Below are positions 1 to 64,000 of a DNA stretch of 64,000 bases, piece after piece. Within the stretch, counting starts at the first letter, position 1; every line of letters begins with the position of its first letter. The notes below the pieces were generated by a model that saw only the letters and a program-made list of their open reading frames with translations, did not search any database and had not been told where the DNA came from. This DNA comes from Balneolaceae bacterium (GTDB lineage Bacteria > Bacteroidota > Rhodothermia > Balneolales > Balneolaceae). The stretch is taken from contig JAFIES010000146.1 of assembly GCA_020832415.1 (NCBI GenBank), positions 1 to 64,000 of the forward strand, written 5' to 3'. A program made the translations under genes and the position numbers.

Positions 1-396
1 GGAGCAATAGAAGACTACACAAAAGCTATAGAGCTAGATCCTCAGTATAAAGAAGCGTACGATTCACGAGGCTGGCATAAGCATCTATTGAGTGACTACA
101 GAGGAGCGATAGTAGACTATACTAAAGCGATAGAGATAGATCCTGAGTCTAAAATGTCTTTAGGTATATACTCAAGAAGAGCATTATCAAAAGAGCGACT
201 TGATGACTACAGAGGGGCAATTGCAGACTATAATAAGATTATAGAAATAAATCCTCAAAATATTAGAGGATACTACAATAGAGGTTGGGCAAAGCTTGAA
301 CTAGGCGACATACATGGAGGATGTTTAGACTGGAGTAAAGCTGGAGAACTAGGGGATTTTGATGCTTATGAAATGATTCGAAAGTACTGCAATTAG
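1..396 (+). CDS. TPR repeat protein, 5' end outside window
   Basis: The reading frame is open from base 1 to a TAG stop, so the gene begins upstream. The visible 131 residues are tandem tetratricopeptide repeats of about 34 residues. The recurring core is DYRGAI-DY-KAIEIDP, followed by YYNRGWAKLELGD. TPR solenoids are protein-interaction scaffolds, and nothing here points to a partner or substrate. The repeats are so alike (DYRGAI occurs twice, DYTKAIE twice) that the array has probably expanded recently. A TTG at 88 could start a shorter product, but the repeats continue in frame upstream of it, so the true start is off the window. The family call is secure; the role is unknown. Confidence 0.85.
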   Translation, partial: GAIEDYTKAIELDPQYKEAYDSRGWHKHLLSDYRGAIVDYTKAIEIDPESKMSLGIYSRRALSKERLDDYRGAIADYNKIIEINPQNIRGYYNRGWAKLELGDIHGGCLDWSKAGELGDFDAYEMIRKYCN

Positions 397-501
397 AAGT
401 AACAAAATTTACCTACTTCTATAAACTTTACATTTCAGAAGTAGAAAAGGTACAATAGCTGTCATAAAAGAAAGAACACATTTAAGTTCTATAGTGAACT
501 A

Positions 502-1026
502 ATGAAATACTACCTCAAAGACATATTGCCACGTCTTAAAAAGCACAGTGCTTCACTGGATCAGTCTGCTTTTCTGGTGGATAAACCCTGGGTAGTCAAT
601 AACACAGATGGTAAATTTGAAAAGCTGATTTTCAAAAGAAATGGAAGTGTAATTCTTTCCATAAATGGTGATGTAACAATAGGTAAATGGGAATACCTAC
701 CCGAAGCACAGTCACTATTGATAGATTACGGGAATAAAAAGAAACTGTACCGGCACCAATATTTAGATGAAGCTGTATTGGCTTTAAAAATTGATGGATT
801 GGATAAGAATGATGATAGTTATTACCTCCTTGCAAATGAAAATGTCGTAAAAGATCATAATGCAAAAAGATATCTTATTAGCAGGTTTAAAGAGCCTTAT
901 AAACAATTAATCAGCAAGCCGACAACTAAAGAAATTGAAGAAAATTTTAACTTTGCCATCGGATTAATAGTAATTGCAGGGATAGTAATTTTAATATTTC
1001 TGATGTCTTATATTTTTACAATATAA
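502..1026 (+). CDS. Hypothetical protein with C-terminal membrane anchor
   Basis: This 174-residue protein belongs to no family I recognise. Residues 1-145 are polar and rich in Lys and Asp. Residues ~150-172 form one strongly hydrophobic segment (FAIGLIVIAGIVILIFLM) ending two residues before the stop. It therefore looks tail-anchored, with most of the protein probably cytoplasmic. A short beta-like stretch (GSVILSINGDVTIGKWEYL) lies near residues 49-67. It sits between the TPR gene and a bidirectional terminator inside the accessory region, so it is probably cargo of the mobile island. It begins with ATG after an AT-rich leader that has no obvious ribosome binding site. Confidence 0.6.
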   Translation: MKYYLKDILPRLKKHSASLDQSAFLVDKPWVVNNTDGKFEKLIFKRNGSVILSINGDVTIGKWEYLPEAQSLLIDYGNKKKLYRHQYLDEAVLALKIDGLDKNDDSYYLLANENVVKDHNAKRYLISRFKEPYKQLISKPTTKEIEENFNFAIGLIVIAGIVILIFLMSYIFTI

Positions 1027-1032
1027 AAGTTA

Positions 1033-1057
1033 AAAAGAGGGCATTATGCCCTCTTTT
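1033..1057. terminator. Bidirectional intrinsic terminator
   Basis: A near-perfect 12-bp inverted repeat (AAAAGAGGGCAT / ATGCCCTCTTTT) lies between two convergent stop codons. It has T-rich sequence on both strands. It would end the plus-strand gene at 1026 and the minus-strand operon ending at 1059. Confidence 0.85.
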
Positions 1058-1058
1058 A

Positions 1059-1784
1059 TTATATACCATTCATTTCAGGAACTGCTTTTCTTACCTGATT
1101 AGAATGAGCATCATTTTGCCCTTCCAGCCACTGTTTAATCTGCTGGCCGGTTTGCTCAGTGATCTGGAAGATTTTATCCTTGAACAACTGAGTTCGGTCT
1201 TTTGATGCTTGTGCTTCATGTGACATAGATAAATCCAGTACACAACTGAACTCATATTCAACTCCATCGCGCATAATAGGTGCCATGCCGACCTTTTGAG
1301 GAACATGTTTTCCTTTTTCGTTTTCCTGTAAGACATACTCCATTTTTGAGCGCATACAGACGATCACATGGATCTTGGAAAACAGAATAGCCCGGAGCAT
1401 AAGTTTGTAATGTTCATTGGCCGTATTCCAGTTGGCGAAAGAGTTTCCACCACGTTTGTCCAGTGAGTTTTTATACTCCAGTACGCCATCCCAAAAGTGA
1501 GAGGCTGAATCAACAATGAGTACTTCGTAATCTCCATTCAGAACATATTTGGTTAGGTTGACCAGTTTACTGATTTCAAATGGTGCTTCAACGGATGCAA
1601 CCTCAAAATCGAAGTCAGAGGCATACAGGCTGCTGCTGTTGTTCTCGGTATCAATTACTGCAATTTTACCATTGGGAGTTAATCCTCTGGCTAATCTTAG
1701 TGCTGAAAAAGTTTTACCGGCACCACTGGGTCCAGTAATCGCCAGTTTAATGTGGTTTCCTTTTCTTGTTGCTTTATTAAACAT
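1059..1784 (-). CDS. Phage-type AAA ATPase (AAA_24 / Sak4-like)
   Basis: 241 residues from the ATG at 1784, giving MFNKATRKGNHIKLAITGPSG. The frame stays open to 1892, but that extension overlaps the upstream gene. Walker A is GPSGAGKT near residue 20, and the Walker B-like strand YEVLIVDSASHFWD follows near residue 86. This RecA-like core with a short C-terminal tail matches the phage nucleotide-binding protein family (AAA_24), which includes Sak4-type recombinases that help single-strand annealing. It is the last gene of a minus-strand group containing Gp157-like, DUF932 and RadC-like genes, which fits a phage recombination module. The motifs are seen, the family is established, and a role in the island's recombination is inferred. 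Confidence 0.8.
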   Translation of the reverse strand: MFNKATRKGNHIKLAITGPSGAGKTFSALRLARGLTPNGKIAVIDTENNSSSLYASDFDFEVASVEAPFEISKLVNLTKYVLNGDYEVLIVDSASHFWDGVLEYKNSLDKRGGNSFANWNTANEHYKLMLRAILFSKIHVIVCMRSKMEYVLQENEKGKHVPQKVGMAPIMRDGVEYEFSCVLDLSMSHEAQASKDRTQLFKDKIFQITEQTGQQIKQWLEGQNDAHSNQVRKAVPEMNGI

Positions 1785-1812
1785 ATTTATTCTCCGTTTA
1801 GAGTTGAGTTTG

Positions 1813-2352
1813 TCATTTAATTCGAAGGTGGGTTCCTCTTGGAAGGATTTGTGCAAACTGCATGGCATGTTCATCCCCATTAAGGATAGCATCCCGGAGG
1901 GCAGTGAGGTCTGGCTCCTTATATACCTTTACAAAGGATTCTGGCAACCGGTCAGCAGTTACATTTTCATAGAGTCTGATTGGTAGCAGGCCACCATTGC
2001 CACAGACTGTGACAGTAAACCGGCCGGTTTCTACCTTTTCCTTTCCTCTGATTTCCATATACAGTTTCAGCCTGTCTTTTAAGCTTTTAACTTTATTGCT
2101 GTAAGAGGATGAGCGCTCAGCCAATCTTTTGGATTCTTCGGCTATTTCTTCAAATTTCTGAATCAGGAAACAATAACTGTCAATTTTATCTTCTTCTTTT
2201 GCTTCATATTCATCCAGCCATTGGTCAATGGTCTCATTAATTTCTCCCTCATTTTCTATTAACAGGGATTCAAGTACATAAAAAGATTCTCCTATTCCAA
2301 AGAGTGTCTCCTTATTTGTGGTTGTATCATTTTTTTTAATAGTAGTATTCAT
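1813..2352 (-). CDS. Siphovirus Gp157-like protein
   Basis: 179 residues. The N-terminal half is acidic and helical (ENEGEINETIDQWLDEYEAK) and leads into a long predicted coiled coil (residues ~55-95, with KSLKDRLKLYMEIRGKEK). A small beta domain follows. The order of helix, 'LKDRL-LYME' and then an 'F-V-V' strand is characteristic of the siphovirus Gp157 family, which is found beside phage recombination genes. The biochemical role of Gp157 is poorly defined; a Streptococcus homologue was linked to phage resistance. It lies 28 bp upstream of the AAA ATPase start and is probably co-transcribed with it. ATG start at 2352. Confidence 0.75.
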   Translation of the reverse strand: MNTTIKKNDTTTNKETLFGIGESFYVLESLLIENEGEINETIDQWLDEYEAKEEDKIDSYCFLIQKFEEIAEESKRLAERSSSYSNKVKSLKDRLKLYMEIRGKEKVETGRFTVTVCGNGGLLPIRLYENVTADRLPESFVKVYKEPDLTALRDAILNGDEHAMQFAQILPRGTHLRIK

Positions 2353-2478
2353 GATTTTGTAATAATTGGTTTGGGTTTGTTCTTGTATAAAGAGATGTGT
2401 TATAGATGTATAGCAGAAAACTAAATAGGCTATCCGGTGGGACAGCCTATGATGGTATTCTGATATGATTGATGGTGT

Positions 2479-3228
2479 TTACAGGGCAAGCACCTTACTG
2501 ACACCAAGCTGAAATTTTGCACGTTTATCTTTTTCAACATCATGAGATATGAAATAGGTGATGTCATTTAACAGATGCCACTGAGATTGATCGGGCACAG
2601 TATCTGTTTGAGTGATCTCCTGCATTCTTCGTTTACCGAGAACAGCTTGCAGATCCTCCATCAGCTTTTGATCAACAGGAATATCCTGCATGTGGTTAAT
2701 CCTCTGCTGTACCTTGTGTATATTATCTGAAGCTTTTCCGAAATGAGTGTAAATATCCTCAAAATCAAAGCCTTTGGTATGACGGCTGTAAAAACTGCCA
2801 AGTAGATTGCCAAAGACCATTCCATTAGTGCAAATGGATCTGATTGCTCCCCAGAATAAGCGAATACCCTCACTTTGGTCATATGAATTGTGTAAAAATA
2901 AGGAGAGTGCTATATCTGACTCCTGATCTTTTAAAAGGATGTCGGGAAATGTGATCTGCAACCTCATGCGGTTGATTTGGCAGAATGAATGGCTGCTGTC
3001 AATTTTCCATCGTACTCCAAGTTTGCTAACCTGCTCCATGAAAGGTTCGATGATTTCCTTATTTGGAACCAGTTTATAAGATTTTTTGACAACGGATATC
3101 ACCTTATCTGATGATCCATTAGGTGCTACAATGGCTTTGTAGCCATTAATGGCATCTGTCCATGGTGCATCATTAATTAGTGCTATATCCTGTTCTTTTA
3201 CGGGAAAGTAAAACTGTTCAATATTCAT
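2479..3228 (-). CDS. DUF932 phage/plasmid-like protein
   Basis: 249 residues resembling the DUF932 family (TIGR03299-like) common on phages, plasmids and integrative elements. Supporting features are the N-terminal WTDAINGYKAIVAPNGSSDK and VVKKSYKLVPN segments, a central ITFPDILLKD, and the conserved RLFWGAIRSICTNGM core near residues 122-136 followed by a helical C-terminus. The function is not established. It is in the same orientation as its neighbours, 126 bp upstream of the Gp157-like gene and 12 bp downstream of a small hypothetical gene. ATG start at 3228. The family call rests on visual recognition of the 'GAIRSICTNGM' core. Confidence 0.75.
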   Translation of the reverse strand: MNIEQFYFPVKEQDIALINDAPWTDAINGYKAIVAPNGSSDKVISVVKKSYKLVPNKEIIEPFMEQVSKLGVRWKIDSSHSFCQINRMRLQITFPDILLKDQESDIALSLFLHNSYDQSEGIRLFWGAIRSICTNGMVFGNLLGSFYSRHTKGFDFEDIYTHFGKASDNIHKVQQRINHMQDIPVDQKLMEDLQAVLGKRRMQEITQTDTVPDQSQWHLLNDITYFISHDVEKDKRAKFQLGVSKVLAL

Positions 3229-3240
3229 TGGTTGTATGTT

Positions 3241-3489
3241 TTAAGGTTTGTATTGAATGTGGAAGTAGTGATGTGGCAGCTTGAGTCCGTCAATCAGATA
3301 GAGAAGTGCGTGAGTTTCATTATGGTCAATGCCATGAATGAGTACCTGATCACCAATTTTGTATCCTGCAATTTCTGCAATACAGCTTGCCGGTATGGGG
3401 CAGTAAAAGCGGATAAGTTGATTGGTGGATGTAGAGACTAACAGGCTGTTGGTGGGCAGTTTATCCAGTGCTTGTATCCATTGGCTCAT
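3241..3489 (-). CDS. Small hypothetical protein in island operon
   Basis: 82 residues with an ATG start. I recognise no family. The composition alternates hydrophobic and polar residues (LLVSTSTNQLIRFYCPIP, YKIGDQVLIHGID), consistent with a small beta-barrel or OB-like fold, but I see no catalytic motif. It is packed between the RadC-like gene (15 bp upstream) and the DUF932 gene (12 bp downstream), so it is very likely a real operon member. It may be a small accessory DNA-processing protein, which is inference from position only. Confidence 0.55.
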   Translation of the reverse strand: MSQWIQALDKLPTNSLLVSTSTNQLIRFYCPIPASCIAEIAGYKIGDQVLIHGIDHNETHALLYLIDGLKLPHHYFHIQYKP

Positions 3490-3504
3490 GATGCATTCTG
3501 TTTA

Positions 3505-3981
3505 TTAATTAAGCAGCTTATGCTCTTTAAAAGAATAGTATCCATCCGTTGTCAGGATCAGGTGATCTCTTAAATGAATGCCAATGTTATCCAAGGCATC
3601 AGATATGCGCCTTGTTAACCTGATATCTGCTGAAGAAGCTTTTAAATATCCTGAAGGATGATTATGAGCCAGTAAAATGGAATGAGCATTACTTAAAACA
3701 GCTACACATAGTACATGTGAAATATCTACGATGGTGGCCGTTTTTCCTCCCTTGCTCACTTTATAAAATCCCAGTACGTTGAGAGCGTTGTTCAGCAGGA
3801 CAACAAAGAATTCTTCTTGCAGCTCGAATATTTCTTTATCCCAAATACTCATTAGATACTCATATGCGGAATCAGGGCTGTTTATCACAGGTACTGAGGA
3901 CGGTTGACTTTTTGTTTTATAAATCAACTTCACCTCAGCTAAATGAGGGCTTTTCACCCAGTTTTCTGGTGTATTTTTCAT
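3505..3981 (-). CDS. RadC-like JAB/MPN+ domain protein
   Basis: About 158 residues from the ATG at 3981; an in-frame GTG at 3993 would add four. It carries the full JAMM metal-binding signature: a glutamate near EEFFVVLLN, then HNHPSG near residue 112, then S-x2-D about nine residues later (ASSADIRLT). The C-terminal ILTTDGYYSFKEHKLL also matches RadC. Chromosomal RadC has an extra N-terminal helix-hairpin-helix. That region is absent here, so this is the short form typical of mobile elements. Despite the name, RadC has no confirmed DNA-repair activity. It lies 15 bp from the next gene in the minus-strand operon. Confidence 0.88.
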   Translation of the reverse strand: MKNTPENWVKSPHLAEVKLIYKTKSQPSSVPVINSPDSAYEYLMSIWDKEIFELQEEFFVVLLNNALNVLGFYKVSKGGKTATIVDISHVLCVAVLSNAHSILLAHNHPSGYLKASSADIRLTRRISDALDNIGIHLRDHLILTTDGYYSFKEHKLLN

Positions 3982-4012
3982 GATGATCTGCACATTTTTA
4001 GATTAGAAATAG

Positions 4013-4034
4013 AAAGGAGGCCGAAGCCTCCTTT
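4013..4034 (-). terminator. Hairpin after the first gene of the minus-strand group
   Basis: A 9-bp perfect stem AAAGGAGGC / GCCTCCTTT with a CGAA tetraloop starts 4 bp beyond the stop of the gene at 4039-4395. On the minus strand it is followed by TTTC-rich sequence. It may attenuate rather than end transcription into the RadC-like gene. Confidence 0.65.
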
Positions 4035-4038
4035 AGTG

Positions 4039-4395
4039 TTATACAAGTGCCGGTTTTTCAGCACCGTTTTTGCGTTCAAATACAGCATCTTCCATGCTGT
4101 CTTCAGGCTGATATTCATACCTGTGTGACAGTGTGATGATTTCACCACTATCGATTGTGAATTCGTATTCCTCACAGTCAATTTTGACTATTATACCTGG
4201 AATTGAAGTTCCAATTAAGTTTTTGCAAACTTGCTCTGGAAACGTACTTGGAATGCTGGTTTTTCGAGATGTGAGGTAATACTTTCCTGAAATTGCAGAC
4301 TTTACAGTCTCCAACTCCCCCATAAGGATTAAGGCAAAGAATACTTCACCGTCAGAATTTTCGCGTTTGGCGTAATCAGATATTATTAATGACAT
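4039..4395 (-). CDS. Hypothetical island protein
   Basis: 118 residues, ATG start, no family recognised. The N-terminus (MSLIISDYAKRENSDGEVFF) and middle (KYYLTSRKTSIPSTF) suggest a soluble mixed alpha/beta protein, with a beta-rich second half containing CEEYEFTIDSGEIITLSHRYEY. I see no signal peptide or membrane segment. It is the first gene of the minus-strand operon and is followed directly by a strong hairpin, so it may be expressed at a higher level than the genes downstream. In related mobile elements this position often holds small proteins of unknown function. Confidence 0.55.
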   Translation of the reverse strand: MSLIISDYAKRENSDGEVFFALILMGELETVKSAISGKYYLTSRKTSIPSTFPEQVCKNLIGTSIPGIIVKIDCEEYEFTIDSGEIITLSHRYEYQPEDSMEDAVFERKNGAEKPALV

Positions 4396-5063
4396 AATTA
4401 TTGGATTTAGTTATTGGTTTAGATTGAGTTCGAGAGCTTTCTTAGCCCGCAATAGAAATGGGGTCTTTGATACATAAAAGCATTCGAAGATGGCGTGATT
4501 CAAAAGCACCGGGGTACTAAAAAATCATCCAATCCATAGCGGGTGTAAATTGATATGGTCTGCGATCTTATAAAGAGAGCAGATATGGAGGCAGCTGATT
4601 GTTTTCTTTTAATAGCAGAAGGGCCGGGGGTTTCTGCTATATATGTAAAAGAGGGGGGGGGTATTTTGGATTTTAAAAGAACCCGATTAAACGTATAGAC
4701 TGAAAAATTTTAGAAAAAAATTTAAAGTGATATATACTCTAATATTTCAATTTGATTTGAATCTAAAAATGAGTTAATTTTGGGATATGCATATACATTT
4801 CCGTATTTATTGAAACAATAAGTTCTAAATGAATACGTTATGTGCATCTCTCTTGACAAAAAATGATAGAAAAAATAAAAGAATTTAATAATTAATAAAG
4901 AGAAGAGAGACTAAACAAAAATGCATCAGCAATTTGATTGCAATGTAATTTTTGAAGTCAGGAAAATTGATAAAAGATCTGAAATTACTAAACAAACTAA
5001 ATAAAGCACTTCTTTAAATCATTGATATCATTTTTGTTGGTGTGAAATTATAATCAACAAAAA
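4396..5063. other. Divergent intergenic control region of the island
   Basis: This AT-rich 668-bp region separates the minus-strand operon from the plus-strand excisionase gene, so it should hold both promoters. It contains a hairpin at 4612-4640, a run of nine G at 4653-4661 and a TTGACA-like box near 4854 followed by a very A-rich stretch. A 27-codon ATG frame at 4921-5004 is the only small reading frame I noticed, and I do not call it a gene. No tRNA or known riboswitch is visible. Confidence 0.6.
4612..4640. repeat. Inverted repeat with G-rich loop
   Basis: A perfect 9-bp inverted repeat ATAGCAGAA / TTCTGCTAT encloses an 11-nt G/C-rich loop (GGGCCGGGGGT). The run of nine G follows 12 bp downstream. 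It may be a regulatory hairpin or an operator. Confidence 0.5.
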
Positions 5064-5258
5064 ATGAACAATTCAATAAAAAAGTGGCTTCGAACAGATG
5101 AAGTCGCAGAATACCTGAACTTGTCAAAAACACAGGTTCATGTTCTGAAAAATTCAGGGCAGCTTCCATTCACCAAGCTTGGGGGTACGCTATTCTTTGA
5201 TAAAAATGATATCGATAGTATCCTCCAGCAAAATAAGGTGGGAGGTGTCGATGAGTAG
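5064..5258 (+). CDS. Excisionase-family HTH DNA-binding protein
   Basis: 64 residues forming one winged helix-turn-helix of the excisionase/MerR-like type (HTH_17). LRTDEVAEYLNLSKTQVHVL is the HTH, LPFTKLGGTLFF is the wing, and DKNDIDSILQQ is the closing helix. Such proteins bend DNA at attachment sites to direct excision, or act as small regulators. The stop codon overlaps the ATG of the following DUF3987 gene (ATGAGTAG), so the two are translationally coupled. Its position beside a primase-like gene and near an ssrA-type attachment scar supports an excision or replication-control role. No integrase gene is visible in the window. Confidence 0.85.
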   Translation: MNNSIKKWLRTDEVAEYLNLSKTQVHVLKNSGQLPFTKLGGTLFFDKNDIDSILQQNKVGGVDE

Positions 5259-6453
5259 CGAACAAATCATTGATGAATTTCCGGTCGATATATTTCCCGG
5301 CTGGATTCAGAACTACATTAACGAACACCACGATAAATCAGGCTGGTCTAAGGATGTGACTGCCATTGGTGTTTTAGCGGCCCTCTCAGCTGCCGCAGGA
5401 TCAAATAAAGTATTCGATTGGCAATTTAATCAGCCAACACCTGCGATTTTGTGGCTATGTGTAGTTGGATCTCCCGGGTCAAATAAAACTCATCCGGTTG
5501 AGGCAGCTCTTGAGCCTATAAATGAGAAAGATGTAGAGTTGCACCAAGAATGTATGAATGCATTAAACGCCTATAACAAGCACAAAAATGACAAAAGTGA
5601 AGGTAATAAAGAACGGATTCCAAAACCTGCACTTTCTCAGATTTTAATTCGTGATACCACATCTGAGGCATTAGTAAAAGCATTGCAAAAAAATCCGTCT
5701 GGAATCTTAATATGGAGGGATGAACTGGCCGGATGGTTCAATGATATGAACCGTTATTCCAATGGCGGTGACGAACAATTTTATTTGCAGTTATTTAACG
5801 GTAATACCATCACTGTTAACAGAAAAGGAGAGGATATACCAACACGGGTAGATAAACCTGTTGCTTCCTTAATAGGTACTATTCAGCCTGGAGTGTTAAA
5901 ACAGCTAACAAAATATAAAAACCTGATCGATTCAGGAACGTTAGACCGTTTCTTATTTGCTTTTTCGGATACGAAAATGCAGTCATTTACAATGGAAGTA
6001 ATGAAAGAAGATACAGTCCTGGAATATAAACACAACATAAAACGTATCTTGGCGGTAAGGTCAAAACCAATAACATATATTTTGACCCGTGACGCCAAAA
6101 CAGAGCTGATTAATTTCAGCGAATATTTAATGAGAAGATATGAATTAACTGTTATGGATTATGAAAAGGCGATATATGCAAAATTGATGACATATACTCA
6201 TCGAATACCACAGCTTTTACAGTTAGCCCATGATTTTGGACAGACTGAAAATAATACAGTTGAAATAAATAAGTCGATTATAGAAAAAATGTGCAGATTA
6301 CTTCGGTTTTTCGAATATAATGCATTTCGTGCCCGAAGATTAATCTTTTCTGAAGGTAAATTAGGTCAGTTGGATCGGAGACAGGAAAAATTCTATAAAG
6401 CCTTACCATCGGATTCATTTAAATTTAGTGAGGCCATGTCGATTGCATCATAA
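5251..6453 (+). CDS. DUF3987 primase/helicase-like protein, cut by in-frame stop
   Basis: 400 residues from the ATG at 5251, chosen because it overlaps the excisionase stop and gives MSSEQIIDEFPVDIFPGWIQ. The family is DUF3987, a RecA-fold NTPase found in phages and integrative elements and thought to act in replication. Seen here: a P-loop-like VGSPGSNKTHPVEAAL near residues 71-86, a Walker B-like ILIWRDELAGWFNDMNRYSNG near residue 155, and LIGTIQPGVLKQL near residue 207. The frame ends at TAA inside a C-terminal helix-turn-helix, and the same frame continues sensibly to 6561. The gene is thus truncated by about 36 residues, but the ATPase domain is complete. Confidence 0.85.
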   Translation: MSSEQIIDEFPVDIFPGWIQNYINEHHDKSGWSKDVTAIGVLAALSAAAGSNKVFDWQFNQPTPAILWLCVVGSPGSNKTHPVEAALEPINEKDVELHQECMNALNAYNKHKNDKSEGNKERIPKPALSQILIRDTTSEALVKALQKNPSGILIWRDELAGWFNDMNRYSNGGDEQFYLQLFNGNTITVNRKGEDIPTRVDKPVASLIGTIQPGVLKQLTKYKNLIDSGTLDRFLFAFSDTKMQSFTMEVMKEDTVLEYKHNIKRILAVRSKPITYILTRDAKTELINFSEYLMRRYELTVMDYEKAIYAKLMTYTHRIPQLLQLAHDFGQTENNTVEINKSIIEKMCRLLRFFEYNAFRARRLIFSEGKLGQLDRRQEKFYKALPSDSFKFSEAMSIAS

Positions 6454-6561
6454 TTAAATATTTCTGAAAGTACCGCAGGAAAATGGTTAACAGAGAATAG
6501 AGACTTTAGCCCATTTATAAAAAAAGAGAGGCATGGAGTATATAGGAAGGTGGTGATATAG
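6454..6561 (+). pseudogene. Detached C-terminal tail of the DUF3987 protein
   Basis: In frame after the TAA at 6451-6453, this 35-codon stretch reads LNISESTAGKWLTENRDF and continues to a TAG at 6559-6561. Joined to the preceding EAMSIAS it makes a normal helix-turn-helix that would close the DUF3987 protein. One base change (for example GAA to TAA) explains the break. Confidence 0.75.
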
Positions 6562-6879
6562 GAGATATTGGGGAATAGCACTAAAATTTGATATAAAATG
6601 CTATTTGGAGGTTCTGTAACTATAAAATCTAAAAAGCAGAATCCCCATTGTTTCCCCATACTATAATTGAAATAGACGTCTTTTTAAACTCAACAGGCCG
6701 ATTTCACCAAAATCCCCAAAATCTCATGCCTTAAATAAATCTGATAAACCGGTAGATTTTTTGTAATCTATAACCAAGATCAATGGGTCAGGTGAACTAT
6801 ACGGTGACCTGTTTACAGAATGTGTCCAAAAAAACACTTATATGATGCATAAAAGGCGATTATTGGAAGTGCGGTTGTT

Positions 6880-6893
6880 CCCCGCACCTCCAC
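6880..6893 (+). repeat. tmRNA-like 3' end, copy 1 (att-like core)
   Basis: The 14-nt core CCCCGCACCTCCAC resembles the acceptor strand and T-arm edge of a tmRNA 3' end. It is preceded by GTGCGG-TTGTTCC, so a short T-arm-like hairpin can form. A terminator starts 7 bp later. Confidence 0.6.
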
Positions 6894-6900
6894 AAACTCA

Positions 6901-6937
6901 AAGCCCCGCAAGGATAATAGTCTTTTCGGGGCTTTTT
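6901..6937 (+). terminator. Terminator after tmRNA-like end, copy 1
   Basis: The 8-bp stem AAGCCCCG / CGGGGCTT is followed by a T run. It stands 7 bp downstream of the copy-1 core, as a native tmRNA terminator would. Confidence 0.8.
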
Positions 6938-6977
6938 CTTTCGATGCTACTGAGGCAGTTAAAGAGCTGTTCACTTG

Positions 6978-7016
6978 CGAAGCAGTGCTTCGCGGTTCAA
7001 CTCCCCGCACCTCCAC
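6978..7016 (+). repeat. tmRNA-like 3' end, copy 2 (att-like core)
   Basis: This copy is the most tRNA-like. A CGAAGCAGTGCTTCG hairpin (6978-6992) is followed by a canonical T-loop TTCAACT and the 14-nt core at 7003-7016. The five bases on each side of the T-loop pair with one mismatch. The core is followed by AAA rather than a CCA tail. Confidence 0.65.
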
Positions 7017-7027
7017 AAAATATTTAG

Positions 7028-7059
7028 CACCAAGGAATTAGTTTTTCTTGGTGTTTTTT
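7028..7059 (+). terminator. Terminator after tmRNA-like end, copy 2
   Basis: The stem CACCAAG / CTTGGTG is followed by a run of T and lies 11 bp after the copy-2 core. Confidence 0.75.
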
Positions 7060-7104
7060 ATTTTTAGGATACTGTTCATTTAAAACGATCTTGCCATTGC
7101 ATTC

Positions 7105-7134
7105 CGAAGCAGTGCTTCGGCCCCGCACCTCCAC
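7105..7134 (+). repeat. tmRNA-like 3' end, copy 3 (att-like core)
   Basis: The same CGAAGCAGTGCTTCG hairpin (7105-7119) joins directly to the 14-nt core at 7121-7134, as if the TTCAACT stretch of copy 2 had been deleted. It is the only copy followed by CA, restoring a CCA-like end. As the outermost copy it may be the original chromosomal end. Confidence 0.6.
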
Positions 7135-7142
7135 CATTATTT

Positions 7143-7180
7143 AAGCCCTGTGATGATATTATACTTCACAGGGCTTTTTT
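7143..7180 (+). terminator. Terminator after tmRNA-like end, copy 3
   Basis: The 11-bp stem AAGCCCTGTGA / TCACAGGGCTT is followed by six T. It begins 8 bp after the copy-3 core. Confidence 0.85.
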
Positions 7181-7373
7181 CTTTTTGAACAGCATTTTGT
7201 TTGAATAATGAAAAGGATGTTGTAATCAGTTTCATCACATAACGGGTCTTTTTTCTGTGTTTCATATAGTAAAAATCATATGGTTCATTACGACCAATTG
7301 AGTAAAGTTGAATCTATCCTATTTTTAATTTACATTACATGTAAATACAAGTAACAACAAATAGGTGAATTTT

Positions 7374-7847
7374 ATGAAATATGCTTTAACTGGTATCTCA
7401 AGTGCAATTATTGGCGGCTTGATCGTTGGAATCGTTGGTTTTTACAGTCTTCCCGGTTTAATGATGCTTGAAGACGAATCGATGTACGACTTTGAAACAA
7501 CAATTGAAGTTCTTGACAGAGAATTAGAAAGTGCAGGATGGAGTGTTTTAACCGTGCATGATATGAAGGAGACACTTGCAGGCCATGGACACGATGTTCT
7601 GAACGTAAAGATCTATGAACTATGCTCATCCAAATATTCAGCTGAAATCCTGGTATTGGACGATGAGCGAATTGTCTCACCCATGATGCCATGCCGTGTT
7701 GCGATCTATGAGAAAAGTGACGGAAATACGTATATAGCCCGAATGGACTCTGAGCTGTTAGCTAAACCCTTTGGAGGAGTTATTAACGAAGTAATGCAAA
7801 CTGCTGCGTCTGAAATTGAAGACGTTCTTGTAAAACTCGTGAAATAA
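7374..7847 (+). CDS. DUF302 domain protein, membrane-anchored
   Basis: 157 residues from the ATG at 7374. An in-frame GTG at 7365 lies inside the AGGTGA that best serves as the ribosome binding site, so I prefer the ATG. Residues ~3-25 form a signal anchor (ALTGISSAIIGGLIVGIVGFYSL). The rest is a DUF302 domain: the strand-helix region TTIEVLDRELESAGWSVLTVHDM, then KIYELCSSKYSAEIL, then the conserved Pro-Cys-Arg (MMPCRVAIYEK) and a C-terminal helix. DUF302 is a small alpha/beta fold of unknown function. It is the first clearly chromosomal gene right of the island border, and a hairpin follows it. Confidence 0.85.
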   Translation: MKYALTGISSAIIGGLIVGIVGFYSLPGLMMLEDESMYDFETTIEVLDRELESAGWSVLTVHDMKETLAGHGHDVLNVKIYELCSSKYSAEILVLDDERIVSPMMPCRVAIYEKSDGNTYIARMDSELLAKPFGGVINEVMQTAASEIEDVLVKLVK

Positions 7848-7885
7848 TTGAAATTTCAGATTGGTTAGAATGAAGAACACAGAAC

Positions 7886-7920
7886 AGCTGAATATCTGAG
7901 GGTTATGCAGATGTTCAGCT
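7886..7920 (+). terminator. Hairpin terminator after the DUF302 gene
   Basis: A 13-bp stem AGCTGAATATCTG / CAGATGTTCAGCT with one T-G wobble and a 9-nt loop starts 39 bp after the stop codon and is followed by GATTTTGGTCTTT. Confidence 0.7.
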
Positions 7921-8002
7921 GATTTTGGTCTTTCTATCCTGTGCTTTTTAGAAAAATGATTCCTGTTTAATGTCAGATGGTCATGCTTACTATCATCAAA
8001 AA

Positions 8003-8641
8003 TCAAACCGTGGTTTTTAGCTGTTCGTCAGCTCTATCTGTTTCACCGAGTTTTTCAATCTCATCCTGAATTTTACTGATGATATGACTGATTGAAATCC
8101 CCCATGTACTCACTATAAATAGCAATAAAGGCAGCAGTACAAAAGGTACCATCAGTTCCAACCGTGTATTTCCGGTAACACCGCCCATTACAAGTGTGCC
8201 GAATGTAAGCAGTGCCACAAAAATCAGTGAAGCCATACCTGCCAAAAAAATTTTTCTGCGTAACCTTCTGGCCGGTTTTGGGCCAAATATCTTTGTGCGA
8301 ACCATACTAAAAATCCACCCAATAAAAGCTAATCCGCCCCAAATTCTGTAGATCCAAGGCATTATATCATCCTCATTTAAAGATATTGTTTCTGAGCTGC
8401 CAGATGGTTCATTTTGTACAGCTTCCGGCGGGGTACCAAGCCATCGTTCAATTGTGGGCTCTGCTCGCGAAAGCAGTGCGTCGATCTCACCCTGAAAGGC
8501 TACCAGCAACAGGGCCAAAACCATAATAATTGCAAACGCCCACCCAAGTACCATCGGCACCAGCTGTGTCCAGCGAACATAGTCCAGGGTAAAATGTGCA
8601 ATAACCTTTGCAACAACTTTTTGATCTTCAGAGAGCGACAT
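8003..8641 (-). CDS. Four-helix integral membrane protein, unknown
   Basis: 212 residues with four predicted membrane segments, at ~28-50 (LVPMVLGWAFAIIMVLALLLVAF), ~98-116, ~130-152 and ~163-185. A soluble loop of about 45 residues (DALLSRAEPTIERWLGTPP...) lies between the first and second. The N-terminus is polar and helical, and the C-terminus is a charged helix (IISKIQDEIEKLGETD). I recognise no named family and see no transport or catalytic motif. It is transcribed divergently from the CotH gene across a 118-bp gap. ATG start at 8641. Confidence 0.7.
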   Translation of the reverse strand: MSLSEDQKVVAKVIAHFTLDYVRWTQLVPMVLGWAFAIIMVLALLLVAFQGEIDALLSRAEPTIERWLGTPPEAVQNEPSGSSETISLNEDDIMPWIYRIWGGLAFIGWIFSMVRTKIFGPKPARRLRRKIFLAGMASLIFVALLTFGTLVMGGVTGNTRLELMVPFVLLPLLLFIVSTWGISISHIISKIQDEIEKLGETDRADEQLKTTV

Positions 8642-8759
8642 GTCTTTATTTTAAGGTAATTTTCAGGGGTTTTATTAAGGGAGAATATATTTCCGGTTAC
8701 GGCAATTTTATAATTTGAAAAAAATCAGAAGATTTTGAACGTAACTTATATATTCCTTT

Positions 8760-10655
8760 ATGTTTAAAAGCTATTCATACCACACTGTTCAGTCTTTCTG
8801 TGCTATTACTGTTCTGTTTCTATTATGGATTTCCGTGTTGGTACCATCAAATACGGGTTTGGCTAATCCTCATACTGACAGTAACGAAATTTCCGGACAA
8901 TTTACATCATCTGATGTTGTTGAACCCCCCATTTTTTCACATCAATCCGGTTTTTACTCATCTGATCTGAACCTGGTACTGTCTCACCCAAATCCGCAGG
9001 CACAAATTTATTATACAACAGACGGATCTGATCCCTCCACAGAATCAACGCTCTACAGTGATCCTGTAAGATTGACCAACCGGAGCAGCGAATCTAACAC
9101 CATTTCCATGATACCCACCAATAGAATTACAGAGGGTGGGCGCAGATGGATAGAATCTGCCGGAACAATCCGAAAAGGGAATGTAATACGAGCCATTGCA
9201 GTGGTAAATGGCGAGGTATCAGCCGAGACAGCCCGAACTATATTTATTTTTGATGAAGGTGAGAATGCCTACCCGCTGCCTGTTGTTTCTATTATTACAG
9301 ACAGTCTAAATCTGTTTGATGACGAGATCGGAATCTACGTAGCAGGCAACTACTACGATGAAGATATCGACTGGACAGGGAATTATTATCAGCGTGGAAG
9401 AGAGTGGGAGCGCCCGGCACGCTTTGAGTTTTTTGAACCTGACGGATCACTTGCACTGGCACAGGATATAGGAATACGAATTCACGGTGGCTGGACTCGC
9501 CGGCTGCCAATGAAAAGTCTACGGCTTTATGCACGCTCCGATTATGGTGAAAGCAGGTTCAATATTAAAATGTTTGATGATCTGGATGATGACAGGTTCA
9601 ATCGTTTTATTTTGAGGAATTCGGGTAACGATTTTGGAAACTCAATGTTTATGGATGCGGCAGCTCAATCGCTGATTCGCCATTTTAATGTTGATACACA
9701 GGCATACAAGCCGGTTATAGTTTATCTGAATGGCGAATATTGGGGAATTCACAATGTGCGAGAACGCTATGACCGCCGGTACCTTGAACGCGTTTATGGC
9801 GCTGATCCTGATAACATCGATCTGATGAGTGGAAGCCAGACGGTAAAAGAGGGCGATTCAGAGAACTATGAACAGCTGATTCAATTTGTCCAATCAAGCG
9901 ATTTTTCGGATGGTGAACTGTACAATGAGCTCTTAAAGCGTGTCGATATCGATAATTTTCTGGATTATTACAGTGCTCAAATCTACTATGGCAATACCGA
10001 TTGGCCACAAAATAATATAGACTACTGGCGCTCAAGAACCGATTACAATCCAGATGCACCGGTTGGTCTTGATGGCCGCTGGCGATGGTTATTGTACGAT
10101 GTAGACCGATCACTCGGCTTCCTGACAGACGCATCTTTTGATATGATTGAGTGGGTAACAGTAGAGCGTAGTCTGCAAAATAACCGCACGTATCCTAATC
10201 TTTTATTGAGGAGTTTTCTCGATAATGAATCATTTTATCATGAATTTATCAATCGAATTGCTGATCATTTGAACACTGCATTTCTGCCCAACCGTGTTTC
10301 ACAGGTTATTGACAGTTTAAAAACACCTCTGAATCCGGTTATTGAAGAGCATATCCATCGCTGGCAAAATCACAGGAGCAGGGGGCATTGGGAAAACTGG
10401 GTTACAGATATGCATCGCTATGGTGAGGATCGTCCGAAATATCTACGAAAGCACATGAAAGATCACTTTGATATTGGCGAAGAGGCCGAACTAAGGTTGC
10501 AAGTTTCATCTGCTGAGGAGGGTTTTATCAGGGTGAATAGTATCGATATTCTACCTGAAACTCCGGGTGTGAGCAGCTCTCCGTATCCATGGTCGGGTAT
10601 CTATTTTTCTGATGTACCTGTAACCCTTACTGCAGTTGCTCATGATTGTTATTAG
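8760..10655 (+). CDS. CotH-family secreted protein, N-terminal part
   Basis: 631 residues. An N-terminal signal peptide (FCAITVLFLLWISVLV) is followed by a chitobiase-like Ig module (QIYYTTDGSDPSTESTLYS, residues ~80-100). A CotH kinase-like domain spans ~170-540, with IRIHGGWTRRLPMKSLRLYA, VYLNGEYWGIHNVRERYD and the DVDRSLGF active-site-like segment. CotH proteins are atypical protein kinases; bacterial secreted members are poorly characterised. The frame ends at a TAG (10653-10655) inside an InlB-type repeat, with TAVAHDCY before it and FSHWTASNGLPDD directly after it. The downstream gene in the same frame supplies the rest and the sorting signal. Without it the product would lack its sorting domain. 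Confidence 0.85.
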   Translation: MFKSYSYHTVQSFCAITVLFLLWISVLVPSNTGLANPHTDSNEISGQFTSSDVVEPPIFSHQSGFYSSDLNLVLSHPNPQAQIYYTTDGSDPSTESTLYSDPVRLTNRSSESNTISMIPTNRITEGGRRWIESAGTIRKGNVIRAIAVVNGEVSAETARTIFIFDEGENAYPLPVVSIITDSLNLFDDEIGIYVAGNYYDEDIDWTGNYYQRGREWERPARFEFFEPDGSLALAQDIGIRIHGGWTRRLPMKSLRLYARSDYGESRFNIKMFDDLDDDRFNRFILRNSGNDFGNSMFMDAAAQSLIRHFNVDTQAYKPVIVYLNGEYWGIHNVRERYDRRYLERVYGADPDNIDLMSGSQTVKEGDSENYEQLIQFVQSSDFSDGELYNELLKRVDIDNFLDYYSAQIYYGNTDWPQNNIDYWRSRTDYNPDAPVGLDGRWRWLLYDVDRSLGFLTDASFDMIEWVTVERSLQNNRTYPNLLLRSFLDNESFYHEFINRIADHLNTAFLPNRVSQVIDSLKTPLNPVIEEHIHRWQNHRSRGHWENWVTDMHRYGEDRPKYLRKHMKDHFDIGEEAELRLQVSSAEEGFIRVNSIDILPETPGVSSSPYPWSGIYFSDVPVTLTAVAHDCY

Positions 10656-10682
10656 TTTTCGCACTGGACAGCCTCAAATGGT

Positions 10683-12329
10683 TTGCCTGATGATCTTGAT
10701 GCAGAGAATCCTGAAATATCGGCGAACCTTCAGGGCACAAGTTCATTCATTGCACATTTCACTGAAACTGATGAGGGAACCCGAAAACAGATGATCCACT
10801 ATTGGGTTTTCACCGATGATCTGCCTAATAACGCGCCATTGAAGTATGTTGAACCGGTATACTCGATCTCTGATGGTGCATATATCAGGTATGAACCTGC
10901 CGTTGAAAACTACCCGCCTGATGACGGCACTTCCGGAATAATGGATCGTGTGAATGACCCCATTCAGATGAATTATCACCCGGTTTACCATTCCGGTTTG
11001 AGTTTTGATGATTCGGGCATGCGTGGTATCAGGTTGAGAAACCCTTCCCTGGTTGATGGAAATTATAGCTCAGTAATCTTTAGTACACCAAGTACGGGCT
11101 TTCAGGATCTTGATTTCACATTCGCTGCCATCCGTACCGGAAACGGACAACCAAAGCTAAAGTTTGAATACTCCACTGATCCCAATAATGAGAACTGGAG
11201 TAATTCAGGTCTTGAAAAAAAATCTGCAATTTTATACGAGGTTTACAAAACAATCCGGCTCTCTTTAACGGGTATAGAGGCGGCTGAAAATAATCCCGAT
11301 TTAAAAATCAGGGTACTCTTTGACGGGGATGATTCAATTTTAACGGGCAGTGATGGAAATGTTCGGTTTAACAATTTATCTCTGACCGGTATACCGGGAG
11401 ATTTTATACCCCCAGCCGATGAAGATGATCTGCTTCACTACTGGATATTTACAGAAACTCTGCCGGAAGCAACATCTCTTGATACTATTGATTCTCATTT
11501 CAGTAAAATTGGTACTGCTTTTCTAGAGTATAAGCGTGAAGGTTCCTTATCGGTTGATAACGGCCTTGGTATACTCGATCGGGTTGATGATCCTTCATCA
11601 CTCAATTTTAAAAGTTCCCGTTTTAACGATTTGATCTACAATGATGCTGAAATCACCGGAGTTCGCGCAAGAAATCCAACAGTATCGGATGATTCAGAAA
11701 GTACACTTATACTCCATACACCAAGCAACCATCATGAAATTAAACAATTAATATTCGCAGCACGAAGAACACCAAATGGCCCGAAAAAACTACTGCTTGA
11801 AACCAATGTTTCCGGTAATGGTGATGACTGGACAGGTGACGGATTGGAACACACTGAATTTGCACTGTTTGAAACCTATTCTCTCTACACTGTTAACCTG
11901 AACGGGGTTGCCGGAGCTGAAAATAATCCCGATTTCAGGCTTCGAATTCGTTTTGCAGGTGATGCAGAATATAGGGCGGGCAACAATGGAAATGTGAGGT
12001 TTAACCATTTTTCAATTCATGGCACGGAAGGAGATTTTGAAGATCACGAAATACCTGAACCTGTAACAGAGATTAAATTGCATCAAAACTACCCCAACCC
12101 TTATAACTCCAGTACCTCTATTTCGTATTCATTACCCGAAGAGATGTCGGTAGAGTTGTCTGTGTATGATATGCTTGGCCGGAGGGTTGCAACTCTTCAA
12201 AGTGAAGTGCAACAAGAGGGAACACACACCATTCAATTTGACTCCTCTCAACTATCAAGTGGCATTTATCTGTACAGGCTTTTTGCCGGCGGCACAATCC
12301 TTCAGCGAAAAATGACATTAATCAAGTAG
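10683..12329 (+). CDS. C-terminal part of the split CotH protein, with T9SS-like sorting domain
   Basis: It lies in the same frame as the preceding gene, 27 bp after its TAG. TTG at 10683 is only the first possible start, with no ribosome binding site, so this is most likely the severed 3' half. Content: the end of an InlB-like repeat; two tandem modules of about 210 residues, each starting LLHYWIFTETLP or IHYWVFTDDLP and ending GNVRFNNLSLTG or GNVRFNHFSIHG; then a type A sorting domain (QNYPNPYNSSTSISYSLP, YDMLGRRVATL, SGIYLYRLFAGG). Por/T9SS-like domains of this kind direct proteins across the outer membrane. If the stop is real, this half has no signal peptide and is probably not expressed. 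Confidence 0.8.
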   Translation: MPDDLDAENPEISANLQGTSSFIAHFTETDEGTRKQMIHYWVFTDDLPNNAPLKYVEPVYSISDGAYIRYEPAVENYPPDDGTSGIMDRVNDPIQMNYHPVYHSGLSFDDSGMRGIRLRNPSLVDGNYSSVIFSTPSTGFQDLDFTFAAIRTGNGQPKLKFEYSTDPNNENWSNSGLEKKSAILYEVYKTIRLSLTGIEAAENNPDLKIRVLFDGDDSILTGSDGNVRFNNLSLTGIPGDFIPPADEDDLLHYWIFTETLPEATSLDTIDSHFSKIGTAFLEYKREGSLSVDNGLGILDRVDDPSSLNFKSSRFNDLIYNDAEITGVRARNPTVSDDSESTLILHTPSNHHEIKQLIFAARRTPNGPKKLLLETNVSGNGDDWTGDGLEHTEFALFETYSLYTVNLNGVAGAENNPDFRLRIRFAGDAEYRAGNNGNVRFNHFSIHGTEGDFEDHEIPEPVTEIKLHQNYPNPYNSSTSISYSLPEEMSVELSVYDMLGRRVATLQSEVQQEGTHTIQFDSSQLSSGIYLYRLFAGGTILQRKMTLIK

Positions 12330-12350
12330 TTATCACGTTACGTTAGAAAC

Positions 12351-12371
12351 ATATCAGAAGATTTCTGATAT
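12351..12371 (+). terminator. Short hairpin between the CotH gene and mtgA
   Basis: The 9-bp stem ATATCAGAA / TTCTGATAT with a 3-nt loop is followed by ACGTTTTCTATAT. Moderate terminator, 21 bp after the stop. Confidence 0.5.
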
Positions 12372-12397
12372 ACGTTTTCTATATACTTATAAATGTG

Positions 12398-13288
12398 ATG
12401 AATAAAGAAAACAAACCATTATTAAAACGACCGGGCTTCTACGTTGCAACTCTTACTGGTGCCGTAGTATTGGTTTTATTAACTCTTATTCTATCTGTTG
12501 TTAGTTTGCGATGGATCAATCCACCGGCTACCAGTTTTACGCTGCAGGAAGATTGGACAGAAATAGAAGCAGATCGGTACAACTTGCGAGACTATTGGGT
12601 GCCTGCAGATGATATTCCCATCCACATGAAATGGGCCGTTGTTGCTTCTGAAGATCAGTTGTTTTGGGAGCATCGCGGCTTTGATGTTGAATCGATCAGA
12701 GAGGCATGGGAGCAAAGGCAAACGGGAGAACGATCAAGGGGGGCAAGCACCATTTCGCAACAGGTAGCAAAAAATTTGTATTTGTGGCCGGCACACTCAT
12801 TTTTCAGAAAAGGGATTGAAGCGGGTATTACGGTTCTGATTGAACTATTCTGGCCGAAAGAGAGAATCATAGAAGTATACCTGAATATTGCAGAATTTGG
12901 GCCCGGTATATATGGAATAGGAAAAGCATCCGAACATTTTTTTGATCGATCTGCAACTGAATTAACGCCGGAACATGCTGCCCGTATGGCTGCGGTTTTA
13001 CCCAGTCCGAAACGCATGAGAGTAAATCCGCCTTCTCCGTATGCAGCAGAGCGGAGCCGCTGGATTCTAAGGCAGATGACACAGCTTACAGGCATTGCAT
13101 ATATTCAGATTGCTCCGGATAGTGAACCCGATAAGGATGATCCGGATCCGCTTATTCTGGATGCAGAATTTCTGCTTGATGAATCTCTTCAGGATACCAT
13201 TCAAACCACACGGGCTGATACGGTTGTTGCAGATAGTTTGCTGCTGGAAATTGATCTTCCAGATTCTCTTCTGAACCTTGATTTTTAA
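12398..13288 (+). CDS. mtgA: Monofunctional peptidoglycan glycosyltransferase
   Basis: 296 residues from the ATG at 12398; a GTG at 12395 is in frame just before. One N-terminal membrane anchor (~15-38) precedes a GT51 domain. The catalytic motif SEDQLFWEHRGFD holds the essential Glu, followed by RGASTISQQVAKNLYLWP, KERIIEVYLNIAEFG and AARMAAVLPSPKRMRVNPPS. It polymerises lipid II into glycan strands on the outer face of the cytoplasmic membrane and has no transpeptidase domain. A ~65-residue acidic C-terminal tail (PDSEPDKDDPDPLILD...) goes beyond the usual MtgA length and has no recognised function. It converges on corA with a 4-bp overlap. Confidence 0.92.
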   Translation: MNKENKPLLKRPGFYVATLTGAVVLVLLTLILSVVSLRWINPPATSFTLQEDWTEIEADRYNLRDYWVPADDIPIHMKWAVVASEDQLFWEHRGFDVESIREAWEQRQTGERSRGASTISQQVAKNLYLWPAHSFFRKGIEAGITVLIELFWPKERIIEVYLNIAEFGPGIYGIGKASEHFFDRSATELTPEHAARMAAVLPSPKRMRVNPPSPYAAERSRWILRQMTQLTGIAYIQIAPDSEPDKDDPDPLILDAEFLLDESLQDTIQTTRADTVVADSLLLEIDLPDSLLNLDF

Positions 13289-14427
13289 AACCACCCTTTC
13301 CTTTTGAAAAAGTAGAGCAGGCCAAGTGCAATGGAAAGCATAAATAATAGAGAAATCGGATAGCCAAAGTACCAGTTAAGCTCAGGCATATTGAGCGGGC
13401 TGGCATCCGGGTCAAAGTTCATCCCATAAATACCCGCAATAAATGTTAACGGGATAAAGATCGTGGCAATAATGGTCAACACTTTCATCACTTCATTTAA
13501 CCTGATACTTAGTGACGACATGTACATATCATAGAGGCCAATCACCATTTCACGGCCCGTTTCAATGCTATCGATTACCTGTACCACATGGTCGTACACA
13601 TCACGCAGAAAAATTTTCACTTCAGATGTAATCAGTGGCGAATCATCCCGTACCATCGAGTTGATGCCATCCCTAAGAGACCATACCGATTTTCTAAAAA
13701 AAATCATATCCCTGCGCAGAGCGTGAATTTTCTGCAGATGAGATTCCACCGGTTTTTCAACAATTTTCTCTTCAATTTCTTCGATGGTAGCACTTACCAG
13801 GTCCAGCGCATGAAAGTAGTGATCTACAATTGCATCCATCAGGGCATAGGCAAGATAATCGGAGCCAAGTTTTCGAAGGCGTGTGGTACTTTGCTGCAAT
13901 CGTTTAAGAATCAGCTCAAATATCGGTTCATCCGTTTCCTGGAATGAGAGAACATAATTTTTTCCAAGAACGATGCTCACCTGCTCTGTGTGAAGATTTA
14001 CAGTTCCGTTTGTATCTGTCTTTTGAGTTATTAAACGCATCACGATAAAAACAGCATTTTCATAAAATTCCACTTTCGGACGCTGTGATGTACTCACAAT
14101 ATCTTCCTGAACGAGAGGGTGCAGCTCAAAATAGTCCCATATGGTGCGCAGTTTTTCCACATCGTGCAAACCGCATACCTGTATCCAGGTTTTTGATACA
14201 TTTTGAAGATATGGCTCTGATTTCTCAACTTTCTCAATCGGAATCACATCATAATGAGACAGATCGAAATCATGAATTGTCATAGACACATTATCAACTC
14301 TTTTAGCGCCGGTGTGTATGGCTGTGCCGGGCATCTGACCGGGAGGTTTTCTGTAAACTCGTTTTACATGATGATTGAGAAAGAGCGATTCAAGTTTTCG
14401 GGTAAGATTGGATGCTTTCAATTTCAT
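13285..14427 (-). CDS. corA: CorA-family magnesium/cobalt transporter
   Basis: 380 residues from the ATG at 14427. A cytoplasmic alpha/beta N-terminal domain leads into long helices (residues ~200-300) and then two C-terminal membrane helices. The first ends in the family signature YGMNF, part of the ion-selectivity filter, and the second precedes a basic tail (YFFKRKGWF). CorA forms a pentameric Mg2+/Co2+ channel in the inner membrane. Length and layout are normal. A 25-residue basic N-terminal lead (MKLKASNLTRKLESLFLNHH) precedes the conserved domain and may be partly spurious. It converges on mtgA. Confidence 0.93.
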   Translation of the reverse strand: MKLKASNLTRKLESLFLNHHVKRVYRKPPGQMPGTAIHTGAKRVDNVSMTIHDFDLSHYDVIPIEKVEKSEPYLQNVSKTWIQVCGLHDVEKLRTIWDYFELHPLVQEDIVSTSQRPKVEFYENAVFIVMRLITQKTDTNGTVNLHTEQVSIVLGKNYVLSFQETDEPIFELILKRLQQSTTRLRKLGSDYLAYALMDAIVDHYFHALDLVSATIEEIEEKIVEKPVESHLQKIHALRRDMIFFRKSVWSLRDGINSMVRDDSPLITSEVKIFLRDVYDHVVQVIDSIETGREMVIGLYDMYMSSLSIRLNEVMKVLTIIATIFIPLTFIAGIYGMNFDPDASPLNMPELNWYFGYPISLLFMLSIALGLLYFFKRKGWF

Positions 14428-14643
14428 AAATAACAATAAGATTTAGTGCAAAAACAGAATCGGTATGATGTTTAATGAAACATAGTTAATTAGAGGTGTA
14501 TCAAAAACTGTAAATCAATAATCATTATAATGCTGAAGATGTTATTATTAAGAGTTTAACAAGTAATTATTTATTTAATTGAAACATTACTGCTATGAAA
14601 AGATTAAACAAAGGTGCGTTGGGAAAAAACATCTGAAAATAAT

Positions 14644-15783
14644 ATGGAAGAAAAAAGAAAAGAATCAGGGTATTTGAACGGATTAAAGCAATCCTATTCA
14701 GATCCCCATAAAAAGAAAAAAATCTGGTATGTAGCAGTTTCGATTATTGTATTGTTACTCATCATTCCAAAAATCATACCCTTATTTCAAGAGATGAGCA
14801 TCTTTGCTGAGGAAGAGATTGCTCAGGTGCCGCAGGTAGATGTGGTTGTTCTTGAAGCTGTACAAAGAGACGATAAAATAACTGCAACCGGAAACCTGAG
14901 AGCCATACAAGAGGTAGAGCTGAGTACCGAGGTATCCGGCAAGGTGATTGGTTTGCACATAGAAGAGGGAGCAGAGGTTGAGCGAGGGCAGCTTTTGGTG
15001 AAAGTAAATGATAATGATCTTCAGGCAGAAAAATCCCGAATTGAATCGAACATTTCTGTTATGGAAGAGACCGAAGCCCGGCAGCAGCAGCTTATGGAGA
15101 GAGGTGGTGCCACCCAGGAAGTTTATGATAATACCCTGATGCAACTAAACAATATGAGGGCTGAATTTGCATCCGTGCAGGCTCAAATAGAAAGAACTGA
15201 GGTGCGTGCACCCTTTGATGGAGTGGTTGGCCTTACATATATAAGTGATGGAGCATATGTAACTCCATCTTCCCGGATAGCCAGCCTGCAGGATATGAGC
15301 TCTGTACGAATTGATTTTTCCATTCCCGAACGTTATTCAGCAAATGTGAGTGCCGGCAACGAAATACGGTTTCAGGTACAGGGAGTTGATTCTGTTTTTA
15401 CCGGGCGTGTAACGGCAACTGAACCACAAATTGATCCAAGAACCCGAACACTTCAGGTTAGAGCGGTTAGTGATAATCCGGATGGATTACTCAATCCCGG
15501 TGCCTATGCAAATGTGGAGCTAATTCTTACAACTTACGAAGATGCACTTATGCTGCCATCCGTGGCGCTAATTCCGGATGCAGGTCAATACAAAGTACTT
15601 ACATATAGTGATGGTAGCGTAACCGAGAAGTATGTAACCACCGGAACCCGAACGCGAAATTCTGTGCATATACTTGAAGGACTTGCCCCCGGTGATACTG
15701 TTCTTGTAAGTGGCCTGCTTCAGGTTAATGATGGCAGTGAAGTTGAAATTCGAAACAGAGAAAGCCTCGCTGATAATGAGTAG
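14644..15783 (+). CDS. RND efflux periplasmic adaptor (membrane fusion protein)
   Basis: 379 residues from the ATG at 14644 (MEEKRKESGYLNG); a GTG at 14614 is in frame but less likely. One N-terminal anchor (~27-46, IWYVAVSIIVLLLIIPKI) is followed by the lipoyl half-motif TGNLRAIQEVELSTEVSGKV, a coiled-coil hairpin (~110-160), the second lipoyl half (VRAPFDGVVGLTYISDGAYV) and a beta-barrel plus membrane-proximal domain. The adaptor bridges an RND pump to an outer-membrane TolC channel. Its stop overlaps the start of the pump gene (ATGAGTAG), and a TolC gene follows, so the cluster encodes a complete tripartite system. Substrate unknown; drugs or lipophilic compounds are likely. Confidence 0.93.
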   Translation: MEEKRKESGYLNGLKQSYSDPHKKKKIWYVAVSIIVLLLIIPKIIPLFQEMSIFAEEEIAQVPQVDVVVLEAVQRDDKITATGNLRAIQEVELSTEVSGKVIGLHIEEGAEVERGQLLVKVNDNDLQAEKSRIESNISVMEETEARQQQLMERGGATQEVYDNTLMQLNNMRAEFASVQAQIERTEVRAPFDGVVGLTYISDGAYVTPSSRIASLQDMSSVRIDFSIPERYSANVSAGNEIRFQVQGVDSVFTGRVTATEPQIDPRTRTLQVRAVSDNPDGLLNPGAYANVELILTTYEDALMLPSVALIPDAGQYKVLTYSDGSVTEKYVTTGTRTRNSVHILEGLAPGDTVLVSGLLQVNDGSEVEIRNRESLADNE

Positions 15784-18700
15784 AATTTCAAGTCTTAGCA
15801 TTCGCCGGCCGGTTTTTGCGTCGGTAATGTCTATAGTTATTGTAATCTTTGGCATTATAGCCTACAACGGTTTGGGTGTCAGAGAGTATCCTGTTGTGGA
15901 TCCTCCCATTATTACCATCACCACAAACTATACCGGTGCCAGTTCTGATGTGGTTGAAAGAGAAATTACGGAGCCGCTCGAAGACCAGGTAAATGCAGTA
16001 TCCGGTATTCGAACTCTTACATCTGTAAGTATGGAGGGGAGAAGTGAAATTCGGGTAGAATTTGATATCAATATTGACATTGAAGTTGCCGCAAATGATG
16101 TGCGAGACCGGGTATCGCGGGCACTGGGTAATCTTCCGGATGATGCGAACCCGCCAAGTGTTCGAAAAGAAGATGTAGACAGTGATCCGATTCTGCTCAT
16201 TAATCTGCATAGCGAAATTCGAGACCGTCAGGAACTTACACAGTTTGCAAGAAATATCTTTCGTGAACAGCTTCGTATTGTTGATGGAGTTAGCATAATC
16301 AGTGTATACGGCCAGCAGCGTTATGCTGTGCGCTTATGGATGGACCCGGATAAAATGGCCGCTTATGATATCACTCCGGCCGACGTTCGCAGTGCGCTCG
16401 ATGCTGATAACGTAGAACTTCCATCCGGTGTGATTGAAGGGGATGATACAGAACTCACCATACGCACGATGGGGAGGATGACCGAACTTGAAGAGTTTGA
16501 CAATTTGATTCTTCGTGAAGATAGCGGAAACATCATTCGGTTTCAGGATATTGGAAGGGCAGAACTTGGTACACGAGACGACCGAACCGTATTAAAAAGA
16601 AGCGGTGAACCGATGCTGGCTCTTGCCGCTATTCCTCAGCCTGGTTCCAATCAGATTGCTACTGTGGATGAAATTTTTCGAAGGGTTGCACAGATCAAAG
16701 AAGATCTACCCTCAGATATCCAGATAGAAGTAGGCTTTGATACCACAGAATACATCCGGGAATCAATTTCAGAAGTACAGAAAACACTCTTTACTGCATT
16801 TGCCCTTGTAGTGATCATAATTTTTCTGTTTCTGAGGGATACGAGAACAACACTCATTCCGGTAATTGTGGTGCCTATATCCCTTATTGGCAGCTTCTTC
16901 GTGATGTATATGGCCGGTTTTACGATAAACACACTAACACTTCTGGCATTGATACTTGCAATTGGGCTGGTGGTGGATGATGCTATCATTGTTCTCGAAA
17001 ACATCTATGCGAAAATGGAGAAAGGCTTCTCTGCGGTTGAATCGGGAATAGTGGGAACCAGAGAGATCTTTTTTGCGATAGTTTCCACAACACTGGCTCT
17101 GGTTTCAGTATTTACACCCATTCTGTTTATGGAGGGTGTAACCGGAAGGCTCTTTAGGGAATTTGGCATTGTAATGATTGGGGCAGTTGTTATTTCATCA
17201 TTTGTAGCTCTTACGCTTACACCGATGCTTTCAACGAAATTTCTTAAGCTAAAAAGTAAGAGTTCTGCCTTTTACGAACGCACGGAGCCTTACTTCGAAG
17301 GGATGATCAACTGGTATCGAAACAAACTCGAAGCATTTTTGAAAGTGAGGCATTTTGCTTTTTGGATTCTGGGAGGAGCAAGCGTTTTGATCGTCTTATT
17401 CTTCTCATTTTTATCGGAAGAGGTAGCCCCGCTCGAAGACAGAAGCACTCTGAATATATCAGCCACTGCACCTGAAGGCTCTTCTTTTTTCTACATGGAT
17501 CGGGTTATGGATCAAATTACGGAGATCACTCTGGAGCATGTGCCCGAAGTTAGAACATTAAATACTATTACTGCACCACGCGATCCAAGCAATACGGGGT
17601 CAGGCTTTCTAACGCTGGTTCACCCAAACGACAGAGACAGAACCCAGGAACAGATAGCGGCAGAACTTGGTGCTGAGCTGAGTAAACTCCCTGGAGCATC
17701 CGTTTTTGTATCTCAGCCTCAAACACTGCAATCAGGTGCAACCGGTTTGCCGGTTCAATTTGTAATTCAGGCTGCAGAGTTGAGTCAGCTCGAAGAAATA
17801 ATAGACCCGTTTCTTGATGAAGTTCGAAATGATCCAACATTTACATTCGCTGATGTAAACCTGAAATTTAACAGGCCCGAAATGCTGGTTGAGATAGACA
17901 GAAACAGGGCGAGAACATTAGGTGTTTCTATTCGTGATATTGCTCAGACGCTTCAATTATCCTATGCAGGTTCCCGATATGGGTATTTTACGATGGATGG
18001 CAGGCAATACTGGGTGCAGGGTTTAATTGAAGAGGAGAAACGCAGGGAACCAGCAGATCTTCTTAACTTACGTGTTCGTAACAGTAATGGTGACCTCGTT
18101 CGGATGGACAATCTTGTAAATCTTGTAGAGGATAGTGGTCCGGCAGAACTGTTTCGTTTCAACAGGCTCTCATCAGCAACGATCTCAGCTTCACTTACTG
18201 ATGGCAGAACAGTTGGCGATGGAATTGCGGCTATGAGAGTAATTGCAGACAGGGTTTTGGACGAACGATTCTCTACAGACCTTAGCGGCCCCTCCCGTGA
18301 TTTTGAAGAGAGTGTAGACAGCCTGAATTTTATATTCTTTATGGCGCTTGTATTCATTTTTCTTGTGCTTGCTGCTCAGTTTGAAAGCTACAGAGATCCG
18401 CTGATTATACTCTTAACTGTACCACTCGCTCTTCTCGGAGCACTTTTCAGCTTGTGGTATTTTGGCGAAACACTAAACATTTTCAGCAAAATTGCAATGA
18501 TTATGCTTATTGGGCTGGTTACCAAAAACGGTATTCTCATTGTGGAATTTGCCAATCAGCGGCAGTATCAGGGCCTTTCGGTTATGGAGGCAATCCTCGA
18601 TGCATCAGTTGCAAGATTCCGGCCTATTTTAATGACATCCTGTTCCACACTGCTTGGAATCATGCCGTTGGTACTATCATTCGGTGCAGGGGCCGAGAGC

Positions 18701-18850
18701 AGGTTTTCAATGGGTGTGGCTGTGATGGGTGGACTCGTTGTGGGTACATTTTTGTCACTCTTTGTAATTCCTGCAATCTACTCCTACTTTGCTACTCAAA
18801 AAGAAGTAAGCGACGCTGAACAGTTTTTGCAAAGTGAACAATCAAGATAA
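15776..18850 (+). CDS. RND-family multidrug efflux pump (AcrB-like)
   Basis: 1024 residues from the ATG at 15776, which overlaps the adaptor stop by 8 bp. The frame is open to 15710 but that adds non-homologous residues. It has a normal HAE1 layout of twelve membrane helices and two large periplasmic loops. The family motif GLVVDDAIIVLENI in TM4 has the paired aspartates that carry protons. TM1 reads RRPVFASVMSIVIVIFGII. The second half repeats the layout, including LIGLVTKNGILIVEFANQ. It should use the proton gradient to export substrates from periplasm and membrane through the adaptor and TolC. It sits 8 bp before the TolC gene. Confidence 0.95.
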   Translation: MSRISSLSIRRPVFASVMSIVIVIFGIIAYNGLGVREYPVVDPPIITITTNYTGASSDVVEREITEPLEDQVNAVSGIRTLTSVSMEGRSEIRVEFDINIDIEVAANDVRDRVSRALGNLPDDANPPSVRKEDVDSDPILLINLHSEIRDRQELTQFARNIFREQLRIVDGVSIISVYGQQRYAVRLWMDPDKMAAYDITPADVRSALDADNVELPSGVIEGDDTELTIRTMGRMTELEEFDNLILREDSGNIIRFQDIGRAELGTRDDRTVLKRSGEPMLALAAIPQPGSNQIATVDEIFRRVAQIKEDLPSDIQIEVGFDTTEYIRESISEVQKTLFTAFALVVIIIFLFLRDTRTTLIPVIVVPISLIGSFFVMYMAGFTINTLTLLALILAIGLVVDDAIIVLENIYAKMEKGFSAVESGIVGTREIFFAIVSTTLALVSVFTPILFMEGVTGRLFREFGIVMIGAVVISSFVALTLTPMLSTKFLKLKSKSSAFYERTEPYFEGMINWYRNKLEAFLKVRHFAFWILGGASVLIVLFFSFLSEEVAPLEDRSTLNISATAPEGSSFFYMDRVMDQITEITLEHVPEVRTLNTITAPRDPSNTGSGFLTLVHPNDRDRTQEQIAAELGAELSKLPGASVFVSQPQTLQSGATGLPVQFVIQAAELSQLEEIIDPFLDEVRNDPTFTFADVNLKFNRPEMLVEIDRNRARTLGVSIRDIAQTLQLSYAGSRYGYFTMDGRQYWVQGLIEEEKRREPADLLNLRVRNSNGDLVRMDNLVNLVEDSGPAELFRFNRLSSATISASLTDGRTVGDGIAAMRVIADRVLDERFSTDLSGPSRDFEESVDSLNFIFFMALVFIFLVLAAQFESYRDPLIILLTVPLALLGALFSLWYFGETLNIFSKIAMIMLIGLVTKNGILIVEFANQRQYQGLSVMEAILDASVARFRPILMTSCSTLLGIMPLVLSFGAGAESRFSMGVAVMGGLVVGTFLSLFVIPAIYSYFATQKEVSDAEQFLQSEQSR

Positions 18851-18858
18851 CACCAACT

Positions 18859-20169
18859 ATGATCAGACATCTTTTTTTAGCTGCACTCATCATAATTCTA
18901 TCAGGATTTTCTGCACAGATTTATTCTCAAGAGATTTTATCGATAGATGAGGCGATACAATTAGGGCTGGAGAGAAATTTCGGCATTCAAATAGCAGAAA
19001 ATGAAGCTGAAATTGACCGTATTAATCGAACATGGGGAAATGCTGGTTTTTTGCCACGGGTTGGGCTTACCGGTTCACGAGAAGAAGTTTTAGAATCAGA
19101 CAGAAGCACTGTTGACGGGGTTTCAGGTGAATGGGATGATGTTGAGATATCTTTACTATCAGGTGATATCGAGCTCGACTGGACTCTGTTTGATGGTGCC
19201 AAAATGTTTATTAACTACCGGAAGCTTGGCGAAGTTCGCGATCTTGGCGAAACACTTTCCCGCATTGAGGTAGAAAACACAATCGCCGATATAATTCAGG
19301 CGTATTACAATATCGTTCGGCAGGAAAAGTTACTCGGAGTGCTGCAAAACAGTGTTGAAATTTCTGAAGAGCGATACAATATTGCACAAACTAAACGAGA
19401 GCTTGGATCCGGCTCCGAATACGAACTGCTTCTTGCCAGATCTGACCTTAACACCGATATGGCAGAGAGCTTACGGCAGGAGGTGGTACTCAATAATTCC
19501 AAGCTCGAGCTCATAAGACTGCTCGACCTTGAGAGTGATTACACATTCGATGTAATTGACAGAATAGAACTTGATGACGGACTTGTTCTGGATGAACTTC
19601 TGGTCCGGTTTGCAGAAGAAAACCGCCAGCTTCAGGCTGCAAATCTTCGAACCAACATTGCGAATCTGGAGGTGAGAGAAGTGCGAAGTGAACGGTTGCC
19701 TCAGCTTGAGTTAAATGCCGGTTACACATACAATCGTGAAGAGGTTAGAAATAATCTTTTATTAATCGATCGTACAGATGGTTTTTATATAGGTGTTACT
19801 GCTCGGATTAATATATTCGATGGTTTTAATACAAACAGGCGTGTACAATCAGCAAAAATTGAGAGAAGAAATAGCGAAATATTTATGCAGGAACAGATGA
19901 AAAATCTGGAAATCAACCTGTATGCTGAGTATGAAAACTATTCAAACTCCATGCGGCTCATTGATCTGGAAATGGAGAATCTGGAACTTGCCACAGAAGC
20001 ACTACAAATTGCATTAGAGCAATTTCAGTTGGCAACAATTACATCACTTGAATTAAGAGAAACTCAGCGAATTGTATTTGATACAGAAAACAGGCTGATT
20101 GATGCACAGTTCGAAGCCAAACTTTCAGAAACAGAACTTCTCAGGCTAAGTGGCGTACTGGGAAATTAA
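18859..20169 (+). CDS. TolC-family outer membrane efflux protein
   Basis: 436 residues. The signal peptide (MIRHLFLAALIIILSGFSAQIYSQ) is cleaved near residue 24. Two repeated outer-membrane efflux (OEP) halves follow, with long coiled coils (residues ~130-230 and ~330-425) and the typical start EILSIDEAIQLGLERNFGIQIAENE. It forms a trimeric channel through the outer membrane and periplasm. It lies 8 bp after the pump gene, so adaptor, pump and channel form one operon. There is no obvious terminator before the convergent lipoprotein gene 16 bp away. Confidence 0.93.
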   Translation: MIRHLFLAALIIILSGFSAQIYSQEILSIDEAIQLGLERNFGIQIAENEAEIDRINRTWGNAGFLPRVGLTGSREEVLESDRSTVDGVSGEWDDVEISLLSGDIELDWTLFDGAKMFINYRKLGEVRDLGETLSRIEVENTIADIIQAYYNIVRQEKLLGVLQNSVEISEERYNIAQTKRELGSGSEYELLLARSDLNTDMAESLRQEVVLNNSKLELIRLLDLESDYTFDVIDRIELDDGLVLDELLVRFAEENRQLQAANLRTNIANLEVREVRSERLPQLELNAGYTYNREEVRNNLLLIDRTDGFYIGVTARINIFDGFNTNRRVQSAKIERRNSEIFMQEQMKNLEINLYAEYENYSNSMRLIDLEMENLELATEALQIALEQFQLATITSLELRETQRIVFDTENRLIDAQFEAKLSETELLRLSGVLGN

Positions 20170-20185
20170 AAAATACAGTAAAGAT

Positions 20186-20899
20186 TTAATCCTTTATACA
20201 GCGTACAGAACGGCCAAATGCTTTATTTCCGCCAAATGTACCGCTTCCTGTCTCACTGATTGCAAATGCTTCGCCATTTCGGCTGTTAAACTGATCGGAA
20301 GCCCAGTATGAGCCGCTCGAGCCACGGTCACGAAGATCACCCGAAAACGAATGGAGAGAGCCTGCAGCGTGCAGTTGAAGGGTTGAGTTGAAGGCGCTTG
20401 TACGATTTCCTTCGCCCATTCCACCCCTTTCAATGGGCGCTTCTCTGAAAGCACGAAGCTCTTCAACAGTTGGCAATCTCCATGGTTCAGCCAAGAGAAG
20501 CCTGCAGGGATCGTTTTGAGGTTCCCAGTCAGTATTTTGATCGATTGAATTTACCCTCCATTGCGGAGTAAGCTGGCTGCCATTATGATGATAAGCCTGG
20601 CTGCGATTGAACTGAAAATACCACCCTGAACGGCTCGAATTCGAATCAACGGAAGAGGTGGGTTTATCAGTAGCCCCAAGATTTAAAGCAAGCCACACTT
20701 TATCACCACCCGGCCCCGGCCAGTTGGCTTTCACCGTAGGATAAACTCTGTTTCGAAAAGTTGCTGTGTTGGTAGGTGAAACTCCAGAAATATAACCGTG
20801 CTCAGCAACCCCCGGATCATCCACATCGCTAAGGAAAAGAGAGCACGAAACAAACGTTAGTGCAGCTGCAGATAAGAGAATAATTAAAACTTTCTTCAT
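20186..20899 (-). CDS. Lipoprotein with FISUMP-type domain
   Basis: 237 residues from the ATG at 20899 (MKKVLIILLSAAALTFVSCS), whose lipobox VSC at ~19 marks an outer- or inner-membrane lipoprotein. The mature part resembles the Fibrobacter succinogenes major paralogous / DUF1566-like fold. WRLPTVEELRAF is the key segment, followed by RDRGSSGSYWASDQFNSRNGEAFAI and a closing GRSVRCIKD, as is usual in the family. The function is unknown; C-type-lectin-like folds are suspected, which is inference. It is a single gene, convergent with tolC. Confidence 0.8.
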   Translation of the reverse strand: MKKVLIILLSAAALTFVSCSLFLSDVDDPGVAEHGYISGVSPTNTATFRNRVYPTVKANWPGPGGDKVWLALNLGATDKPTSSVDSNSSRSGWYFQFNRSQAYHHNGSQLTPQWRVNSIDQNTDWEPQNDPCRLLLAEPWRLPTVEELRAFREAPIERGGMGEGNRTSAFNSTLQLHAAGSLHSFSGDLRDRGSSGSYWASDQFNSRNGEAFAISETGSGTFGGNKAFGRSVRCIKD

Positions 20900-21058
20900 A
20901 GAGTACAAATCGATAAAACTTCCAACTCACAAAGATAGGCAGAAGCCTTTTTAAATAACAGCGATATTAACGCACTTCAGGCTTCTTCATTATGTGTAAA
21001 CTCTTACTGATGTAAGTTTCAGAAAACAGATGAAAATATTTCGGGTAAGTATGCGCTT

Positions 21059-21496
21059 TTAAGCCGGGTAACTGCCCCCGATAAATTCCCGAAGAGATTC
21101 AATTTCGTGCTTTTGTTCATCTATTACTGATTTCACTACATCTCCAATCGATATTAATCCTGCTAAATCTTCGTCTTTTAGAACAGGTAAATGCCTGATT
21201 TTTCTCTGAGTCATAATTCTCATACACATCTGTACATCATCATCGTAGCTAACGCAAAAAACCTTATCCGTCATAATATCTTTTACTGGGGTTGATTTCG
21301 ATTGCCTGCCCTTCAGAATTACTTTATCTCTGTAATCGCGCTCAGAAATAATTCCGACAAATTTTCCGTCATCAATTACCAGTAAAGCACCGATGTTGAG
21401 TTCCGACATCAATTTAATGGCATCATATACTGTCTCATCCGAACGGATTGAATAAATATCACTACCTTTGTGACTCAGGACTTCCTTTACTTTCAT
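21059..21496 (-). CDS. Stand-alone CBS-domain pair protein
   Basis: 145 residues. I chose the ATG at 21496 because an ideal AGGAG lies 6-10 bp upstream and the CBS fold begins at once (MKVKEVLSHKG). The frame continues to 21616 but codes nothing family-like there. It has two CBS motifs: IGALLVIDDGKFVGIISERDYRD (~40-62) and the second with RKIRHLPVLKDEDLAGLIS and IGDVVKS (~100-125). CBS pairs bind adenosyl ligands such as AMP, ATP or SAM and regulate partners. No fused catalytic domain is present and the partner is unknown. It is divergent from rarA. Confidence 0.9.
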   Translation of the reverse strand: MKVKEVLSHKGSDIYSIRSDETVYDAIKLMSELNIGALLVIDDGKFVGIISERDYRDKVILKGRQSKSTPVKDIMTDKVFCVSYDDDVQMCMRIMTQRKIRHLPVLKDEDLAGLISIGDVVKSVIDEQKHEIESLREFIGGSYPA

Positions 21497-21628
21497 GATT
21501 CTCCTTTTTTTAATGGCTTTATTGAACTCTATTAACAAATTTTTGATCTGATAGTCAAGGGAATCCAATTTCTTGCGTTTACTGGTATAAATAGATATCC
21601 GATATAATGAGTACAAAAGAGGTTATTT

Positions 21629-22984
21629 ATGGATTTGTTTGAAGAAAATACATCTGAAAAAAAAATAGGTGGCGGTAAGGAGTCAGATCAACCACTGGCT
21701 ACACGAATGCGACCGGGTTCACTCGATGAGTTTGTGGGACAGGAGCATCTTGTTGGTGAGGGAAAGATGCTCAATCGGATGATCAAATCGGGTGTTATCG
21801 GTTCTCTGATTTTTCACGGCCCTCCAAGCTCCGGAAAAACCACACTTGCTCATGTTATTTCAAGGGAGATCGATGCCCGGTTTGAAGTGATCAATGCCGT
21901 GCTTGATGGAATCAAAGAACTCAGAAATGTTGTAGCAAAGGCAGAGCATCAAAAAAAGGCAAATGGAAAGAAAACCATTCTTTTTGTTGATGAAATCCAT
22001 CGGTGGAATAAGGCGCAGCAAGATGCTCTTTTGCCTCATCTCGAGTCCGGTATCATTACTCTTGTCGGGGCAACCACGGAAAATCCGTTCTACTCATTGG
22101 TTAGCCCTCTGCTTTCCCGTTGCCAGCTTTTCGAACTCTATCCGCTTACAACGAATGAGGTTTTGCAGATGATTTGGCGTGCTGTGGAAGATTCTGACAA
22201 CGGGCTCGGATTTATCGAAATAGATCTCGAAAAGGAAGCTGCCCACCATCTCGCAGATTATGCCGGAGGTGACATCCGAAATGCATTGAATGCGCTTGAA
22301 GTGGCGGTACTTTCTACACCAAAAAACAAAGAAGGAGGGGTAACGATAACTGTTGATATAGCAAAACAGTCGATCCAGCGGCGAACTGTGCGTTACGACA
22401 GAACCGGAGATGAGCATTACCATTACGTGTCTGCCATGATAAAATCACTGAGGGGTTCTGATCCGGATGCGGCACTCTATTGGATGATGGCTATGCTTGA
22501 AGGCGGTGAAGATCCCGGTTTCATTTTCAGGAGGCTCTTTATTTTTGCATCAGAAGATGTTGGTCTGGCAGATCCATACGCCATTACGGTTGTGCAGGCA
22601 GCTCATGAGGCTTTTGTGAAAAATGGTATGCCGGAAGGATTGTATTTTCTGTCTCACGCCGCCATTTTTCTGGCGTTGTCACCAAAAAGTAATAGCACTA
22701 AAGCTATTTTTGAGGTGGCGGATGAAATCAAAAAGAGAGGAATAAAAGAGGTGCCGGCACATCTGAAAGATAAAACCGCGAATAAATTAGCGTCGATGTA
22801 TATGGACACCGGAAATGCGTCGGACGACTACAAGTACCCTCATAACTTTCCCAGGAACTGGGTTGATCAGAACTATCTTCCTGAAGAGCTGGGACAAAAG
22901 AAATGGTTCAGCGGCGGTACGGAGGGCAGGGAGCCGATGCTTAACAAGAGGCTGGAAGAAATTAAGAGCGGCAAAAAGAAATAA
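21629..22984 (+). CDS. rarA: Replication-associated recombination protein A
   Basis: 451 residues, AAA+ clamp-loader-like ATPase of the RarA/MgsA/WRNIP1 family. Family start: LATRMRPGSLDEFVGQEHLVGEGKML. Walker A is HGPPSSGKTTLAHV (~70-83) and Walker B is ILFVDEIHRWNKAQQDALLP. Sensor 1 is in VGATTENPFYSL. The C-terminal region with the EGGEDPGFIFRRLFIFASEDVG segment is the tetramerisation and MgsA domain. RarA works at stalled replication forks with SSB and RecA. Full length. ATG start at 21629, with the divergent CBS gene 132 bp away. Confidence 0.95.
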   Translation: MDLFEENTSEKKIGGGKESDQPLATRMRPGSLDEFVGQEHLVGEGKMLNRMIKSGVIGSLIFHGPPSSGKTTLAHVISREIDARFEVINAVLDGIKELRNVVAKAEHQKKANGKKTILFVDEIHRWNKAQQDALLPHLESGIITLVGATTENPFYSLVSPLLSRCQLFELYPLTTNEVLQMIWRAVEDSDNGLGFIEIDLEKEAAHHLADYAGGDIRNALNALEVAVLSTPKNKEGGVTITVDIAKQSIQRRTVRYDRTGDEHYHYVSAMIKSLRGSDPDAALYWMMAMLEGGEDPGFIFRRLFIFASEDVGLADPYAITVVQAAHEAFVKNGMPEGLYFLSHAAIFLALSPKSNSTKAIFEVADEIKKRGIKEVPAHLKDKTANKLASMYMDTGNASDDYKYPHNFPRNWVDQNYLPEELGQKKWFSGGTEGREPMLNKRLEEIKSGKKK

Positions 22985-23004
22985 AAATATCTGCATAAAA
23001 AAAA

Positions 23005-23035
23005 GCTGACCTGAAATTATCCGTTTCAGGTCAGC
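23005..23035 (-). terminator. Strong minus-strand intrinsic terminator without an upstream gene
   Basis: A perfect 12-bp stem GCTGACCTGAAA / TTTCAGGTCAGC with a 7-nt loop is flanked on its left by eight A, i.e. eight U on the minus strand. On the plus strand, after rarA, it lacks a U tract. No minus-strand gene lies between here and 23253, so it suggests a small minus-strand transcript. Confidence 0.75.
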
Positions 23036-23271
23036 GAAGTATTGGAGCTATTGCTCGATGTCTACCATAACATGAGATCTTATAAATATCTTTTCTGAAT
23101 CAAGTATAGCGCTGTTATAGCTATTAAACAAATAAAATTAGGCAATTATTTATAGACACATTTATAATTTAGTTAAATAAGCTGGAAAAGCGCTTTTATT
23201 TAAGAAAAAAATTTAAATTTCTTTGACAAATACTAAACGATGCATAGTTGTAATTGGTTTTCTACATTGAA

Positions 23272-23853
23272 ATGAATCAAACAGAAAAAAGACAAATGGT
23301 AAAAGTACATATACTATCAGGAACAGACAGGCCGGGATCCAATGCATTAAAAGTGTCGAGATATGCTACGAATATGATGGCAGAGCGGGCAAATACAGAA
23401 CTATTTTCACTTGAGCAGTTTCCACTTGCTGATGTAGCGGGTGGCGTTTATGGAAATGCACCACAATCAGTTAAAGATTTCAACGAAAAGTTTATGGATG
23501 CAGATGGCTTTCTGTTTGTAATTCCTGAATACAATGGCGGATTTCCCGGAATTTTAAAAGTATTTGTGGATTACCTGCCATTTCCTAAAGCCCTTCAAAG
23601 AGTGCCGGTGAGCGTAATTGGTGAAGCAGACGGCACATTTGGAGCGTTACGCCCGGTTGAACAGTTTGAGCAAATTCTTACCTACAGAAAAGCGATAATC
23701 TACCCTGAGCGTATGTTCATTCAAAATGTGAACAGCACATTTGATGAGAAGAAGGGGCTAAAATCCGAAAAACTCCAAAAACTCTTTGAAAAACAACTGA
23801 GATGTTTTCCGGATTTTGTTGAAAAACTCGACTACAATTTAGTTAATGCGTAG
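23272..23853 (+). CDS. NAD(P)H-dependent FMN reductase
   Basis: 193 residues from the ATG at 23272; an ATG at 23296 (MVKVHILSGTDRPGS) would also give a full domain. Flavodoxin-like NADPH-dependent FMN reductase family: the phosphate-binding loop is LSGTDRPGSNALKV, FLFVIPEYNGGFPGILKVFVDYLP is the flavin-binding YNGG motif, and SVIGEADGTFGALRPVEQF completes it. It reduces FMN or quinones and azo compounds in the cytosol; the physiological substrate is unknown. A TTGACA-like box at 23223 with a TAGTTG-like box about 20 bp downstream may be its promoter. It converges on the response regulator with a 15-bp overlap. Confidence 0.88.
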   Translation: MNQTEKRQMVKVHILSGTDRPGSNALKVSRYATNMMAERANTELFSLEQFPLADVAGGVYGNAPQSVKDFNEKFMDADGFLFVIPEYNGGFPGILKVFVDYLPFPKALQRVPVSVIGEADGTFGALRPVEQFEQILTYRKAIIYPERMFIQNVNSTFDEKKGLKSEKLQKLFEKQLRCFPDFVEKLDYNLVNA

Positions 23854-24543
23854 CATATAACCCACACCGTGAAGAGTTACCAGGTACCTGGGATCATCAG
23901 GATTAAGCTCAATTTTAGCTCTCAGTTTTGAGATGTGTACATCCACGGTTCTGGTATTTGTACTGTATTCGTATCGCCAAACTTTTTCAAGAAGATCATC
24001 CCTTGAGATTGGTTTATTCGAATTGGCAAGCAGAAATTCGATGATCTCTACTTCACGTGTTGAAAGGTCTTCTTCAACATCTTCCGGTTTGTAAACCTTG
24101 GATTCATTGAGGTCGATTTTTACTTCTCCGAGCTTTAGAATTTCTGCCGGTCCTGATTTTGAATAGGCATTTGCCCTGCGCAGGCGAGCCTTGATACGTG
24201 CCAGAAGCTCTTTTACACCAAAAGGCTTGGTCATGTAGTCATCCGCCCCGATATTGAGTCCGGTTACTTTATCGATTTCCTGGTCTCTTGCTGTAAGCAT
24301 GATGATTGGAAAAGAGTACTTAAGATCGCGCACCTCTTTACAAATATCGTATCCGCTGATGTTAGGCAACATCAGATCGAGAATCATCAAATCCGGATCG
24401 CTTTTTTTCACAGTATCAACAGCATCGGCGCCATCGCTAACTACAATTACTTCATAATTCTCAGCTTCGAGTGTGTCTTTAAGGGTGAAAACCAGGCTTG
24501 GCTCATCTTCAACGATTAGAATTTTTTTTGCTTTATCCGGCAT
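23839..24543 (-). CDS. OmpR-family response regulator
   Basis: 234 residues. The receiver domain (1-125) has its acidic pocket at ILIVEDEPS, the phospho-acceptor Asp in LMILDLMLPNISGYD, and the conserved Lys in DDYMTKPFGVKELLARIKARLRRA. The C-terminal winged-helix DNA-binding domain (~135-232) has LSTREVEIIEFLLANSNKPISRDDLLEKVW and the TNTRTVDVHISKLRAKIE recognition region. It is the partner of the histidine kinase that starts upstream. The two genes overlap by 11 bp, kinase first. The target regulon is unknown. Confidence 0.93.
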   Translation of the reverse strand: MPDKAKKILIVEDEPSLVFTLKDTLEAENYEVIVVSDGADAVDTVKKSDPDLMILDLMLPNISGYDICKEVRDLKYSFPIIMLTARDQEIDKVTGLNIGADDYMTKPFGVKELLARIKARLRRANAYSKSGPAEILKLGEVKIDLNESKVYKPEDVEEDLSTREVEIIEFLLANSNKPISRDDLLEKVWRYEYSTNTRTVDVHISKLRAKIELNPDDPRYLVTLHGVGYMLRIN

Positions 24544-26254
24544 ATTGTTCCAGTTCTATGTTTGTTTTGATCCCTGCAGGTTTTTTCTGCGATCTGTTTT
24601 CATAACCTTCCGGTATTTCGAAAAGTGCGGGGAAAGTTACAGTAAAAGTAGTGCCCTTATCAACTTCACTTGAAACAGATATTGATCCACCATTCAAATC
24701 TACCATATTTTTAACGATAGACAAACCCAAGCCATGCCCCTTTGTGTTGGAGGTCATAGAACTTTCAACCCTGTAGAATTTATCAAAAATATTCTTCTGT
24801 GCTTTTTTGGGGATACCATCTCCCTTATCCGTTATTGAAAACGAAACAGTTTTTTTCTTACTGAATATGTTAATCGCTATCTCTTTGGTTTTAGAGCTGT
24901 ATTTGAGGCTATTCTCAACAAGGTTACTCAAGATGGTTTCGATATGGTCTGTATCAACCATTACAAGCGGGAGATTTTCATCGCTATGGTATGTATAGCT
25001 GAATCCTTTCCCGGTAACATACTGTTTGGTTGCGTTAAAATAGTCTTGAGTAAGTTCATCCAGTTTGTGCGGAGCCTGATTGACCAGAGTCTGACCTGAG
25101 TCGGCTTTTGCTACATCCAGCAGCTTGTCAATCATTTTTCGTAGACGGATCGCTTCACTGTAAATATGGCCGCCGTAATCTTTCAGGCGCTGTCCGTCCG
25201 TTACGCGTCCGTCAGAGATATTCTCACCCGCAGCCTGCATAACCGCCAGTGGTGTTTTCAGTTCATGCGTTACATTGGCAAGAAATCCGGCCTGGCGTTG
25301 TGCAAGTTCACGCTCACGCTGTGCATTGATAAACATAAAGACAAAGGCACTGAATAGTATAAATACAGCTATTCCAAGTGCAATTAGATTTCTGGTTAAT
25401 GATGCATTTGTTGCTGCTATCGCAGGTGATTCAAAAAATGTTGCCTGTAATACCCAGTTATCAAGTAGGTCAGGGAAACGCTGGCGCATATCTATTTTAT
25501 CGCGGCTATGCGTGTAGTTTGGATTACTGCTTAGCAAAACCTCATCCTGCATCCAGTCGCGCAGCCAAACTGCCATACCCGAATCGCTATCCTCTCCAAA
25601 TTTTGCAATCAGTTCAGGTTCAAGGATATTATAGAGAAGGTAATCACGATCAATAACAAAATTGAGGTGGCCCACTACCATGTGTTTATCTTTGTTGATC
25701 AACACAAGTGTCATGGTTCGGTGTGCATCAAATACAACTTTATTGTTCCATCGAAATTCCTCAAGGTCAATGGTATTCACACGTGATTTGGACAAGCCGA
25801 ATCCATCACAGACTACCTTGGGTACTTCGGCTGATACCAAAAATATTCCTGAGTTGTGATCAAAATTGTAGATTGGTAGATCATACATATAACATCCGTT
25901 TAAATGTCCGGGTGAAAAGTAGATATCAGAAAACAAGGAATCTGATATGGCTTCAGTGAGAACCTCGTTGAACTGAACCGGAAATGTACCACTTGTATTC
26001 CATGTAGCTTCAAGGGCGTTCATTTCAAGTTTTCGGAAACCATGGAATGGCTGATAGAAACGGTATAAAACTGTGTTGGCATACTCTTCAAGCTGTATTT
26101 TTCGATTCTCTTTTGCAGCTTCAATTGTAGATTCCTTAAGAGCGTATAGAGAGTAAACGTTCATACCGGTGATGGCTACAACGGCAAGTATTCCAACACT
26201 CAGAAAAAACCAGCGCAGTGTGTTACTCTTTTTAAATTTTGTATAGATGGACAT
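24533..26254 (-). CDS. Membrane sensor histidine kinase
   Basis: 573 residues. TM1 is at ~14-36, followed by a ~225-residue periplasmic sensor region with no family I recognise, then TM2 at ~268-290 (LIALGIAVFILFSAFVFMFI). I see no HAMP domain. The H-box is FLANVTHELKTPLAVMQ, the N-box LSNLVENSLKYSS, and the G boxes DKGDGIPKKAQKNIFDKFYR and GHGLGLSIVKNMVDLNGG. A short C-terminal tail follows (RSQKKPAGIKTNIELEQY). It phosphorylates the adjacent OmpR-type regulator. The lack of HAMP and the large sensor domain resemble Bacteroidota kinases. The stimulus cannot be told from the sequence. Confidence 0.93.
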   Translation of the reverse strand: MSIYTKFKKSNTLRWFFLSVGILAVVAITGMNVYSLYALKESTIEAAKENRKIQLEEYANTVLYRFYQPFHGFRKLEMNALEATWNTSGTFPVQFNEVLTEAISDSLFSDIYFSPGHLNGCYMYDLPIYNFDHNSGIFLVSAEVPKVVCDGFGLSKSRVNTIDLEEFRWNNKVVFDAHRTMTLVLINKDKHMVVGHLNFVIDRDYLLYNILEPELIAKFGEDSDSGMAVWLRDWMQDEVLLSSNPNYTHSRDKIDMRQRFPDLLDNWVLQATFFESPAIAATNASLTRNLIALGIAVFILFSAFVFMFINAQRERELAQRQAGFLANVTHELKTPLAVMQAAGENISDGRVTDGQRLKDYGGHIYSEAIRLRKMIDKLLDVAKADSGQTLVNQAPHKLDELTQDYFNATKQYVTGKGFSYTYHSDENLPLVMVDTDHIETILSNLVENSLKYSSKTKEIAINIFSKKKTVSFSITDKGDGIPKKAQKNIFDKFYRVESSMTSNTKGHGLGLSIVKNMVDLNGGSISVSSEVDKGTTFTVTFPALFEIPEGYENRSQKKPAGIKTNIELEQYAG

Positions 26255-26384
26255 AATGTTGTGTCGTTATCTGGTAACAGGTAGAATTTTGGATGTGTTA
26301 ATAAATTAACGGCTGATTGACCTAAATTTTTGTAAAAGTTTATTTTATTCCAATTTTTTTATCGTGCTCTATGTGCTTGGTAAA

Positions 26385-28397
26385 TTAGCGCTCCCACGTG
26401 TTATTTTGGCGGTTTACATCCGGGAAAAGCCCCTCGGGATCAATAGAAACTCTCACCACTTGCTGCTCATAAGAAATACGAATCTTGTTGGTTCTGTGAC
26501 CCTGCAGCCAGTGATCCACATTATACACATTGCTGTAGGTTGAGCCGTCTGCAAATGTGACTTCTAAATGTACGGGCATCGGTACATTTCCAATATCTTC
26601 AATAACGATAACGGTTTCGCCGGATTCTTCATATACATCAGCCACCGACTGATTGAGTACCCAGGTTTCGTAATACCAGGCTCGCCAGAACCAAGACAGA
26701 TCTTTACCGCTTACATCTTCAAATGTGTTAAAAATATCCCAGGGGTAGGGGTGTTTGTATTTCCACCGTTCAATCACTTCAAGATGGGCTTCCATAAAAA
26801 GATCATCACCCAGAACACCGCGAAGAGCGTATAATACAGAAGCCGGTTTTGGGTACGAAGCCACTCCGTAGGCTGGGCCCGGGTAGTGGAAATCTGACCA
26901 TCGCATGATCTCTCCTTCAAAATCGCTGCCGGCAATTTGCAGATATCCGCTGAATGTGTCACGCCTGTCGAATCGATCGGGGCCAAAGAAGTCGATGTTT
27001 GCCTCATTGGTGTGATAACTTGTATGGCCTTCATCAATCCAGGTGTAACGACGCTCATTGGTACTCACTATCATGGGAAACCACATATGGGCAAGTTCGT
27101 GTGCAGTAACGCCGTATAGACGGGTAGCACCTGCATTGTTATAATCCCCGATGATGGTAATCATAGGAAACTCCATGCCACCGCCAATAATATCTGCTCC
27201 TTCAACCGATGTCATATGCGGCCACGGGTAGGGTGTATTCATATAATCAGATAAAAATGTGATACTGTGGCGAGCGTATTCAGATTGCTTTTCCCAAAGA
27301 GGTGCCGTATCCCGGTAGAATGTGTTGATTCGGGTGTAATCGGTCTCTCCGTTTCCGGTAAGATCACCAACCGGTGTGCGTGAGCCTTCCCATCGGGATT
27401 CCAGTGTAGCACTGAAAGCCACATCCCGAACTTTATCCGATCGAAATCTCCAGGTCAGTTTGCCATCTTCAGAGTCTGCCGTTGCACGATCCAGCTCATC
27501 AAAATCTGCAATGATGAAAGTTTCATCACTTGTACCTGCCTCCAGGTAACGTTCAAATATGATGGGTGAAAGTGTTTCATCTGGGTTTAAAAATTCGCCG
27601 GTACCCATTACAATCCAGTCACTGGGTGCAGTTACAGAGAGTTCATAATCAGCAAATCCGTGATAGAATTCGGCATTGCCTAAAAACGGATCATAAAACC
27701 AGCCGTAAACATCATCATAAACAGCAATATGCGGGTACCAGTACGCGATAAAGTAGAGATTGTCGCGGCTGCGGCCCATTCTGCCGGAAGCACCTTCCTT
27801 AGGAACAACAAATGACCACTCAAACTCTAAATCCATCGACATGCCGGACTCTAAAATATCTTCAGGAAAAATATAGAGCTGAGTTCCTTCATTAATAAAT
27901 CCACTCGCACCTTCGAGCCATCTCGCTGTTACATTTGTTTCGCTTAATTCCGAGCTGTTTGCTGCTATTCGGGTCAGATCAACCCCGCCGGTAATCTCGG
28001 TTATGTCGATTTTTGGTGTGCCGGCTTTATGAAGGTTTTGTGCCAGTTCAACTACAATTACATCCAGATCATCGGGTGAGTTATTGGTATAAGTGATCTG
28101 CGCAGATCCGTAAATGGTATGTGTTTCCGGTACCAGCTCGGCGTGAAGTGTATAACTTGCATAATTTTGCCAGTAGTTATCACCGGGAGTTCCATCCGCA
28201 GATCGTGTACCCCGTTGCTGGGCATAAAGGTATGCATCGGGAATATCAATGGGGTAGGGAATAGGCCGCTCAAGGGATAATCGCAGTTGTTGTTCTTGTT
28301 GATTGCTCGGCTCTGCAACTTGTTCGGTTGCCGTGCATGAGAATAATACCAGAGAGCTGATGACTAAGAGCGAAAAAGATTTAAATGATGCGTACAT
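26385..28397 (-). CDS. M1-family zinc metallopeptidase, lipoprotein
   Basis: 670 residues from the ATG at 28397, which gives a lipoprotein signal (SLLVISSLVLFSC). An upstream ATG at 28448 adds 17 unrelated residues. The zinc site HELAHMW is followed 18 residues after the second His by the third ligand Glu in YTWIDEGHTSY. The exopeptidase motif GGGMEFP (GAMEN-like) stands just before. These mark an M1 aminopeptidase-like enzyme, and the C-terminal part has a small beta domain (VIEDIGNVPMPVHLEVTF). The product should face the periplasm or outside and trim peptides. It lies 57 bp after ftsE and may share its transcript. Confidence 0.92.
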   Translation of the reverse strand: MYASFKSFSLLVISSLVLFSCTATEQVAEPSNQQEQQLRLSLERPIPYPIDIPDAYLYAQQRGTRSADGTPGDNYWQNYASYTLHAELVPETHTIYGSAQITYTNNSPDDLDVIVVELAQNLHKAGTPKIDITEITGGVDLTRIAANSSELSETNVTARWLEGASGFINEGTQLYIFPEDILESGMSMDLEFEWSFVVPKEGASGRMGRSRDNLYFIAYWYPHIAVYDDVYGWFYDPFLGNAEFYHGFADYELSVTAPSDWIVMGTGEFLNPDETLSPIIFERYLEAGTSDETFIIADFDELDRATADSEDGKLTWRFRSDKVRDVAFSATLESRWEGSRTPVGDLTGNGETDYTRINTFYRDTAPLWEKQSEYARHSITFLSDYMNTPYPWPHMTSVEGADIIGGGMEFPMITIIGDYNNAGATRLYGVTAHELAHMWFPMIVSTNERRYTWIDEGHTSYHTNEANIDFFGPDRFDRRDTFSGYLQIAGSDFEGEIMRWSDFHYPGPAYGVASYPKPASVLYALRGVLGDDLFMEAHLEVIERWKYKHPYPWDIFNTFEDVSGKDLSWFWRAWYYETWVLNQSVADVYEESGETVIVIEDIGNVPMPVHLEVTFADGSTYSNVYNVDHWLQGHRTNKIRISYEQQVVRVSIDPEGLFPDVNRQNNTWER

Positions 28398-28453
28398 AGA
28401 TGATGATTTGAGTGGTTTTCGGTACAGAAGTGGTGTGGATAGAACCAATTTAG

Positions 28454-29131
28454 TTATATGATTTTAATATCGTTCAGTTCGCCATTTTCAATTTGAACTG
28501 TGCGGGCCGGAAACTTTCTGATTACATCATAATCGTGCGTAACCATCAAAACTGCCATACCGCGGTTGTTTATCTGGCGAAGCAGCTCCATGATAGAACT
28601 GCTCGCTTCGGGGTCGAGGTTCCCGGTGGGTTCATCGGCCAGTAGCAGTCTCGGTTCGTTTGCAAGAGCACGTGCAATAACAACCCGCTGTTTCTCCCCG
28701 CCTGAAAGATCATTCGGCATGGCATTACGCTTATGGCTGAGCCCAACCAGGCCTAAAACTTCCAATACCCGGTGCTTTATAAAACTTTTCTTATGGCCGG
28801 TTACCCGAAGTGCAAAAGCTACATTATCAAATACACTCCGGTCGGGAAGAAGCTGAAAATCCTGGAATACAACCCCTATTCGGCGCCGAAGATAGGGGAT
28901 CTGTTTTTCGGGCAGTTTGGTTACATCGAAATCTGCAACATGAACCAAGCCGGTTTCCGGGGTTACATCACGATAGAGAAGTTTCAGGAATGAACTTTTC
29001 CCGGCCCCCGTTCGGCCGATGACGTAACAAAACTCTCCGGTTCCCAGATAAAAATTAATTCTGTCGAGAACCCGATGTTGATCGTACCTGACAGTAACAT
29101 TCGTGAGTTCGATAACTCCGTTTACACTCAT
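28454..29131 (-). CDS. ftsE: Cell-division ABC ATPase FtsE
   Basis: 225 residues. Walker A is IGRTGAGKSSFLKLL, the Q-loop VVFQDFQLL, the signature LSGGEKQRVVIARAL, Walker B LLLADEPTGNLD and the H-loop VTHD. FtsE pairs with the membrane protein FtsX and activates periplasmic peptidoglycan hydrolases during division. The -LLPDRSVFDNVAFALRVTG- region is FtsE-like rather than LolD-like. No ftsX lies next to it, which is common in Bacteroidota-type genomes. It overlaps the methyltransferase stop by 4 bp (ATGA), so it is translationally coupled to pdxA and the methyltransferase. Confidence 0.88.
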   Translation of the reverse strand: MSVNGVIELTNVTVRYDQHRVLDRINFYLGTGEFCYVIGRTGAGKSSFLKLLYRDVTPETGLVHVADFDVTKLPEKQIPYLRRRIGVVFQDFQLLPDRSVFDNVAFALRVTGHKKSFIKHRVLEVLGLVGLSHKRNAMPNDLSGGEKQRVVIARALANEPRLLLADEPTGNLDPEASSSIMELLRQINNRGMAVLMVTHDYDVIRKFPARTVQIENGELNDIKII

Positions 29132-29907
29132 TGCAATACCATGGTTATTCTGAGACTTTTGGCATGGGCAGGCCGCAATTCAAACCCATCATAAGCCTGC
29201 AATATAGTGAAATCTGTTTTCTTTATGGTGGCTTCCATCTCTGCCTGCGTGTAAATCTTCTGTTGATGTTTCTCTTCTGTTACAATCGAATCCATGCCGG
29301 TTTCCGGATTCTCCTTCACGATTCTGAAGTGGTTTGTGTGAATTCTTTTTTTTCCATCGAATGAACTCTCCCGAAAGTAGCGGATACCTTTGCTGATCTC
29401 TTTCTGATGGTTATGCAAAAATTTGATCGCTTTTCGGGAATTTCGAGGTGTGGTAAAATCATAGATGAAGATCCCTCCGGGCTTCAATACATTTTTCACC
29501 TGTGCGTGCAGTTTTAAGATCTCTTCCTCACTATGCAGATAGTTGATGCTATCGAAAACCATGAAGACAACATCAAAATTTTTGTTGAGATGGATATCAA
29601 GAAAGTTCATTGTTTGAAAATCTATTTCAGAATGAACTTTTTCTCCCTTTTCGATGGCTTTTTCAACCATTTCGGGTGAGCCATCGGTTGCAGTAATATT
29701 GTAACAGTCAAGTTCTTCAAGCGACAGGGCAATGGTGCCGGTTCCGCAGGCGAGCTCAAGAAGATCTTCTGCTTCCGGATTGTGCTCAAGTATAATTTCA
29801 TCGATGTAATCGGCCCACGTTTCGTAATCCACATCAGCCATTACTTCGTCGTAAATTTCAGCAAGAACCGAGTAGTGCCGCTTTTCAACTGCAGGTTTAC
29901 TCATCAC
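29128..29907 (-). CDS. Class I SAM-dependent methyltransferase
   Basis: 259 residues; two ATGs in tandem at 29907 and 29904. SAM-binding motif I is LLELACGTGTIALSLEEL, then motif II with the acidic residue in ITATDGSPEMVEKA, and FDVVFMVFDSINYLHSEEE plus VLKPGGIFIYDFTTP complete a small-molecule methyltransferase core. It resembles ubiquinone/menaquinone-type and toxin-type class I enzymes, and the substrate is not deducible. It overlaps pdxA upstream (4 bp) and ftsE downstream (4 bp). The three-gene coupling suggests co-expression rather than one pathway. Confidence 0.88.
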   Translation of the reverse strand: MMSKPAVEKRHYSVLAEIYDEVMADVDYETWADYIDEIILEHNPEAEDLLELACGTGTIALSLEELDCYNITATDGSPEMVEKAIEKGEKVHSEIDFQTMNFLDIHLNKNFDVVFMVFDSINYLHSEEEILKLHAQVKNVLKPGGIFIYDFTTPRNSRKAIKFLHNHQKEISKGIRYFRESSFDGKKRIHTNHFRIVKENPETGMDSIVTEEKHQQKIYTQAEMEATIKKTDFTILQAYDGFELRPAHAKSLRITMVLQ

Positions 29908-30902
29908 TCTTCCTCTTCAGATCGGTTTTTAGCCAAAGAAACAGCAAGGTTATACGCTTCAAGAAAGGAACTCTCATCTGCCATATTTTTCCCCGCAATT
30001 GCATAAGCCGTTCCGTGATCGGGTGAAGTTCGAATGATACTAAGATTCGCTGTGAAATTTACACCCTTGCCAAAAGAGAGCGTTTTGAATGGTATGAGTC
30101 CTTGGTCGTGATACATTGCAAGTACCGCATCGTAGTTTTGGTACAATCGGCTTCCGAAAAATCCATCCGCTGCGAATGGTCCGTCTGCAGTTATTCCATT
30201 TTTTCGAGCTGTCTCAATAGCGGGTGCAATTATTTCTGATTCTTCTGATCCAATCACACCACCATCACCCGCATGAGGGTTCAATCCCAAAACAGCAATT
30301 TTTGGGTTTGGAATGCCAAAATCTCGAATTAGTGAAGATTGTAAAGTTTGAATTTGAACAGTTAACGTATCAAAGGTGATGCGTTTTGCAACATCTTTCA
30401 CAGGAATATGGATGGTTGAAAGAGCAACGCGAAGAGTACCATTTACAAGCATCATCATCACCTGGTCTGAGTTGGTGAGATGAGCAAGATATTCTGTGTG
30501 GCCCGGAAAACCGAACCCGGCTTTATGAATAGCCTCTTTCGAGATGGGCGATGTTACCAATGCGTGGCTGTACCCGGCTGAACAGAGTTTTGCACCTGTT
30601 TCAATACAGAGCATGGATGCGCGTCCGGCCTCAGCAGTTAATTTACCGGGGGCAGCTTCTATTTTTTCATTAGGAAATGGGTCCAGCAGGTGTACAATAC
30701 CCGGTTTGAACTCCGTTTCATCATCAATAATTTGATACGGAAGATCTAATCCAACAGAAGCAAGGTAATAATCAAATATGGCAGCACTGCCTATCCAGAC
30801 AGGAATGGACTGATCTAAATCGATTTTTGAGAACGTTTTAATGGCAACTTCCGGCCCGATGCCATTATAATCTCCCATACTCACAGCGATGATTGGTTTC
30901 AT
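29904..30902 (-). CDS. pdxA: 4-hydroxythreonine-4-phosphate dehydrogenase
   Basis: 332 residues. Family start: IAVSMGDYNGIGPEVAIKTF. VTSPISKEAIHKAGFGFPGHTEYLA contains a metal-binding His. GLNPHAGDGGVIGSEESEII and VLAMYHDQGLIPFKTLSFGKGVNFT carry the remaining metal His residues, and TSPDHGTAYAIAGK closes the domain. PdxA oxidises 4-phosphohydroxy-L-threonine in DXP-dependent pyridoxal phosphate synthesis. It is the first gene of a coupled operon with a methyltransferase and ftsE. An extended hairpin precedes it. Length and motifs are normal. Confidence 0.95.
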   Translation of the reverse strand: MKPIIAVSMGDYNGIGPEVAIKTFSKIDLDQSIPVWIGSAAIFDYYLASVGLDLPYQIIDDETEFKPGIVHLLDPFPNEKIEAAPGKLTAEAGRASMLCIETGAKLCSAGYSHALVTSPISKEAIHKAGFGFPGHTEYLAHLTNSDQVMMMLVNGTLRVALSTIHIPVKDVAKRITFDTLTVQIQTLQSSLIRDFGIPNPKIAVLGLNPHAGDGGVIGSEESEIIAPAIETARKNGITADGPFAADGFFGSRLYQNYDAVLAMYHDQGLIPFKTLSFGKGVNFTANLSIIRTSPDHGTAYAIAGKNMADESSFLEAYNLAVSLAKNRSEEEE

Positions 30903-30924
30903 ATCACAAAATAGAAAAGTCCGG

Positions 30925-30971
30925 GTTCACTGTCAGCGTACAATTTTGTGATTTATACGCTGTATGTGAAC
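30925..30971 (-). promoter_or_regulatory. Two-tier hairpin upstream of pdxA
   Basis: The outer stem GTTCAC / GTGAAC and inner stem CAGCGTA / TACGCTG are separated by a symmetric 3x3 internal loop. It lies right after the GWxTD stop and 22 bp before the pdxA start, with no U tract, so leader structure or mRNA processing is as likely as termination. Confidence 0.45.
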
Positions 30972-30977
30972 GGGATA

Positions 30978-32354
30978 TTACGACTCTGATACGAGCCTGA
31001 AATCTCCAAATCCGGTTGTGGCTTCGAAAATGAGTGTACGGTTAGGATATTCCCAGATCTCCCGGGTTGGAGCGTTGGCGGGTAGCCTTCTTTCAATGTT
31101 ATCGGGTGCGCCGTAAAGTATATACGCTTTGCCCTGATCGGTTTCATAGCCGGGTGTTTGGAGCGAAGAGAAATTCCTGTAGGCATGATCGATACGGCTG
31201 TAGTATTCAGCCATAAGCTCATTAAATTCAGTTTCCGGAGTGGGATCACGTTCAGCCCAGAATTGCCGGAATTTCTCTTCCCTTTCAGAAGTTGACCCTG
31301 AGTTGATTCGCCTTAATTCAGAATCACTAATGATAAAGCGCATCATATTGATCGCTACATCCAGATTGTAGAGGCTCACCGGCATATCAATCCATTGGGA
31401 GTTGATGGTTCGCTCGGCGATGGGCTCCTCTTTGCCTTCCTGCATCAGTCTTATACGATAGCGTGAATTTTCGAAATCCTGATTGGGTATGCGGATTGCT
31501 GCATATCGGATGCCTTCATCCGCGAGCGTGGCTCCAATGGTAATATCTCCATCAACAGACTCTATTTCTGCACCATTAAAATAGATGATATTCTCATCGC
31601 TGATCTCTTCACTAAACCGAACAGTCCCCGGTTCTGCATTCGAGCCTGAACCGAGCAGGTGTACATTCAGTGAGAGGCTGTCAGCTTCCTCAGGCAGTTT
31701 TACAAGCAGCGAATAATCCTGGCCATAGAGTACATTACTGCCATAATTGAGCAGTGTAGCATTGAATTGGTTACCGGTTTGATCAAAATCACTCAGCAGA
31801 TAAAATGCCGCGCTTTCTAATTCGCTGTAAACCGGAATTGAAACACCTCTTCGTGTGGATGATTGCTCCCTGACAGATCCTGCGCGGCTCAGCTGCAGTT
31901 CGTAGTGATACTCTCCGCTGTTTAATGTTGTGCCAACAAATCCCTGCGTGTAATCAAATCGTGATTTGGTGTCATCAAACGTCTCAACCCAAACAGTATC
32001 CTGCCAGGTATCCCGAAATACGGAAGGAGCCGATGCAGATCTCCTTGAGCTTGGCGGTGGCCCCTGGAAAACTTCGAGTCCCATTCTGACCGGAGCATAA
32101 TATTGAGATTCGGGAGTTGGAGCTGTCATTTCGGGCCTTTTCCGCAAAAAAGGAACAAAATCGTAATCAAGCCGAAAGAAAACAGCAAACTGTGCTGTAC
32201 TATCGCTATCAGGGATCACAATATGATCGATATAGGATGATGGCTGGTCGGTTCGCTGCAGGAGAGATTCGTACGTGGTTGCACGGCGCTGAGCTTCTGC
32301 ATCAAAAATTGATAAGAATAAGAGAGCTGCCAATAGAAATAATATTCTTTGCAT
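30978..32354 (-). CDS. GWxTD domain-containing protein
   Basis: 458 residues from the ATG at 32354; an ATG at 32369 is also possible. The signal peptide (MQRILFLLAALLFLSIFDAEAQ) ends near residue 22. The C-terminal ~110 residues are the GWxTD domain: FRQFWAERDPTPETEFNEL, then a helix, then GKAYILYGAPDNIERR and REIWEYPNRTLIFE. The usual G-W-x-T-D near its start is not visible in standard form. The middle is beta-rich and Ig-like. GWxTD proteins are widespread secreted proteins of unknown function in Bacteroidota and relatives. It probably faces the periplasm. Confidence 0.85.
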   Translation of the reverse strand: MQRILFLLAALLFLSIFDAEAQRRATTYESLLQRTDQPSSYIDHIVIPDSDSTAQFAVFFRLDYDFVPFLRKRPEMTAPTPESQYYAPVRMGLEVFQGPPPSSRRSASAPSVFRDTWQDTVWVETFDDTKSRFDYTQGFVGTTLNSGEYHYELQLSRAGSVREQSSTRRGVSIPVYSELESAAFYLLSDFDQTGNQFNATLLNYGSNVLYGQDYSLLVKLPEEADSLSLNVHLLGSGSNAEPGTVRFSEEISDENIIYFNGAEIESVDGDITIGATLADEGIRYAAIRIPNQDFENSRYRIRLMQEGKEEPIAERTINSQWIDMPVSLYNLDVAINMMRFIISDSELRRINSGSTSEREEKFRQFWAERDPTPETEFNELMAEYYSRIDHAYRNFSSLQTPGYETDQGKAYILYGAPDNIERRLPANAPTREIWEYPNRTLIFEATTGFGDFRLVSES

Positions 32355-32471
32355 GAGGAGTATTTTCAATTCTGTGGTAATATCGGTTGCTGTAGGTACT
32401 TTATCTTTTGGAACGTGAGTGATACAATCAGTATTATCAATCCAAACAAATTAAATTAAAACATTCTGATT

Positions 32472-34082
32472 ATGAAGGACAGTTGGTTAAATGATTTGAT
32501 TGCTGAGTTGCAGCACGAAGAAGAGAACATAAAAAAGGGTGGGGGCGTTGCGCGAATTGAAAAAGAGCATAAAAAAGGTAAGCTGACTGCAAGAGAGCGA
32601 ATCAACTTCTTACTTGATGAGGGGACAGACTTTTATGAGCTGGGCCTCTGGGCTGCCTATGATATGTATAAAGATGAGGGAGGTTGCCCGGCAGCGGGTG
32701 TATTGATTGGTACCGGAACAGTTTGTGGCCGCACCTGCATGATTGTAGCAAATGATGCCACTGTAAAAGCCGGGGCATGGTTTCCAATGACGGCCAAAAA
32801 AAATCTCAGAGCGCAGGAGATAGCGATAGAGAATGAACTACCGATTATTTATTTGGTAGACTCGGCCGGGGTTTATCTCCCGATGCAGGATGAAATCTTT
32901 CCGGACAAAGAGCATTTTGGACGAATTTTCAGGAATAATGCTGTAATGAGTGCAAAAGGCATCCCCCAGATTGCTGCGATTATGGGCAGCTGTGTTGCCG
33001 GCGGGGCATATCTGCCGATTATGAGTGATGAGGCGTTAATTGTGGATGGAACCGGCAGCGTTTTTTTAGCAGGCAGTTATTTGGTAAAGGCAGCAATCGG
33101 GGAAAATGTGGATAACGAAACACTTGGTGGTGCAACCACGCACACCGAAATAAGTGGTGTTACGGATTACAAAATGGCCGATGATGCCGAGTGCCTTCAA
33201 ACCATCCGTAAGCTGATTGATAAATATGGTCCGCGAAAACGGGCAGGTTTCAACAGAGAGGATTCTATCGAGCCGGAGCTTTCGATGGAAGAATTTCTCA
33301 GAACGTTTCCCGATGATCGCAACAAGCCGTATGATGTGATGCCTCTGATACAAAGTATTACAGATGCCCATAGTTTTACAGAGTACAAAAAAGGGTATGG
33401 GCAAACACTCATCACCGGGTATGCCCGCATTGATGGATGGAGTGTGGGAATTGTTGCCAATCAGCGAAATATTGTGAAAAGTAAATCCGGTGAAATGCAG
33501 ATTGGTGGTGTGATCTATTCAGACAGCGCTGACAAAGCCTCCCGGTTTATTATGAACTGCAATCAGAAAAAAATACCTCTCATTTTCCTGCAGGATGTAA
33601 CCGGTTTTATGATTGGCAAGCGAAGTGAGCATGGCGGTATTATTAAAGATGGCGCAAAAATGGTGAATGCAGTGGCCAACTCAACGGTTCCAAAAATTAC
33701 CATTATAACCGGGAACAGCTATGGGGCCGGTAACTATGCAATGTGTGGAAAGGCGTACGATCCCAGGTTTATCTATGCGTGGCCTACAGCACAGATTGCC
33801 GTGATGGGAGGAACCCAGGCTGCGAAAGTGCTTACGCAAATTCAGGTATCATCACTTGAGAAAAAAGGCAAAAAATTGAGCAGTGAAGATAAAGACGCAC
33901 TTTTGGATAAAATTAAATCACGCTACGATCGCCAAACCGATGTTCGATATGCCGCTGCCCGGTTATGGGTTGATGGTATCATCCATCCGGAAGAGACAAG
34001 AAAACGAATATCGAATGCGATACTTTGTGCTGATCACAATCCCGTTATTCCCGATTTTAAAACCGGAGTTATTCAGGTTTAA
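32472..34082 (+). CDS. Acyl-CoA carboxylase, carboxyltransferase beta subunit
   Basis: 536 residues, crotonase-like carboxyltransferase in two halves. N-terminal: GKLTARERINFLLDEGTDFYELG, DSAGVYLPMQDEIFPDKEHFGRIF and MGSCVAGGAYLPIMSDE. C-terminal: IFLQDVTGFMIGKRSEHGGIIKDGAKMV, TGNSYGAGNYAMCGKAYDPRF and AVMGGTQAAKVL. The pattern is that of methylcrotonyl-CoA or propionyl-CoA carboxylase beta subunits and, by the DSAGVYLP-EIFPD and DVTGFMIG segments, more like methylcrotonyl-CoA carboxylase (leucine breakdown). The biotin-carrying alpha subunit is not in the window. ATG start; 3 bp before the DUF5683 gene. Confidence 0.9.
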   Translation: MKDSWLNDLIAELQHEEENIKKGGGVARIEKEHKKGKLTARERINFLLDEGTDFYELGLWAAYDMYKDEGGCPAAGVLIGTGTVCGRTCMIVANDATVKAGAWFPMTAKKNLRAQEIAIENELPIIYLVDSAGVYLPMQDEIFPDKEHFGRIFRNNAVMSAKGIPQIAAIMGSCVAGGAYLPIMSDEALIVDGTGSVFLAGSYLVKAAIGENVDNETLGGATTHTEISGVTDYKMADDAECLQTIRKLIDKYGPRKRAGFNREDSIEPELSMEEFLRTFPDDRNKPYDVMPLIQSITDAHSFTEYKKGYGQTLITGYARIDGWSVGIVANQRNIVKSKSGEMQIGGVIYSDSADKASRFIMNCNQKKIPLIFLQDVTGFMIGKRSEHGGIIKDGAKMVNAVANSTVPKITIITGNSYGAGNYAMCGKAYDPRFIYAWPTAQIAVMGGTQAAKVLTQIQVSSLEKKGKKLSSEDKDALLDKIKSRYDRQTDVRYAAARLWVDGIIHPEETRKRISNAILCADHNPVIPDFKTGVIQV

Positions 34083-34085
34083 TCC

Positions 34086-34733
34086 ATGCATAAATTCGCA
34101 ATCATAGTAGTAATGGTAATCACGGGAGTTTTAATTCTGCCCTGTGTGGTTTATTCTCAGAGCGATCCCGATCCCCGTGGTGCCTTTGTCCGTTCGCTCA
34201 TTGTGCCCGGCTGGGGCCATCATTATGTTAATCCGGACGACTGGAATCGCGGGAAGGCTCATCTTGGTGCTGAACTTGCAATGATTGCCGGTTATTTCGG
34301 ATTGAGAGCACGGGCTTCAAATCTTGAAGATCAATACCTCACACTGGCAAACCTGCGTGCCGGTGTGGATATTTCGGGGAGGGGGCGTCCGTTTCAACTG
34401 GCCATAGGTGATTTCAATACACTTCAGGAGTACAACGATTTTCAGCTGCGAAGCCGGAACTGGAACCGTTTAATTGCAGATGATCCACAGAACAGATGGA
34501 ACTGGAGAGATGAAAACGACAGAAACCGATACAACGATCTTCGCTCTGATCGCGACAGAATCAGAAATCAGCTGCCTGCAATTATTGGCCTGATGGCTGT
34601 AAACAGGGTTGTGAGTGCAGTGAGTGCGTTCAATCGAGCACGAAATGTGGCAACTCCGGAACTGCTCTTCGCTCCGGTTCCGAATTCCTCCGGTAACCCG
34701 GGTGTTATGGCCACTGTGCATTTTAGTTTTTGA
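34086..34733 (+). CDS. DUF5683-like exported/membrane protein
   Basis: 215 residues. An N-terminal signal sequence (FAIIVVMVITGVLILPCVVYSQ) is followed by FVRSLIVPGWGHHYVNPDDWNRGKA, the PGWGQ-like start typical of DUF5683 proteins. A second hydrophobic helix (LGAELAMIAGYFGLRA) and a third near residue 165 (AIIGLMAVNRVVSAVSAFNRAR) follow. DUF5683 proteins are small envelope proteins of unknown role in Bacteroidota-type bacteria. It begins 3 bp after the carboxylase gene, so it is probably on the same transcript. Confidence 0.75.
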   Translation: MHKFAIIVVMVITGVLILPCVVYSQSDPDPRGAFVRSLIVPGWGHHYVNPDDWNRGKAHLGAELAMIAGYFGLRARASNLEDQYLTLANLRAGVDISGRGRPFQLAIGDFNTLQEYNDFQLRSRNWNRLIADDPQNRWNWRDENDRNRYNDLRSDRDRIRNQLPAIIGLMAVNRVVSAVSAFNRARNVATPELLFAPVPNSSGNPGVMATVHFSF

Positions 34734-34868
34734 GCCGTTTCACTTTGTAGTTTTTGTTTCAAACTATTTGAATGAACCGCTTCCAAAATTTAACTCTCTT
34801 CATTCAAATTCAATCCCGAAGATCTTCTTCAAATTCTCTATCTTTAGCCAAATATTTTTATCGATTTT

Positions 34869-35948
34869 ATGGACATAGAAGAAAAACTGAGACAAGTAAA
34901 AGAGCGATACGAAGAGCTGAACCAGGCGATGGCCGATCCGGCTATTTTCGATCGCCCTGATGAATACAGAGATCTTACGATTGAACACACTCAGCTTAAA
35001 GAGCTGGTTGAAGATTACAATGAGTGGCAGTCTATCAAGAATCAGCTTGCCGGTAACAATGAACTGATTGAGATGAATGAAGATGCCGAGATTACAGAGA
35101 TGGCACGGGATGAAAATAAAGAGCTGAAAGAGAGGCTCGCAGAACTGGAAGAGGAGATTAAATTTAAGCTGATTCCAAAAGATCCGGATGATTCAAAAAA
35201 CTGTATTATTGAGATACGTGCAGGAACCGGCGGTGATGAAGCCGCTATTTTTGCCGGTGACCTTTTTGACATGTACCGGCGCTTTGCCGACTCGCAAAAC
35301 TGGAAAATGAGTGTGTTATCCGTTGGGGAGAGTGAAAAGGGTGGATATAAAGAGATTGTGTTCGAGCTTTCCGGGAACGAAGTGTATGGAAAAATGAAAT
35401 ACGAAAGCGGTGTTCATCGTGTGCAGCGTGTTCCGGAAACTGAATCTCAGGGGCGTGTTCATACATCAGCCGCTACGGTTGCCGTACTTCCAGAAGTGAA
35501 TGATGATGTTGAAATCAACATTGATATGAAAGATGTACGTGTAGATACATTTCGATCGAGCGGAGCAGGCGGTCAGCATGTGAATAAAACCGATTCCGCC
35601 ATTCGTTTGACACATGAGCCGAGTGGGGTAGTTGTTGAGTGCCAGCAGGAGCGCTCTCAGCATCAGAATAAAGAGAAAGCCCTTATAATGCTAAAGACCA
35701 AACTTTACGATATGGAGATGGAGAAAATCCGCTCGGAACGGGCAGCCGATCGTAAAAGCCAGGTTTCAACCGGCGACAGAAGTGCAAAAATACGAACGTA
35801 CAATTTTCCGCAAGGCAGATTTACGGATCACCGGATAAACCTTACGCTTTATAACCTCGATGATATTCTGAAGGGGAACATCGGCGAGGTAATTAAATCT
35901 CTCAGAGTAGAAGATAATCTTGAAAAATTGAATGCAATCATGAATTGA
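34869..35948 (+). CDS. prfA: Peptide chain release factor 1
   Basis: 359 residues. The catalytic GGQ lies in SSGAGGQHVNKTDSAIRLTH near residue 230, followed by RSQHQNKEKAL. The codon-recognition loop has the RF1-type P-x-T form (RVPETESQGRVHTSA), not the SPF of RF2, so the protein should read UAA and UAG. Domain 1 is a long coiled coil (residues 1-100). The gene looks intact. This matters because two genes in this window carry in-frame UAG codons: a working RF1 argues against UAG recoding. Start ATG at 34869; 61 bp before ppa. Confidence 0.96.
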   Translation: MDIEEKLRQVKERYEELNQAMADPAIFDRPDEYRDLTIEHTQLKELVEDYNEWQSIKNQLAGNNELIEMNEDAEITEMARDENKELKERLAELEEEIKFKLIPKDPDDSKNCIIEIRAGTGGDEAAIFAGDLFDMYRRFADSQNWKMSVLSVGESEKGGYKEIVFELSGNEVYGKMKYESGVHRVQRVPETESQGRVHTSAATVAVLPEVNDDVEINIDMKDVRVDTFRSSGAGGQHVNKTDSAIRLTHEPSGVVVECQQERSQHQNKEKALIMLKTKLYDMEMEKIRSERAADRKSQVSTGDRSAKIRTYNFPQGRFTDHRINLTLYNLDDILKGNIGEVIKSLRVEDNLEKLNAIMN

Positions 35949-36009
35949 GAGATCATTAAGTATGCAGACAACCAATAATTAAATCAAATAAATAGATAAA
36001 AACAGATCC

Positions 36010-36624
36010 ATGAAATTTCCCAATCCTTTTTACCGATGGCGTCCTCATCCCTGGCACGGCCTTGAAGTTGGCCCTAATCCTCCCTCTGTTGTAAATGCTT
36101 TTATTGAGGTTACATCATTTGACGCCATTAAATATGAAGTGGATAAGCAAACCGGTTATATGCGTGTAGACAGGCCGCAGCGAAGTTCATCGATGCCTCC
36201 TTCTCTCTATGGGTTCATTCCCCGAACTTATTGCGGAGACAGAATCGGCACATTGTCAAATCACACTGATAAAGGAGATGGTGATCCGCTTGATATTTGT
36301 GTATTGAGCGAACGGCCCATTGATCGCTCTGAAGTAATTTTGAGTGCCAGGGTAATTGGTGGTTTACATATGATCGATCAGGGAGAGGCGGATGATAAAA
36401 TCATTTCTGTTCTTGATAACGACAGGTATTACAAAGATATAGCTGATATTTCTGAATTGCCCGAAGTTCTGATTGAAAGACTGCGCCACTACTTTGGTAC
36501 ATATAAACTGATACCCGGAAAAAAAGATAATGATGTATTTGTTGACAGGGTGTATGGACGCGAAGAAGCTGAAAAAGTGGTTGTTGCTGCTGTAGAAGAT
36601 TACAAAGATATGTTTGGTGAGTAA
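36010..36624 (+). CDS. ppa: Inorganic pyrophosphatase (family I)
   Basis: 204 residues. Family I soluble pyrophosphatase core: [27 protein letters not shown] and the metal-binding signature [14 protein letters not shown] with three aspartates, then [17 protein letters not shown] longer than usual C-terminus ([24 protein letters not shown]) matches the eukaryote-like and Bacteroidota versions. It hydrolyses PPi in the cytosol to pull biosynthetic reactions forward. Start ATG at 36010, no strong ribosome binding site. Confidence 0.94.
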
Positions 36625-36746
36625 CGGTTTACGTTGTGATGAGTTTGTCTGTTCATAATCCATAGTCAGTGAATTCTCAATACAAGAAGTATTTATTTAA
36701 AAAGCCGTATATTACCTAGCTAATTTGAAACCACTTTTATCCTTAC

Positions 36747-37136
36747 ATGCCAACCTGGACGTTACATACAGAATTTAAATTTGATGCAGCTCATTTTATC
36801 GAAGGATATGATGGGAAATGCGGACGAATGCATGGACACACCTATAAAGTACACATCTCTGCAAAATCGCACGAATTGAATCCTTCCAAATATTTGAAAA
36901 CTCCTGACATGGTGTGTGATTTCAAGGAGCTGAAATGGGCTGCATCTGATGGTTTAAAAGGTGGTCTGGATCATTCTGTGCTTAATGAGTCGATCCCTGT
37001 GGCAACAACTGCTGAACGAATTGCAGAGTATATTCATAAAGAGACGAAGTCGCGGATTCCGGGAAATATCGAACTGAAAGTAACCGTTTGGGAAACGGAA
37101 ACAAGCTGGGTTGAATACACAGATAAAGATGAGTAA
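36747..37136 (+). CDS. queD: 6-carboxytetrahydropterin synthase QueD
   Basis: 129 residues. Zn ligands and catalytic residues: FKFDAAHFIEGYDGKCGRMHGHTYKVHI contains the first His, the catalytic Cys (GKCGRMHGH) and the HxH pair. DFKELKWAASDGLKGGLDHSVLN holds the catalytic Asp/His pair. VTVWETETSWVEY completes the fold. It makes 6-carboxytetrahydropterin from dihydroneopterin triphosphate in queuosine synthesis. It overlaps queE by 8 bp in the ATGAGTAA pattern, so the two are coupled; queG lies 3 kb downstream. Confidence 0.95.
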   Translation: MPTWTLHTEFKFDAAHFIEGYDGKCGRMHGHTYKVHISAKSHELNPSKYLKTPDMVCDFKELKWAASDGLKGGLDHSVLNESIPVATTAERIAEYIHKETKSRIPGNIELKVTVWETETSWVEYTDKDE

Positions 37137-37779
37137 TACCGGAGAAAAAGAGATACCAGTTAAAGATACTTCTGTGATAACAGATAAGCTCTATCCTTTG
37201 ATGGAAGATTTTTACACCATCCAGGGAGAAGGGGCTCACAGTGGTACACCTGCATATTTTATTCGTTTAGCAGGATGTGATGTTCAATGCTGGTGGTGCG
37301 ATGTGAAGGATAGCTGGGATGAATCCAAACATCCCAGAATTAAATCATCTGAAATCGTAAAAAGAGCGAAAGAGAGCGGAGCTAAACTTGCCGTAATCAC
37401 AGGCGGAGAGCCACTTCTTCACAATTTAGAAGCACTAACCCTGATGTTAAAAAAAGCAGGTTTGCAGGTTCACATCGAAACAAGCGGTTCATCACCAATG
37501 AGCGGGCGTTTCGACTGGATTACACTCTCACCCAAACGGTTTAAGAAGCCACTGGATGAAATCTTTCCATACGTGGATGAACTGAAAGTGGTTGTTCTGA
37601 AAAAGAAAGATCTTGAATGGGCTGAGGAGAATGCTGCCAAATGTTCCGATTCTGCAAAGCTCTTACTGCAACCGGAATGGGATACCCCATCATCTGTACC
37701 TCTGATTGTTGAGTATGTAAAGGCTAACCCAGAATGGGGAATCAGTCTGCAAACTCACAAGTTCATGAATGTTCCATAG
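37129..37779 (+). CDS. queE: 7-carboxy-7-deazaguanine synthase QueE
   Basis: 216 residues from the ATG at 37129; a TTG at 37111 is in frame inside queD. Radical-SAM enzyme: FYTIQGEGAHSGTPAYFIRLAGCDVQCWWCDVKDSW carries the three Fe-S cysteines as Cx3Cx2C. AVITGGEPLLHN is the SAM-binding GGEP, and LQVHIETSGSSP follows. It converts 6-carboxytetrahydropterin to CDG in queuosine precursor synthesis. The SDR gene follows after 31 bp. Confidence 0.93.
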   Translation: MSNTGEKEIPVKDTSVITDKLYPLMEDFYTIQGEGAHSGTPAYFIRLAGCDVQCWWCDVKDSWDESKHPRIKSSEIVKRAKESGAKLAVITGGEPLLHNLEALTLMLKKAGLQVHIETSGSSPMSGRFDWITLSPKRFKKPLDEIFPYVDELKVVVLKKKDLEWAEENAAKCSDSAKLLLQPEWDTPSSVPLIVEYVKANPEWGISLQTHKFMNVP

Positions 37780-37810
37780 GTAAAAAGGGTTCTCCTCTCA
37801 AAAAAGAAAT

Positions 37811-38530
37811 ATGTCTTATAAAGAATCATCTGTTCTAATTACAGGAGCCAGCCAGGGTATAGGCCGGAGCATTGCCATAACATTTGCAGCAAAAACTTTA
37901 CGGCCATTACTGCTCCTTGCAAGAAACCGAGCCAATCTTGAAGAGACAAAAGCACTGTGCGAAAAAGCCGGTGCTAAACATGTAGAAATCATTGCGTGTA
38001 ATGCAGTATCAGCGGAGGAAGTAGATACAATTAAGCTCCCGGATGGATTTCCTGAACCTGGAATTGTAATTAACAATGCCGGTAGCTATCTCTACAAGCC
38101 ACTTTCGAGTACTACAAACAGCGAATTTCAAAATCAGATTGATGTAAATCTTTTTACAGCTGTAAATACGGTAAAACGATTCTTACCGGGTATGTTAACC
38201 CTTAACCGTTCACTGATTGTGAATATCTGTTCCGTAGGGTCATTGAGGGGACTTGCTGATAGTGGTGCATACGCTGCTGCTAAACATGCACTTCTAGGTT
38301 ATACAAGATCATTGCGGGAGGAGCTGAAGGAAACCGATGTAGCAGTTACTGCCATAAATCTGGGACAAACTCATTCCACTTCCTGGGACGAATCAGATAT
38401 GAGTCCGGAACGATTGATTAATCCATCCGATGTAGCATCATTAATCGTCACACTCTCCGAATTATCAGAAAGAACGGTTCTCGAAGAGATTATTATTCAA
38501 CCTCAGCACGGAAGGGTTCCGGCCATGTAG
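37811..38530 (+). CDS. Short-chain dehydrogenase/reductase
   Basis: 239 residues, classical SDR: the NAD(P)-binding glycine motif is TGASQGIGRSI, NNAG is in VINNAGSYLY, catalytic Ser is in VNICSVGS, and the YxxxK is YAAAKHALL. The Arg in the second strand (LLARNRANLEETK) suggests NADPH preference. The substrate is unknown. It lies 31 bp after queE but no established queuosine step needs an SDR, so the link is probably only positional. It ends with TAG and a structured intergenic region follows. Confidence 0.9.
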   Translation: MSYKESSVLITGASQGIGRSIAITFAAKTLRPLLLLARNRANLEETKALCEKAGAKHVEIIACNAVSAEEVDTIKLPDGFPEPGIVINNAGSYLYKPLSSTTNSEFQNQIDVNLFTAVNTVKRFLPGMLTLNRSLIVNICSVGSLRGLADSGAYAAAKHALLGYTRSLREELKETDVAVTAINLGQTHSTSWDESDMSPERLINPSDVASLIVTLSELSERTVLEEIIIQPQHGRVPAM

Positions 38531-38983
38531 AACTCTTCTCATTTCATCAAAAAGACACTTGTTGATTTGTGGTTTGGAGGTAAAGTGTTGAAACCCAGTG
38601 AGAAAAAAAGAATGGACAGGTGAAAAAGATTAGAAAAGATTGCGTTAGGGGTATCTATATATTATAAAAATTTAATATATTAAGATTTGCGGGAAACAAT
38701 ACCAGAAAAGTTTAGTTGTAGACTTTGTAATATCAAGCCTGATATTACATGTTGTACCCCGAAAAAGCCAACGTAGTTAGGAAAGTCCGGTTGATAGCCG
38801 GGCTTTCTGCTTTTACGTTACTTCTATTTTTTCAATAGTTCAATATTAAATAGAAATATTAAATAATTCTCATCTTCAATTGAACTTTATCGCCTTTCTT
38901 TTTTTCATTTCCTTGCAAATCAATTTCTAATTAAAGGATTTGAATTATATTGAGCTTAAAATTTAAAATTAAAAAAAAAATTA
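38531..38983. other. Intergenic region with candidate structured RNA
   Basis: No protein-coding gene is visible in this 453-bp stretch. The first half is AT-rich with a weak AT hairpin near 38660. At 38727-38819 two strong adjacent hairpins stand out. The rest up to the DUF389 start at 38984 is A/T-rich (a run of ten A at 38971-38980) and probably contains its promoter. Confidence 0.6.
38727..38819 (+). ncRNA. Candidate structured RNA (two hairpins)
   Basis: Hairpin 1 (38727-38748) is a perfect 9-bp stem GTAATATCA / TGATATTAC with an AGCC loop. Hairpin 2 (38770-38819) nests an AACGTA / TACGTT outer stem around a GGAAAGTCCGG / CCGGGCTTTCT inner stem. T-rich sequence follows. The strand and any function are inferred; it could be a 3' end of the SDR transcript, a small RNA or a leader of the DUF389 gene. 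Confidence 0.4.
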
Positions 38984-39076
38984 ATGCCACTTCGACAAAT
39001 TGAAGTTGTAGTTCCGAAAGAAGGGAAAAATGAGTTTGACAAACTCCTTAACCAGGAATCTGTTAAACACTATTAG
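38984..39076 (+). pseudogene. N-terminal fragment of the DUF389 protein, cut by TAG
   Basis: ATG at 38984 opens 30 codons (MPLRQIEVVVPKEGKNEFDK...) ending in TAG at 39074-39076. This is the expected N-terminus of a TIGR00341/DUF389 protein, and the same frame continues after the stop into the rest of the gene. One G-to-A change (TGG to TAG) would explain it. Confidence 0.75.
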
Positions 39077-39118
39077 AATGTCTCATCTCATAACGCCGGA
39101 TATCTGTTAAAGGCGATT

Positions 39119-39997
39119 GTGGATGCAAATAATACGGAAGCATTTTTGGATGTAGCGGAACAGATTATTGGTGATAAGGAAGGGTACAGGCTTGTAATTA
39201 CAGCAGTAGAGGCAACATTACCACGAATTGAACGAGATGAAGAGATCGATGAGCGGATAAAACCTCAAACCGAAAATCCTTGGGAAAAACCGTTGCAAGG
39301 TGTTCGTGTAAGCCGGGAAGAGCTATATAATGATATATCAGATAATGTTGGCATAAATAATGTATACATCGCAATGGTAACTTTTTCTACTATTGTAGCT
39401 GCTTTAGGTATTTTGCGGGATAATACAGCAGTAGTGATTGGTGCAATGGTAATTGCCCCGCTACTCGGCCCTAATGTTGGCCTTGCACTGTCAACTACCC
39501 TGGGAGATTCAAAACTTTTTAAAAAATCGATCACAACAAATGCCGTTGGCCTGGTTGTTGGCTTTCTGATTTCAGTTATCCTCGGCTTTTTGCTGCCTGT
39601 GGATGAAACCATTAATCAGATTGCAAGCCGAACTGATGTACACCTTTCTGATATTGCACTGGCCCTGGCTTCAGGGGCTGCCGGGGTTCTTGCCTACACA
39701 ATTGGCATGTCAGCTGCAGTGATCGGCGTGATGGTGGCTGTTGCACTGCTGCCGCCACTTGTTACAGCAGGTCTTCTGATTGGCGATATGCAGTTTGAGC
39801 TCGCTTTTTATGCATTTCTTCTGGTTCTAACCAATGTGATATGCGTTAACCTTGCTGCAGTGGCAACGTTCATTCTTCAGGGAGTTAGCCCCAGAAGCTG
39901 GTATAAAGCTGAAAAGGCGAAGAAAATTAATCGAATTGCCCTCTCAATATGGGTAATTCTTGTACTTGTAGTGGCTGCAATTATTTGGTATGTGTAG
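39119..39997 (+). CDS. DUF389 / TIGR00341 membrane protein, N-terminally truncated
   Basis: 292 residues if started at the GTG at 39119. In the same frame the gene really begins at 38984 but is broken by a TAG at 39074. The soluble N-terminal part is followed by the DUF389 membrane domain of about six segments: VTFSTIVAALGILRDNTAVVIGAMVIAPLLGP, AVGLVVGFLISVILGFLLPV, ALASGAAGVLAYTIGMSAAVIGVMVAVALLPPL and a C-terminal helix. The signature R(D)N-AVVIGAM-APLLGP is clear. DUF389 function is unknown. The membrane core is intact, so internal re-initiation could still give a product. Confidence 0.82.
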   Translation: MDANNTEAFLDVAEQIIGDKEGYRLVITAVEATLPRIERDEEIDERIKPQTENPWEKPLQGVRVSREELYNDISDNVGINNVYIAMVTFSTIVAALGILRDNTAVVIGAMVIAPLLGPNVGLALSTTLGDSKLFKKSITTNAVGLVVGFLISVILGFLLPVDETINQIASRTDVHLSDIALALASGAAGVLAYTIGMSAAVIGVMVAVALLPPLVTAGLLIGDMQFELAFYAFLLVLTNVICVNLAAVATFILQGVSPRSWYKAEKAKKINRIALSIWVILVLVVAAIIWYV

Positions 39998-40001
39998 CAG
40001 A

Positions 40002-40949
40002 TTAAATTGAGCCACTATTTTTTTCTGCTAAAGCCGCATTGTGAACGAAGAGCGGATACTTTGCCCTTCGAACAGGGCTGCCTTCAAATATCCGGTTGAA
40101 CTGTTCTTCGGTAATATCTGACCATTGTGGTGTATCTGGCTGCAGTACTTTTTTTCGTGGCTTCAGATCATCAATATGACCATACTCTGCTTTGCGATTC
40201 CACGGGCAGACGTCCTGGCAAATGTCGCACCCAAACATCCATTCTCCTGTTTTATTCTGAAATTCATCAGGCATCTTCTCTTTTAATTCGATGGTTAGAT
40301 AGGAGATGCATTTGCTGCCATCAACTCTGTATGGCTGATGGATGGCATCCGTAGGACAGGCGTCTATACAGCGGGTACAGGTTCCGCAGTGATCGGTTTC
40401 GGGGGCATCGTATACAAACGGCACATCAATGATCATTTCACCAATCAAAAACCAGGAGCCGTGCGTTTTGTTGAGCAGGTTGCTGTTTTTGCCAATCCAG
40501 CCGAGCCCGGCTTTTACTGCCCATGCCTTATCCATAACAGGGGCAGAATCTACAAATATTCTTCCGTTCACATCACCGATGGTCTCTTTTGTGTATTGAA
40601 ACAGCTTTTTTAGTTTGCCTTTAAACACTTTATGATAGTCGCGGCCGCGGGCATATTTTGCAATTTTAGGCCCTTCATACGTTGAATCAAACTCTTCATT
40701 TTCTTTGAATCGATAGCCTGCAAGTACGCTCACAACACTTTTGGCACCGGGAACAAGTTTCGTGGGATCAATACGCTTATCAAAATTTCTCTCCATCCAG
40801 CCCATCGAACCGTGCATATTCCTGTTCAGCCACTCTTCCAGTCGGGCTGCTTCCTCATCAAGCGGGCCGGCTTGAGCGAATCCGCAGCGATCGAAACCAA
40901 GTTCAATGGCCTTATTTCTGATTTTATGCGTGGCAGTAATCGGATCCAT
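40002..40949 (-). CDS. queG: Epoxyqueuosine reductase QueG
   Basis: 315 residues. N-terminal cobalamin-binding part (RCGFAQAGPLDEEAARLEEWL, MGWMERNFDKRIDPTKLVPGAKSVV), then SAPVMDKAWAVKAGLGWIGKN. Two [4Fe-4S] clusters are ligated by CGTCTRCIDACPTDAI and CISYLTIELKE...FGCDICQDVCPWN. The last step of queuosine synthesis is reduction of epoxyqueuosine in tRNA. With queD and queE nearby, much of the queuosine pathway is present in this window. It converges on the DUF389 gene with a 4-bp gap. Confidence 0.95.
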   Translation of the reverse strand: MDPITATHKIRNKAIELGFDRCGFAQAGPLDEEAARLEEWLNRNMHGSMGWMERNFDKRIDPTKLVPGAKSVVSVLAGYRFKENEEFDSTYEGPKIAKYARGRDYHKVFKGKLKKLFQYTKETIGDVNGRIFVDSAPVMDKAWAVKAGLGWIGKNSNLLNKTHGSWFLIGEMIIDVPFVYDAPETDHCGTCTRCIDACPTDAIHQPYRVDGSKCISYLTIELKEKMPDEFQNKTGEWMFGCDICQDVCPWNRKAEYGHIDDLKPRKKVLQPDTPQWSDITEEQFNRIFEGSPVRRAKYPLFVHNAALAEKNSGSI

Positions 40950-41031
40950 TTAGATAACGTATTTTATGCAGGCTAAGAAAACTCTTATAAAAATAAAAAT
41001 GAGGCCTGAAGCCGGCCGGATAGAGCAAAAA

Positions 41032-41066
41032 AAATCGCACAACCGGATTTCCCAATTGTGCGATTT
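41032..41066 (-). terminator. Intrinsic terminator of the FKBP gene
   Basis: The 11-bp stem AAATCGCACAA / TTGTGCGATTT is followed on the minus strand by eight U. It stands 36 bp after the FKBP stop. Confidence 0.88.
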
Positions 41067-41101
41067 CAATAAATCCTTATGAAATACTTTGAAGCAGGTT
41101 A

Positions 41102-41815
41102 CTACTTGATATCAAGCAGCTCAACTTCAAAAATCAGTACAGCGCCCGGAGGGATAATGCTTCCCTGAGGAGGATTATTTCCATAGGCAAGATCAGCGGG
41201 GATGAAAAACTGGTACTTTGAACCAACATTCATCAGTTGAACGCCTTCAGTCCAGCCCGGTATAACACGGTTCAGAGGGAATGATACCGGCTCGCCTCGA
41301 TCGTATGAACTATCGAACACTTCATCAGAAATTAGTGTGCCACGATAGTGAACTTCCACTTCATCACTTGCAGAGGGGCTTGGTCCGTCACCCTCTTCCA
41401 GAATACGGTATTGTAACCCCGATTCTGTTTCGAAAACATCATCGTTATTGAGGTTTTCTTCAAGAAATGCACGGCCTTGCTGAATATTTACATCAGCTTG
41501 TGCAGCTCTGTCGGCCATTTGTTTTTCCTGGAGTTCCTGGAAATATGTTTGAATGAGTGATTGCATTGCCATCTGATCGATTTCAGCATCTTCTCCTTCG
41601 AGGCCTTTTATCAATCCGGCTACATAGTTGTTCATGTCAATATCATCAATGCCTTCAGCATAGAGGTTTGCACCTTGTAAAAAGCCAAAACTGTAACTTA
41701 GTGAATCAGTTTTCGACGAGAGGTCTGCAGTGGCAGAATCGTAAGAGTTGCTGCAACCGCTGCTAAGGATCAGCACGGTGAAAAAAATTGACAGCAAATA
41801 AATCAAATGTTTCAT
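41102..41815 (-). CDS. FKBP-type peptidyl-prolyl isomerase, lipoprotein
   Basis: 237 residues. A lipoprotein signal (LLSIFFTVLILSSGC) is followed by an FkpA/Mip-like helical dimerisation domain (SYSFGFLQGANLYAEG, residues ~40-125) and a C-terminal FKBP domain (~130-237). The latter has EVEVHYRGTLISDEVFDSSYDRGEPVSFPLNRVIPGWTEGVQLM and PADLAYGNNPPQGSIIPPGAVLIFEVELL. It catalyses cis-trans isomerisation at proline to help fold envelope proteins. It is an isolated gene with its own terminator. Confidence 0.94.
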   Translation of the reverse strand: MKHLIYLLSIFFTVLILSSGCSNSYDSATADLSSKTDSLSYSFGFLQGANLYAEGIDDIDMNNYVAGLIKGLEGEDAEIDQMAMQSLIQTYFQELQEKQMADRAAQADVNIQQGRAFLEENLNNDDVFETESGLQYRILEEGDGPSPSASDEVEVHYRGTLISDEVFDSSYDRGEPVSFPLNRVIPGWTEGVQLMNVGSKYQFFIPADLAYGNNPPQGSIIPPGAVLIFEVELLDIK

Positions 41816-42061
41816 ATAAATGTAAATTCTATTCTTTTGGTTAAATGGGAGTGAAAAGGTAACCTTTTTTATAGCGATTGGAAAGCACCTTGAATTTGAG
41901 TTGATGAATAGCTGAGAATCAGCAAATAATCATCTGCGTATAGCCGCAGAGGGCGGGCGGGCTCTTTCTATTTAAAAATGATTACTATCTCGCTTTAAAT
42001 AGTTATATTGCGAGTCTGAAAAGGATTTTGAAGTAATAATAAAAAGTAAAGACAAACCCAT

Positions 42062-43645
42062 TTGAAGTTTACAGACCTTAATTTATCAGAGCCTTTGTTG
42101 GCAGGGCTCAGAGATGTTAGATTTATTGAACCAACACCCGTACAAAAACAAGCCATTCCCATAGTTCTCGAAGGCAAAGACCTGATAGGAGTAGCCCAAA
42201 CCGGTACCGGTAAAACCGGTGCTTTTGTTATCCCGATTATGGAGAGGGTACTACAGACAAAGAGAGACGGTGTAAAAGCGCTGATATTAAGCCCTACAAG
42301 AGAGCTTGCCACCCAGATTGACCAGGAAATATTTGCCATTGGATACCACGCAGGTATTACATCTGCCACTGTTATTGGCGGCAGTGATTTTTCAGTACAG
42401 GCAAAAGCGCTGAAAGCGGGTGTGGATATTATTGTAGCAACGCCCGGCAGGCTGATTGATCAGCATAAGGTTGTAAACATCGACTTTTCTAAGCTCGAAT
42501 TTTTTGTTCTTGATGAAGCCGACAGAATGCTCGATATGGGTTTTCTGCCCGATATGAAGAAGATTATATCGTGGATGCCCCAAAAGCGACAAACACTGCT
42601 CTTCTCTGCAACAATGCCGCCGGAAATCCAGAAACTGGCAGGATCCATCATGAAAAATCCTGACTCCGTTGAAATTGAACGATCCAAACCATCCGGCCAG
42701 GTTGAACAGAGATCGTACTCGCTGAGAAGTAACCAGAAAATTCCACTGGTAAAAGGAATATTTGATCAGCTTGAGTGGGAATCGTGCATTATTTTTACAT
42801 CCACAAAAAAAGGTACCGACGAGCTGCAGCGTCTGCTGAAAAAAGAGGGAATTAAAGCCGCAAGTATTCATGGGGATCGTTCTCAGGATGAGCGAAATAA
42901 AGCGCTTAACGCTTTTAAAAATGGACAGGTACCCGTAATTGTTGCCACAGATGTGCTTGCTCGCGGAATCGACATTAAAGGTGTATCGATCATCATTAAT
43001 TACGATGTGCCGAATAACTCGGATGATTATGTTCACCGAATTGGCCGTACCGGACGGTACGATAAAAGCGGTATCGCCATTACGTTTGTTACCAAGCGCG
43101 ATTCAAGAACGTTTAAGGATATAAGTAATATTAAAGGCAATAAGATCAACTCGATTGATGTACCTGACAAGTTTAAAAATCCGGAAGAATTTTCATGGAA
43201 GGATGGGTTTTCAGCCGGCAAAAGAGCACCTCAACCCAAAGCAGAAAAAGAGGAAGCAAAATCCGATCAGAAGCCGCGAGATAATAAAGAAACATCAGCG
43301 GAAAGTAAGCCTAAAAAAAATCCGTCCCGAAAAAGCAATAAACGCGGGAAGAGTGCTAAAACTGAGGATACCAAGAGAGAGAACAAGCAAACCGATGATA
43401 ATCGGCAGAAGAAGAGCCCGAATAGAAATGATCGATCTTCAGGCGCAGTTCAAAAAACCGGTCCTTCGAAAAGTGATCCAAAAGAGGCTCCAAAAAGTTC
43501 TGAGCCGAAGAAAAAAGCGGCTGCAAAAAAAGAGCCTGCAATTGTTCTTCCGGTAATTGAACAGGCTGTTGAACGAAACAAAAGAGCCCGAAAACCGGCT
43601 AAAGGTGTGTGGGGAATCATAAAAAGTTTCATTCCGAAACTATAA
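42062..43645 (+). CDS. DEAD-box RNA helicase with basic C-terminal tail
   Basis: 527 residues. The start must be TTG at 42062, because a stop lies 13 bp upstream in frame and MKFTDLNLSEPLLAGL is the correct N-terminus. Motifs: Q motif PTPVQKQAIP, Walker A AQTGTGKTGAF, PTRELATQ, VLDEADRMLDMGF, LLFSATMPP, the C-domain ARGIDIKGVS and HRIGRTGR. Residues ~385-520 are a Lys/Ser/Pro-rich disordered tail that should bind RNA. It unwinds RNA duplexes, typically in ribosome assembly or at low temperature. The acyltransferase follows after 15 bp. Confidence 0.94.
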   Translation: MKFTDLNLSEPLLAGLRDVRFIEPTPVQKQAIPIVLEGKDLIGVAQTGTGKTGAFVIPIMERVLQTKRDGVKALILSPTRELATQIDQEIFAIGYHAGITSATVIGGSDFSVQAKALKAGVDIIVATPGRLIDQHKVVNIDFSKLEFFVLDEADRMLDMGFLPDMKKIISWMPQKRQTLLFSATMPPEIQKLAGSIMKNPDSVEIERSKPSGQVEQRSYSLRSNQKIPLVKGIFDQLEWESCIIFTSTKKGTDELQRLLKKEGIKAASIHGDRSQDERNKALNAFKNGQVPVIVATDVLARGIDIKGVSIIINYDVPNNSDDYVHRIGRTGRYDKSGIAITFVTKRDSRTFKDISNIKGNKINSIDVPDKFKNPEEFSWKDGFSAGKRAPQPKAEKEEAKSDQKPRDNKETSAESKPKKNPSRKSNKRGKSAKTEDTKRENKQTDDNRQKKSPNRNDRSSGAVQKTGPSKSDPKEAPKSSEPKKKAAAKKEPAIVLPVIEQAVERNKRARKPAKGVWGIIKSFIPKL

Positions 43646-43660
43646 GAATTCTGTTTAGGT

Positions 43661-44422
43661 ATGCAATACATCTTATCTGTATTTACCTGGGCGGCAATTT
43701 TGTTTCTTGTGATTATATGGCTACCAATAATTGCTGTAACCAGGTTGTTTGATCGTGATCCTGCCCGATACAGAACCGGTCGGGTTTTCCGTAAGCTGGG
43801 CTTGTACATCACAAAGTTAAACCCCAACTGGAATATTGAAATAGAAGGGGCAGAGAATATTGATGACCGCAAACCGTACGTGGTGGTCAGTAATCATCTC
43901 TCTAATGCCGATATTCCGTTGATATCGAACCTTCCATGGGAGCTGAAATGGATAGCTAAAATTGAGTTGTTCAATATTCCCGTATTGGGTTGGATGATGA
44001 AACTGGCTGGTGACATCCCTGTTGACAGGTCTTCAACAAATAAACGGCTCGGTGTTTTTAAACAGTGTTCATACTATCTGAACAGGAAGGTTTCCGTGAT
44101 ATTTTTTCCTGAAGGAACTCGTTCGAGGAACGGGAAATTAAATCGATTTGCCCTGGGCGCTTTTGATCTTGCCATTCGTGAACAGGTTGATGTTTTGCCA
44201 ATCGTACTGGATGGAACCCAGGGGTGTCTGCCAAAAACTTCGTGGCTGTTTGAGCCGGATGTCTATGTTAAATTAAAAGTACTTGAACCGGTATCAACGA
44301 AAGGACTTCAGCCTGAAGAGAGCCTGGAATTTATGGAGTCAATCCGTTCTCAAATAGCGGAACAGCTATGCCAGTGGCGGGGCGAGACACGTGAACATGT
44401 AGATGCTACTTATCTTCAATAG
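43661..44422 (+). CDS. 1-acyl-sn-glycerol-3-phosphate acyltransferase
   Basis: 253 residues. An N-terminal membrane segment (~4-25) is followed by the PlsC motifs: NHLSNADIPLI (H-x4-D), GWMMKLAGDIPVDRSS (second block), VIFFPEGTRSRNGKLNRFALGAFDLA (FPEGTRS) and VLPIVLDGTQGCLP. It acylates lysophosphatidic acid to phosphatidic acid at the membrane, an early phospholipid step. PlsC is likely, but a paralogue acting on another lysophospholipid cannot be excluded. The start is 15 bp downstream of the helicase stop, so they may form one operon. The end overlaps the convergent membrane gene by 17 bp. Confidence 0.9.
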   Translation: MQYILSVFTWAAILFLVIIWLPIIAVTRLFDRDPARYRTGRVFRKLGLYITKLNPNWNIEIEGAENIDDRKPYVVVSNHLSNADIPLISNLPWELKWIAKIELFNIPVLGWMMKLAGDIPVDRSSTNKRLGVFKQCSYYLNRKVSVIFFPEGTRSRNGKLNRFALGAFDLAIREQVDVLPIVLDGTQGCLPKTSWLFEPDVYVKLKVLEPVSTKGLQPEESLEFMESIRSQIAEQLCQWRGETREHVDATYLQ

Positions 44423-44843
44423 GGTGATAATCGTCTTCGTTTTCGCTGCTTTCCAGCTTTTTGGGTTTTGGAAAGACAAGTTTCCACGCTAAAAACACAG
44501 ATATAAGCGAAAGAATAAGTGCCGTAACGGGATATACAATGGTTTCTGTATCGAAGAGCAGATGAATTTGACCGTAGCGAAGCAGTATAAGGCATAAAAG
44601 ATAGGAAGTAAGGCTCGAATACTTATGCGATTTGCCATATGTAAACGAAAATAACCCACCTGCGAATGCACTGATCATTGCAACAGCGGTGAGAAGTATG
44701 GGCCAGATAAATCCTTCGTACTCACTGTAGGAGAACATCAGGATGGAGCTGTCCAGCGAAAGGGCAACAAATACGCGAGAGAGCGAATCAATGCTTAACA
44801 CGATGCTTACGCCAATCAACCCGCCAAGAATTCCTTTTTTCAT
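44406..44843 (-). CDS. Hypothetical four-helix membrane protein
   Basis: 145 residues with four predicted membrane segments: ~5-27 (GLIGVSIVLSIDSLSRVFVALS), ~47-70 (FIWPILLTAVAMISAFAGGLFSF), ~75-95 and ~103-125 (YPVTALILSLISVFLAWKLVF). A short acidic tail ends the protein. I recognise no named family and see no active-site pattern. ATG start at 44843; it converges on the acyltransferase gene. Confidence 0.6.
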   Translation of the reverse strand: MKKGILGGLIGVSIVLSIDSLSRVFVALSLDSSILMFSYSEYEGFIWPILLTAVAMISAFAGGLFSFTYGKSHKYSSLTSYLLCLILLRYGQIHLLFDTETIVYPVTALILSLISVFLAWKLVFPKPKKLESSENEDDYHPIEDK

Positions 44844-45017
44844 ACATTGCTGCGTTTATTCGGATTTAATGTGAACCATTAAAATCATTCCACCCTTTAT
44901 TATAGCATAAATAAGATGAAATTTAAATCGTTTCTTCGTCTCTATTTCGCGCAAGCTTTTGTATCTTTTCGTGCCTTTTAAAAAAGAACAAATCATCAAT
45001 AAAACAGACAACATACA

Positions 45018-45527
45018 ATGCCAGAAAACGACATGTCCGAAACAAGCAACTTAGACCCAACCGGAGAGATAAAACTAAGTGGTAAAGAGCTGATGGAATC
45101 TCCTGAAATGCAAAAAATTGCAGAAGATGTCATCAAAACACACAATATCGAATTGGGGCCTGCCCAGGTGGGATATCTGCTGGTTTATCCCAATATTTCG
45201 AAGCAGCGGGCTGCTAAGTGTATGAAGGCTACGCGCGAAGTGAAGCACTACTCAGGAAACGATTACCTGATTGAAGTTTCCGGCGACCTGTGGGATATGC
45301 TCGACACCGACACCAAAAAGATGCTGCTTTACCATGAACTGCTGCATGTTGACCCGGTTTTTAAAGCAAAAAATCAGGAGTGGCAGATGAGAATTCGCCG
45401 GCCGGATTTTGCAGATTACTACGAAATTAATGATACGTTTGGAAATACCTGGTATAAAACCATACAAGCTACAGTTTCATCTCTGCACGATCTGGACCCA
45501 AAACAGGAGAGTAAAGTAACCGTTTAG
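45018..45527 (+). CDS. Putative phage-type zinc metallopeptidase
   Basis: 169 residues. The zincin motif HELLH is in LLYHELLHVDPVF near residue 113, with EVSGDLWDMLDTDTKKM just before. An N-terminal helix (LSGKELMESPEMQKIAEDVIKTH) precedes YLLVYPNIS. The family resembles the 'putative phage metallopeptidase' group (PhageMetallopep), sometimes found beside HNH or DNA-processing genes. The target is unknown. The start is the ATG at 45018; a second ATG (MSETS) lies 5 codons in. Confidence 0.75.
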   Translation: MPENDMSETSNLDPTGEIKLSGKELMESPEMQKIAEDVIKTHNIELGPAQVGYLLVYPNISKQRAAKCMKATREVKHYSGNDYLIEVSGDLWDMLDTDTKKMLLYHELLHVDPVFKAKNQEWQMRIRRPDFADYYEINDTFGNTWYKTIQATVSSLHDLDPKQESKVTV

Positions 45528-45546
45528 ATGTTGTTGCCTGCTTAAA

Positions 45547-45575
45547 TCTCCCGCATTCAGACAAGGGGCGGGAGA
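45547..45575. terminator. Hairpin between convergent genes
   Basis: The 8-bp stem TCTCCCGC / GCGGGAGA with a 13-nt loop lies 20 bp after the metallopeptidase stop. The minus-strand side is followed by TTTAAG, so it fits best as a weak terminator of the minus-strand gene. Confidence 0.5.
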
Positions 45576-45606
45576 GAGGCAGAGCTTCTCAAACCGAATA
45601 ACGATT

Positions 45607-46176
45607 TTACTGTTTGATGGCGAATGGGCGTTTGTTGGAAAACGTATGCCCATTTAGCCGAATCTGCTTTAGCTTTCCAAAAATTGAATCAGCTTCATCG
45701 AAGAATACAGCCGCCTGTGCATATCTTTGCATGGTTTTATCCATGCTGTCTTTATCGTTCATGTCAACAACGATGAACTTTTCGCTGTTACGAATCTTAT
45801 TGAGGAAATATTTTCCCTGTGGAGTGGCATAACGAACAGTTGAATATGAAAATGCGGTGTACTCTCCCGCAAGAATATCTCCGTGGCGAAAGATCAGGTT
45901 TTTTTCTGTTTCACCGATGTATGAAAACATTTTATCGATATTCTTGTAGGTCTCTTCCTCATCAGGTGTGATGATTTCGCGAAGGCTGATCTCTTTCAAT
46001 TCCCCTCTTTTCTTTTCCACACGGGATAGGAATGATTTTTTTGCAGATCGGTTAGCGCCTGCAGCCAGAAGCAGGTAGTGCGATGATTCCAGATTGATAT
46101 CCCCCAGTTCATTCAGATAGTTACTGATCTCTTTATCGGTGTGTGAAAACGTTCTCAGGGATGTTTGCTGCTTCAT
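45607..46176 (-). CDS. Hypothetical protein with degenerate P-loop and Walker B
   Basis: 189 residues, no named family recognised. A Walker-B-like AAVFFDEADSIFGKL lies near residues 155-169 and ends with DEAD-S as in AAA+ ATPases. Just after the N-terminal helix, LLLAAGANRSAKKSFLSRVE (~36-55) stands where a P-loop would be but has AKK instead of GKS/T. The middle (GDILAGEYTAFSYSTVRYATPQGKYF) is unassigned. I infer a non-binding AAA+-like protein. It is adjacent to the convergent phage-type metallopeptidase, which may be coincidence. Confidence 0.55.
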   Translation of the reverse strand: MKQQTSLRTFSHTDKEISNYLNELGDINLESSHYLLLAAGANRSAKKSFLSRVEKKRGELKEISLREIITPDEEETYKNIDKMFSYIGETEKNLIFRHGDILAGEYTAFSYSTVRYATPQGKYFLNKIRNSEKFIVVDMNDKDSMDKTMQRYAQAAVFFDEADSIFGKLKQIRLNGHTFSNKRPFAIKQ

Positions 46177-46238
46177 GAATGTTATCGAATCGTTTAATTT
46201 ACTGTACGAGCTAATGATAAGGTATTTTCGATTTAAAG

Positions 46239-47519
46239 TTACAGAATTTTGAATCGGGTGTAGGCAGCTTTTTCAAGCTCTTCGCGATTGTCGGGATGCG
46301 AAATTTCAATTAACGTTTTTGTGCGTTCCCGCAAAGATTTGCCATATAAGCTTGCAATTCCATACTCCGTTACCACATAGTGAACGTGAGCCCTGGTTGT
46401 AACCACACCGGCACCCTGCTTCAGAAACGGTACAATTCGGGACTCCCCGTGTCGCGTTACAGATGGGAGGGCAATGATGGGTTTGCCGCCTTCGGAAAGT
46501 GAAGCGCCCCGAATAAAATCCATCTGGCCGCCCACACCGGAATATTGCCGGGTTCCGATTGAATCTGCACAAACCTGCCCGGTTAGATCCACTTCAATGG
46601 CACTGTTGATGGCCGTTACCTTAGGGTTTCTGCGGATGACGGCTGTATCATTCACATAGGCACAATCGAGCATGGCAAGGTTCGGGTTATCATCCACAAA
46701 ATCGTACAGTTTACGGGTGCCCACCAAAAACGATGATACGGTTCGGTTCGGGTGAATTCGTTTCCTTGAATTATTTACAATGCCCGATTCTATAAGGGGA
46801 ATCAAACCATCCGAAAACATTTCGGTATGAACACCAAGGTCTTTGTGATTCTGAAGTGATGCAAGAACGGCATCGGGTATAGAGCCGATGCCCATTTGAA
46901 GAGTGGCGCCATCATCGATCAATTCTGCACAGAAGCGCCCGATTTTCAGCTCCAGTTCGGTCAGATCGGCAGGGTGATGCTCAGGAAGAGGATCGTTCAC
47001 CTCCACAGCGAAATCAATTTTACTCTTATGAATGATGCCATCGCCATGCGTTCGCGGCATATTGGGATTTATCTGTGCGATAACAAGGTTGGAATTATTG
47101 ACAGCCGCCCGCGACCCATCCACAGAGACACCCAGAGAACAAAATCCGTGTTTGTCCGGGGGGCTTACCTGGATGAGGGATGCATCAAGCGGGATGATAC
47201 CCCTGTTAAACAGATGGGGTATTTCGCTGAGAAAAACAGGAATGTAATCTGCCTCGCCCGTTTCAAGCGCTTTGCGAACATTTGCACCTACAAAAAAGGC
47301 TTTAGTCCGGAAAGATTGATTCATCTCTGGTGCTACATAAGGAGCAGCGCCTTCCGTATGCATATGGTAGATGGAAACATTTCGAAGGCGGGTGTGCTGG
47401 TTGGCAAGCTCGGCCACAAGCTGCTGAGGAGCCGCTGCTGCTGTGTGTATAAAAACGTTGAACCCGGACTCAATATGCTGAATAGCTTTTGCTGCGGTTG
47501 TTAGATTCATTAAGCTCAA
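46239..47519 (-). CDS. Acetyl-CoA hydrolase/CoA-transferase family protein
   Basis: 426 residues, CoA-transferase family I layout. N-terminal half: NVFIHTAAAAPQQLVAELANQ, FVGANVRKALETGEADYIPVFLSEIPHLF. Middle: GATLQMGIGSIPDAVLASLQNHKDLGVHTEMFSDGLI, with the catalytic Glu in VHTEMF. C-terminal: GVGGQMDFIRGASLSEGGKPIIAL and VTEYGIASLYGKSLRERTKTLIEISHPD. It could be acetyl-CoA hydrolase, 4-hydroxybutyrate CoA-transferase or succinyl-CoA:acetate transferase; the length and GIGSIPDAV core favour the 4-hydroxybutyrate/acetate CoA-transferase group. ATG at 47519. Confidence 0.9.
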   Translation of the reverse strand: MSLMNLTTAAKAIQHIESGFNVFIHTAAAAPQQLVAELANQHTRLRNVSIYHMHTEGAAPYVAPEMNQSFRTKAFFVGANVRKALETGEADYIPVFLSEIPHLFNRGIIPLDASLIQVSPPDKHGFCSLGVSVDGSRAAVNNSNLVIAQINPNMPRTHGDGIIHKSKIDFAVEVNDPLPEHHPADLTELELKIGRFCAELIDDGATLQMGIGSIPDAVLASLQNHKDLGVHTEMFSDGLIPLIESGIVNNSRKRIHPNRTVSSFLVGTRKLYDFVDDNPNLAMLDCAYVNDTAVIRRNPKVTAINSAIEVDLTGQVCADSIGTRQYSGVGGQMDFIRGASLSEGGKPIIALPSVTRHGESRIVPFLKQGAGVVTTRAHVHYVVTEYGIASLYGKSLRERTKTLIEISHPDNREELEKAAYTRFKIL

Positions 47520-47764
47520 AAGTTTTATATAATTTGATTTATAATTGTCAGAAAATCGATTTCAAATTTTGTGAAATTGAAAATATAATCTAATAGGTAT
47601 TTTTACTAAAAAAATAGTAAAGAAATTGACCTAAAAAATAGAACTCAGATAGGGTTGTGTGATATTATAAGATTGACTTGTGTTTTTTTTAACTCAATTA
47701 TTTCCGTATAATTTTATGAGTATTATTAACATATCTTAACAAGTACTACAAATAATCGGGACGT

Positions 47765-50152
47765 ATGGCAATTTCAAAAGAGTACTCATTCTATTACCTC
47801 TCATCATTAGCAATTCTGATTGCTTTTTTTATATCCTGTGAAAAAATTTATGAACCAATAGAGATACAGGGTATTGTTATTGATGTAGATACAGAAGAGC
47901 CTGTTTCAAATGCTCAAGTTAGTATTGTATCCCCTTCAGAAATCTCTGCTTTAACATTCACAAATGAATCGGGAGAATATTTATTCACTGAAGTTGATGT
48001 TGACAGCATCATTGACATAACTATTGAGTCCACAAAAATGGGGTATAGTACAGATAGAGTAACACTTTTAGCTGCACCAGAAAAAATGCTCACCGTTCCA
48101 AATTTACGAATTAGAAATTTAGAGGGACCCGGTGATGATGATTCACCCGACTCTGATGGCTCAGCATCAATCACGCTGAATTCAAAGTCGAAGGACTTTA
48201 TACAAGTTAGGGGAACGGGTGGTGATGAAACAGTAGATTTGGATTTTGTTGTAAGAGATTCTTCCGGCACTATAGTTTCAAATAATAACGCTGTTATGGT
48301 TCGTTTTGAAATTGCATCTGGACCAAATGGTGGGGAATCCATCTATCCTGATTCTACATTAACCCGGGATGGAATTGCTCGAGCGACTCTTACAAGCGGA
48401 ACAAAGGCAGGCGCTGTACAAGTTAGGGCGTCATTTGAAAGAAATGGAGTTCGGTCTCAATCTTCTCCTGTTTCAGTTACAATCAGTGGTGGGTTACCAA
48501 GTATTAATCACTTTGAAGTAAGTACCGAATCTCAAAATATGCCGGCAAGAAGCAGTACACCTAATGAGATAACGGTCTTATTAGGTGATAAACATGGTAA
48601 TCCTGTAATTCCGGGTACAGCGGTTTATTTCTCTACAAATAAAGGAAATATAGATGGTTCAAGAAATACTGATGATGAAGGGTATGCTTTCTCTCAATTG
48701 AGAACGAATAATACAACACCCGGATTTGCAACTGTTAAAGTAGAAACTGTTGATGAAAACAGTTCAACAATTACGAGAGAACTTGATATTTTATTCTCCG
48801 GAAGACCTGCAATATCTGTATCACCACAAAATATTGATTTATTAGGATTTACTTCGCAAATCTTCGAGGTAAAACTTTCAGATGAGAATGGTTATCCATT
48901 AAGTCCAGGTACTACAATGGAAGTAACTGTTGATAACTCTGATTTAACGCTTACGGGATCAACATCGATAGAAATTACGAATGATGAAGTTGAAGCTGGT
49001 AATGGAGTGACTGATTTTGAATTTAGACTTCGCAACCCAAATAATGTCACCATAACAGATGAAGTTAATCTTACAATTACTACAAACGGGCCTAATGGGC
49101 AGACAAGTAAAACATTGACATTTGATCTCGAATCGACTGAACCAGGTGATCCGGGTTCAGTATATGTAGATAATATCTCGGAAACTTCTATCGGTGTTAG
49201 GGCAACTGGACAAAAAGAAGACACCCAAATTACATTCCAGGTAGTTGATGTAAATGGAAATCCATTAAACAATCAAAATGCTGTAGATGTTGGGTTCAAA
49301 TTTGGCAACAGGCCGAATGGAGGTGAATTTCTGTCTCCAGCCTCAGCACGTACAAATAATCTTGGTCAGGCAACTGTTACTCTAACAAGTGGTGAAAGAG
49401 CAGGTACTGTGCAAGTTGTAGCTGAAATTTCTCACAATGATAGGGTTATTCGCTCTCAACCTGTTGGTGTAGCAATCAACGCTGGATTACCAAGCAGAAA
49501 TTATTTTTCGTTATTACCATCACAACGTAATATGACTTATTCCCAGTTTGGACAAGAATATGAGGTCTCGGCTGTAGTTGGAGATAAGTACAGTAATACA
49601 GTTCCCGATGGTGTAGCTATTTTCTTTGAGAGTAATGGAGGTTCAATTGGAGGTTCTGCAACTACTGTAAACGGTACAGCGTTAACAACCTTAAGAATGG
49701 GTAACCCTGTTCCATCAAGTGGAATAGTTCGTCTTACAGCACGTACTTCGAATGATGAACAGAATCAAATTAATACATCAACAGATGTAATATTTTCTGG
49801 GTCGCCCAGAATTAGTGTAAGTCCAAGTTCATTTAATTTGGGAAATGCTGAAGATCAAACTTTTACAATAAGAGTTCGTGATTCAAATGGACATCCAATG
49901 GTTGAAGGAACAACTATTAACATTGATATTGAGGGTGATGGCCTAACAATCATCGGAAATACGAACTTTACTCTTAGAGATGTTAATTCTGATATGAGTA
50001 ATATTGATGAACTTACAAGATTCATAATCAATGTTAGAGACGCCGATCCTGATAATGTAACTGACGATCCGGTAATAATGACGATTGAAGTAGAAGGTCC
50101 AAATGGATATGCGCGACATACCATTGAAGGAAGGAAAGAGAAAATTCGATAA
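47765..50152 (+). CDS. Large lipoprotein with tandem Ig-like (Big) modules
   Basis: 795 residues. The signal peptide ends in a lipobox (IAFFISC, ~26). A carboxypeptidase-regulatory-like module (~34-120: IQGIVIDVDTEEPVSNAQVS) is followed by two near-homologous units of about 310 residues (~143-465 and ~480-785). Each has three Ig-like Big_1-type blocks; block 1 contains PNGGE followed by T-S-G-(T/E)-x-A-G-x-VQV, and both later blocks contain (D/I)ILFSGRPAISVSP or VIFSGSPRISVSP. These are surface or periplasmic adhesive-type proteins; the ligand is unknown. The duplication at the protein level is clear. The ~245-bp upstream region is AT-rich. Confidence 0.85.
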   Translation: MAISKEYSFYYLSSLAILIAFFISCEKIYEPIEIQGIVIDVDTEEPVSNAQVSIVSPSEISALTFTNESGEYLFTEVDVDSIIDITIESTKMGYSTDRVTLLAAPEKMLTVPNLRIRNLEGPGDDDSPDSDGSASITLNSKSKDFIQVRGTGGDETVDLDFVVRDSSGTIVSNNNAVMVRFEIASGPNGGESIYPDSTLTRDGIARATLTSGTKAGAVQVRASFERNGVRSQSSPVSVTISGGLPSINHFEVSTESQNMPARSSTPNEITVLLGDKHGNPVIPGTAVYFSTNKGNIDGSRNTDDEGYAFSQLRTNNTTPGFATVKVETVDENSSTITRELDILFSGRPAISVSPQNIDLLGFTSQIFEVKLSDENGYPLSPGTTMEVTVDNSDLTLTGSTSIEITNDEVEAGNGVTDFEFRLRNPNNVTITDEVNLTITTNGPNGQTSKTLTFDLESTEPGDPGSVYVDNISETSIGVRATGQKEDTQITFQVVDVNGNPLNNQNAVDVGFKFGNRPNGGEFLSPASARTNNLGQATVTLTSGERAGTVQVVAEISHNDRVIRSQPVGVAINAGLPSRNYFSLLPSQRNMTYSQFGQEYEVSAVVGDKYSNTVPDGVAIFFESNGGSIGGSATTVNGTALTTLRMGNPVPSSGIVRLTARTSNDEQNQINTSTDVIFSGSPRISVSPSSFNLGNAEDQTFTIRVRDSNGHPMVEGTTINIDIEGDGLTIIGNTNFTLRDVNSDMSNIDELTRFIINVRDADPDNVTDDPVIMTIEVEGPNGYARHTIEGRKEKIR

Positions 50153-50195
50153 AGAATTTATTTAAAGATTCATTTTGATTGTACTTGTAAAGTAA

Positions 50196-50570
50196 ATGAT
50201 CAGATATATAAATTACTTTTTCACAGTTCTCTTTATTTTCTCAGCAGTTGTGCAATACAACGACCCTGACCCGATTCGCTGGATTACCATCTATATGGCA
50301 GCGGCTCTGTTTTGCATACTGTTTTCACTGCAAAGATTAACATGGAAACCGGCCGCCATTCTCTCTGCAGTGGCCCTGTTCTGGGCGATCTTTACTATAC
50401 CTGAACTTTCTGTTTCGGGGTTTCGCCACATGCTTTCTGATGTTCACATGATGGAGCAGGGAACAGAAGCCGCAAGAGAGTTTTTGGGGCTCCTCATTGT
50501 AACCGGCTGGATCGGAGTGTTAGCTATTCTACTGCGGAAGAAGGAGAATGATGGGGAGAATAATGAATGA
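50196..50570 (+). CDS. TMEM220-family membrane protein
   Basis: 124 residues with four hydrophobic segments (1-18, ~27-43, ~50-68, ~94-112). The conserved start YINYFFTVLFIFSAVVQYNDPDPIRW is the TMEM220 hallmark (N-x-NDPDPxxW), and HMMEQGTEAAREFLGLLIV follows. The family is known by sequence only. The acidic C-terminus (RKKENDGENNE) is polar. ATG start at 50196, 43 bp after the Ig-like gene. Confidence 0.82.
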   Translation: MIRYINYFFTVLFIFSAVVQYNDPDPIRWITIYMAAALFCILFSLQRLTWKPAAILSAVALFWAIFTIPELSVSGFRHMLSDVHMMEQGTEAAREFLGLLIVTGWIGVLAILLRKKENDGENNE

Positions 50571-50733
50571 TGAACACTGAATTTCGAATTTCGAAGTGTG
50601 GATTGTTATTAAAAAGGGAGATAGATTAGGAATGAACCGTCTTAATACTTGCTATTCACTACTATTATAGTCCCTGAAATCAAATAAGCCTTTCTTTCAA
50701 AAAAAAATAATAGATAAATTATATCAATACTTA

Positions 50734-50748
50734 TTGACACTGTGTCAA
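50734..50748. promoter_or_regulatory. Palindrome, operator candidate for the XRE regulator
   Basis: A perfect inverted repeat TTGACAC-T-GTGTCAA lies 48 bp before the membrane gene of the membrane-protein/XRE pair. Its left half matches a -35 TTGACA, so repressor binding there would block transcription. A TATCTTTA box lies at 50751. Confidence 0.55.
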
Positions 50749-50795
50749 AATATCTTTACAATTAGTAAACAATTATTAACAAATAAAGTGGGTTT

Positions 50796-51239
50796 ATGAA
50801 AAAGAGTGAAGAAAATTCAGAAGCAACAGTTTGGCCATACAGTTCATTAATCATGTTTGGTTACTTTGGTTATAACACTCCCGGAGGTAAGCAATTGTTC
50901 TACAGAACGATGGTTGCAATGCTTCTATTTGTTATCGGGATTTTTGGAATCGTTCTCACAGAGACAACACTGTTCAACTACCTGTTCGCTTCATTGATTC
51001 CAATTTCTGTAAGCATCTTTATCTGGAGTTACATCAAATACCTTTCTGTTCTTGATGACCTTAGTAAACTGATACAGTTAAAAGCGTTTGCATTTACGTA
51101 TGGTGCAGCAATGTTTATCGGCTTTACAATATATGCACTTACGATGGTTACAAATCTCCAGATTAGCCCGATTTGGCTGATTCTTGCTGAACCTGTCCGT
51201 GGGGTGGTTTTGGGTGTAGTTGCCCGGGGGTACGAATGA
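50796..51239 (+). CDS. Small membrane protein paired with XRE regulator
   Basis: 147 residues. A cytoplasmic N-terminus (~1-34) is followed by four membrane segments: ~40-62 (MVAMLLFVIGIFGIVLTETTLF), ~63-84, ~98-121 (FAFTYGAAMFIGFTIYALTMV) and ~124-142 (QISPIWLILAEPVRGVVLGVV). No named family recognised. Its stop overlaps the ATG of the next gene by four bases, so translation is coupled. Small four-helix membrane proteins beside a Cro/C1-type regulator are frequent in bacteria; the protein may be the regulated cargo. A palindrome at 50734-50748 lies just upstream. Confidence 0.72.
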   Translation: MKKSEENSEATVWPYSSLIMFGYFGYNTPGGKQLFYRTMVAMLLFVIGIFGIVLTETTLFNYLFASLIPISVSIFIWSYIKYLSVLDDLSKLIQLKAFAFTYGAAMFIGFTIYALTMVTNLQISPIWLILAEPVRGVVLGVVARGYE

Positions 51240-51469
51240 AGAATCGAATCAGAGAGTTGCGTGCACGGCACAGGATGTCTCAGGCAGAATTAGCAGACAA
51301 ACTGGGTGTTTCCAGGCAAACCATTAATGCCATAGAAAACGATAAATACGATCCCAATCTTTCCATGGCTTTCAGCCTTAGCCACTTGTTTGATGAGACC
51401 GTGGAGGAAATCTTTGATAAGCAGCAGTTCATCCGGGAAAACTTTAAAAACGGTTCAAAAGAGAATTAA
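51236..51469 (+). CDS. XRE-family helix-turn-helix regulator
   Basis: 77 residues. It has a single Cro/C1-type HTH: IRELRARHRMSQAELADKLGVSRQTINAIENDKYDPNLSMAFSLSHLF. A short acidic tail (DETVEEIFDKQQF) follows. It overlaps the membrane gene's stop (ATGA). Regulators of this class usually repress their own operon, and the inverted repeat TTGACAC-T-GTGTCAA upstream is the likely site. There is no known toxin partner; the membrane protein would be the only candidate. Confidence 0.9.
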   Translation: MKNRIRELRARHRMSQAELADKLGVSRQTINAIENDKYDPNLSMAFSLSHLFDETVEEIFDKQQFIRENFKNGSKEN

Positions 51470-51512
51470 ACTCTGCCAGAATCAACACTAAAAACTAATT
51501 ACAGAGAACATT

Positions 51513-52394
51513 ATGAAAAATGCTATCAGTTTAATATTAATTCTATTTCTCGCATTGATATCAAGTCTAATGTCGGGAAATTTATTTGCTCAAAGTTCAT
51601 CACTGCTTTGGAAAATTGAGGCTGACCATCTTGACGCTCCATCCTGGCTATTTGGCACAATGCACCTTATTTGCAGTGAAGATTTTACTGTAGGAAGGTC
51701 TGTAACAGATGCTCTTGACCAATCGGAAATGTTGACCCTTGAAATAGATTTGTCAGACCCCGGGGTTCAGCAACAAATGATGCAGATGGCCATTCATCCG
51801 GAAAATAGAAATATAACAGAATCAATCAGTAGGGAAGAGGCTGAACTGCTGGACCGGTTTTTTACGGAGAATTTTGGTGCGGGTATAGACCAGTTTGGTC
51901 TAATGAAGCCATTTACTCTCATCTCTATGATGATGACAGCGACGGTTGTATGTGAAGAGGAGCAAGCTTCGTACGAATACTATTTATTACTCCGGGCCGC
52001 TGAAAGAGAACTGCCTATGAGCGGACTGGAAACAGTTGATTTTCAGATGAGTCTGTTTGATGAAATTCCGGAATCGATTATGATAGATGAGCTTGTTAAA
52101 ATGGTCAGCGATCCCGAAGATGGCATTCAACAATTCAAAGATATGACACAAGATTACGTGAACAGTGACATAGAAGCACTTTACACTACCATTCTTGAAG
52201 ATGATTTTTGGCATGATTACAAAGATCTGCTTCTTGATGCAAGAAATCGGGCATGGATCTCGCAAATCTCTGAGTTAGCTTCGGAACAACCAACATTTTT
52301 TGCTGTTGGCGCAGGCCATCTTGCCGGTGAAAACGGTGTTATAGAGTTGCTTCTAAATGAAGGGTATACGGTTACACCGGTGTTTGACGAATGA
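51513..52394 (+). CDS. TraB/GumN family protein
   Basis: 293 residues. A signal peptide (ISLILILFLALISSLMSGNLFAQ) is followed by the TraB/GumN fold: LWKIEADHLDAPSWLFGTMHLI at the start with the conserved GT-H, SGLETVDFQM in the middle, and FFAVGAGHLAGENGVIELLLNEGYTVTPV at the end with the conserved GxxH. These are Tiki-like putative metalloproteases of the periplasm; Bacteroidota members have unclear roles. Start ATG at 51513. Confidence 0.9.
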   Translation: MKNAISLILILFLALISSLMSGNLFAQSSSLLWKIEADHLDAPSWLFGTMHLICSEDFTVGRSVTDALDQSEMLTLEIDLSDPGVQQQMMQMAIHPENRNITESISREEAELLDRFFTENFGAGIDQFGLMKPFTLISMMMTATVVCEEEQASYEYYLLLRAAERELPMSGLETVDFQMSLFDEIPESIMIDELVKMVSDPEDGIQQFKDMTQDYVNSDIEALYTTILEDDFWHDYKDLLLDARNRAWISQISELASEQPTFFAVGAGHLAGENGVIELLLNEGYTVTPVFDE

Positions 52395-52643
52395 TGAAAC
52401 AGTAAACAACGAATTCAGAAAAGCCGGTTGTTCAAAATGGGGAGGGGATAAGGTTATGTTCTCTCCCGTCTCAAGACTCAAATCTTCAGACGAATTGCAT
52501 ATATCTTATGAGGAGTTCCCGATTCCTTCGAAGGTTTTCGGAGTCATTTCCTTTCGGCAGGACAGGCTTCTCGTCCCTTCAGTGGAAGTGGCTAAAGATA
52601 TGTTGTCTCAAGACTCATGACTCAAATCTCAAGACTAAATTTG
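52395..52643. repeat. Intergenic stretch with short direct repeats
   Basis: The 249 bp between the TraB/GumN gene and tRNA-Leu hold no supported gene. The motif TCTCAAGACTCA appears near 52469 and again near 52607, with CTCAAATCT and CAAGACT variants around it. The middle (CCTTTCGGCAGGACAGG) resembles a dispersed repeat. I cannot tell its origin. Confidence 0.4.
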
Positions 52644-52727
52644 TACCTGGGAAGGGACTCGAACCCTTACGATGTCGCCACCACCGGATTTTGAGTCCGG
52701 CGCGTCTACCAATTCCGCCACCCAGGC
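52644..52727 (-). tRNA. tRNA-Leu (anticodon CAA)
   Basis: Folded on the minus strand it gives a 7-bp acceptor stem (GCCTGGG with CCCAGGT, one G-T pair), a D-arm with GGTAGAC, and the anticodon stem-loop CCGGA-CTCAAAA-TCCGG with CAA in the anticodon position. A long variable arm (GTGGTGGCGACATCGT) marks it as leucine type, and the T-arm contains GGTTCGAGTCCC. It is about 84 nt with discriminator A and no encoded CCA. It reads UUG codons, such as the UUG start and leucine codons here. Confidence 0.95.
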
Positions 52728-52992
52728 TTGTTGAGGCAAGACTACAAATATAAGATATAAAGTCGTTCTTCTTCAAAGGTGTTTTGTGTTTCTGTCTGAT
52801 TTTTTTCTGGTAAGATTATTTTTTGAAATACGCTGATAATTTGGATCTCAGCACACCCTGGTAATGTTTAGTATCAATTCATCCTTAATCCTCTCAATCG
52901 AATTGATCTTTGATGATGTTTTACGTTATGTTCAAGTCAGAAATCCACCGAAAAAATCAAATCAACCAAACGATGAATAAAACCAACAGCGT

Positions 52993-54111
52993 ATGAAGTG
53001 GATACTTTATTTGACCGGAATTACTTTGATTCTGATAACAAGTCAAACAGCGATCTATGCCCAATCTGATGAACCAGGACCGGTAACAATGGCGATGGCA
53101 GGGTTGTCGCATGGTCATTCCCACTGGATCTTTCAGGATGCCTTTGCCAGTGAAGTTCATCTGACTGGAATTTATGAACCTAATAGAGAACTTGTTGACC
53201 AGTTTATTAATCATTATGATCTGAATGCCGATCTGTTTTATGATGATCTGGAAATGATGCTGGATGAACTTCAACCTGAAGGTTTGCTTGCTTTCGGGCC
53301 GATATATAATCACCTGGCGGCAGTGGAAGCAGCCGCACCACGGGGGATCCACGTTATGGTTGAAAAACCTCTTGCAGTGAGCATAGAGCATGCTGAAAAA
53401 ATGAAATCCCTGGCCGATGAGCATGGGATTCATGTTCTCACCAACTATGAAACTTCCTGGTACCCCGGTACTGTAAAAACGCATCGGCTGCTTACTCAGA
53501 ATCCGGAAGATTTTGGAGAAGTTAGAAAAGCCCTCTTTTACCACGGCCACCAGGGGCCGAAAGAGATTGGTGTTGGCCCTGAATTCTTAGAGTGGCTGAT
53601 CGATCCCAAATTGAATGGCGGAGGTGCATTGGTAGATTTTGGTTGTTATGGAGCAAATATTATGACATGGCTGACAGGAGGAGAAAAACCGGTATCCGTT
53701 ACAGCTGTGACCCGAACCTATAAACCTGAAATCTACTCCAAAGTGGATGATGATGCGACTATTATCGTAACCTATGCTGGTGCACAAGCGATCATTCAGG
53801 CATCCTGGAACTGGCCGTTTAACCGTAAGGATATGAAAATATATGGCGAAAAAGGTTTTATAGAATCTCCGCAACCGGGTATGGTTCATATCAGAAAACA
53901 GGGGGAATCTGATGAGCGAATTGAAACAGTGACCGCCGGAGATGTTGAACTTGAAACAGATCCATTTCACTATTTTGCCAGTGTAATTCGCGGAAATATT
54001 GAGATGGAGCCGTATAGTTTATACTCCATGGAAAATAATATGCGGGTCGTTCAGATCCTTGATGCTGCAAAAAAATCGGCCGCCACCGGTGAAACTGTTT
54101 ATTTTGATTAG
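52993..54111 (+). CDS. Gfo/Idh/MocA-family oxidoreductase, secreted
   Basis: 372 residues. A signal peptide (MKWILYLTGITLILITSQTAIYAQ) is unusual for this mostly cytosolic family but common in Bacteroidota, where exported members act on sugars or glycans. The Rossmann start lacks a perfect GxGxxG (MAMAGLSHGHSHWI), and VMVEKPLAVSIEHAEKM has the catalytic EKP lysine. The C-terminal domain has a GGGALVDFGCYGANIMTWL motif with the conserved acid. It likely oxidises a sugar or glycoside with NAD(P) at the envelope; the substrate is unknown. ATG start at 52993. Confidence 0.88.
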   Translation: MKWILYLTGITLILITSQTAIYAQSDEPGPVTMAMAGLSHGHSHWIFQDAFASEVHLTGIYEPNRELVDQFINHYDLNADLFYDDLEMMLDELQPEGLLAFGPIYNHLAAVEAAAPRGIHVMVEKPLAVSIEHAEKMKSLADEHGIHVLTNYETSWYPGTVKTHRLLTQNPEDFGEVRKALFYHGHQGPKEIGVGPEFLEWLIDPKLNGGGALVDFGCYGANIMTWLTGGEKPVSVTAVTRTYKPEIYSKVDDDATIIVTYAGAQAIIQASWNWPFNRKDMKIYGEKGFIESPQPGMVHIRKQGESDERIETVTAGDVELETDPFHYFASVIRGNIEMEPYSLYSMENNMRVVQILDAAKKSAATGETVYFD

Positions 54112-54469
54112 AACAACAAGTTCACCCAAAATCAAAATTCAATGCTGAATGCCGCCGGTTCAGATGTAGTGATAAGTAAGAATCTGCCGTTTAGTCTCTG
54201 AGTGTATTCAAATAGGTTTTAACCATTCTGTCATTTCTAAAATTTGACCAATAACCGGACTGTGATCGGGTAGTGTAAAGATTGCCTATGCTTTTCTGAT
54301 TTGCTTTTTTGGCAGTTGAACTCGGCTTAATATTCTAATAAATACTGGTTATGCCGGATGATATTCTTCGGCATTATTTTAGTTTGACTATGACAACAGG
54401 CTGTCACTCTAAATGGTTACTTTTTTTAAAGCAGAAGTAACTTATCAAATCAAATGAGAATAAAGACCG
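54112..54469. other. Intergenic region, one hairpin
   Basis: No gene supported in this 358-bp stretch. A hairpin ATGCCG / CGGCAT with a 12-nt loop is followed by TTATTTTAG around 54353-54384, terminator-like but 240 bp beyond the upstream stop. A 12-mer ATCGGGTAGTGT at 54265-54276 recurs at 55049-55060 on the other side of the DUF6508 gene. Confidence 0.4.
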
Positions 54470-54904
54470 ATGAACGTACTGACCAAAGAGAATTATTTAG
54501 ATAAGATCAATTCAATGACCTCTGATGACTGGAATCCGTTGATAGATCTGATTTCGGTAATTGAAAAGACTAAAACATTTCATACTCCAGGTGCAATTTC
54601 ATATCCCGATGAAGACACAGTCGAAATTGAGAGCTCGAAGCAAGCATCTGTTATATACACATTTCTGGATATTGTTTATGAAATACCAATTATTATTGAT
54701 TTTGATTGGGGAAGCTGGGATGAAGGAAGGGAGATTGCAAGTGATCCGAATTTTGACTACGACCTAGTTGATATTCCCACCAAATGCAAACTCATAACCG
54801 CATTTGTACGCAACGACAGGTTTTGTGATGGCGCCCTGGCTGAAAGATTTGAAGATGGTACGATTTTGAAATTACTCAGATCAATTAAAAAGAAGATTAG
54901 TTAA
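54470..54904 (+). CDS. DUF6508-like protein
   Basis: 144 residues, no signal peptide. I recognise a DUF6508-type layout: an N-terminal helix with SDDWNPLIDLISVIEKT, a central strand (VYEIPIIIDFDWGSWDEGREIA), and a C-terminal helix-rich part with CKLITAFVRNDRFCDGALAERFEDGTILKLL. The function of the family is unknown. It is flanked by long non-coding stretches and by a pair of 12-nt direct repeats, so it may be a recent insertion. ATG at 54470. Confidence 0.6.
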   Translation: MNVLTKENYLDKINSMTSDDWNPLIDLISVIEKTKTFHTPGAISYPDEDTVEIESSKQASVIYTFLDIVYEIPIIIDFDWGSWDEGREIASDPNFDYDLVDIPTKCKLITAFVRNDRFCDGALAERFEDGTILKLLRSIKKKIS

Positions 54905-55173
54905 TTGAATAATAAAACAGATTTTTCTGAGAATTGAATCGCCACTTTTTAATTCAATCTTCTGATTTGTCGGATTCCATCGGTTGTGAACATTGAGTTA
55001 TTACTGTTACTCTTTTTGAGGGTTGATTCTTAATCTTTTTCCCGATCAATCGGGTAGTGTTTTAGAGGGGATGAAATTCATCCAAAACCTCAGGTAATTA
55101 GTACTGCAAAATTCGGATATTATTTATTGAGGAATACTCCGATTTAACGTTTGCCATCGATAGCGAGGCGAAT

Positions 55174-56085
55174 ATGAAAACATTCAGTTTGATACTACTC
55201 TTTCAGGCAACTTTTATGCTGCTCCCATCTCATTTTAAAGCTGTCTCTTTCTCTCAAGATTTGAAACATGAAGAAATAAAGTTCAGGAGTTTCGAGAATA
55301 TCTGCCATTTTGAGGATACAGTTAAATTAGGGGACTATTTTAACGTGATAGAGAGTATTGTATCTCACTATAACAGGGTACTCAGTTACCCGGTTACAGA
55401 GCATCATCTAATAAGGAATAACCCCTGGGTGATGGATTCGCTCGCTGCAACGGATTATTACCAATTAAAAGAGCGGGGAGTCATCAGTCTCGACCCTAAA
55501 ATACTCCCGATTTTCACTCCGGGGCAATATCTGATCATCCCTGATTCGATAACCGTCGATAGCCTGAACAGGGTGTTCAAACAGACCTATCTGGATCTCA
55601 ACATTCCTGAATTTAAACTCCGGGTATTTCAGGCAGACAGCATCATTCATGAATTTCCGGTTCGAGTTGGCCGTAATGAAAGCAGATTTCTTGCCATGGC
55701 AGGGCGGGTTATAAATTTGCAAACACGTACAGGTAATGGTAAAATCGTGAGGCATGCAAAAAATCCTATGTTTATCAACCCTGTTAATAATCAAAGATAT
55801 CACGTTACGAGGCGCGATGATGGAGTTGTGACCAGTCTGCCCAACATTCCCTGGCTCGAAACCGAAATAAATGGCATTCGTCACGGTCAGCTTATCCACC
55901 CAACAACCAATATCGAAACTCTGGGCAAAGCCTATTCTAACGGCTGTATTGGAACCTCTGAGGCAGCAGGATGGTATCTCTATTATTATGCTCCGTTGGA
56001 TACGCGTATAAGTATCCGGTATGATCTGGATATCATTGAAAAAGAGGGAAATGCTGTTACACTTGAAGATATTTACACCCGGTAA
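55174..56085 (+). CDS. L,D-transpeptidase (YkuD-like)
   Basis: 303 residues. Signal peptide (~1-22). The N-terminal part (~25-125) precedes a YkuD domain: ITVDSLNRVFKQTYLDLNIPEFKLRVFQADSII starts it. The catalytic block is GQLIHPTTNIETLGKAYSNGCIGTSEA with the reactive Cys in SNGCIGT and a His upstream. It lacks the usual Arg two residues after Cys. It should form 3-3 crosslinks or attach lipoproteins to peptidoglycan in the periplasm. ATG start at 55174. Confidence 0.85.
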   Translation: MKTFSLILLFQATFMLLPSHFKAVSFSQDLKHEEIKFRSFENICHFEDTVKLGDYFNVIESIVSHYNRVLSYPVTEHHLIRNNPWVMDSLAATDYYQLKERGVISLDPKILPIFTPGQYLIIPDSITVDSLNRVFKQTYLDLNIPEFKLRVFQADSIIHEFPVRVGRNESRFLAMAGRVINLQTRTGNGKIVRHAKNPMFINPVNNQRYHVTRRDDGVVTSLPNIPWLETEINGIRHGQLIHPTTNIETLGKAYSNGCIGTSEAAGWYLYYYAPLDTRISIRYDLDIIEKEGNAVTLEDIYTR

Positions 56086-56106
56086 ATCGTAAGCCTATCG
56101 GTAATG

Positions 56107-56141
56107 GAAATTTACCACATGAAATTTACCACATGAAATTT
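56107..56141. repeat. Tandem 14-bp repeat (2.5 copies)
   Basis: The unit GAAATTTACCACAT occurs twice in a row followed by a partial third GAAATTT. It lies between two convergent genes. Confidence 0.9.
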
Positions 56142-56146
56142 CCGAT

Positions 56147-57235
56147 TTATCCGGGAAAAGTAATTTCAAAGGTCGTTCCTTCATCAATGATACTGTCTAC
56201 TGTAATCCGCCCGCCCAGGTTTGTGATGTGATTGTAAACTAAATATAGGCCGATACCCTTGCTGTCTCTGTGTTCGTGAAAGGTTTGGTTCAGCCCGAAT
56301 ACATTATCTTTCTGTTTTTCAGAGTCAAACCCCATTCCATTATCTGAAAAAGTAAGTTTCTTTTTTCCTTCTGAGATTCTGGTTTTAATCGTGATAACCG
56401 GATCACGATCCGGATGGGCATATTTAACTGAATTTGTTATCAGGTTTAAAAAGATACTCTCTAAATATTTCGGTTTAAAATGTACAAATTCAAATGCACT
56501 CAGATCGATCTGAAAAGATGTTCTCGAATTTTTAAGCAAGGAATCTAAAGTGAGTCTGATGGAATCGATCACATCGATAATACTTACATCTGCCAGGTCA
56601 ATAAATTGTGAGTCTTGTTTTTTGAGGCCGTCTACATGATTGTCTAATGTTTGCTTTAGATTTTCCGCAGATTTCTTAAGCAAATCGATAAATTGTCGAG
56701 TTTCTTCGTTTGTTATTTGGGAATCATCCATCATACTAAATATTGAAATCAAATTACTGACGGGCGCCCTTAAATCATGAGATGTTGTGTAGTTGAGATG
56801 CTTTAACCGGTTATTATTTTTCGTTAATTCCGATAACAACTGATTTCGCTCTGTTTCGTGTTTCTTTTTATGGGTGATATTTTTTGCGATTGCATAAATC
56901 AACTCAAGATCAGTAACAGGTATTGAAGTCCATGACAACCAAACAACATCTCCGTTTTTTGTTATGTATCGGTTTTCAAAATTTGTGAGTACTTTTCCAT
57001 ACAGAATTGGCTCACGGGTTTTTTGCGTAATCTCTTTATCATCAGGGTGTTGAAAATAGCTGATGGGCTTTGAAAGCAGTTCTTTTTCGGTATAGCCCAA
57101 AACTTTGCATACAGCAGGATTGACTCTTCGGAAATAACCGTCAAAGCCTGCAATACAGAGTAAATCATGAGATAAATCAAAAAATGGTGCTAAGGAATAA
57201 TCCGTTTGCACTTCCAACGTATTGCCGTTATTCAC
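56147..57235 (-). CDS. PAS-domain sensor histidine kinase, soluble
   Basis: 362 residues with no membrane segment. A PAS domain covers ~12-125 (LLCIAGFDGYFRRVNPAVCKVLGYTEKELL). A HisKA domain (~130-205) has the phospho-acceptor in NYTTSHDLRAPVSNLISIFSMM, and the ATPase domain has N-box LNLITNSVKYAHPD, the G1 box FSDNGMGFD and the G2 box DSKGIGLYLVYNHITNLGG. It is probably a cytosolic or membrane-associated light/redox/other sensor; no partner response regulator lies beside it. Start ATG at 57235, followed upstream by a long gap. Confidence 0.92.
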   Translation of the reverse strand: MNNGNTLEVQTDYSLAPFFDLSHDLLCIAGFDGYFRRVNPAVCKVLGYTEKELLSKPISYFQHPDDKEITQKTREPILYGKVLTNFENRYITKNGDVVWLSWTSIPVTDLELIYAIAKNITHKKKHETERNQLLSELTKNNNRLKHLNYTTSHDLRAPVSNLISIFSMMDDSQITNEETRQFIDLLKKSAENLKQTLDNHVDGLKKQDSQFIDLADVSIIDVIDSIRLTLDSLLKNSRTSFQIDLSAFEFVHFKPKYLESIFLNLITNSVKYAHPDRDPVITIKTRISEGKKKLTFSDNGMGFDSEKQKDNVFGLNQTFHEHRDSKGIGLYLVYNHITNLGGRITVDSIIDEGTTFEITFPG

Positions 57236-57892
57236 AATCTTTTATTTCTATTTTTGAATCCTGAAACTTCTTGCCAAACGTATGTTGAATCTATTAATTG
57301 GGCATAATATTAGCCATCTGTGAATAAAAATCAACACTCGGGTAAAAAGGGTTGTTAAACCTGTTCATTATATTCTCGATTCTGAAAAATGTTTAAAAAC
57401 ATGTGATGTTTTCGGTCAATAATGTGAACAGAAAAGAGATTTATTTTAATCAGATAACTGTACAACTATCATGAAATCGTCGTGATAAAATGCGATAATT
57501 TTGACTCACAGCAGACAGATCGAAATTGTGAGACCTATAAATAGACCAGATATAATTTCGATTAAACTTTCATTAAGAGTGACATAATGTTGTCACTGCC
57601 CCTTATTATTTTTGTCAAAAGATCTGCTGTGAAAGTTAAGCAATATATATCATGAGTTATTAATTCAGGTATAAACTTTTTTAGAATCAGATGATCGTAT
57701 GACCAAACCTGACAGCAGCAAGAAATTTGGAATATTCATCAAGACAGAAAAGGCGGGTGGCAGATATACCATTACTGAATGTTGACCCATAATGGTTGTT
57801 TCTGTCACCTCTTTCTTGATATTCATGAAATAAAATCCTGCTCCATAGCAGTAAGAGTCAAGACTCGGCTCTTATAAATATATGAAGATAAA
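57236..57892. other. Intergenic region with a long imperfect inverted repeat
   Basis: No clear gene in 657 bp. Most of it is AT-rich. A 28-codon ATG frame at 57699-57785 overlaps an imperfect inverted repeat at 57730-57824 and is not called a gene. The promoter of the upstream histidine kinase (minus strand) should lie near 57240-57300. Confidence 0.5.
57730..57824. repeat. Imperfect inverted repeat, possible RNA hairpin
   Basis: Left arm GAATAT...CAAG...AGAAAAGG...GGTG...CAGA pairs with the right arm TCTG-CACCT-TTTCTTG-ATATTC, with bulges. Inside it ACCATTA / TAATGGT pairs again. The pattern could be a degraded element end pair or a structured RNA. Confidence 0.4.
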
Positions 57893-58060
57893 TCATCGAT
57901 CATCGTTTTTAGAACGATCACGACCGGGCTGCGAGTGCGATGGTGGATCACTTGCCGGAAAAGTTTGCATGAGTTCATTATCAAGATCATTGCTCTTTTT
58001 AGAGGCTTTGTCTTTCGTTTCTTTCTGTTTTTTTGGGGTGCTCTTTTTTTCTTCACTCAT
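57893..58060 (-). CDS. Small 55-residue protein with TFPASDPPS motif
   Basis: 55 residues, ATG at 58060 to TGA at 57893. The N-terminus is highly charged (MSEEKKSTPKKQKETKDK), the middle carries NDLDNELMQTFPASDPPSHS, and the end is basic and polar. The F-P-A-S-D-P motif near the C-terminus marks a widespread family of tiny proteins of unknown function found in many bacteria. Longer reading frames over the same bases on both strands are shadows: only this frame gives the conserved motif. It would be missed by a 60-residue cut-off. It stands alone; no operon partner. Confidence 0.75.
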   Translation of the reverse strand: MSEEKKSTPKKQKETKDKASKKSNDLDNELMQTFPASDPPSHSQPGRDRSKNDDR

Positions 58061-58149
58061 AATGACAGGTTTTACATGATTAACATTATACTACTATCAA
58101 TAACGGCACAGAGTTATAAATCATTCGAAATGAGTGGTAAAGCAGTCTG

Positions 58150-58258
58150 GACCAGGATTATCTGGATTTAAGGATTTTCGGGATTTAAGGATTTTCGGGA
58201 TTGGGTTGTAGTTTATAAATAAATCCAGTTCATCCTGAAAATCTTCTAAATCCTGGTC
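58150..58258. repeat. Palindromic repeat, copy A (left of GxxExxY gene)
   Basis: The 109-bp unit begins GACCAGGATT and ends AATCCTGGTC, so the arms can pair into a long hairpin. The left arm contains the 17-bp unit GGATTTAAGGATTTTCG twice in tandem (58164-58197). The right arm contains AATCCAGTTCATCCTGAAAA. Confidence 0.85.
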
Positions 58259-58338
58259 AATGGAGTTAATTTGTATACTGATTCGAATTTTTATTAAAAT
58301 ATCGATCCTCACAAACATCAAATAATTAATGATCAGGA

Positions 58339-58707
58339 ATGAAGCATCAGGAGCTTACACATAAAATTATTGGGCTGTCGATGAAGATACATTCTGCACT
58401 TGGAGCAGGATTTCAGGAGGTAATATATCAGCGTTGCCTTGAAATTGAATTCAACAGAGAGAAGTTGCAATTCGTCAGAGAGTTTGAAATGCCGGTTATG
58501 TATGAAAATATTCAGGTTGGAACCCGACGGGTTGATTTCTTTGTGGCAGAGAAAATAATGGTTGAACTCAAAGCTGTATCTGAACTTAATGATGCACATT
58601 TGGCTCAGGCCAAAAACTATCTGGAAGCATATAAACTGGATACGGGGTTGTTAATCAATTTTGGTTCGCAGAGTCTGGAGTATAAAAGAATGTTCGGTAA
58701 GCGGTGA
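58339..58707 (+). CDS. GxxExxY family protein
   Basis: 122 residues. Matches the GxxExxY family (PD-(D/E)XK-like fold): KIIGLSMKIHSALGAGFQEVIYQRCLEIE has the G-x-x-E-x-x-Y core (GFQEVIY), followed by RRVDFFVAEKIMVELKAV with the D...E-L-K nuclease-like residues, and QAKNYLEAYKLDTGLLINFGSQSLEYKRM. Biochemical role unknown; some members sit inside 23S rRNA intervening sequences. Its stop codon is part of palindromic repeat copy B, and copy A ends 80 bp upstream, so gene and repeats look like one unit. ATG start. Confidence 0.9.
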   Translation: MKHQELTHKIIGLSMKIHSALGAGFQEVIYQRCLEIEFNREKLQFVREFEMPVMYENIQVGTRRVDFFVAEKIMVELKAVSELNDAHLAQAKNYLEAYKLDTGLLINFGSQSLEYKRMFGKR

Positions 58708-58796
58708 CCAGGATTCTCAGGATTTAAGGATTTGCGGGATTGGGGTGTAGTTCATAAATAAATCCAGTTCATCCTGATAATCCTCAAAATCCTGGT
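58706..58796. repeat. Palindromic repeat, copy B (right of GxxExxY gene)
   Basis: 91-bp relative of copy A, starting GACCAGGATT on the last bases of the GxxExxY stop codon and ending AATCCTGGT. It has one copy of the 17-bp unit (GGATTTAAGGATTTGCG). Confidence 0.85.
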
Positions 58797-58809
58797 AAAA
58801 AAAGTATTT

Positions 58810-58870
58810 GGATTAGAGTGTAGTATGGAGATAACCCTGTACATCCTGAAAATCTCCAAAATCCTGGTCA
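58810..58870. repeat. Palindromic repeat, copy C (partial)
   Basis: It matches only the right arm of copies A and B (GTGTAGT, then CATCCTGAAAATCTCCAAAA and TCCTGGTCAA). The flank AAGGAGTTACTTG resembles the AATGGAGTTAATTTG beside copy A. Confidence 0.75.
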
Positions 58871-58945
58871 AAGGAGTTACTTGTTTATTCTATATCTTAC
58901 CTGTTCCATGCAAAATTACAGGTCAACTACAATAACCCATAGATT

Positions 58946-59899
58946 ATGAAAAACACTATCCCAATTCTGTTAACTCTTAGTTTTTGTTTAGCACTCGCTT
59001 GCAGTTCTCAACATGAAGAAAACTGGCAAATGGGGCCGTTTGTTAAGTATGATGGCAACCCGATCATAACACCGCAGGGAGATAGCTGGGAAGCCAAGGA
59101 TGTGTTTAACCCGGCATCGTGGTCCGATGGAGAGACTATATACATGCTTTATCGGGCAGAAGATTCAACCGGTATTGGAATCTGGAATGGGGAATCAGTG
59201 GTGGGCCTGGCTACAAGCAGGGATGGCCTGAGTTTCGACAGGCATCCTGAACCTATCTACAGGGCAGTGGAGGAATGGGAGCTTCCCGGTGGTGCGGAAG
59301 ATCCGCGAATCGCCAAAATTGATGATACCTTCTGGCTCACCTACACCGCTTATGATGGAGAAACGGCCCGGCAGGCTCTTGCTTCATCCAAAGACCTGTT
59401 TGAGTGGGAGCGCCATGGTCTGATTTTTCCTCAGCTTGGCTGGACCAAAGCAGGTGCTATCGTTCCAAAGCAGATCAACGGTAAATACTGGATGTATTTT
59501 GGTGATACCAACATTTGGATAGCCCACTCCGAAGACCTGATTAACTGGACACCCATTGAAGAACCGGTAATGAGGCCGCGGGAAGGTATGTTCGACAGCG
59601 GTTTGATTGAGCCGGGGCCAACACCGCTCATCACCGAGCATGGAATTTTGATGCTTTATAACTCCGCTGATGACGACCTCGTGTACAGAACCGGCCAGGC
59701 TCTGTTTGATATCAACGACCCAACAAAACTACTGAAACGGTCTGATGATTTTTTCATGGAGCCGGACTTCGAGCTTGAAGTGGATGGGCAAATACCCAAT
59801 GTGGTATTTATAGAAGGGCTCTCAAAATTGGGTGATACGTGGTATCTCTATTTTGGAATGGGAGATTCGGGGATTGGCGTGGCAACCTGGACACCCTGA
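58946..59899 (+). CDS. GH130-like glycosidase/phosphorylase, lipoprotein
   Basis: 317 residues. A lipobox signal (LTLSFCLALAC, Cys ~19) is followed by a five-bladed beta-propeller of GH130 type: FNPASW, YMLYRAEDSTGIG, LPGGAEDPRIAKIDDTFWLTYTAYDG, AGAIVPKQINGKYWMYFGD and the C-terminal GLIEPGPTPLI. The EDPRI Asp (proton donor region) and the GLIEPGP motif are visible. Family members cleave or phosphorolyse beta-mannosides or mannan-derived disaccharides; the substrate is not deducible. ATG start at 58946, with no neighbouring transporter or regulator, so no full polysaccharide-utilisation locus. Confidence 0.85.
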   Translation: MKNTIPILLTLSFCLALACSSQHEENWQMGPFVKYDGNPIITPQGDSWEAKDVFNPASWSDGETIYMLYRAEDSTGIGIWNGESVVGLATSRDGLSFDRHPEPIYRAVEEWELPGGAEDPRIAKIDDTFWLTYTAYDGETARQALASSKDLFEWERHGLIFPQLGWTKAGAIVPKQINGKYWMYFGDTNIWIAHSEDLINWTPIEEPVMRPREGMFDSGLIEPGPTPLITEHGILMLYNSADDDLVYRTGQALFDINDPTKLLKRSDDFFMEPDFELEVDGQIPNVVFIEGLSKLGDTWYLYFGMGDSGIGVATWTP

Positions 59900-59910
59900 T
59901 TTTCAGATGA

Positions 59911-61392
59911 TCAGGTATTTCGTCTCAGTTTTTGATAAAGTCCGCTTAATTCATTTCTTATAATCTTCTGCATAGTATTTCGGGGGATAGCATCAGCTCG
60001 AATAAACTCTTTGGGAATTTTAAAGCTCTGAACATGTTTTGAAAGTTCAGATTTCAGGTATTGTGAGCTGATACCCTCAGTTTCTGTTGTGTAGAATGCA
60101 GTAACCTGCTGCCCCCAGATTTTATCGGGTATACCAAATACCGCGGCATCGGTGATTTCCGGAATAGATTTTAGTAATTCCTCAATCTCCGCCGGATTTA
60201 CATTTTCTCCTCCAGTTATAATCAAATCTGTTCTTCGGCTCTCAATAAAGAGCTGTTTTTTTCTATTCAGATGGCCATAATCACCGGTGTTAAACCACCC
60301 ATCAGCATCAAAAACAGTGCGGTTTAATTCTTCATCTGTGTAACCATCGAATATTTGGGGGCCCCTCAGCCATATCTGACCTTGTTCATTCAGGGGTAAT
60401 TTGTTTTCATTTTCATCGCGAATTTCAACTTCGTTAGGGTGAAATACCATCCCTACACTCTGTTTTGGAATGTACATTCCACCTGAGCGCAGCATGGGAT
60501 TCGCTGCAATCTGGGCACAGGTTTCCGTCATTCCATAGCTGGTAACAATGGGGATGCCACGCGTGAGTGCCCGGTTGATAAGGTTCTGAGAGATGGGGCC
60601 GCCGCCAATCAAAAGACCTTTAAAATTAAACTGCAACCTGAAAAACTTAGCTTCGAGAAGTTTTTCCAGCATGGTGGGCACCATAGAGGCAGCTTCAAAT
60701 TTTTTATTCTCATTAAGAAGATTTTGGATTGTTTCAGCATCGAATCCGGAAGATAAATAGACAGCAGAACCATAAAGCAGTGATCTGTAGATCACATTGA
60801 TACCACCGGCATGATTTAGTGGCAAACAGAGAAGCCAGTAGTGATTTGGTGCAGGTCTGAAATTACGTGCTGATGAATCTGCCGAGAAAAGAACCTGACG
60901 CCGTTTTATGGGTACAATCTTTGGTTTTCCTGTAGAGCCGGATGTAAGAAAACAACCTGCATATCCCTCGGGGTTGCCAAAACTTAGTTCAGTTTCAACA
61001 ATAAAATCTTGTTGTACCGATTTGCCAAATTCAATTCGGGGAAGCTCTCTGAAAACATCCAGATCACGTTGTTGATCTGTATAAACAGCAACCGGCTTAA
61101 TTGTCTCAAGTACAAGCTGGATTTCACGATCTGTCGATTCGGGATGTAACGGCAGAATAGGGATTTCAAGTAGAAAAGCTGCGGCAATTAAAAGTACAAG
61201 CTGATCAGACGAATGGGCAAGAATCAGTATCAGGTCATCATCTTTCCAGCCTGATTCGTTTTTTATTCGCTTCAGTTCTCCGGTAAAGATGTAAAGATCT
61301 TCATATAGATAGTGGTTCTCTGAAGATTTCAGAAAACTGTTCTCTTTGCTTGGAATCGAAAATTCCGGAACTTCCCGGTAGCTCCCTTTCAT
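59911..61392 (-). CDS. menE: o-succinylbenzoate-CoA ligase
   Basis: 493 residues, acyl-adenylating enzyme. The AMP-binding P-loop is AGCFLTSGSTGKPKIVPIKR (~142-161), the adenosine site has TSYGMTETCAQIAANP, and GWFNTGDYGHLN plus RRTDLIITGGENVNPAEIEELL complete the C-terminal motif. The catalytic Lys is near the end (RNTMQKIIRNEL). It makes OSB-CoA in menaquinone synthesis. It lies downstream of menC (10 bp gap) and menA in one minus-strand operon, which supports the menE call over other acyl-CoA ligases. Confidence 0.9.
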   Translation of the reverse strand: MKGSYREVPEFSIPSKENSFLKSSENHYLYEDLYIFTGELKRIKNESGWKDDDLILILAHSSDQLVLLIAAAFLLEIPILPLHPESTDREIQLVLETIKPVAVYTDQQRDLDVFRELPRIEFGKSVQQDFIVETELSFGNPEGYAGCFLTSGSTGKPKIVPIKRRQVLFSADSSARNFRPAPNHYWLLCLPLNHAGGINVIYRSLLYGSAVYLSSGFDAETIQNLLNENKKFEAASMVPTMLEKLLEAKFFRLQFNFKGLLIGGGPISQNLINRALTRGIPIVTSYGMTETCAQIAANPMLRSGGMYIPKQSVGMVFHPNEVEIRDENENKLPLNEQGQIWLRGPQIFDGYTDEELNRTVFDADGWFNTGDYGHLNRKKQLFIESRRTDLIITGGENVNPAEIEELLKSIPEITDAAVFGIPDKIWGQQVTAFYTTETEGISSQYLKSELSKHVQSFKIPKEFIRADAIPRNTMQKIIRNELSGLYQKLRRNT

Positions 61393-61402
61393 CCGATTTT
61401 GT

Positions 61403-62479
61403 TTAGGATGTTAAAAATGTTTGGTTTATTTGGTCAAAACGCAGTTGAGAAAAATCTCTGCCGGCAGATGAAAATATTCCATTTATTTGCTTGGCAACAT
61501 TCAAAAGATCACTTGTCAGCAAATGCCCTGTATGCAAACCGTGAGCGCGCGTTCTGTCACCAATTAAAAATGCAGCTTCTTTCACCATCGAACGGCCAAC
61601 TGCCGATTCAAGTGCTGTTGTTACCACAATCTGATCAAAGCTACTCCGGTATTGGGATATTGTTTCGGCTAATTGAAGAAAATTTCCGAATAGAGTAGGT
61701 TTTATGATCAGTACTGTTTTCGATTGATGTTTGAGAGCAGATTCAAGTCTGCTCCAATCTGCTATGGATTCATCGAGTGCAACCGGCAATGCTGATGATT
61801 TTATTATGTATGTAAGCTCCTCCTCATTGCTATATCGTGAGGGTTCTTCAATATATTCAATTGGAAAATTTTTGAATAATGCACTGTATTCAGCCACCTT
61901 TTCAGCGGGCCATGATTGATTTGCATCAAGCCTGAAGCGAACATCAGGAAATTTTCTGGTTGCCTCTTTCAAAACGGATGCAAGTTCATGCGGTGAATTT
62001 GTGACTTTCAGTTTGATCACAGAAAACCCATCATTTACAGATTCTTGAATCAATCTGGCTGTTTCAGATACAGATGAAGAACCGATCACACTATTCACAG
62101 ATATGGATTCGGGTACGCTATTCATATTCAGCAGGGATTCGATGGATGTATTCTCTCTTTGCGAGAGAACAGAAAGAGCGAGCATGCTGAGTGCAAACTG
62201 AGCAGAAGGTAAGGACGGTAACCCGTTTAAAAATGGTGTGATATCATGTACAGAAGAAATTTTATCGAAAAAATCGCTGAATTGTATTGAGTAATCTGAA
62301 AAAAAATTTCTTACATCATCTGCCGATTCAGTAGAAAAGCCGGGCAGTGGTGCCGCTTCCGCGATAGCATCAACATCACCGGCATATCTGATAATTACAC
62401 CTTCACGCACTTTAAAAACAGAGCTCCCGGTTTTGAACGGCTTTACAAAGGGGAGGTGATATGTGAAGGTTGATATCAT
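61403..62479 (-). CDS. menC: o-succinylbenzoate synthase
   Basis: 358 residues, enolase superfamily. The catalytic KxK is in SVIKLKVTN (~158-166), metal ligands are Asp in RFRLDANQSWP, Glu in EYIEEPSRYS and Asp in VALDESIADW, and the second catalytic Lys is in LIIKPTLFGNF. The N-terminal capping domain starts ISTFTYHLPFVKPFKTG. It dehydrates SHCHC to OSB. The menA gene starts 4 bp upstream, so translation is probably coupled. The position beside menE confirms the role. Confidence 0.9.
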   Translation of the reverse strand: MISTFTYHLPFVKPFKTGSSVFKVREGVIIRYAGDVDAIAEAAPLPGFSTESADDVRNFFSDYSIQFSDFFDKISSVHDITPFLNGLPSLPSAQFALSMLALSVLSQRENTSIESLLNMNSVPESISVNSVIGSSSVSETARLIQESVNDGFSVIKLKVTNSPHELASVLKEATRKFPDVRFRLDANQSWPAEKVAEYSALFKNFPIEYIEEPSRYSNEEELTYIIKSSALPVALDESIADWSRLESALKHQSKTVLIIKPTLFGNFLQLAETISQYRSSFDQIVVTTALESAVGRSMVKEAAFLIGDRTRAHGLHTGHLLTSDLLNVAKQINGIFSSAGRDFSQLRFDQINQTFLTS

Positions 62480-62483
62480 TCAG

Positions 62484-63368
62484 TTAAAGAAGAATTCCGG
62501 TTGAAAAGAGTATACCGTAAAGTATCATAAATCCGGCTGTGCGTTCCAGCGATTTGTTCAGTGTACGTTTATCTTCGTGCTTCCAGATTGTTTTAAGAAG
62601 AATTATTGAGAGCGGAATCAATAAAAGAGGCAGTAAAATAATCAGACTGAACTGTTCAGTAGTAAACAAATAAATTGGGACAAAATAAGCCGCGGTTACA
62701 AGTAGTGTATACTCAATTTTAAGTGCAGTTTCGCCAAATAACACACCTAATGTGCGTTTTCCTGATATTCTGTCCTGCTCGATATCTCTCAAGTTATTAA
62801 CTACCAATATATTTACACAGAGGGCACCAATCGGCACTGAAGCCCAAAATGATACGGTACTCCAGCTGAATGCATTCACATAGTAGGTACCCATAACGGC
62901 TACCACCCCGAAGAAGATAAATACAAAAATGTCGCCCAGGCCATTATACCCGAGAGGATAGGGGCCGCCGGTATAGAGAATACCAAAGAGCAGAGAGAGT
63001 AAACCGATGACTAAAATAACCCATCCGCCAATCCATACAAGATAGAGACCGAGAAAAAAAGCGATTGTCATCGTAAAGTATGTGGCAAAGAGCATCGATT
63101 TCGGCTGTACGAGTCCGGCAGATGTTGCTCTTTCAAAACCAATTCTGTCGGAGCGGTCAGAGCCTTTTATAAAATCATAATAATCGTTGGCAAAGTTTGT
63201 GCCTATTTGGATAAGCAGTGCACACAGAAGTGCCACAATGGTTGTGTCCCATCGAAATAGAAAATCATGCGCTGCAAGTGAAGCACCAACCAGCACGGGT
63301 ACCACTGCGGCGGGAAGCGTTTGCGGGCGTGCCGCGCTCAACCAGATCGAAAATTTTGACCGACTCAA
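62484..63368 (-). CDS. menA: 1,4-dihydroxy-2-naphthoate polyprenyltransferase
   Basis: 294 residues, UbiA-superfamily prenyltransferase with about nine membrane segments. The first Asp-rich motif is TNFANDYYDFIKGSD with D-x3-D, and the second region (NNLRDIEQDRISGKRTLGV) has the second DxxxD. The N-terminal WLSAARPQTLPAAVVPVLVGASL is MenA-typical. It attaches the polyprenyl tail to DHNA to form demethylmenaquinone in the membrane. First gene of the menA-menC-menE operon. The methylation enzyme (UbiE/MenG) is not here. Confidence 0.93.
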   Translation of the reverse strand: MSRSKFSIWLSAARPQTLPAAVVPVLVGASLAAHDFLFRWDTTIVALLCALLIQIGTNFANDYYDFIKGSDRSDRIGFERATSAGLVQPKSMLFATYFTMTIAFFLGLYLVWIGGWVILVIGLLSLLFGILYTGGPYPLGYNGLGDIFVFIFFGVVAVMGTYYVNAFSWSTVSFWASVPIGALCVNILVVNNLRDIEQDRISGKRTLGVLFGETALKIEYTLLVTAAYFVPIYLFTTEQFSLIILLPLLLIPLSIILLKTIWKHEDKRTLNKSLERTAGFMILYGILFSTGILL

Positions 63369-63714
63369 AGTAAAAATAGGATTTGTGGGTGTGGAAAAGT
63401 ATCAGCCCTGAAAATAGAGCTTTCGTTCCTTCTTAAAAAAAGTTGGTTTGTGCCATTTTGAAACATGGTCAAGCAAACATAATTAAAAATAAAAGCGCTT
63501 ACAGATTAAAAAATTAATCAATAAATCAATTACAAATTTTTAAATAAGCAGTTAATAACAAATCAATTAAATAATTTCATATTTGTATTTCACTCAATAT
63601 CTTATCTCTGTTTTGAATAACCATACAATTGGCTGAAAATCCTGAAATGATTATTCAGTCGCTCCATAACAAATAAAGTTGTTAACAAACTAATCAACTA
63701 TTAAAACGATACAC
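63369..63714. other. Divergent promoter region between menA and the glutamine synthetase gene
   Basis: 346 bp, AT-rich, no reading frame. It must carry the menA promoter on the minus strand and the glutamine synthetase promoter on the plus strand. A CATATTTG box near 63580 resembles the Bacteroidota -7 TAnnTTTG pattern but is imperfect. No riboswitch recognised. Confidence 0.4.
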
Positions 63715-64000
63715 ATGGCGTACTCTAAACTTGAATATATCTGGCTTGATGGCTTCAAGCCCACACAATCCCTCCGAAGCAAAACAAAAATAGTACACGA
63801 TTTCAGCGGCAAGCTTGAAGATTGCCCGATCTGGTCGTTCGATGGAAGCTCTACACTACAGGCTGATGGCAGCTCATCCGATTGTCTCCTTAAACCGGTT
63901 GCCATATTTCCAGACCCTGATGTAAAACACGGGTTTCTCGTAATGACCGAAGTATTGAATGCAGATGGTACGCCACATGATACCAATGGCCGTGCGCACA
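63715..64000 (+). CDS. Type II (GSII) glutamine synthetase, 3' end outside window
   Basis: The first 95 residues are visible from the ATG at 63715. The beta-grasp start MAYSKLEYIWLDGFKPTQSL and RSKTKIVHDFSG are followed by LEDCPIWSFDGSSTLQADGSSSDCLLKPVAIFPDP. The W-SFDGSST motif binds ammonia and glutamate and matches eukaryotic-type GSII, which is frequent in Rhodothermota and relatives, rather than GSI. The enzyme makes glutamine from glutamate, ammonia and ATP in the cytosol. The rest of the gene lies to the right. Confidence 0.9.
   Translation, partial: MAYSKLEYIWLDGFKPTQSLRSKTKIVHDFSGKLEDCPIWSFDGSSTLQADGSSSDCLLKPVAIFPDPDVKHGFLVMTEVLNADGTPHDTNGRAH

Follow-up and report, generated by a model that had tools for sequence, protein, structure and literature searches.

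tRNA genes serve as docking sites for phages and genomic islands, which enter them through integrases. In E. coli, tandem repeats are located behind tyrT, each containing the tRNA 3' end (rtT, Rfam RF00391). In fungal mitochondria, mobile open reading frames (mORFs) form gene hybrids with atp6 in Allomyces and with atp6, atp9, cox2 and nad3 in Glomus (PMC3630166). SegB of phages T4/T6 is a free-standing GIY-YIG homing endonuclease whose gene adjoins tRNA genes, and it drives tandem amplification (PMC13096335). REP palindromes, which occur with RAYT transposases, carry a GTAG or CGTC tag (PMC3733652).

The locus described here, behind the tmRNA gene ssrA of a Balneolaceae bacterium (genome G000), probably combines two layers: an integrase island on the inside and, outside it, older ORF-less units of an element that homes into tRNA and tmRNA gene ends. 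The element resembles mORFs in that an endonuclease ORF lies beside the host gene and a copy carried by the element takes the place of the gene end, while the native end is displaced downstream (PMC3630166). It differs from them in its bacterial tRNA and tmRNA hosts and in its tiny, arrayed, palindrome-marked units, with ORF-less members of ~120 bp. With SegB it shares a GIY-YIG enzyme adjoining tRNA genes, but here the units are chromosomal, have many tRNA targets, replace gene ends and include ORF-less forms. Tyrosine-integrase islands at ssrA match only the innermost of three ssrA-like ends (core 1) with an integrase behind ssrA, and leave the other two (cores 2 and 3) unexplained.

The window (the whole stretch of 64,000 nucleotides analysed) contains three exact copies of the core CCCCGCACCTCCAC on the + strand, at 6880, 7003 and 7121, and no other site when up to two mismatches are allowed. 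This is well above chance (0.20 matches expected per window; three copies reached in 0 of 100 shuffles). Folding gives a different terminator-like stem with a T-run behind every core. The features are as follows.

1–6879, no strand assigned: distal part of the ssrA-integrated island, with AAA_24, Gp157, DUF932, RadC, HTH_17 and DUF3987 genes (Pfam matches; the integrase end is on contig C68 behind ssrA)
6880–6893, + strand: core 1, distal island junction (attR-like), the ssrA end before arrival of the island (palindrome-free left flank GCGGTTGTT; empty-site construct)
6900–6940, + strand: terminator of unit 1, a native-type ssrA trailer (fold; ssrA is directly followed by similar trailers in L133, L134 and L059)
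6977–6993, + strand: palindrome of unit 1, GCGAAGCAGTGCTTCGC, preceding core 2 (stem co-variation across 21 variants)
6994–7016, + strand: duplicated ssrA 3' end with T-loop, composed of GGTTCAACT, which follows GCGAAGCAGTGCTTCGC, and core 2 (same sequence as the end of the functional ssrA on C68)
7027–7063, + strand: terminator of unit 2 (fold)
7104–7120, + strand: palindrome of unit 2, CCGAAGCAGTGCTTCGG, running straight into core 3 (sequence, stem co-variation)
7121–7134, + strand: core 3, outermost duplicated ssrA 3' end (exact core match)
7143–7180, + strand: terminator behind core 3 (fold)
7365–7847, + strand: DUF302 gene, the first chromosomal gene after ssrA and the units (Pfam; ortholog directly behind ssrA in G053, G057 and G048)

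The anatomy reported by the first-pass annotation is thus borne out: three cores at these positions, a separate terminator for each, a T-loop TTCAACT at copy 2 (6996–7002, directly 5' of core 2) and a hairpin common to copies 2 and 3, which corresponds to the two palindromes. No complete tRNA or tmRNA was found around the three cores by ARAGORN or Rfam.

Outside the window, the genome contains one further exact core copy, the true 3' end of ssrA on contig C68. The gene begins on contig C23 and runs off the contig end; the reverse complement of C68 opens with the same 15 nt as the end of C23, completing ssrA. Joining of the two contigs over this overlap gives a full tmRNA with the tag DNNYSYRLAA and the gene end ...GGGGTTCAACTCCCCGCACCTCCACCA. 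The cores, which had been taken for tmRNA-like 3' ends, therefore represent the 3' end of the ssrA gene of G000 itself. Core matches in G062 (contig C46) and G038 (C5:109461) have no tmRNA context and were set aside as chance matches.

Directly behind ssrA on C68 lies a tyrosine integrase gene (Arm-DNA-bind_5, Phage_int_SAM_5 and Phage_integrase domains, Pfam), adjacent to the attachment gene as in integrase islands. Also as in such islands, the core is directly repeated at both ends and the host ssrA is restored. The island contigs are not joined in the assembly, and the window covers the distal part alone. The comparison with relatives lacking the island, proposed with the original reading, is provided by a genome of the same genus (G053), where the site is empty and ssrA is joined directly to the right flank of the window. 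On one G053 contig, the large gene that also precedes ssrA in G000 is followed by ssrA itself, by three units, of which some are degenerate, and by the DUF302 gene; the counterpart of the 8003–8641 gene, a transglycosylase and CorA come next, as in the window. A construct of the ssrA core and the window from 6894 onwards is collinear with this locus (G053/L059) at 81.7% identity over 2955 bp, an alignment that spans ssrA and the units. In other genera, related integrases (37–46% identity) are found directly behind ssrA, and in several of these genomes a second core is located 12–29 kb from the ssrA-linked integrase. Most left flanks of these distal cores end much like that of core 1, without a palindrome. 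Since the flank of core 1 resembles these distal junctions and likewise lacks the palindrome, the left 6.9 kb of the window is assigned to the distal part of the island. The integrase-bearing island in ssrA has its far junction at core 1.

The three ends had been interpreted as a record of serial insertion into ssrA. For core 1 this interpretation stands, given the integrase, the empty site and the junction flank; for cores 2 and 3 it does not. Between 6894 and 7120 the window holds two ORF-less units of ~120 bp, each comprising an RNA 3' end, a terminator, a spacer of ~80 nt and a palindrome (GCGAAGCAGTGCTTCGC in unit 1), followed by the next 3' end. One to three such units occur behind ssrA in many Balneolaceae genomes, with no integrase in the stretches analysed, and the outer copies decay. 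At least seven tRNA genes of this genome have the same palindrome units behind them; therefore cores 2 and 3 are not island scars but the ends of hairpin-marked units. Earlier integrations of the same kind as that at core 1 are further contradicted by the island junctions of other genera, which lack the palindrome. As in gene-hybrid elements, a duplicated host gene end accompanies an intact host gene at cores 2 and 3. Unlike such elements, the window's ssrA units contain no endonuclease ORF, and no ssrA was found with a GIY-YIG gene behind it.

Other arrangements occur behind ssrA. Two different unit arrays were found in one binned genome (L049 and L050, G063 contigs C9 and C75), which suggests strain-level array variation. 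In L061 (G048:C193) a different repeat, AACATGGTATGTCTGTTC and its inverse, occupies the place of the hairpin units. In L046, L048 and L052 a double mini-palindrome lies inside the T-loop of displaced ssrA ends, as in the GIY-YIG units of tRNA-Ser.

In G000 the palindrome is found behind the genes for tRNA-Met, tRNA-Arg(tct) (two genes), tRNA-Arg(tcg), tRNA-Ala, tRNA-Asp, tRNA-Pro(ggg) and tRNA-Pro(tgg), and is followed in each case by the 3' end of that same tRNA from GGTTC on, intact or degenerate. A palindrome-blind scan, which took in 30 of the 36 tRNA hits of the genome, revealed seven duplicated 3' ends, distributed over six tRNA genes. A palindrome stands immediately before every one of them; it is of the family type in six cases and of a different type in the seventh, the GIY-YIG case at a tRNA-Met. 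The palindrome starts ~80 nt behind the RNA 3' end, whatever the spacer sequence. Its stem shows compensatory changes among 21 variants (10 double-change cells vs 3.6 in shuffles). An exact search of 84,980 species returned 30 stretches, only from Balneolaceae (named Balneolaceae, Rhodohalobacter, Fodinibius or Bacteroidetes MAG UBA2664), nearly all lying behind a gene for a tRNA or tmRNA, or behind the 3' end of one. In 2.9 million viral contigs the palindrome had no match, and viral spread of the palindrome was rejected. The constant GAGCGTTGATNTT before the palindrome was considered as a relic of a tRNA D-arm; it is unchanged whatever the host tRNA, which does not support this origin. By shared palindrome, spacing and architecture, the ssrA units would belong to the same element family.

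Putative full-length members of this family encode GIY-YIG proteins. G000 has four small GIY-YIG genes, three of which lie right behind tRNA genes and have partial tRNA copies on the far side. The fourth (L100, G000:C142 near 128000), which has no tRNA beside it, is located amid repeated CATCTCGACTTCG / GTCAGTTCGAGCG. Within the family Balneolaceae 24 of 30 GIY-YIG loci, and within the phylum 27 of 30, are found no more than 600 bp from a same-strand tRNA gene; loci away from tRNA genes are mostly at contig ends. Two representative endonucleases were identified as GIY-YIG domains by Pfam. The 57 non-redundant endonucleases cluster by host tRNA (16 changes on the tree vs 36.4 shuffled, the protein tree being built on few alignment columns), as expected of target-specific homing enzymes. 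Among the tRNA-linked relatives the endonucleases are thus sorted by target gene, a further trait of gene-hybrid elements.

Arrays reach eight GIY-YIG units. In the Bacteroidota array census, ORF-less units are mostly 114–134 bp and GIY-YIG units mostly ~300–420 bp, and eight arrays contain both kinds. Comparison of the two kinds at one tRNA-Asp shows that the ORF-less unit equals the GIY-YIG unit without its ORF: the first 53 nt are identical and the end nearly so. Four 124-bp units with a GIY-YIG ORF after them stand behind tRNA-Val in the complete genome of a distant member of the Bacteroidota. Direct contact between the Balneolaceae palindrome unit and GIY-YIG units is seen at tRNA-Pro(ggg) in this genome and, in named records, at tRNA-Met. 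In GIY-YIG units outside Balneolaceae the palindromes differ, and so does their position (anticodon arm, T-loop).

Several arrays illustrate this diversity. L230 (G140:C34:5000-11500) contains eight tandem GIY-YIG genes at ~364-bp spacing; behind each gene comes part of a tRNA whose anticodon region holds a TCCGCCTNAGGCGGA-type palindrome, as in the single tRNA-Met unit on G000 contig C132. L231 (G207:C1:1383500-1387000) represents a mirror-image type, where GIY-YIG units lie upstream of an intact tRNA-Ser and displaced tRNA-Ser 5' halves are interrupted by a palindrome. L249 and L253, both in G207, contain four copies each, of 124 bp behind tRNA-Val(tac) and of 114 bp behind tRNA-Pro(tgg), respectively, with a palindrome replacing the anticodon arm in each copy.

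Formation of the locus is probably explained by the following scheme. In the inner layer, a tyrosine-integrase island entered ssrA, made the gene whole again with a copied end and a terminator of its own, and pushed the older ssrA end outward to 6880. The outer, older layer would consist of two ORF-less units (6894–7120) of a family parasitising tRNA and tmRNA 3' ends. Full-length members are proposed to carry the gene for a small GIY-YIG endonuclease, and this enzyme to cleave the host RNA gene at the T-arm or close to it. Repair could then copy in the element along with a new end for the gene, which would keep the RNA gene intact and leave its native end displaced behind a palindrome, to which a role in the process is tentatively ascribed. 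The ORF-less units of ~120 bp would be deletion derivatives, and arrays could grow by further cutting and by break-driven or unequal recombination. Cleavage and mobility are deduced here from the architecture, and the ssrA units would descend from a GIY-YIG parent.

Several other explanations have to be weighed against this two-layer scheme. According to one, a succession of integrase islands at ssrA left all three ends as scars, and the older islands lost their interiors. An integrase island does sit at ssrA and each core has its own terminator, but the palindrome units behind many tRNA genes, on account of which serial scars were rejected at cores 2 and 3, the palindrome-free integrase junctions elsewhere and the near-constant unit length (random deletions would not repeat 114–134 bp) make this scarcely credible. 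Mobilisation of REP-like palindromes by RAYT/Y1 (IS200-type) transposases targeting T-loops would fit the short co-varying palindromes with 3-nt loops and the four Y1 transposase genes of this genome. None of these four genes is palindrome-flanked or near a tRNA gene, the GTAG or CGTC tag described for REPs (PMC3733652) is lacking, and duplication of tRNA ends is not a REP trait; RAYT mobilisation was accordingly rejected as very improbable.

Another possibility is that the units are host-made tandem duplications, not selfish elements, kept for an RNA function (an rtT-like repeat RNA, a decoy or a sponge). Like the tyrT repeats of E. coli, they are tandem and carry an RNA gene 3' end each, and the hairpin covariation is compatible with RNA. 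Against this, terminators lie between the copies, outer copies decay, and the palindrome is common to unrelated tRNA loci and shared across many RNA genes, unlike rtT. Rfam gave weak matches only and none at gathering score, RF00391 included, for the window units; a known RNA family was rejected, and an RNA function in general is considered unlikely. Finally, GIY-YIG genes and ORF-less arrays could be unrelated and merely occupy the same hot spots behind tRNA genes, in favour of which the palindrome family and the GIY-YIG units lie at mostly different loci in G000; with eight mixed arrays and the direct ORF-deletion pair at tRNA-Asp, such a coincidence is distinctly unlikely.

The two-layer reading of ssrA leads to a wider proposal, to which about an even chance is given: that Bacteroidota harbour a phylum-wide, undescribed class of selfish elements on tRNA and tmRNA ends, comprising target-specific GIY-YIG homing units, which would replace the end of the RNA gene, and ORF-less non-autonomous units of ~120 bp, which would have spread to ssrA and to many tRNA genes and lie in palindrome-marked arrays. 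The Balneolaceae palindrome family and the GIY-YIG units elsewhere may have one common origin, which is weakened by the restriction of the former to Balneolaceae and by the other palindromes and positions of the latter. No account of bacterial tRNA-linked GIY-YIG units was found in the literature searched, and within that literature, whose coverage leaves out most subscription journals, the unit layer appears undescribed.

If the proposal is true, tandem tRNA or tmRNA ends would be unsafe evidence of past islands. A second, endonuclease-driven route to the colonisation of tRNA genes would exist, and the element would repair the essential gene that it breaks, leaving minimal non-autonomous copies. 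It would be a bacterial counterpart of the fungal mitochondrial mobile ORFs and would account for the abundance of small GIY-YIG genes and of tRNA fragments in Bacteroidota.
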